The notes beneath the pieces are model-generated. The model searched no databases. It saw only the letters and a list, made by a program, of their open reading frames with translations, and was not told where the DNA came from. This document shows, piece by piece, positions 1-22,192 of a stretch of 22,192 nucleotides of DNA; the stretch's first letter is position 1; every line of letters begins with the position of its first letter. Location: positions 1 through 22,192 of the IMG/VR virus record IMGVR_UViG_3300007541_000252. One strand, 5' to 3'. Origin of the DNA: a virus. The position numbers were made by a program, and so were the translations under genes.

Positions 1-189
1 GATTATGTTCAAAATAAAGTTAAAACAACAAAATGGGATGCTTTTGATATGTGGGTTTGTAATGTTGCTCAACTAAAAGTAGGAACAGCAGAAAAAATCT
101 ATACAAAACACCTCCCAGGATTTAGTATTATTGAACAAGAATTTAAAGGAATGGACGAAAATAGTCCTGAAATTTATGCAGTAGAATGA
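1..189 (+). CDS. C-terminal 62 residues of an unidentified protein (5' truncated by window edge)
   Basis: Frame 1 is open from the first base to a TGA at 187-189. The readable tail is rich in Lys, Glu and aromatic residues (KWDAFDMWVCN early, GFSIIEQEFKGMD near the end). I do not recognise a family in these 62 residues. The stop overlaps the next start in an ATGA arrangement (186-189), so translation is probably coupled to the glycosyltransferase that follows, and the gene likely belongs to the same sugar-modification cluster. That role is inferred from position only. Confidence 0.7.
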   Translation, partial: DYVQNKVKTTKWDAFDMWVCNVAQLKVGTAEKIYTKHLPGFSIIEQEFKGMDENSPEIYAVE

Positions 190-1142
190 AAATAGCACAA
201 ATTAATCCTGGATGTGGCATTCCCATCCCACCACCCTCGTGGGGAGCAATTGAAAAAATTGTTTGGGAATTTATGTGTAACCTTCGTGATTTAGGTCATG
301 AAGTAGATTTACGTTGGTCGGGTGATGTTCAACCTGGTGAATACGATATTGTTCATTGTCATGTAGCAAATTTAGCTATTCAATTAGCTAAAAATAATAT
401 CCCATACATTTACCAATTACATGATCACCATGTATACCATTATGGAAAAGACTCTCATGTTTATAAAGAAAATCTAAAAGCAATTGAAGGATCCCTTGTA
501 TCATTAGTCCCCGCTAGATTTTTAGTTGATTATTTCAACCACCCAAAAGTAAAATATTTTGCTCATGGTGTAAATACTAATGAATTTTATTCTATAGAAA
601 AACCTCAACCTACAGAACCACGTTTATTAATGATTGCTAATAATGGTTTAGGAGGTAATCCAACATACGATAGAAAAGGATTTACTTATGGTTTAGGATT
701 AGCAATGATGAATAATCTAGAAATTACAATAGCCGGCCCATCAGATAATAAAAGATTTTTTAATGGTCATTTATGGATGTTCAATTATCCTAAACTAAAC
801 TTGGTTTTTGACACTCCTAATAATAAATTATTAGACCTATACCACGAACATGACATTTTCATCCACCCAACAATGTTAGAAGCAGGACATCCTAATTTAA
901 CAATGATTGAGGCAGCAGCAGCAGGCTTACCTATTATTGCTGATTGGGAAATGGAAACTGATTTTCACGGTGCTTGGAGGGCACCTCGAGATGTGTTTGA
1001 AATGGATCGTGGGTTAAAAGATATTTTAGAAAATTGGGAATTGTATAGAGCTAAAGCTATTAATACTGGCAAAGAATTATCTTGGTATAATCGTTCCAAA
1101 GAAATAGTAAAAATATATGAAACGTTCAACCAGGTTAATTAG
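186..1142 (+). CDS. GT4-type (GT-B fold) glycosyltransferase
   Basis: Likely transfers a sugar from a nucleotide-sugar donor to a glycan or protein. The N-terminus has the usual first strand and glycine-rich acceptor-side loop of GT4 enzymes (MKIAQINPGCGI, then SWGAIEKIVWEF at residues 18-29, where GGIE-type motifs usually sit). The C-terminal donor domain ends in the family signature LEAGHPNLTMIEAAAAGLP (about 231-249), with acidic residues E232 and E242. The usual spacing is E-x7-E, so this loop is two residues longer. At 318 residues it is short but complete for the family. It overlaps the preceding stop by 4 bases and the next gene by 26 bases, forming a compact operon with a methyltransferase and a GT9 enzyme. 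The sugar and acceptor cannot be read from sequence. Confidence 0.85.
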   Translation: MKIAQINPGCGIPIPPPSWGAIEKIVWEFMCNLRDLGHEVDLRWSGDVQPGEYDIVHCHVANLAIQLAKNNIPYIYQLHDHHVYHYGKDSHVYKENLKAIEGSLVSLVPARFLVDYFNHPKVKYFAHGVNTNEFYSIEKPQPTEPRLLMIANNGLGGNPTYDRKGFTYGLGLAMMNNLEITIAGPSDNKRFFNGHLWMFNYPKLNLVFDTPNNKLLDLYHEHDIFIHPTMLEAGHPNLTMIEAAAAGLPIIADWEMETDFHGAWRAPRDVFEMDRGLKDILENWELYRAKAINTGKELSWYNRSKEIVKIYETFNQVN

Positions 1143-1755
1143 TATTAAAAATATACCAATGGTTATATTTGATGCACCTGAATGTATTTCGGATGACATT
1201 GTCAAATATAGAGATTTTTGGGAATTTGAATTATTCACCGAATGGAGTGAGTATTTTCCTGAAAAAGGTTTAATGTTAGATATTGGAGCAAATATTGGCT
1301 CCCATTGTTTACAATTTAAAACCAATTTCCCAGAGTTAGAAATATATGCCTTTGAACCATTCCCAGAAAACTATGCTTTATTACACCAAAACACTAAACG
1401 ATATAAAGATATTAAATGTTTTAATATTGGTATTGGTAGCCACAATAGCATAGTCCATTTTAGTGATGGACATGAATTTAATAGTGGTGTGGTATCTATT
1501 GTTCCTGATAGTGAAAACCCAAATATTGTATTGGCACTAGATACATTTAAATTTGATAAAAAAGTAGAATTTATAAAAATTGATGTTGAAGGACATGAAT
1601 TATCTGCTTTTGAGGGAATGCGTAATTTAATTTTAAGAGATCGCCCTGTAATATGGTTAGAGGATCTTGATGGTTCTGCCGTTCCTTATTTACGTTCATT
1701 AGGATATAGCATTTTAAAATATAAACCTGACACAAAAGATTATTTAATGGTATGA
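1117..1755 (+). CDS. FkbM-family SAM-dependent methyltransferase
   Basis: Predicted O-methyltransferase, probably acting on a sugar in the same pathway as its neighbours. Class I methyltransferase motifs are clear: motif I LDIGANIGSH (54-63), the acidic residue after strand 2 in YAFEPFPENY (E80), and the FkbM signature IKIDVEGHELSAFEG (153-167). The chosen start overlaps the upstream gene by 26 bases. A second in-frame ATG at 1159 (residue 15) would remove this overlap and still leave the whole catalytic fold, so the true start is uncertain. The stop overlaps the next ATG as ATGA (1752-1755). FkbM enzymes commonly occur in glycan clusters. The substrate is unknown. Confidence 0.88.
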   Translation: MKRSTRLISIKNIPMVIFDAPECISDDIVKYRDFWEFELFTEWSEYFPEKGLMLDIGANIGSHCLQFKTNFPELEIYAFEPFPENYALLHQNTKRYKDIKCFNIGIGSHNSIVHFSDGHEFNSGVVSIVPDSENPNIVLALDTFKFDKKVEFIKIDVEGHELSAFEGMRNLILRDRPVIWLEDLDGSAVPYLRSLGYSILKYKPDTKDYLMV

Positions 1756-2951
1756 AAGAAGTTTTAATAAAAGAATATAATAACTTAGTCAAAATTCCTA
1801 GGAAATCTTTATTTCCTAAAAATACTATTTCATGCACCTTTATTAATGGTGCTAAAGTAGAAATAAACGGAAAAAACTCTAAAAAATATCAAATCCAATT
1901 TATTAATAAAGAAAATAATAAACTTATTCATGAGTCCATAATATCAAATAATATGTGGACTAAAACTAATATTCAATATTTTATTGATTACAAAATCATT
2001 ATTACTGATTTAAAAGAAAATCAAGTAGTGGAACATGATTTTAATGCTAAAGACAAAAAAGTTTATATCCATTTTGCTTCTAGTGCTTTAGGAGATACAA
2101 TAGCATGGTTTCCATATGCCGAAGAATTTAGAAAAAAACACCAATGCAAATTAGTAGTTTCTACTTTCCATAACGAAATGTTCCAAGAAAACTACCCAGA
2201 GATTGCATTTATTAAACCTGGAACTACGGTACAGAATTTATATGCTATGTATGAGGTTGGGTGGCATTATAATGAAAACGAAGAAGTAGACACTAACAAA
2301 AACATATCAGATTTTAAAAGAATAGGATTACAAGAATGTAGTTCTGAAACATTAGGAATCACCTATTCAGAAATTAAACCTAAATTAACATATAAAAATA
2401 CAGGCCCAACTATTGAAGGAGACTATGTCATAATAGCTCCTCATGGTTCGGCTCATGCCAAGTATTGGAATTACCCTGGGGGGTGGCAAACTGTAATTGA
2501 CCATTTAAATAATCAAGGTTATAAAGTTGTAATGATAACATCTGAACCTCTAGGTGATGAGTGGCATGATTCTAAATTAGGTGGAACTTTAACAGGGGTA
2601 ATTGATAAAACAGGCAATCATCCTCTAAGTGAAAGAGCTAATGATATGATGAATGCTAAAGCTTTTATAGGCATAGGAAGTGGGCTAAGTTGGTTAGCAT
2701 GGGCTCTAGAAACCCCTGTAGTAATGATTTCAGGTTTTAGTGAACCTTATAGTGAATTTGAAGATTGTGAAAGAATTACAGCTCCTAAAGATAAATGTTC
2801 TGGATGTTTTAATAGAATAAGATTAAATGCTGGAGACTGGGAATGGTGCCCAGATCATAAAGATACAGATAGAATGTTTGAATGCACAAAATCTATCACA
2901 CCTAATATAGTAATTAATGCTATAGATCGTCAATTAAAAAATTCTTTTTGA
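1752..2951 (+). CDS. GT9-type glycosyltransferase of the autotransporter O-heptosyltransferase (TibC/Aah-like) family
   Basis: This resembles the bacterial autotransporter heptosyltransferases along its full length, not only a generic GT9 domain. It has an N-terminal beta-rich region (about 1-100), a GT-B start with SALGDTIAWFPYAEEF (111-126) containing the family's Asp (D115), and a segment TVQNLYAMYEVGWHY (159-173). The second domain has IIAPHGSAHAKYWNYPGGWQ (227-246) and the donor motif FIGIGSGLSWLAWALE (305-320). It ends in a metal-finger region with C349, C352, C366 and C378 (C-x2-C-x13-C-x11-C, including NAGDWEWCPDH), matching the iron-binding finger known in TibC. Known members add heptose to Ser in beta-helical autotransporter passengers. 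Here the next gene is a Ser/Thr-rich fibre-like protein, a plausible acceptor (inference). No ADP-heptose synthesis genes lie in the window, so the donor sugar may differ. Confidence 0.85.
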   Translation: MKEVLIKEYNNLVKIPRKSLFPKNTISCTFINGAKVEINGKNSKKYQIQFINKENNKLIHESIISNNMWTKTNIQYFIDYKIIITDLKENQVVEHDFNAKDKKVYIHFASSALGDTIAWFPYAEEFRKKHQCKLVVSTFHNEMFQENYPEIAFIKPGTTVQNLYAMYEVGWHYNENEEVDTNKNISDFKRIGLQECSSETLGITYSEIKPKLTYKNTGPTIEGDYVIIAPHGSAHAKYWNYPGGWQTVIDHLNNQGYKVVMITSEPLGDEWHDSKLGGTLTGVIDKTGNHPLSERANDMMNAKAFIGIGSGLSWLAWALETPVVMISGFSEPYSEFEDCERITAPKDKCSGCFNRIRLNAGDWEWCPDHKDTDRMFECTKSITPNIVINAIDRQLKNSF

Positions 2952-2962
2952 TATTTATAATC
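2951..2962 (+). promoter_or_regulatory. Putative phage late promoter element (copy 1)
   Basis: ATATTTATAATC, 17 bases before the ATG of the fibre gene. It is one of a set of near-identical elements placed just before structural genes and always on the + strand. The match to copy 12654-12665 is exact over 12 bases. Function as a promoter is inferred from recurrence and position. Confidence 0.5.
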
Positions 2963-2979
2963 AAAAATCATTATAAACT

Positions 2980-4791
2980 ATGGCATTAACTTTATCAAAT
3001 AGTGGCATTGAATCTGGCTCAATAATTAGAGCAGCTGAAATTTCACAATCGATAGATGCTTTTACTGGAGTAGAAGCCTATAACATTAATCTTTCAGGAT
3101 CTTTAGCAGTTACTGGTTCTACTCTTATTACAGGAAGCTTATCTATAAGTGGATCAGAATCTAGTACTACCTTTTTAAAAATTGGTAATAATGACAATGC
3201 TTTTTCTTTTGAAGTTGATGAAGCTAATAATGATAGCTTTACTCTTAAAAATAATGATACAGGAAATAAAATAATTAGAATATCTACAGGTTCTAGTAAT
3301 AATACTATTGTAACTAGAAATGATCTAGGAACAGATTCATTCGAAAGGGTTGGTATTAATTGGCCTTATGAAAATTTAGATATTTTAACAACAACCCATC
3401 ATCTTAATATTAGTGGTTCTGCCACAGCGTCTGCAGGTTTTTATGGTACTCTTACAGGAACTGCTTCTTTAGCTTCTAAAGTTAAACTTTATGATGCCAT
3501 TGCAAATCAAACACTCTATGTTCCTATAACAGCTTGGAGTTTAGTTTCTGGGGATGAAGCATCATTATTAGCTACTAATAAGTTAGTTTATGATAATGTT
3601 GCTTATTTATTAATGACTACTGCATCTTGGGCTACAGCCTCAGTAAGTGCTTCTCATGCAGACAATGCTGTAACAGCTTCATATGCCCTTACTGGTGGAA
3701 CAGGAGGGGATAGTGTTTGGTATGATGGCACAACATATATTTCTGCCTCAGTATTAGTAAGTGGATCTGATTCAGGGTTTAAAGGAGGAGCATTTGTGGG
3801 TGGAGATTTTTCAGGAAGCACATACATTGGAACTAAATTTAGTGGTAGTTACTTCTCAGCTTCTAATGGTACTACAACTACAATTTTAAATGCAGAGTCA
3901 CTTCAATTTAATGAAAATGGAGCTAGTCATATTTCAAATATTAATACAGGCACAGGCGCTTCATTAAGATTTTCTGTTGGTGGAACAGGAGCCTCAAATT
4001 ACACGGCATTGCATATTGATTCTAACCATCAATTTGCTTTTGGAAACCCTTCAGTAGTAATTACTCGTCCTTTAGGATTTACTGCGGGGCAATTAGGAGC
4101 ATATGCCCAATTCGAAAATGACAATGCCGTTTCAGCTTCAGTAGTTGCCATTAAAGGTGCGACTAATAGTGATGGAGTTCTTTATATAGGAGGAACATAC
4201 ACTAATGGTGGTGGTATTCTTTGGAGAGGAGATTCTACTTCAGATTTACCCGCCAGTTTAGGTACTAATCGTACATCTTTATACAGATCAGAAAGTGAAG
4301 TAGCATATCCTGTTATTTCTTACCCATACACAGATAATCAAATAGTTTTTCATACCTCTGGAAGTAACAAAGCTTACAATGACTTGGATTATGTATCTTT
4401 ACAACCAACTTCAGGTAATTTAACTCAATACTATAGAAATTATCATTTATCAAGTTCAATAAGTACAAATAATTCCACTCATACCCTAGGTGAAATACCA
4501 ATGTTAGGTTCTGGAGTTTACTTAGTTAAATATTATCTTTCTTTAAGAGAAACTAATTCACCACCTACCGTCGTTGGTTATAGTGAAATTAATTATATAG
4601 TTCGAAGTGATGGGGGTGGATCTACTCCTACCATTGAACAAACCACCCCTATTGATCAATTTGCCACCCCTGGTTTATCAAATTTACCTGTAGCAACACC
4701 TATTACTAATGGTCTCCAATTAAGGAGTACAGGAACTTTAGGAGCTTCCATACAACATACGGGGTGGGCAATTGTAACATACAGTGGTTAA
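2980..4791 (+). CDS. Fibre-like virion protein (Ser/Gly/Thr/Ala-rich), probable tail fibre
   Basis: A 603-residue protein of low-complexity, beta-prone sequence with many short SGS, TGS and TAS units. Examples are NLSGSLAVTGSTLITGSL near residues 37-54, TGTASLASK near 158-166, and SWATASVSASHADNAVTASYAL around 216-237. Such alternating small/hydroxyl residues are characteristic of trimeric beta-structured fibres and of marine phage tail-fibre proteins. No enzymatic motif is visible. It follows the glycosyltransferase cluster, is preceded by a promoter-like element, and precedes the sheath and tube genes, so a receptor-binding or decoration role is likely. Its abundant Ser and Thr make it a plausible substrate for the adjacent TibC-like enzyme (inference). 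The exact fibre class cannot be assigned from sequence alone. Confidence 0.65.
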   Translation: MALTLSNSGIESGSIIRAAEISQSIDAFTGVEAYNINLSGSLAVTGSTLITGSLSISGSESSTTFLKIGNNDNAFSFEVDEANNDSFTLKNNDTGNKIIRISTGSSNNTIVTRNDLGTDSFERVGINWPYENLDILTTTHHLNISGSATASAGFYGTLTGTASLASKVKLYDAIANQTLYVPITAWSLVSGDEASLLATNKLVYDNVAYLLMTTASWATASVSASHADNAVTASYALTGGTGGDSVWYDGTTYISASVLVSGSDSGFKGGAFVGGDFSGSTYIGTKFSGSYFSASNGTTTTILNAESLQFNENGASHISNINTGTGASLRFSVGGTGASNYTALHIDSNHQFAFGNPSVVITRPLGFTAGQLGAYAQFENDNAVSASVVAIKGATNSDGVLYIGGTYTNGGGILWRGDSTSDLPASLGTNRTSLYRSESEVAYPVISYPYTDNQIVFHTSGSNKAYNDLDYVSLQPTSGNLTQYYRNYHLSSSISTNNSTHTLGEIPMLGSGVYLVKYYLSLRETNSPPTVVGYSEINYIVRSDGGGSTPTIEQTTPIDQFATPGLSNLPVATPITNGLQLRSTGTLGASIQHTGWAIVTYSG

Positions 4792-4833
4792 TAAAAAATA
4801 ATTTTAATAAAAAGTTTTAATACGTATAAAAAG

Positions 4834-5079
4834 ATGGCAAAATTAACAAATGAAGAGATTACTAAAATTAATAATCTTAAAACAGAATTCAACAAATTAG
4901 TAGAAACCTTAGGTGCTGTAGAGGTTCAATTAATAACCTTTACATCCCGAAAAGAAAAGTTAAAGATGGAATTGTTAAAGCTTCAAGAAGAAGAACTTAA
5001 AGTAGCTAAAGGATTAGAAGAAAAATATGGTAATGGAACTATTTCTTTAGAAACTGGCGAGTTTTCTCCAAACGGATAG
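4834..5079 (+). CDS. Small coiled-coil protein of unknown function
   Basis: 81 residues. Residues 4-65 read as a nearly continuous amphipathic helix or helical hairpin with heptad-like Leu/Val/Ile spacing (NLKTEFNKLVETLGAVEV, then LKMELLKLQEEELKVAKGL), and end in a short polar tail with GNGTISLETGEF. The segment around TFTSRKEK may be the turn between two helices. I see no catalytic motif. It lies 42 bases after the fibre gene with an A-rich, Shine-Dalgarno-free leader, and no promoter-like element precedes it, so it is probably co-transcribed with the fibre gene. It could be a small virion component or an assembly chaperone; neither is established. Confidence 0.7.
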   Translation: MAKLTNEEITKINNLKTEFNKLVETLGAVEVQLITFTSRKEKLKMELLKLQEEELKVAKGLEEKYGNGTISLETGEFSPNG

Positions 5080-5098
5080 ACTTTTGACAAGAAATCAT

Positions 5099-5110
5099 AT
5101 ATTTATTATC
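5099..5110 (+). promoter_or_regulatory. Putative phage late promoter element (copy 2)
   Basis: ATATTTATTATC, 21 bases before the sheath ATG. It differs from copy 1 at one base (T for A at position 9). A TTGACA hexamer at 5084-5089 lies upstream, but its spacing to any -10-like sequence is wrong for a sigma-70 promoter. Confidence 0.45.
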
Positions 5111-5131
5111 AAAATATAACATTCAAATAAC

Positions 5132-7399
5132 ATGGCAGAAACATTAATTTCCCCTGGAGTATTAGCAAGAGAAAATGATCAGTCCCAAATCACTTCTCAA
5201 CCAATACAAGCCGGTGCAGCAATAGTAGGTCCTACAGTAAAGGGTCAAGTAAACATTCCTAAACTTGTTACTACTTACAGTGAATACCAAGCTAATTTTG
5301 GTACTACTTTTGATAGTGGGTCCGATGAATACACATTTTTTACCTCAATCTCAGCTTACAATTACTTCCAAAACGGAGGTACTTCTTTGTTGGTAACTAG
5401 AGTAGCTTCTGGTTCATTTACTTCTGCTACTTCTTCTAGAATTTATAACGACCAGGAAAGTGGTGCTATTTTATCAGGAACTAATTTAGTAGGTTCTTAC
5501 ACCAGTGGAGGTTCAGGAGGAGCAGCTTCAACTTACAGTGATGTTGCTACTACTACTTCGGGTACTGGAACGGGACTTAGTGTAGATGTTACTACTTCTA
5601 CTAATAATGGTAAATTATTGACCACAGCTGATGCTTTGTTATCATCTATTACTACAAACACATCTGATGGTACTGATAATACCTACACAGGTGTTAGTTT
5701 AACAGGTGGTACTGGTACAGGAGCAGAAGCAACAGTAGTAGTATCTTCAAATGCTGTAAGTTCAATCACAGTAACAACAGCTGGTACAGGGTATGTTGCC
5801 ACTGATGTGTTAACTATTTCTACTGCAACTATTGGTGGTACTACAAATGTAGCAATTACATTAGTTTCAGGTGATTTATTAGTTGAAACAACTGCTGTAA
5901 CCGCTCAAGATGCAGGTTCAGGATACGCAGTAGGAGACACAGTAACTATAGCAGCAGCTAGTATAGGTACCCCAACAGCTAACTTAGTATTAACTTTAGT
6001 AGATGCTAATATTGAAGATGCAAATGCTTTTACTTTAGAAACAATTGGTGAAGGTGTTATTATGAACAACGCTGGAACATTAAATTCTCAAGGTGCTATT
6101 TCAACAGGTACTTCAGATAACTTAAGATGGGAAATTTCCTCACCAAATACTTCATCAGGTACATTTAGTGTAATCATTAGACAAGGTAATGATACAAACA
6201 GAGCTAAATCAGTACTTGAAAGCTTTAATAACGTATCATTAGATCCAAAATCACCTAACTATATTGCTAGAATAATCGGTGATCAAAAACAAGTAGTTAG
6301 AGGATCTGGAACCGATGTTTACTTACAAACTAGTGGTTCTTATCGTAACGCTTCAAGATATGTAAGAGTAAAAGAAGTAAATTATAAAACTCCTGATTAT
6401 TTAGATAATAGTGGTACTGCAAAATCACAATACACAGCTTCTATCCCAGTAGCACAAAGTGGTTCATTTGGAGACGCTGAAGGTAGCATTTTGACAGGAA
6501 CTGGTAAATACTACCAATACATTACTTCAACTGACACTCAGGGATTAAAAGAAGGTAACTACACTACAGCTTTTAATATCTTAGCTAACAAAGACGATTT
6601 TAAATATAATATCATCTCAGCCCCAGGATTGTATCAATCAGGATACTCTTCAGCATTAACTACTTTGGTAGCAAACACTGAAAATAGAGGAGATAATATT
6701 GTAATATTAGATCTTGAACCATATGATTCTGCAATTGATGTTGTTACATCAACAGCAGCCGCAAAAGATACTTCATATGCTGCTTCATACTGGCCTTGGT
6801 GTATGGTAATCGACCCAGATTCTGGACAAAGAGTTTGGGTACCAGCCTCAACATTGATCCCAGGTGTTTATGCTAATAACGATAAAACAGCTGAAGCTTG
6901 GTTTGCCCCTGCTGGTATTAACAGAGGTGGTTTAGGACAAGTAATCCAAGCTGAAAGAAAATTAACACAATCTAACAGAGATACTTTATACACTGGTAAA
7001 GTTAACCCAATTGCTACATTCCCTGGTAAAGGAGTAGTAGTATTTGGCCAGAAAACATTACAAAACCAAGCAAGTGCTTTGGATAGAGTAAATGTTAGAA
7101 GATTGTTGATTGCTCTTAAAAATTACATTACACAAGTATCTGATAACTTAGTATTCGAACAAAATACAGCAGCTACTAGAAATGTATTCTTATCACAAGT
7201 TAACCCATATTTAGAATCAGTACAACAAAGACAAGGTTTATACGCGTTTAAAGTTGTAATGAACGAATCAAATAATGGACCCGATGTAATTGATAGAAAC
7301 GAATTAAGAGGTGCGATATACATCCAACCTACTAAGACGGCTGAATTCATTTACTTAGATTTCAATATCCTTCCAACAGGAGCTGAGTTCCCTGCATAA
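5132..7399 (+). CDS. Contractile tail sheath protein (T4 gp18-like)
   Basis: Forms the contractile cylinder around the tail tube. The N-terminus MAETLISPGVLARENDQSQ (1-19), followed by GAAIVGPTVKGQVNIPKLVTTYSEY, is the classic sheath start. The C-terminal conserved domain includes a segment NPIATFPGKGVVVFGQKTL (about residue 630 onward), then RVNVRRLLIALKNYI and the final FIYLDFNILPTGAEFP. Residues about 118-293 are a Thr/Gly/Ala-rich insertion with two GSGY-type repeats; canonical sheath sequence resumes at AFTLETIGEGVIMNN (299-313). The total length of 755 residues is somewhat above T4 gp18 (about 660). The leader is A-rich without a Shine-Dalgarno sequence. Tail tube follows, as in T4 (18 then 19). 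Confidence 0.95.
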   Translation: MAETLISPGVLARENDQSQITSQPIQAGAAIVGPTVKGQVNIPKLVTTYSEYQANFGTTFDSGSDEYTFFTSISAYNYFQNGGTSLLVTRVASGSFTSATSSRIYNDQESGAILSGTNLVGSYTSGGSGGAASTYSDVATTTSGTGTGLSVDVTTSTNNGKLLTTADALLSSITTNTSDGTDNTYTGVSLTGGTGTGAEATVVVSSNAVSSITVTTAGTGYVATDVLTISTATIGGTTNVAITLVSGDLLVETTAVTAQDAGSGYAVGDTVTIAAASIGTPTANLVLTLVDANIEDANAFTLETIGEGVIMNNAGTLNSQGAISTGTSDNLRWEISSPNTSSGTFSVIIRQGNDTNRAKSVLESFNNVSLDPKSPNYIARIIGDQKQVVRGSGTDVYLQTSGSYRNASRYVRVKEVNYKTPDYLDNSGTAKSQYTASIPVAQSGSFGDAEGSILTGTGKYYQYITSTDTQGLKEGNYTTAFNILANKDDFKYNIISAPGLYQSGYSSALTTLVANTENRGDNIVILDLEPYDSAIDVVTSTAAAKDTSYAASYWPWCMVIDPDSGQRVWVPASTLIPGVYANNDKTAEAWFAPAGINRGGLGQVIQAERKLTQSNRDTLYTGKVNPIATFPGKGVVVFGQKTLQNQASALDRVNVRRLLIALKNYITQVSDNLVFEQNTAATRNVFLSQVNPYLESVQQRQGLYAFKVVMNESNNGPDVIDRNELRGAIYIQPTKTAEFIYLDFNILPTGAEFPA
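5483..6010 (+). other. Extra Thr/Gly-rich beta module inserted in the sheath protein
   Basis: Codes for residues about 118-293 of the sheath. It contains two similar units: AGTGYVATDVLTISTATIGG (217-236) and AGSGYAVGDTVTIAAASIGT (261-280), each followed by a hydrophobic strand (AITLVS and LVLTLV). A glycine-rich linker GSYTSGGSGGAAS precedes it. It probably forms an exposed beta domain on the outside of the sheath; the boundaries are estimates. Confidence 0.6.
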
Positions 7400-7414
7400 G
7401 GATTAGAAAATGTA

Positions 7415-7426
7415 ATATTTATAATT
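7415..7426 (+). promoter_or_regulatory. Putative phage late promoter element (copy 3)
   Basis: ATATTTATAATT, 28 bases before the tail tube ATG, in the 55-base gap after the sheath gene. It shares 11 of 12 bases with copy 1. It would allow tube to be transcribed separately from sheath. Confidence 0.5.
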
Positions 7427-7454
7427 GAATAAAAAAACTAAATAAGAACATAAA

Positions 7455-7943
7455 ATGGCAGTATTAGATCCCAACGAAATATTTTTCACAGCCTTTGAAC
7501 CTAAAGTAGCTAACAGATTTATTATGTATGTTGATGGTTTTCCTTCATATATAATCAAAGGAATTAGTGGATTGGGGTTCTCGCAAGATGAAATCGTATT
7601 AAACCACATTAACACTTACAGAAAAGTAAAAGGTAAGTTAAGATGGAATGACATCACAATGCAATTGTTTGATCCAATCACACCTTCAGGTGCTCAAGCT
7701 GTAATGGAATGGGTTCGTTTACACCACGAATCAGTAACAGGTAGAGATGGTTACTCTGATTTTTATAAGAAAGATTTAACCATTGATGTATTAGGTCCTG
7801 TTGGTGATGTAGTTTCTGAATGGATTATTAAAGGTGCATTCATTAAAGACGGATCTTTTGCAGATATGAACTGGGATACAGATGGTGAAGCTCAAACCAT
7901 TGACTTAACTATCGGAATGGATTACTGCGTGTTGAATTTCTAA
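7455..7943 (+). CDS. Tail tube protein (T4 gp19-like)
   Basis: Polymerises into the inner tube through which DNA passes. 162 residues, the same size as T4 gp19 (163). Family features: an N-terminal PKVANRFIMYVDGFPSYIIKG (strand leading into the first beta sheet), a basic RKVKGKLRWNDITMQLFDP that matches the gp19 segment around its conserved Trp/Thr strand, and a C-terminus DTDGEAQTIDLTIGMDYCVL closely resembling the gp19 ending with its alternating strand and DY. It sits directly after the sheath and is followed by a strong terminator. The leader is A-rich without a Shine-Dalgarno sequence. Confidence 0.93.
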   Translation: MAVLDPNEIFFTAFEPKVANRFIMYVDGFPSYIIKGISGLGFSQDEIVLNHINTYRKVKGKLRWNDITMQLFDPITPSGAQAVMEWVRLHHESVTGRDGYSDFYKKDLTIDVLGPVGDVVSEWIIKGAFIKDGSFADMNWDTDGEAQTIDLTIGMDYCVLNF

Positions 7944-7965
7944 TAAAAGAAATCAAATATTTTTT

Positions 7966-7997
7966 AAGAGAGCTTGGCCCTGCCAGGCTCTTTTTTT
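7966..7997 (+). terminator. Intrinsic (Rho-independent) terminator after the tail tube gene
   Basis: A 10-bp stem, AGAGCTTGGC (7969-7978) with GCCAGGCTCT (7982-7991), has one G-U pair, a three-base loop CCT, and is followed by an uninterrupted T run (7991-7997). Three further pairs (7966-7968 with 7992-7994) can extend the stem. It begins 23 bases after the tube stop codon and ends the sheath-tube unit. It is the most GC-rich short element in the region. Confidence 0.92.
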
Positions 7998-8026
7998 ATC
8001 ATTACGGATAATTTAAATAATTTTAT

Positions 8027-8311
8027 ATGATATATGCTGTAATTGCTCTTGGGATCATAACACTTTGCATAGTAACTATTGTCTATGTTCAACACACTGT
8101 TATACGTGTATTAAGAGAGGAAATTGATAAGATTAATGAAGCTAATGATTATAATTTTCCTGAAATTTGGAATGCAATTGATGAGACAAATATAGAATGG
8201 AAAAAAGGTATTAGAAATTTAAAACAATCTACCTATGATAAGGTTGATAGTTTAGAAAACCGCATTCGTAAAGAATTTGATACTGAAAGAACCCAACGAA
8301 AAATGTATTAA
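8027..8311 (+). CDS. Small membrane-anchored coiled-coil protein of unknown function
   Basis: 94 residues. The N-terminus (2-22) is one strongly hydrophobic segment (IYAVIALGIITLCIVTIVYV), which reads as a transmembrane helix or uncleaved signal anchor. The rest is charged and helical, with a likely coiled coil around REEIDKINEAND and QSTYDKVDSLENRIRKEFD. It lies immediately after the terminator and before the gp26-like gene, with no copy of the promoter-like element, so how it is transcribed is unclear. It could be a lysis or host-membrane factor, or part of tail assembly. I do not recognise a family. Confidence 0.7.
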   Translation: MIYAVIALGIITLCIVTIVYVQHTVIRVLREEIDKINEANDYNFPEIWNAIDETNIEWKKGIRNLKQSTYDKVDSLENRIRKEFDTERTQRKMY

Positions 8312-8326
8312 AAATTTGAATCTATA

Positions 8327-8338
8327 ATATTTATACGT
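8327..8338 (+). promoter_or_regulatory. Putative phage late promoter element (copy 4)
   Basis: ATATTTATACGT, 28 bases before the ATG of the gp26-like gene. The core TATTTATA is exact; the three bases after it differ from the other copies. Confidence 0.48.
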
Positions 8339-8366
8339 GAACAAAAGTTATTAATTAATAAAAGAT

Positions 8367-9143
8367 ATGAGCGAAAATCTTGAAACTCAACCTACTCAAG
8401 TTGAACCCACCTTTAATTTCCCTACTGAGGTAGTTGAATTACCCTCCAAGGGATTAGTTTATCCTGAAACTTCCCCTTTATCTTCAGGAAAAGTCATTAT
8501 GAAATATATGACTGCTAAGGAAGAAGACATCATCACAAACCAAAACTACATCCAAAAAGGAACTGTAATTGACCATTTGTTAGATGCTCTAATTGTATCT
8601 CCTGGAGTAAAACATGAAGATTTAATTACGGGTGATAAAAATGCTATTCTTATTGCATCTAGGATTTTAGGATATGGTGCTAATTATAAATTTAGATATT
8701 TAGGTGAAGATGTTGAAGTAGACTTATCTACATTAGAAAATAAAGAAATAAACTACTCAGCAATTGAAGGTGGATCTAATGAATTTGAATTTATTCTTCC
8801 TTATACTCAAACCCCAATTACATTCCATTTTTTAACAGGAAAAATCGAAAAATTAATTGATGCTGAATTAAAAGGTCAAGCTAAAATTAATAAAAATGCT
8901 TCTAAAGAAATGTCTACACGAATGAAGTATTTGATTGCTTCTGTAAATGGAGATAGTGATAAAAAAGTTATTAGAGATTTTGTAGATAATCAATTGTTAG
9001 CTAGAGATGCTAAAGCTCTTAGGGATTATATAGCAAAAATTCAACCTGACATTGAAATTAAATTCATGTGGGAAGATTATGATGGCACGTTTGTAGAAAA
9101 AGAAATTCCTATTACTTCAAACTTTTTTTTCCCTGACGTCTGA
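8367..9143 (+). CDS. T4 gp26-like baseplate hub protein / tail assembly protein
   Basis: 258 residues (T4 gp26 is 208). It matches the T4 gp26 baseplate family: after a disordered N-terminus there is VVELPSKGLVYPETSPLSSG (22-41), then the VIMKYMTAKEEDIITNQNYI segment (43-62) and HLLDALIVSPGVKHEDL. The middle holds LIASRILGYGANYKFRY, and the protein ends with KFMWEDYDGTFVEKEIPIT and FFFPDV. It acts in assembly of the hub beneath the tail tube. As in T4, a gp51-like frame follows. The last codons lie on a run of eight T, and the next frame is already open across this 3' end, which suggests frameshifting or overlapping starts. Confidence 0.8.
   Translation: MSENLETQPTQVEPTFNFPTEVVELPSKGLVYPETSPLSSGKVIMKYMTAKEEDIITNQNYIQKGTVIDHLLDALIVSPGVKHEDLITGDKNAILIASRILGYGANYKFRYLGEDVEVDLSTLENKEINYSAIEGGSNEFEFILPYTQTPITFHFLTGKIEKLIDAELKGQAKINKNASKEMSTRMKYLIASVNGDSDKKVIRDFVDNQLLARDAKALRDYIAKIQPDIEIKFMWEDYDGTFVEKEIPITSNFFFPDV
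9123..9130 (+). other. T8 run at the gp26/gp51 overlap: candidate slippage site (or homopolymer indel)
   Basis: Eight consecutive T lie 11 bases before the gp26-like stop (9141-9143). The gp51-like frame is open from 9097 through this point. Moving by +1 (or -2) on the T run would join SNFFF to SLTSEEARDYRIAVFTQ, giving one continuous protein. Losing one T from the sequence would have the same effect, so a sequencing error cannot be excluded. Confidence 0.45.
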
Positions 9144-9222
9144 GGAAGCTAGAGACTATAGAATAGCTGTATTTACTCAAATTCATGACATAGTATTCCA
9201 TGGAAATGGAGGTTTTGATTAT

Positions 9223-9456
9223 ATGACAATATATAACATGCCTCTATGGTTAAGAAAGTTTACATTCAATAAAATCCAAAAACACTTTAATGATGTAAAC
9301 GCTCAAAAATCAGGAACATCTACAAATGATATAAACGAAGCTAAAAGTATCCTTCAAAAAGCCCAATCACAAGGATCTCCCCAACCCAAACAATCCAAAC
9401 CCCCAGTTAAAGTCCCAGATTTTGTTACAAGTACTAGAAAGACGTCACGAAAGTGA
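9223..9456 (+). CDS. gp51-like baseplate/tail assembly protein; true coding region probably extends upstream
   Basis: The ATG-initiated part is 77 residues: a helical YNMPLWLRKFTFNKIQKHFN block, then a polar Gln/Ser/Pro/Lys tail. The same frame is open upstream to 9097, and that region reads as real protein (LTSEEARDYRIAVFTQIHD, then VFHGNGGFDY directly before the ATG). From memory, homologous small proteins that follow gp26 in T4-like phages share this G-x-GG-F/Y and MPLWLRKFTF block, so starting at 9223 probably cuts it. A GGAGG at 9208-9212 lies 10 bases before the ATG, but genes here do not otherwise use Shine-Dalgarno sequences. In T4, gp51 helps assemble the hub. The assignment rests mainly on gene order (26, 51, then tape measure). 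Confidence 0.65.
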   Translation: MTIYNMPLWLRKFTFNKIQKHFNDVNAQKSGTSTNDINEAKSILQKAQSQGSPQPKQSKPPVKVPDFVTSTRKTSRK

Positions 9457-9464
9457 TGTCTTTC
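9437..9464 (+). other. Strong RNA hairpin with GAAA tetraloop over the gp51-like stop codon
   Basis: GAAAGACGTCAC (9437-9448) pairs with GTGATGTCTTTC (9453-9464) through 12 pairs, one of them G-U, closing a GNRA-type loop GAAA (9449-9452). The stop TGA (9454-9456) is inside the 3' arm. No T tract follows, so it is not a standard terminator. It lies 1 base before the next promoter-like element, and could be a weak terminator, an RNA-processing or stability element, or a translational barrier. Confidence 0.7.
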
Positions 9465-9465
9465 A

Positions 9466-9477
9466 ATATTTATAACA
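9466..9477 (+). promoter_or_regulatory. Putative phage late promoter element (copy 5)
   Basis: ATATTTATAACA, 15 bases before the tape measure ATG and 1 base after the hairpin at 9437-9464. The core TATTTATA is exact. Confidence 0.5.
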
Positions 9478-9492
9478 AAATAATTCCCTCTA

Positions 9493-12400
9493 ATGGCGTC
9501 ATTAAATCAACGTATTGAAGCATTAAAAAAAGAACTAGCTGATCTCAGGAGAGAGTTTGGTGAAACTAGTGAATATCAACTAGTTGGTACAGACCCTATA
9601 GAACAAGCTAAAGAATTGGTTGGACTGATACAAGACTATAAAAGTATTTTAGGGGAAGTAGAGGATGAGTGGGGAACTGTAAGTGGTATTATTAATGACA
9701 TTACTAAAGAATTTGGTAAAGCTAAAGATGGTTTTAAAACAGCCTTAAGTTCTTTTCAGAGACTTCAAAGTATTAGTAATAAATTTGAAGAAGATAAATT
9801 AGGTATTCAAAGAATGTCTTCTAAAGAAATTAAAAGTCAAATTACTTCTATTCGAAAAGAAATTAGAGTCCAACAACAAGCTTTAGAACTTTTAGAAACA
9901 AAAAGAAAAGAACAAGGCGGACTTTCAGAGGCTGAAGAAAAAATGGTAGCTCAGCTTAAGTCTGAAAATGAACAAAATAGTATGGCTTTGGATTTTGCAA
10001 GAAAAAGACTTGCAGAAGAAAGACAAATCCAAAAAACTATGGGCCTTAGTGGGGCAGCTGTTAAAGGAATGGTAGGAGCCTTAGGAAAATTAGGCATTTC
10101 TGCAGACTTTTTTGAAGACATTGAAGATAATATGTATGAAGCTGCCAAAAGTGGTAGTAAATTATCGGCTGCTTTAGTAGGAGCTAAAGGTGTGTTAGGT
10201 GGACTTCGGGAAGCTATGAGTGATCCTATAGTAGTTGGGGGATTAATTGCAAAGTCTCTTAAAGCTCTTTATAACTTAAAGGGCATTGCCACTAAATATA
10301 ACAAAGAAGCCAGACTTGCTTCTTCAGGTATGTTTTCGGGTGAGGGACTTAGAAGTATGGAATCTGTATATGGTCTGTTTGAAGATTTAACTGAAGCTGC
10401 TAATACTTTAAGAACAGAATTAGGATTTGTTCCTCAAATGAACGCTAAAATCTTACAAGGAGTTCATGTTTTAACCAAGGGGTATGGTTTATCTGGAAAA
10501 GAGGCAGCTAACCTATACCAAATTAGCCAAGAAATGGGTGTCGAACTAAAAGACATGCCGGCAACAATAGCATCTTTAGGTGGTGAAGTTGAATATGCTA
10601 CGGGTTATGCAGTTGACTTTCAAAAAGCTATGGGGGTTGTTGGTAAAGCAAGCTCCTCAGTTAAATTTAATATGAAGGGAAGTGCAGAACAATTAATTAA
10701 AGCTGCTAATTTTGCTGCTATTATGGGAATGGAACTAGATGAAATCCGCTCAGCAGCTGAAAGTACATTAGATTTTGAAAGCTCTATTCAAAAAGAAATG
10801 GAGGCAGAAATGTTCCTTCAAAGAGATTTAAATCTAGATAAATATAGATATGCTGCTTTAACAGGAGACGCAGCTACCCAAGCTGGAGAATTACAAAGAT
10901 TAATAAAAGAAAATGGTCCTTCTTTAAAAGGTAATGTTTTAGCCCAACAGAAATTTGCAGATGCTTTAGGAATTAGTAGAGAACAACTTGCTGAATCTCT
11001 TGAAAGCATGGAACTTCAACAAGAATTTGGTTCTCAAGCAGAAGATGTTCAAGAATCTATTAACAAATTAATGGCTAAAGGTCTTACTAAAGAACAAGCT
11101 TTAGCTAAAATAAGAAAAGAAGGTGCTGAAGGTGTAACTAATTCTATTAAAGCAGAAGAAGCATTTCAAAATCGATTTGAGTTAGCCCAAAGAAAATTCC
11201 AAGAAGCATTTACTGTATTAGCTGAGAGAATATTCTCAGATGCTAATATGGGTAAAATAGATGATTTTATTAAAGGTGTTAGAGATATTTTAATGAGTCC
11301 TATAATACAGGGCATGATTAAACACCTCCCAGAGCTTGCTGCAGGTCTTTTAGCATTTAACGTTTTCAAGAAATTCAATCCTGTTCAAAACGTAGGCATA
11401 ATGAACGTAGCCCAAATGAACGGGGGTGGCGGCGGCGGCGGTATGGGTGGTGATTACTATGGAGATAGTGGTGGAGGCGGAGGCAGAGGTAAAGGTGGAC
11501 CTGTTTATGATAAAAAAACAGGAAGATATAGAGACCCAAAAACAGGAAGATTTACTAAAAATCCAAACAAAGGAAAAGGAGGAGGAAGAAGTGGAGGAAG
11601 AGGAGGCCGCAGAGGATTCCGAGGAAGAGGTTTGGGTGGACTTGCTGTAGGTTTAGGAAGTGCACTTGGTATGAACTATCTTCTAAGTGGTGGATTTGGT
11701 GGTGGTGGAGACGAAGGATATTACGAAGATCCAGAAACTGGAGAAATGACCCCAACAGAAGGTGGGGATTATTCAAATGTTGGTGGGTTTGGAATGGGAG
11801 ATGTAGCTATGATGGCGGCCCCCACTGTAGCAGAAGCTGGAGTTAGTGCAATGGGTAATATGTCAACAAAACCCCCAAAACCTTCTACAGGAGGTGGTGG
11901 TTCTTGGTTAAGTAAAGGATGGAATGCTGTAAAAGGAGCAGCAAGTGGTGCTTACAATTCTGCTAAAGGAGCAGCAAGTGGTGCTTACAATTCTGCTAAA
12001 GGATCAGTTAATAATATGACAAAACCTGTAACTGAGTGGTTTGGTAAAAACATTAAAGGTATTTTTCCTAAACTATTAAGATCTGGCAAAGGTGTGTTAC
12101 GACCTGTTTTATCTAAAATTCCATTTGTAGGAGCTGTAATAGAAGCCTTATTTACAGGAATGGATGTAAATGACATAGCTAAAAGCCAAGATATGTCCCC
12201 CGAAGATGTATATGCAGAAATGGGTGCATCTATTATTAGTGGAGGATTAGGTTTAATTGGTGGTTCTTTAGCAGCAGCTGCTATTAGTGCCCCCCAAGCC
12301 GTAGGAATTCCTTCCTGGGTATTAGCCCCAGCAGCTTATATGGGGGGTGATTGGTTAGGAAGAACAATTGGAAATGCTATCTCAGATTATATAGGGGGTC

Positions 12401-12654
12401 CGTCATTAGGTAAAGCTGTATTTGATATGTTCTATGGGGATTCTGGAGCTACTGAAATGGCCACAGGAGGTATAGTTACAGGGGCTACTAGAGCTATTGT
12501 AGGAGAAGCAGGCCCTGAAGCTGTTGTTCCACTTAATGAATTTTATGCTAAATTAGATGAATTAATAGCAGCTGTTAAAGCTGGGGGTGATGTTTACATG
12601 GACGGTGCTAAAGTAGGTAAATCTTTAGTATTGGCAACTTCTAAAATGGGTTAA
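9493..12654 (+). CDS. Tail tape measure protein
   Basis: 1053 residues; its length should set tail length. The N-terminus is a predicted coiled coil (SLNQRIEALKKELADLRREF), and about 100-180 is again strongly helical. The middle (about 190-640) mixes Ala/Gly-rich helices with amphipathic segments. Residues about 642-716 form a Gly/Arg/Lys-rich low-complexity tract, followed by hydrophobic segments (GLAVGLGSALGMNYLL; IISGGLGLIGGSLAAAAI). The C-terminus carries the common tape measure motif GEAGPEAVVPL (1004-1014), after ATGGIVTGATRAIV. It contains a perfect 33-bp tandem repeat. It directly follows the gp26/gp51 pair, as expected for tail assembly chaperones. No lytic domain is visible; that activity seems to lie in the hub protein. 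Confidence 0.93.
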   Translation: MASLNQRIEALKKELADLRREFGETSEYQLVGTDPIEQAKELVGLIQDYKSILGEVEDEWGTVSGIINDITKEFGKAKDGFKTALSSFQRLQSISNKFEEDKLGIQRMSSKEIKSQITSIRKEIRVQQQALELLETKRKEQGGLSEAEEKMVAQLKSENEQNSMALDFARKRLAEERQIQKTMGLSGAAVKGMVGALGKLGISADFFEDIEDNMYEAAKSGSKLSAALVGAKGVLGGLREAMSDPIVVGGLIAKSLKALYNLKGIATKYNKEARLASSGMFSGEGLRSMESVYGLFEDLTEAANTLRTELGFVPQMNAKILQGVHVLTKGYGLSGKEAANLYQISQEMGVELKDMPATIASLGGEVEYATGYAVDFQKAMGVVGKASSSVKFNMKGSAEQLIKAANFAAIMGMELDEIRSAAESTLDFESSIQKEMEAEMFLQRDLNLDKYRYAALTGDAATQAGELQRLIKENGPSLKGNVLAQQKFADALGISREQLAESLESMELQQEFGSQAEDVQESINKLMAKGLTKEQALAKIRKEGAEGVTNSIKAEEAFQNRFELAQRKFQEAFTVLAERIFSDANMGKIDDFIKGVRDILMSPIIQGMIKHLPELAAGLLAFNVFKKFNPVQNVGIMNVAQMNGGGGGGGMGGDYYGDSGGGGGRGKGGPVYDKKTGRYRDPKTGRFTKNPNKGKGGGRSGGRGGRRGFRGRGLGGLAVGLGSALGMNYLLSGGFGGGGDEGYYEDPETGEMTPTEGGDYSNVGGFGMGDVAMMAAPTVAEAGVSAMGNMSTKPPKPSTGGGGSWLSKGWNAVKGAASGAYNSAKGAASGAYNSAKGSVNNMTKPVTEWFGKNIKGIFPKLLRSGKGVLRPVLSKIPFVGAVIEALFTGMDVNDIAKSQDMSPEDVYAEMGASIISGGLGLIGGSLAAAAISAPQAVGIPSWVLAPAAYMGGDWLGRTIGNAISDYIGGPSLGKAVFDMFYGDSGATEMATGGIVTGATRAIVGEAGPEAVVPLNEFYAKLDELIAAVKAGGDVYMDGAKVGKSLVLATSKMG
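11417..11640 (+). other. Gly/Arg-rich low-complexity tract inside the tape measure
   Basis: Codes for residues about 642-716: a run of seven Gly, further Gly runs, a duplicated KTGRYRDP/KTGRFTKNP unit, then RGG-like repeats (GGGRSGGRGGRRGFRGRG). It is strongly basic and likely flexible. This bias also opens a Glu-rich shadow frame that I do not consider coding. Confidence 0.75.
11932..11997 (+). repeat. Perfect 33-bp tandem duplication in the tape measure gene
   Basis: Two identical 33-base units (11932-11964 and 11965-11997) are in frame and encode KGAASGAYNSA twice; the first six bases of a third copy follow. A perfect DNA-level match suggests a recent duplication. Confidence 0.95.
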
Positions 12655-12665
12655 TATTTATAATC
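12654..12665 (+). promoter_or_regulatory. Putative phage late promoter element (copy 6)
   Basis: ATATTTATAATC, 25 bases before the next ATG; its first base is the last base of the tape measure stop codon. It is identical to copy 1 over 12 bases. It would drive the baseplate block from 12691 to 19200. Confidence 0.5.
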
Positions 12666-12690
12666 AAACAACAATTTAAAATTAAAAATT

Positions 12691-12987
12691 ATGGCTGAAT
12701 CAATCAAAAAACAATTCGACACAAATGGCTCATCATTAGCTGTTCCTGTGTCTCCTGCTAATGGTGTTACACCTGAAAGTGTTAGCATTGTAGGTAATTC
12801 TAAACTTCACAATCAATATTCTAATATTGGTGATCCTACATTATCAACTCCTGCTTACACTAATTTCGGTGCCGGGGCTCTTGGTTATTCAAATCCTTCT
12901 ACTTCTCAATTAGGATTAGCTCTTGATGCTTACCAAAAACCAGAAAATAGATATAAAGCGAATGCTCCTGAAGGACGTTCATTTTAA
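12691..12987 (+). CDS. Small protein of unknown function, probable virion or baseplate component
   Basis: 98 residues, mostly polar and Ser/Asn/Pro/Gly-rich, with no hydrophobic helix and little predicted helix. Recognisable stretches are SIKKQFDTNGSSLAVPVSPA near the start and LDAYQKPENRYKANAPEGRSF at the end. I do not recognise a family. It is the first gene of the block downstream of promoter element 6 and ends 9 bases before the tube-cap-like gene, so it is co-expressed with baseplate proteins. A small structural or connector protein is the most economical guess. Confidence 0.65.
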   Translation: MAESIKKQFDTNGSSLAVPVSPANGVTPESVSIVGNSKLHNQYSNIGDPTLSTPAYTNFGAGALGYSNPSTSQLGLALDAYQKPENRYKANAPEGRSF

Positions 12988-12996
12988 TAGAACAAT

Positions 12997-15063
12997 ATGC
13001 CCTTAATTAATTTCCAAACAGATTTAAAAAGTCTGTCTTGGGGTAAAGATAGACGTGATGGAGGTTCTAGCAATCAACCCTACATCACTAAAGATATCCC
13101 AGGAGGGCTAGAGTCTGATGATCTTCCAGTAAGATCAGGGCCTGATTTTCTTATCAGGAATGGATTCTTAGCCCCAGTAGACGCTGTAGAAGATGTTGGG
13201 AGATTATTTCAAATGTTCTTTGATTTTAAGTCCCCATCAGGGCTTTTATTTCTCCTAAAAGAAAATTTATTATCAAGAACAGCTAATAAAACCCAAGCAT
13301 CTTATGGGTTAGGTTATGCAGGTGCCTCCGATTTATATCTTGAAAATACTGAAACTGGTGTTTTCATGGGAGGTGGAGGAGCAATTAATGCTGGTGTTTA
13401 TACTCCACTATCAACATTAGGTCAAGCTTTAGGAGGTTTTGCAGGACTTCATTTAAATCTATTAGGTTTAGATCCTACTTCTCCAATGAGTGGTGTAGTA
13501 GAAGGTGGACTATTCCCAGGAGCAGGTTTAAGAACCTATTTAAGTGTAGTAGGTGAAGAAAGAAATCTTCCTGATGGTTTAGAATATAATAGATTAGCAA
13601 ATTTAAAATATTTTATTGATGAGGATGGTACTACCCCTAAAGTAAACCTCCTTTCCTACTCAGGCGGTCCAAATTCTATTTTAGGTATAGGTCAAACCCA
13701 CTTAAGATTTGCAAGTGAAAGAACAGGAGCTGCTAATAAAAATGGTATTGGTATTGTAAATAATAGTTATCAAGTAGGATTAAAATCTAGATCATACAAC
13801 CCCTCAGGATCATTTACTTTTGATTATAGTGGATTTAGTGTAGACAATGCTAGTCGTAAATATTTGTATTTAAATCCTGGTGTTGATGAAAATAAATTAT
13901 TTTATATAAATGGTGCTCCTGCTATTGAAATAGGGTCTAATGGTCCTTATCAAAATTTTCCTACATCTATAAATTCTATAGTAACAGATGATCAAGGTTT
14001 TACTACTCTTCAACCTAATAATGGAGTTTTATATGCAAATAACTCTTTAACCTATAACCAAGACCAATTAATAACTAAAGAAGGAATTGTTGAAGGAGGT
14101 AACACATCTTTATATCCTACAGACTTTAGAAAAAATTTATATCAACTCCCTTCTAAAGATATCTCTCCAGAAGAAACAGAGCAATCTTCAGTTATTTCAT
14201 TATCTCCATCTTATAGAGTTAAAAACAAAGATGTAAGATTAAATATGGGTCAACCTGGAAAGCAGGGGGGGCAATTAAGAGACGATTCTCAAGCTAATGG
14301 TTTAAGCAAAAATGTTTGGAACTATGGTATTAAAGCAACAGAATTAGAAGCCCTTGATAAGATCACAGCAATGCCTATGTATTCAGGTGTAGGTCCCGAT
14401 GTTAATCAACCTATTAATGATTTAGTTAAATTTAGGGTAGCAGCCATTAATAATGATAGATCAGATGGAAATGCTATTTATATGCACTTTAGAGCATTTT
14501 TAGACAGTTTCCAAGATAGTTATAATGCTACTTGGAATCCTGTAAATTATGTAGGTAGAGGGGATACTTTATATAATTACGGAGGATTTAACAGAAGTAT
14601 TAGTTTAAGTTTTACCTCAGTAGCCCAATCTAAAGCTGAACTTATCCCAATGTATAAAAAATTAAATTATCTAGCTTCTACTTTAGCCCCTGACTATTCT
14701 TCAGCCGGATTCATGAGGGGGAATTTAGTTAGATTAACAGTAGGAGGTTATTTATATGAACAGCCTGGGTTTATAACTTCTTTAACATATGACGTCCCTC
14801 AAGAGTGTACTTGGGAAATAGCTATAAATGAATTAGGAGGATCTGACAGTAGTGTAAAAGAACTTCCACATATGATTAGAGTAAGCGGGTTTTCCTTTAC
14901 TCCTATTCATACATTCCTCCCACAAAAGCCAAATGTTGCAAATAACCCAACTTCTAAGTTTATAGCATTGTCTAATGGAGTTAATACTAACTACAATGAT
15001 GAATACAGAACTTATAAGCCTACAGGAACCACAGATGGTGATAATAATATAGCTACAGGTTAA
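12997..15063 (+). CDS. Large baseplate protein with a C-terminal tube-cap-like (gp48/gp54-type) domain
   Basis: 688 residues. The N-terminal two thirds is glycine- and aromatic-rich beta-type sequence (for example TPLSTLGQALGGFAGLHL) with no motif I recognise. Residues about 475-645 form a more conserved-looking region: FRAFLDSFQDSYNATW, the strand GGFNRSISLSFTSVAQSK, ELIPMYKKLNYLASTLAPDY, then VRLTVGGYLYEQPGFITSL and a closing RVSGFSFTPIHTFLP. This layout, with a tube-like beta fold followed by an LP-x-x-I-x-V-S-x-x-F strand, is what I associate with proteins that start the tail tube on the baseplate (gp48/gp54 in T4). The assignment is tentative. The stop overlaps the next ATG by one base (TAATG), and a G7 run at 14265-14271 is read in frame. 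Confidence 0.7.
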   Translation: MPLINFQTDLKSLSWGKDRRDGGSSNQPYITKDIPGGLESDDLPVRSGPDFLIRNGFLAPVDAVEDVGRLFQMFFDFKSPSGLLFLLKENLLSRTANKTQASYGLGYAGASDLYLENTETGVFMGGGGAINAGVYTPLSTLGQALGGFAGLHLNLLGLDPTSPMSGVVEGGLFPGAGLRTYLSVVGEERNLPDGLEYNRLANLKYFIDEDGTTPKVNLLSYSGGPNSILGIGQTHLRFASERTGAANKNGIGIVNNSYQVGLKSRSYNPSGSFTFDYSGFSVDNASRKYLYLNPGVDENKLFYINGAPAIEIGSNGPYQNFPTSINSIVTDDQGFTTLQPNNGVLYANNSLTYNQDQLITKEGIVEGGNTSLYPTDFRKNLYQLPSKDISPEETEQSSVISLSPSYRVKNKDVRLNMGQPGKQGGQLRDDSQANGLSKNVWNYGIKATELEALDKITAMPMYSGVGPDVNQPINDLVKFRVAAINNDRSDGNAIYMHFRAFLDSFQDSYNATWNPVNYVGRGDTLYNYGGFNRSISLSFTSVAQSKAELIPMYKKLNYLASTLAPDYSSAGFMRGNLVRLTVGGYLYEQPGFITSLTYDVPQECTWEIAINELGGSDSSVKELPHMIRVSGFSFTPIHTFLPQKPNVANNPTSKFIALSNGVNTNYNDEYRTYKPTGTTDGDNNIATG

Positions 15064-15383
15064 TGAATAGATACGCTAACATAAAAAAAATAAGAAATAC
15101 AAATGAGTTTGTAGGTACTTTAGGAGATAGATATTATACAAATGTCTCTTATCCTGAAGTCCCACAAAGTGAAAATGACATTTGGGTTGAAACAGAATTT
15201 GGTGACAGATTAGATCTATTAGCAAATCAGTTTTATAATGATGTTACGTTGTATTGGATAATTGCTATTGCAAATCCTAATAAGGTTAATATGGGATCAC
15301 TTTATTTTGATCCTGGAACTCAATTAAGAATACCAACTAATGTAGTATCAATAGTAGATAGTTATAACATATTAAATTCTTAA
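15063..15383 (+). CDS. LysM-like / gp53-type baseplate wedge protein
   Basis: 106 residues. The C-terminal half reads as a small LysM-like fold as found in T4 gp53 and in P2 gpX-type proteins: ETEFGDRLDLLANQFYNDV (44-62), then TLYWIIAIANPNKVNMGSLY (63-82) and the closing PGTQLRIPTNVV. The order 'run-through helix, W-x-x-I-x-x-x-N, G-x-x-L-x-I-P' is the family pattern. The N-terminal part (RYANIKKIRNT, then GDRYYTNVSYPEVPQSEND) fits gp53 as well. It likely binds neighbouring baseplate proteins rather than acting as an enzyme. It is translationally coupled to the preceding gene (TAATG) and is followed after 4 bases by the hub-like gene. Confidence 0.75.
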   Translation: MNRYANIKKIRNTNEFVGTLGDRYYTNVSYPEVPQSENDIWVETEFGDRLDLLANQFYNDVTLYWIIAIANPNKVNMGSLYFDPGTQLRIPTNVVSIVDSYNILNS

Positions 15384-15387
15384 AGTT

Positions 15388-18300
15388 ATGAAGTCTAATA
15401 ATTTTTTAGGTTTGCCTTTTGCACCCTGGGTTAAAAGACAAATAGAGGTAAGACAAGAAGCTTTAGGAAAATATAATAAAATTTCCTCTAAAGATCTTCA
15501 ATATTACAATACAAAAACCCCATTTTTAAGATTAGCTAGTTCTGTAAACCTAACTAACGAAGGTCCTGGGGGTACTGAATTAGAAAACAGTGTTCTAAAA
15601 AAACTAATAGCACTAGGATACAACCCAGAAGACATCACAGATGATGCGTTAGCAAAAAAATGTATATTACAAGGGGGAGTTGTTTCAACTAGTGGTACAA
15701 ATGATGACCCTATATTTGATGGTCTTAAATTTGGGTTAAACAATGGATCTTCTATTTATAATGGATCTTATGGGTTTGGGGGAATTAGTGAAAGAGGGTA
15801 TGTGCCAATGCCTGGTATTATTAATGCTAATGTAAATTATTATTCAAATGGAGCTTTGTCTAAAGCTGTAGTGAATATTAAATGTTTTTCTAAAACCCAA
15901 TTTCAACTTATTGATGTTCTATATCTAAGACCAGGGTATACTGTACTTTTAGAATTTGGATGGAGTCAATATTTGTCCAATGGTACCGAAGAAGATTCTA
16001 CCCCTAAACTTGAAACTTTCCCAGACTTTTTTACCCCTGCTCTTTCAGCACTGCTTCAAGGTTCTCAAAAAACATCATCAATTGACCAATTTACAATGAA
16101 TCAATTGATAAACAGAACTAAAAGACTGTCTTCTGGAAATTATGATGCGGTTTATGGTAAAATAAGTAATTTTAATTGGAATTTTAATCAAGATGGAAGT
16201 TATGATGTTCAATTAACCATAACAGGAATGGGAGAATTAATTGAATCCCTAAAAGTAAATATTACAAATCCAGGCAAAACCATTAAAGTTACGGTTGAAG
16301 AAGCTAAAGCAAATGAAGCATCACAAACAATACAGCCTGCTCCTGTAATTGATGATGAAGGAGATGATGATACAAGTTGGTTTGGTTCATTTGTAAATTG
16401 GATTACGGGAAATAGTAATGCTCCTTCTACCCCAACAACAACAACTACTTCAGCTCCAATACCTACAGGTGAAGGTGGAGCAGTTGAACCTAATACTGAT
16501 AACCCTCCTCCACCCCCCATCATAGCTAATGCTAATGCCACTAAACTTAACCAAGAATTATATACAATTTACCAATCAGCTTTAAACTCTACAGGAAATG
16601 TTAATTTACTTGATTATCCTCTTTCTAATTTTAGAAATGAAAGTGGTGGGATTTATACAAAGGTATTTTCAAAAGCTATTCTATCAGTTGTAGGTACCAC
16701 TACAGATAGCGAAGTTAATTCCTCACCTCAAGTATTTATAAAGTATGGGGCTTTATTAGCCTTTATTCAAAGTAATTTATTGCTTTATGATAAAAATAAA
16801 CCAATAGTTACTTTTGACATGGACTTTCTTAATATTGATGAAGATAAAACTGTAATTTTAAGAATTCCTGGACAATTTTCAGCAGACCCCAGAATATGTT
16901 TAATCCCCTACACTAACACTAATATTGATTCTGATGGGTTAGGTATGCCTGACAGTGAACTTAATCAAAGATTAAAAGAATCTTCTTATTTCTATGATGG
17001 TGAAGGTTCTTATTTAGGAAGATTATCTAATATTTTTCTAAATGTTAATTATTTAGCTGAAGTTTTATCCTCTGCCCCTAAAGACGCAGAAGGAGGTTTA
17101 TCATTATTAGGATACCTAAAATCTATTAATGCTGCCATTATCCAGGCTATAGGGGGAATTAATGATTTTGAAGTTAAATTAAGTGATGATAATTCTAAAA
17201 TTAGATTTATTGAAGAAATCCCTCAAAGATTTAGTGGTGGGGATATTGCAGAACTTAGTGAATATTCTAGATTTAATATATTTGGTGTAAAGCCTGGGAT
17301 TGATGGAAGTTTTGTTAGGGGGATAAATTTACACGCTGAAATTTCTGGTGAATTATCATCAATGATAGTTATTGGTTCCCAAGTAAACTCAAACCAAATA
17401 TCAGCAAATTCAACATCATTTGGAAATTACAATGCTGGGCTAATTGATAGAATTATTCCAAGTAAAGAATCATTTGCCCCTGACCCCAATAATAATGCTG
17501 TTAATAGTGATGCTCCAAAAACAGTAAAAGAAAACTGGACTAATAACATTTATAATGAACAAAATGGCCCTTCATTATTTGAACAAACCTATGGAGGTTT
17601 TAAATGGATCTCAGAAAATTTAACAGCATTAACAGAACATAATAAAACCCATTGTAATTTAATATTAGGAGCTTTAACAACTCCTAAAGATGGAGAAAAA
17701 CAATTAGCTGCTCCTTTCTTTTTACCATTTAAGTTAGACTTAGAAATAGATGGACTTTCAGGAATAAAACTATATGAAAAGTTTTTAATAACTGAAGCTA
17801 TTCTTCCTCCTTCTTATGAAAAAAACGCTGTTGATCTTCAGGTTAATGGTTTAAACCACTCGATTACTCCTTCATCTTGGACAACCATTATAAATGCTAT
17901 ATCAGTCCCAGCGAGTATAGATTTAGGCGCTCCTATAAGACCAGCAGATTTACAATCAGTACTAACAACCCAACCTAGTAATCAAAGTGGAGGTGGACCT
18001 TTACCCCCAACATCTAATGTTGAAGCCCCTCCAGGATTAGATCCTTTAGGAGTAACTAGATTTAATGCTATGCAGGCTAGCTATAATGGGGTATTTGCCA
18101 GAGATGGGGCAGTAGCAGGAATGTGTGCCCAGTGGAGTTATAATTTAGCTGTGAATTATGTAGAATTCTTAAAAGGAAGATCATTAAAAAATCCAAAATT
18201 AAGAGCGGGGGGTAATGCTAACCAAAATAATGAATTCTTTAATAATTTAACAAAAATTGGTTATACAAAAACTGTATCAACAGGCCTTAGTAAAGCCACA

Positions 18301-18540
18301 GTACTCCAAAAAATAGCAAATACTACTTGGGGATATGGGGATGTATTAGTTTATTATGCTAATGATGGCGACCCACAAGCTTCCCACAAAAAATATGGTC
18401 ACGCTCAAATTTATGTAGGAACTATTAATAGTTCTGGTTGGTCAACTTCAACAGCCGACAATTATGGAACTAGTATGGTTTATAGAAGTAGAAACAGCGA
18501 TAATTGGGACTTTATAATATTTAGAGCCCCGGAATCATAA
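15388..18540 (+). CDS. Baseplate hub-like protein with C-terminal CHAP/NlpC-like cysteine peptidase domain
   Basis: 1050 residues. The N-terminal part contains a pattern seen in hub proteins of large phages of this type: PWVKRQIEVRQEALGKYN (13-30), TKTPFLRLASSVNLTN (43-58), RGYVPMPGIINANV (136-149) and VLYLRPGYTVLLEFGWSQYL (178-197). A Pro/Thr/Asn-rich linker (about 330-380) separates this from a second beta region. After another Gly/Pro linker, residues about 882-1050 form a papain-like domain: C913 in GMCAQWSYNLAVNYV, then TWGYGDVLVYYA, H1005 in KYGHAQIYVG, and the ending NWDFIIFRAP. Cys followed by His in this order fits CHAP or NlpC/P60 peptidoglycan hydrolases. It probably supplies the wall-cutting activity that T4 gp5 provides with a lysozyme domain (inference). 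Confidence 0.78.
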   Translation: MKSNNFLGLPFAPWVKRQIEVRQEALGKYNKISSKDLQYYNTKTPFLRLASSVNLTNEGPGGTELENSVLKKLIALGYNPEDITDDALAKKCILQGGVVSTSGTNDDPIFDGLKFGLNNGSSIYNGSYGFGGISERGYVPMPGIINANVNYYSNGALSKAVVNIKCFSKTQFQLIDVLYLRPGYTVLLEFGWSQYLSNGTEEDSTPKLETFPDFFTPALSALLQGSQKTSSIDQFTMNQLINRTKRLSSGNYDAVYGKISNFNWNFNQDGSYDVQLTITGMGELIESLKVNITNPGKTIKVTVEEAKANEASQTIQPAPVIDDEGDDDTSWFGSFVNWITGNSNAPSTPTTTTTSAPIPTGEGGAVEPNTDNPPPPPIIANANATKLNQELYTIYQSALNSTGNVNLLDYPLSNFRNESGGIYTKVFSKAILSVVGTTTDSEVNSSPQVFIKYGALLAFIQSNLLLYDKNKPIVTFDMDFLNIDEDKTVILRIPGQFSADPRICLIPYTNTNIDSDGLGMPDSELNQRLKESSYFYDGEGSYLGRLSNIFLNVNYLAEVLSSAPKDAEGGLSLLGYLKSINAAIIQAIGGINDFEVKLSDDNSKIRFIEEIPQRFSGGDIAELSEYSRFNIFGVKPGIDGSFVRGINLHAEISGELSSMIVIGSQVNSNQISANSTSFGNYNAGLIDRIIPSKESFAPDPNNNAVNSDAPKTVKENWTNNIYNEQNGPSLFEQTYGGFKWISENLTALTEHNKTHCNLILGALTTPKDGEKQLAAPFFLPFKLDLEIDGLSGIKLYEKFLITEAILPPSYEKNAVDLQVNGLNHSITPSSWTTIINAISVPASIDLGAPIRPADLQSVLTTQPSNQSGGGPLPPTSNVEAPPGLDPLGVTRFNAMQASYNGVFARDGAVAGMCAQWSYNLAVNYVEFLKGRSLKNPKLRAGGNANQNNEFFNNLTKIGYTKTVSTGLSKATVLQKIANTTWGYGDVLVYYANDGDPQASHKKYGHAQIYVGTINSSGWSTSTADNYGTSMVYRSRNSDNWDFIIFRAPES

Positions 18541-18546
18541 TAAGAA

Positions 18547-19200
18547 ATGTACATACCTAAGAATAGAATAATAACCAATTTATACTCTAACGATAATAAG
18601 TTAGTTTATAAGGCCAATCAGGAGTTTTACACAGGATTTTACTATAAAACTTTTGATGGAAAGTACTTTACTGGAAAAACCCCAAATGATCCTCCTAATG
18701 TTGAACTAGAATTAGTTGAAGACACCGAAAATACTTTTACCCCAGATTTACCTCAAAATGAATTAGCATACACAGATGCTCCTACAATATTTAATAATAT
18801 AGACACCCCGGGGTATAATGAAGAAATGGTTATAACTTATGCTAGACTTCAAGGTATTGATTTAAATAAATCAACTCGAAAGTTTTTACCATATCAATGC
18901 TACCCACAACCTACTATAGATGATTATGAATTAGGATCATTTATAAGATATTTTTGTGTTAAAATTAATCAACCTATTTATTTTGAGTTAGATAAAAAGA
19001 TTTATGGTGAATTAAAAAATCAAAGTGATAAGTATTTGTGGGAACCTTACATCCCATTTTCAATTCAATGGACTTTAGCAGGAGATAGAAATTATGTAGA
19101 AACAACCAACAGTAATATTGTTCGTTTACATGAAAAAAGGTCTAAAAGGGTAGGGTTAGGAAAATTTTTAAAGTATGATTTTTTAAAATTTTATTTATAA
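18547..19200 (+). CDS. Conserved-looking phage protein of unknown function, probable virion protein
   Basis: 217 residues, starting MYIPKNRIITNLYSND and continuing with GFYYKTFDGKYFTGKTPND (31-49), followed by an acidic Pro-rich stretch (about 50-75). Later blocks are RKFLPYQCYPQPTIDDYELG (111-130) and the aromatic strand LWEPYIPFSIQWTLAGD. The arrangement 'IP-x-x-R-I, Y-x-G-Y-Y, F-T-G-K' is one I associate, from memory, with a protein family in marine and Bacteroidota phages that has no assigned role. It ends the baseplate block and begins 6 bases after the hub-like gene's stop. No membrane helix or catalytic motif is seen. Confidence 0.7.
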   Translation: MYIPKNRIITNLYSNDNKLVYKANQEFYTGFYYKTFDGKYFTGKTPNDPPNVELELVEDTENTFTPDLPQNELAYTDAPTIFNNIDTPGYNEEMVITYARLQGIDLNKSTRKFLPYQCYPQPTIDDYELGSFIRYFCVKINQPIYFELDKKIYGELKNQSDKYLWEPYIPFSIQWTLAGDRNYVETTNSNIVRLHEKRSKRVGLGKFLKYDFLKFYL

Positions 19201-19212
19201 TTTGGTTTTGTA

Positions 19213-19241
19213 AATTTTGCTTATTATATTTATGCAAAATT
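19213..19241 (+). promoter_or_regulatory. 8-bp inverted repeat flanking a promoter-like element before the polymerase gene
   Basis: AATTTTGC (19213-19220) and GCAAAATT (19234-19241) are perfect inverted repeats separated by 13 bases. The right arm overlaps an ATATTTATG variant of the promoter element (19226-19234). The ATG at 19247 is 5 bases further on. It could be an operator or a hairpin in the polymerase leader; base composition makes chance possible. Confidence 0.35.
19226..19237 (+). promoter_or_regulatory. Weak variant of the putative promoter element (copy 7)
   Basis: ATATTTATGCAA, 9 bases before the polymerase ATG. It shares ATATTTAT but lacks the A after it. The distance to the ATG is shorter than for other copies. 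A TATTTATA without the leading A also occurs at 19192-19199, at the end of the upstream gene, and is an alternative. Confidence 0.25.
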
Positions 19242-19246
19242 AAAGT

Positions 19247-20512
19247 ATGTTTTGGCTGGTCGAATCTAAGGATCAAATAAAAAGGTTTTTCCAAAGTGGT
19301 TATAAGGAAGCATTTGTAGAAATTATTCCCTATAATGACACGATTCATCCTACTCAAAACGAAGTTTGTGCCCTTTATATTCGTCCGTTAGTTTCAACTA
19401 AAGGATTTATTATGCCCATTTCCCATAGTGAAACCTTGTCGGTTAATATAAACGATGTGGAACACATATTATCGCAATATGATAAGTTATATGTGCGTGA
19501 TAAAAAAGAATTTTTACATTATTTTACTTTTAAAACTCTTTTTGACATTACACTAACTTCTAATACGTATATACGCCCAACTACTCCAACTCACACTTAT
19601 TTTTACAATAAGATGGGGAGTAAAAAGGACATAAACAGAATAATACCTATAGTAAAACACTATGAGTATTGTGAAAATTTATATAATGAATTAAAAGACA
19701 AAACTAATGAGCCAATCAACGACTTTTACAACAGGTATGCTACAGTGGTGTTCAACGCCATTGAAAGAAGTGGTTTACGAATTGATAGATCCCTATTTAT
19801 TTCGTACTTTCACAATGTCGATTCCGATTACGTCTACACTCAATTCAACTTTAAAACCCTTACAGGACGACCATCAAACAAATTTGGAGGAGTAAATTAT
19901 GCCGCACTTAATAAAGAAAACGGAGCACGAAAGTGTTTTATTCCTCGTAATGACCTTCTTGTTGAGTTGGATATTAGTGCTTATCATCCTACTCTTTTGG
20001 CTAACTTGGTGGGTTATGAATTTAGTGATGGAGATATTCATAGTGCCTTTGCTAAAATGTATGGGGTGGATTATCAAAAAGCTAAGGAGCTGACATTTAA
20101 ACAGCTATACGGAGGAGTATTCGACCAATATAAGGATCTGGAGTTTTTTAAAAAAGTACAAGTATATACTGACGAATTGTGGGCAAACTATCAAGAGAAT
20201 GGTTGGATTGAAAGTCCTATTTCGGGGCATCAATTTATTGATGAAAATTTAGAAGATATGAAACCCCAAAAATTATTGAATTATGTTCTTCAAAACTTGG
20301 AGACTTCAACAAATGTTCGTATATTATGGGAAATATTTAAGATTTTAAAGGGAAAAAATACTAAGTTAATTCTTTACACTTATGATAGTTTTCTTTTAGA
20401 TGTTGACAAAAGTGAAAAACAAGTTATAAAAGAAATATTAGAGGTTTTTAAGAATTATAAGTTACAGACAAAAATAAAATATGGAAACACATACGATTTT
20501 ACAGAATCCTAG
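19247..20512 (+). CDS. Short family A (Pol I-type) DNA polymerase, divergent
   Basis: 421 residues. The palm is clear: NFKTLTGRPSNKFGGVNYAA corresponds to Pol I's TGRLSSTDPNLQNIP, and KCFIPRNDLLVELDISAYHP corresponds to QAFIAPEDYVIVSADYSQIE (motif A, catalytic Asp kept, the Glu after it replaced by His). GDIHSAFAKMYGV follows, then motif B as YQKAKELTFKQLYGG (Lys, Phe and Tyr-Gly kept, the first Arg replaced by Tyr). Motif C reads LYTYDSFLLDV, where Pol I has VHDE: Asp kept, His to Tyr, Glu to Ser. The N-terminal about 120 residues resemble a degenerate 3'-5' exonuclease fold (GFIMPISHSE, KTLFDITL) without its acidic DxE pair, so proofreading is doubtful. T4 itself uses a family B polymerase. 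It overlaps the next gene by 32 bases. Confidence 0.85.
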   Translation: MFWLVESKDQIKRFFQSGYKEAFVEIIPYNDTIHPTQNEVCALYIRPLVSTKGFIMPISHSETLSVNINDVEHILSQYDKLYVRDKKEFLHYFTFKTLFDITLTSNTYIRPTTPTHTYFYNKMGSKKDINRIIPIVKHYEYCENLYNELKDKTNEPINDFYNRYATVVFNAIERSGLRIDRSLFISYFHNVDSDYVYTQFNFKTLTGRPSNKFGGVNYAALNKENGARKCFIPRNDLLVELDISAYHPTLLANLVGYEFSDGDIHSAFAKMYGVDYQKAKELTFKQLYGGVFDQYKDLEFFKKVQVYTDELWANYQENGWIESPISGHQFIDENLEDMKPQKLLNYVLQNLETSTNVRILWEIFKILKGKNTKLILYTYDSFLLDVDKSEKQVIKEILEVFKNYKLQTKIKYGNTYDFTES

Positions 20513-20972
20513 TTATATGTATAAGTTAGATGACTTTGGTGAGTTCGACAACTTAAATATAACAGACTTGAATAATAAATTATTTTGTACGTTTACAACG
20601 TTAGAAAATCTAGATAATCTTTTAAACTCTATAATCTCTAGCTATGCTATTATGTATAACAAGATATTTGTTTTACATATAAAGAGTAATAATGAGTATG
20701 TTTGCACTTATAATATAGAGCAAGGAAATAATCTTGTATCTTTAGACCAAAATGATCTTCCTCCTAATACTATTTTAGTACATAGAAAAAAAGATACGAA
20801 TACATTATATACTATTAATGCCTTAAATGAATTAATTAAACGTCTAAATGGGGGAGTAGTAGACACTCGATTCCCTATTGAATGGCAACATTATAAAAAT
20901 ACTATCCTCCTCACCCAGCATGATGAGTTAAAACAACTAAAAACCAAAATTCATAAAATTATTGAACTTTAG
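20481..20972 (+). CDS. Phage protein of unknown function in the replication block
   Basis: 163 residues from the ATG at 20481; this start has the A-rich leader seen elsewhere but overlaps the polymerase by 32 bases. A second ATG at 20517 (residue 13) begins 5 bases after the polymerase stop and would give 151 residues. The sequence looks like a compact globular domain: LFCTFTTLENLDNLLNSII (34-52), MYNKIFVLHIKSNNEYVCTY (58-77), ILVHRKKDTNTLYTINALNE (98-117) and RFPIEWQHYKNTILL (130-144). I recall similar proteins in related phages but no established function. Its position between polymerase and gp32 suggests a replication or regulatory role (inference). Confidence 0.75.
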   Translation: METHTILQNPSYMYKLDDFGEFDNLNITDLNNKLFCTFTTLENLDNLLNSIISSYAIMYNKIFVLHIKSNNEYVCTYNIEQGNNLVSLDQNDLPPNTILVHRKKDTNTLYTINALNELIKRLNGGVVDTRFPIEWQHYKNTILLTQHDELKQLKTKIHKIIEL

Positions 20973-21038
20973 GTTGGTAATTTGAAAATAAGTTCTTACA
21001 TTAATACAGTTATTTAAATTTTTAAACAGTTATAAAAT

Positions 21039-21872
21039 ATGGATTTAAACGCGATTAAACAACGCCTGAATGAATTCCAAAATCAGGCAAACAGTTCCGG
21101 AAGCGGAAACAACAAAAATCTTTTTTGGAAACCTTCAATTGGTAAACAACTTATTAGAGTTGTTCCTTCAAAGTTTAACAAATCATTTCCTTTTACAGAA
21201 ATGAAATTTTACTACGGTATAGGTAGTAAAAAAGTAATGGCATCTCCTTCAAATTGGGGTGAAAAAGATCCTATTATGGAGTTTGCTAAACAACTTCGTC
21301 AAACCAATGATAAAGAAAATTGGCGTTTGGCTAAAAAATTAGACCCTAAAACTCGTATTTTTGCTCCTGTCGTAGTACGTGGTCAAGAAGACGAAGGTGT
21401 TAAGTTGTGGCAGTTTGGTAAAGAAGTTTACCAAGAGTTTTTGAATATGGCTGCTGATGAAGAAATTGGTGATTACACTGATATTGTAAATGGTCGTGAT
21501 ATTAAATTGACGACAGTTGGTCCTGAGTCTACAGGTACTCCTTACAACAAAACATCAATTGGTCCTTCCCTGAAAACATCATCCCTTTCAGATAATGAAG
21601 AAATTGTAAAGTCATTGCTTGAAGAACAAGCTGATCCTATGAAAGTATTTAAAGCACTTTCTTATGATGAAATGAAAGCTTCACTCCAAGAATGGTTATC
21701 ACCAGAGGATTCTGAAGAGGAAGATGATATTATTTCTGAACCTGCTGAGGATTTTGATAGTGATGAAAAAAAATCTAATTATTCATTAGATACAACAGCA
21801 ACAACAGTTAAAAAGTCTAAGTCTCAACAATTTGATGATTTGTTTGGTGAAGATGACGATTTACCATTTTAA
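21039..21872 (+). CDS. gp32-like single-stranded DNA-binding protein with a bacterial SSB-type C-terminal tip
   Basis: Coats single-stranded DNA and should organise replication and recombination. The 277 residues follow the gp32 plan: N-terminal segment (1-25), FWKPSIGKQLIRVVPSKFNK (29-48), the core LAKKLDPKTRIFAPVVV, the GVKLWQFGKEVYQEFLNM segment (120-137) equivalent to gp32's KVFKYRFGKKIWDKI, then DIKLTTVGPESTGTPYNKTS and an acidic tail. No cysteine is present anywhere, so T4 gp32's Zn site (three Cys and one His) is missing; ASPSNWGEKDP stands at that place. The protein ends FDDLFGEDDDLPF, like the tip of bacterial SSB, not like gp32. The leader of 66 bases is AT-rich and without a Shine-Dalgarno sequence. 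A recombinase-like gene follows after 10 bases. Confidence 0.88.
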   Translation: MDLNAIKQRLNEFQNQANSSGSGNNKNLFWKPSIGKQLIRVVPSKFNKSFPFTEMKFYYGIGSKKVMASPSNWGEKDPIMEFAKQLRQTNDKENWRLAKKLDPKTRIFAPVVVRGQEDEGVKLWQFGKEVYQEFLNMAADEEIGDYTDIVNGRDIKLTTVGPESTGTPYNKTSIGPSLKTSSLSDNEEIVKSLLEEQADPMKVFKALSYDEMKASLQEWLSPEDSEEEDDIISEPAEDFDSDEKKSNYSLDTTATTVKKSKSQQFDDLFGEDDDLPF

Positions 21873-21882
21873 TTAAAACAAT

Positions 21883-22192
21883 ATGCCAAGAGGAAAAACT
21901 AAAAAGTCTCTATCGGAGGCAGTCTCCTCTGAAATTAAAGCAAACTTTAACCTAGATAGCTTTAAGAATAAGAAGGGACTTACATCAAAAGCTAAATTTA
22001 AAGAGCAAACCTGGATCCCACTTTCGGATGCATTTCAAGAAATTACTTCTGTACCAGGCATTCCTCAAGGTCATATTGTATTGCTTCGTGGGCATTCTGA
22101 TACGGGTAAAACAACTGCTTTAATTGAAGCAGCCGTATCAGCCCAGAAGCGAGGCATTTTACCAGTATTCATTATCACTGAGATGAAATGGA
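21883..22192 (+). CDS. RecA/UvsX-like recombinase ATPase, N-terminal 103 residues (3' truncated by window edge)
   Basis: The ATG at 21883 follows the gp32-like stop by 10 bases. After a basic N-terminus (MPRGKTKKSL) the protein shows EQTWIPLSDAFQEI (41-54), the lead-in VPGIPQGHIVLLRG (57-70) and a Walker A motif GHSDTGKTT (70-78), followed by ALIEAAVSAQKRG and VFIITEMKW, where the Glu is at the place of RecA's catalytic Glu. In T4-like phages UvsX is a partner of gp32 in recombination, which fits the neighbour. A DnaB-type helicase (gp41) also has a P-loop followed by a hydrophobic strand and a Glu-Met, so that alternative remains until the C-terminal part is known. Confidence 0.7.
   Translation, partial: MPRGKTKKSLSEAVSSEIKANFNLDSFKNKKGLTSKAKFKEQTWIPLSDAFQEITSVPGIPQGHIVLLRGHSDTGKTTALIEAAVSAQKRGILPVFIITEMKW

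Follow-up and report, generated by a model that had tools for sequence, protein, structure and literature searches.

A TibC/Aah-family glycosyltransferase in a marine phage and the linkage of its branch to Ser/Thr-rich Gly-X-Y repeat genes

TibC is an E. coli enzyme that attaches sugars to surface proteins. Its known substrates are beta-helices and not Gly-X-Y rods, and the Gly-X-Y protein BclA is glycosylated by other enzymes and has proline-containing repeats. In mycobacteriophages, phage glycosyltransferases are thought to modify the structural proteins of their own capsids and tails. The Maravista announcement suggests virion glycosylation by phage-encoded glycosyltransferases, and Mimivirus R699 glucosylates galactosyl-hydroxylysine on collagen (PMC9546862). 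The roles of TibC residues D110, K230, R286 and W305 and of the iron finger are taken here from eLife e03714. The TibC dodecamer needs a hydrophobic beta-hairpin thumb tip (F265, V266). In the literature searched, TibC-type protein O-glycosylation is known only for autotransporter adhesins, and no paper was found that deals with phage TibC, links TibC to collagen-like proteins or describes phage GTSG repeats.

A TibC-like enzyme in a phage cassette

The stretch of DNA analyzed (the window) comprises 22,192 nucleotides, i.e., positions 1-22,192 of the IMG/VR virus record IMGVR_UViG_3300007541_000252, a marine phage fragment. The phage context is borne out by the virus record itself and by tail sheath and tail tube genes lying 3' of a glycosyltransferase cassette:

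1..189, + strand: GT4 + GT25-like glycosyltransferase, 3' end (62 aa), clustering with 885-916 aa proteins of relatives
186..1142, + strand: GT4-type glycosyltransferase, 318 aa (PF00534, 23.7 bits at E 3.9e-05, under the cut-off of 26.4)
1117..1755, + strand: FkbM-family methyltransferase, 212 aa (TIGR01444, 79.1 bits, cut-off 37.7; PF05050, 62.3 bits)
1752..2951, + strand: TibC/Aah-family (TIGR04414) glycosyltransferase, 399 aa (321.4 bits, TibC-like predicted fold)
2980..4791, + strand: Ser/Thr-rich putative tail fibre, 603 aa (25% Ser+Thr)
4834..5079, + strand: conserved 81-aa gene separating the cassette from the sheath gene (homologs in 62 loci)
5132..7399, + strand: tail sheath protein, bordering the cassette on the right (PF17482, 48.3 bits; phrog_23, E 4.4e-65; 77 loci)
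7455..7943, + strand: tail tube protein (phrog_4542, E 2.6e-22; 76 loci)

The initial annotation had assigned the 399-aa protein to the TibC/Aah type, and the profile search bears this out: against NCBIfam TIGR04414 it scores 321.4 bits at E 6.9e-96 (the cut-off being 200), and it aligns over residues 29-394 with TibC in the PDB (4rap/4rb4, E 5-6e-60), whereas none of the models of the LPS heptosyltransferases RfaC, RfaF and RfaQ exceeds 44.8 bits, their cut-offs being 134-569. By these family scores the protein does not group with LPS GT9 enzymes and, judged from its sequence, is a TibC/Aah-family enzyme. Its score is about half the 612 bits of a canonical TIGR04414 member, and other non-canonical phage and bacterial members score 222-334 bits. 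The motifs described earlier are present (ALGD at 112, GSGLSWLAWALE at 309, GDWEWCPDH at 361 and FECT at 376), as is the C-x2-C-x13-C-x11-C finger, a pattern with no match in 20,000 shuffles, whose cysteines C349, C352, C366 and C378 match TibC 339, 342, 358 and 370 and are predicted to bind iron.

Comparison of structures agrees with this assignment. The AF2 model (pLDDT 91.7) matches 4rap in Foldseek (TM 0.83/0.87, E 8.5e-38), the next matches being LPS heptosyltransferases at about 0.5, and an N-terminal beta-barrel plus a GT-B fold are predicted as in TibC. The predicted catalytic residue is D115 (D110 in TibC) and the predicted donor residues are S233, K237, R295 and W314 (T226, K230, R286 and W305 in TibC); serine at the T226 position is also found in 19 of 34 canonical members. 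Within the phage clade, the equivalents of D110, K230, W305 and the four cysteines are kept in all 57 sequences and that of R286 in 55. The Phe-Val thumb tip of TibC is absent, Ser274/Lys275 standing at those columns in 57/57 phage members, and the thumb region of the window enzyme is predicted to lack the hairpin; because this residue pair varies in canonical members too, it is a weak family criterion and was dropped as such.

A quick, midpoint-rooted TIGR04414 tree without an LPS GT9 outgroup shows two branches, one canonical with TibC (SH-aLRT 99) and the other with the phage clade (SH-aLRT 100). In this tree the window enzyme appears to fall in the branch sister to that of TibC; its viral homologs number in the hundreds. 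Relatives are encoded on at least 579 viral contig stretches, contradicting the earlier expectation that protein O-glycosylation by this family would be unusual in a tailed phage; in view of this number and a conserved genomic place, sporadic acquisition by one phage was rejected.

The ADP-heptose synthase domain (RfaE domain II) scores over cut-off in none of 61 Flavobacteriaceae genomes, although the donor-binding residues are kept, and it is present over cut-off in a Flavobacteriales MAG holding a relative of the enzyme. The result for the 61 genomes suggests that heptose may not be the sugar, and this enzyme may use another one.

Cassette organization in related loci

In relatives, the first gene of the cassette encodes a large GT4+GT25-like enzyme (~900 aa). 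In the window the contig starts inside this gene, the 3' end of which, in bases 1-189, was missed in the initial annotation. The L011 homolog of this enzyme matches PF00534 with 40.6 bits and PF01755 (GT25) with 21.6 bits, under the 24-bit cut-off. The GT4 gene at 186..1142 overlaps both flanking genes, and almost every relative has a GT4 gene of ~315 aa that directly precedes either the TibC-like gene or FkbM. The FkbM methyltransferase is an optional member, forming a separate gene family in 10 loci, and the recurring order is GT4+GT25-like / GT4 / (FkbM) / TibC-like. Cassette enzymes are fused pairwise in L002/L003, L016 and L034, and Microcystis phage Mel-JY01 carries GT4 and TibC within one 1226-aa protein. 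In the complete genome of Mel-JY01, the gene for this fusion lies less than 4 kb from a GTS frame of 149 triplets. On the other side, the 81-aa gene homologs lie directly 5' of the sheath gene, which is found in 77 of the 82 loci examined. The nearest relative of the window is L002 (81% identical). Cultured Flavobacterium phage immuto was rejected as a cassette carrier: although 52% identity is seen in the sheath, the annotation lists no glycosyltransferase at this place, and the examined stretch contains no Gly-X-Y repeat.

The initial annotation had proposed that the enzyme acts with the GT4 and FkbM enzymes on the phage's own fibre. Fusions and conserved order uphold their membership in one cassette; the choice of the downstream fibre as the obvious acceptor found no support (see below).

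Association with Ser/Thr-rich Gly-X-Y repeats

The cassette recurs directly 3' of a giant Gly-X-Y gene of GTS/GSS repeats, which adjoins it upstream in 36 of 44 dereplicated loci, i.e., those with at least 1.8 kb of upstream DNA; no Ser/Thr-rich repeat gene was in reach in six of the 44 (L031, L063, L068, L080, L081 and L204). This gene, directly 5' of the cassette, matches PF01391 in 23 stretches (E 6.7e-172), and one full-length example of the protein has 2,467 aa, its gene lying between head/neck-like genes and the cassette. In L011 the match to PF01391 reaches 557.9 bits, with 494 in-phase Gly triplets and glycine at every third residue. The tracts are mostly 35-50% Ser+Thr with almost no Pro. 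The window ends before this position, and the presence of the gene there is suggested by its relatives. The recurring gene pair is the cassette and the giant Ser/Thr-rich collagen-like gene upstream.

Among bacterial loci, Ser/Thr-rich Gly-X-Y genes lie beside the enzyme gene in 15 of 23 of the same branch versus 0 of 55 of the TibC branch (P 1e-10, counts without phylogenetic correction). Whole bacterial genomes of the same branch contain repeat tracts in 13 of 23 cases, in 12 of these 13 at most 11 kb from the enzyme gene and mostly within 1.5 kb, in genomes of several megabases, whereas canonical-branch whole genomes contain tracts in 3 of 23, never on the contig of the enzyme. In the reverse direction, with viral records drawn by repeat pattern alone, TIGR04414 was found in 21 of 50 GT(S/T)-repeat records versus 1 of 50 proline-type (GPX) collagen control records (P 4.7e-7), and the single positive control record has 299 repeat matches of its own. 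The family was absent from the other 29 repeat-bearing records, many of which are fragments. Record length does not account for this co-occurrence, as records of at least 60 kb still give 13/16 versus 1/12, nor does glycosyltransferase richness, generic GT2 enzymes being equally frequent (12/50 versus 13/50). The pattern of enzyme plus repeat is found in Methylococcaceae, other Gammaproteobacteria, T4-like phages, a 735-kb phage and Mel-JY01; in cultured Methylobacter luteus, too, a gene for a GTS-repeat protein adjoins that of the enzyme. Across phages and bacteria, the linkage of the phage-type branch to Ser/Thr-rich Gly-X-Y repeats is specific.

Proposed function and comparison with described systems

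In hundreds of related viruses and in some bacteria the gene lies beside giant Ser/Thr-rich collagen-like genes. This location points to viruses that coat their own fibres with sugar, and we consider it likely that the phage O-glycosylates its own Ser/Thr-rich collagen-like fibre by means of the TibC-family enzyme and its cassette. We infer the repeat as acceptor, the order of steps, the identity of the sugar and the purpose as follows. The TibC-like enzyme, the GT4, the large GT4+GT25-like enzyme and, if present, FkbM would build a sugar chain on serines and threonines of a fibre carried by the virion. The acceptor would be the giant Gly-X-Y fibre composed of GTS/GSS/GKS triplets, the gene of which lies just upstream of the cassette in relatives. 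The TibC-like enzyme would start the chain by adding its first sugar to the regularly spaced Ser/Thr residues, the remaining glycosyltransferases would extend it and FkbM would methylate it. Glycosylation of this kind would make a proline-free collagen-like rod stiffer and more hydrated, and could modulate adsorption or shield the virion. More broadly, we lean towards the view that the TibC family has a second branch, not recognised until now, whose dedicated role is the O-glycosylation of Gly-X-Y (GTS/GSS) repeats that are rich in Ser/Thr and free of proline. Methanotrophs, other bacteria and many phages would share this branch, and its products would be collagen-like glycosylated fibres of a new class, borne by phage particles and cell surfaces.

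The acceptor originally proposed was the 603-aa fibre encoded directly downstream. Its gene is adjacent, on the same (+) strand and 28 bases from the 399-aa reading frame; it is Ser/Thr-rich as described, with 8 SGS, 3 TGS and 5 TAS, and a homolog occupies the same place in several of the nearest relatives (L002, L005, L011 and L018). However, the survey of relatives found its family in only 10 of 81 TibC-bearing loci (31-39% identity to those compared), and in most others an unrelated gene, or none, lies between the TibC-like gene and the 81-aa and sheath genes. The downstream fibre was therefore rejected as a conserved partner and is not an obvious acceptor. It has no match in Pfam or PHROGs, a chance-level match only in NCBIfam and none to the autotransporter glycosylation-repeat model, and its AF2 model (pLDDT 37.8) is uninformative, so that no conclusion on its fold was drawn. 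Its choice as acceptor also leaves the bacterial and cross-viral Gly-X-Y link unaccounted for. The downstream fibre is probably the wrong partner and now a weaker candidate, and we regard modification of this protein as unlikely.

Action of the cassette on the LPS or a surface polysaccharide of the infected host, for instance to block superinfection or change the receptor, would fit the existence of LPS enzymes within the GT9, GT4 and GT25 families and the reading of pelagimyophage glycosyltransferases as host-surface modifiers (PMC7029224), but is very unlikely for a protein so far under the LPS heptosyltransferase cut-offs, encoded among structural genes adjoining the sheath gene, with a repeat link specific to TIGR04414 and absent for GT2. 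More doubtful still is a co-occurrence due to lineage or ecology, in which both genes would mark particular aquatic phages and bacteria and not be related as enzyme and substrate. In its favour, the relatives do not count as independent samples, and the bacterial counts carry no phylogenetic correction; against it, the tracts adjoin the enzyme gene within multi-megabase genomes and the pattern recurs across the bacterial and phage groups named above. TibC-like action on a beta-helical protein, whether an autotransporter of the host or a domain of the sheath or a fibre, seems the least probable of these readings. The iron finger, which in TibC contacts the TibA beta-helix (PMC4358343), is conserved, and the sheath proteins of these phages range from about 570 to 900 aa; yet no autotransporter matched among the scanned genes, the fibre contains no target repeat, and the branch appears to be separate from that of TibC.

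If the collagen-like fibre is indeed the acceptor, at least several hundred uncultivated aquatic phages would carry an overlooked fibre-glycosylation pathway, a simple tripeptide repeat would provide a testable glycosylation sequence, and the stability of giant proline-free Gly-X-Y fibres could be accounted for. Glycosyltransferases usually filed as LPS-modifying auxiliary genes could gain a role, Mel-JY01 could offer a cultured test system, and a repeat-directed glycosylation tool might become possible.

The window enzyme resembles the bacterial autotransporter heptosyltransferases TibC/AAH (4rap, 4rb4) in family score, in its predicted fold (TM 0.83) and in having the catalytic Asp, the Lys/Arg/Trp set for donor binding and the four iron-finger cysteines; it differs from them in an apparently separate branch, a score of 321 versus 612 bits, a thumb without the Phe-Val tip and a possibly different donor. 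While the partner of TibC/AAH is an autotransporter, no such partner with strand-loop-strand repeats matched among the scanned cassette and structural genes, and relatives of the window enzyme have Gly-X-Y Ser/Thr repeat genes instead. Virion glycosylation in mycobacteriophages involves, in the searched literature, neither TibC-family enzymes nor collagen-like acceptors. BclA of Bacillus spores is likewise a glycosylated Gly-X-Y protein (PMC8968730), but it is located on the spore surface, and the phage-cassette repeats have almost no proline. Mimivirus (L230; R699, PMC9546862) similarly encodes both collagen-like proteins and the enzymes that glycosylate them, whereas here a tailed phage encodes an enzyme of the GT9/TibC family, the proposed acceptor of which is Ser/Thr.

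A TibC-type enzyme beside a T4-like structural module

The window, a virus record of 22,192 bases, carries a T4-like structural module with additional tail or baseplate-like genes, and the following features on and to the left of the sheath and tube:

1-189, end of a large glycosyltransferase gene
186-1142, GT4 glycosyltransferase
1117-1755, FkbM methyltransferase
1752-2951, GT9 protein, the subject of this analysis
2980-4791, Ser/Thr-rich putative fibre
also left of the sheath, an 81-aa gene
5132-7399, sheath
7455-7943, tube

The TibC-type identity proposed in the initial annotation is borne out. The GT9 protein scores 321 bits over nearly the full NCBIfam model TIGR04414 (autotransporter O-heptosyltransferase; cut-off 200), all LPS heptosyltransferase models stay below 45 bits (cut-offs 134-569), and PDB TibC is matched at E 6e-60. 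In a structural search with its AF2 model (36 sequences, pLDDT 91.7), TibC is the top PDB match (TM 0.83/0.87), followed by LPS heptosyltransferases at ~0.5. Every motif named at the outset is present, and 20,000 shuffled versions of the protein never reproduced the cysteine spacing. The TibC residues of proven importance, D110, K230, R286, W305 and the four iron-binding Cys (PMC4358343), all have counterparts, which are invariant or near-invariant across 57 phage-clade sequences; the adenine-contacting Arg is present in 55 of these. The TibC thumb tip (F265, V266) is not conserved here and is variable in canonical members too, and the AF2 model has no hairpin at the thumb region.

Close relatives occur in 234 viral stretches, and in at least 579 when an alignment is the query; in a phage collection, homologues were found in four records, Microcystis phage Mel-JY01 and three uncultured large-phage records. 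A tree of 115 proteins, obtained by a quick search without an LPS outgroup and rooted only at its midpoint, separates a canonical branch (TibC, enterics, Burkholderiaceae and Selenomonads; SH-aLRT 99) from the rest, where a phage clade (SH-aLRT 100) of 55 viral rows and two Flavobacteriia MAG contigs is adjoined by Methylococcaceae and other bacteria. These phage-like contigs (L086, L087), binned into Flavobacteriales and Winogradskyella MAGs, carry the cassette described below and a repeat gene, hinting at Flavobacteriia as hosts; L087 also has sheath-sized and tube-sized genes.

Two further features of the window concern other genes. The sheath has a Ser/Thr/Gly-rich stretch (about residues 130-400) that resembles an insertion and might offer a further surface to be modified; sheaths of this group range from about 570 to 900 aa. 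In 19247-20972, the match of a 421-aa protein to a DNA polymerase family covers only part of that family (phrog_17, positions 937-1225 of 1445). A 163-aa ORF comes next and overlaps it; this may be a split polymerase.

A conserved cassette and a giant repeat gene

In 80 viral loci, a giant Gly-X-Y gene usually stands at the left, followed by small virion-like genes. The cassette comes next, with a GT4+GT25-like enzyme of ~900 aa, a GT4 of ~315 aa, FkbM where present, and the TibC-like enzyme. To its right, a variable gene may precede the 81-aa gene, sheath and tube. Cassette enzymes are fused in several relatives, which indicates that they would act in one pathway. TibC is joined to a methyltransferase-like domain in L002 (568 aa) and L034 (566 aa) and to GT4 in L016 (708 aa), and Mel-JY01 has a single 1226-aa protein that begins with GT4 and ends with TibC. 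The Mel-JY01 protein was deposited only as 'methyltransferase FkbM'; at 739-3052 of this locus (L082), the deposited annotation has a hypothetical ORF on the minus strand (739-2298) where the plus strand has a GTS-repeat frame (tract from 836, 149 triplets). Extra sugar genes lie in or beside some cassettes, namely a NodU-type carbamoyltransferase (545 aa; L031, L051, L073, L079) and an NAD-dependent sugar epimerase (333 aa; L023, L051, L052, L059), which would fit a glycan that differs from phage to phage. Flavobacterium phage immuto, a cultured relative by its sheath, lacks both the cassette and the repeat in the stretch examined.

Pfam Collagen matches 23 stretches of the upstream gene in locus L011 (E 6.7e-172). 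The longest in-phase tract of that gene contains 494 Gly, with X mostly Thr and Y mostly Ser, GTS as the commonest triplet (192) and proline nearly absent. A full-length copy of the repeat protein has 2467 aa, and its non-repeat ends, together with the gene's place between head/neck-like genes and the cassette, point to a virion fibre. The large enzyme has at least 1.8 kb of upstream sequence in 44 dereplicated loci; the repeat gene lies upstream in 36 of these and at another place in the locus in two more. The window stops short of this gene, which we infer for its phage from relatives, among them L002 (81% identical).

The initial annotation took the enzyme to act on the phage's own fibre. 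Its observation is real and a fibre of the phage's own is still the likely acceptor, but the downstream fibre is probably the wrong target: of 81 loci, just 10 have a member of its family in the variable position.

Four loci (L063, L068, L069, L080) keep the TibC-like enzyme without a Ser/Thr-rich repeat gene in reach; upstream of their cassettes lie a GT2-methyltransferase, a DUF6445 protein and a 2OG-Fe(II) oxygenase, and the Gly-X-Y genes of L068, with 5-7% proline, may encode hydroxylated collagen.

Association of the enzyme family with Ser/Thr-rich repeats

Ser/Thr-rich Gly-X-Y genes are found in 15 of 23 non-canonical bacterial loci, two of which (L088, L098) were placed by similarity, versus none of 55 canonical ones (P 1e-10, ignoring phylogeny). 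These genes encode GTS/GSS repeat proteins, several of which have starts resembling a signal peptide or a lipoprotein. Under a strict whole-genome criterion (six G-[ST]-[ST] triplets), 13 of 23 non-canonical genomes have a tract, in 12 of the 13 on the enzyme's contig within ~11 kb and mostly <1.5 kb away (for G199, as measured in its locus L124); tracts occur in 3 of 23 canonical genomes, never on that contig. Viral records drawn by a GT(S/T)-repeat DNA pattern contain TIGR04414 in 21 of 50 cases versus 1 of 50 for a proline-collagen pattern (P 4.7e-7), and 13/16 versus 1/12 among records of at least 60 kb (P 1.7e-4); the one proline-collagen record that contains TIGR04414 itself has 299 Ser/Thr repeat matches. 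General richness in glycosyltransferases is ruled out as the source of this link, because the two sets hardly differ in the frequency of generic GT2 (12 and 13); the link is therefore specifically between the TIGR04414 family and the Ser/Thr Gly-X-Y repeat type. Separately, the 735-kb uncultured phage LR756501 (L084) encodes a TIGR04414 protein (307 bits), and the Ser/Thr Gly-X-Y pattern matches its sequence 1,273 times on the minus strand and 5 times on the plus strand.

Proposed function and known systems

GTS-type repeats are strongly supported as a new candidate substrate class for a known kind of enzyme. Inside the infected cell, the TibC-like enzyme would place the first sugar on Ser/Thr of the GTS ladder, the GT4 and GT4+GT25-like enzymes would extend it, and FkbM would O-methylate the glycan; a dense O-glycan could stabilise the rod in place of hydroxyproline and could shield the particle. 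Animal collagen galactosyltransferases belong to GT25, and the GT25 Pfam match of the cassette's large enzyme is weak. As to the donor, no ADP-heptose synthase domain exceeded the cut-off in 61 genomes of Flavobacteriaceae, the putative hosts according to MAG binning and the immuto sheath. Two near-160-kb relatives encode a 136-137-aa nucleotidyltransferase like RfaE domain II (G111:C1:72099-72482, G112:C1:43421-43804; 102-113 bits, below cut-off), possibly making an activated sugar.

The searched literature associates TibC only with autotransporters and does not mention a TibC-like enzyme combined with Ser/Thr-rich collagen-like repeats. According to PMC8968730, phage collagens are short, at about 18 residues, and glycosylation of bacterial collagen is rare. 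Pelagimyophage glycosyltransferases have been read as O-chain modifiers (PMC7029224). The nearest functional precedent to the proposed phage system is Mimivirus, a virus that glycosylates collagen (PMC9546862).
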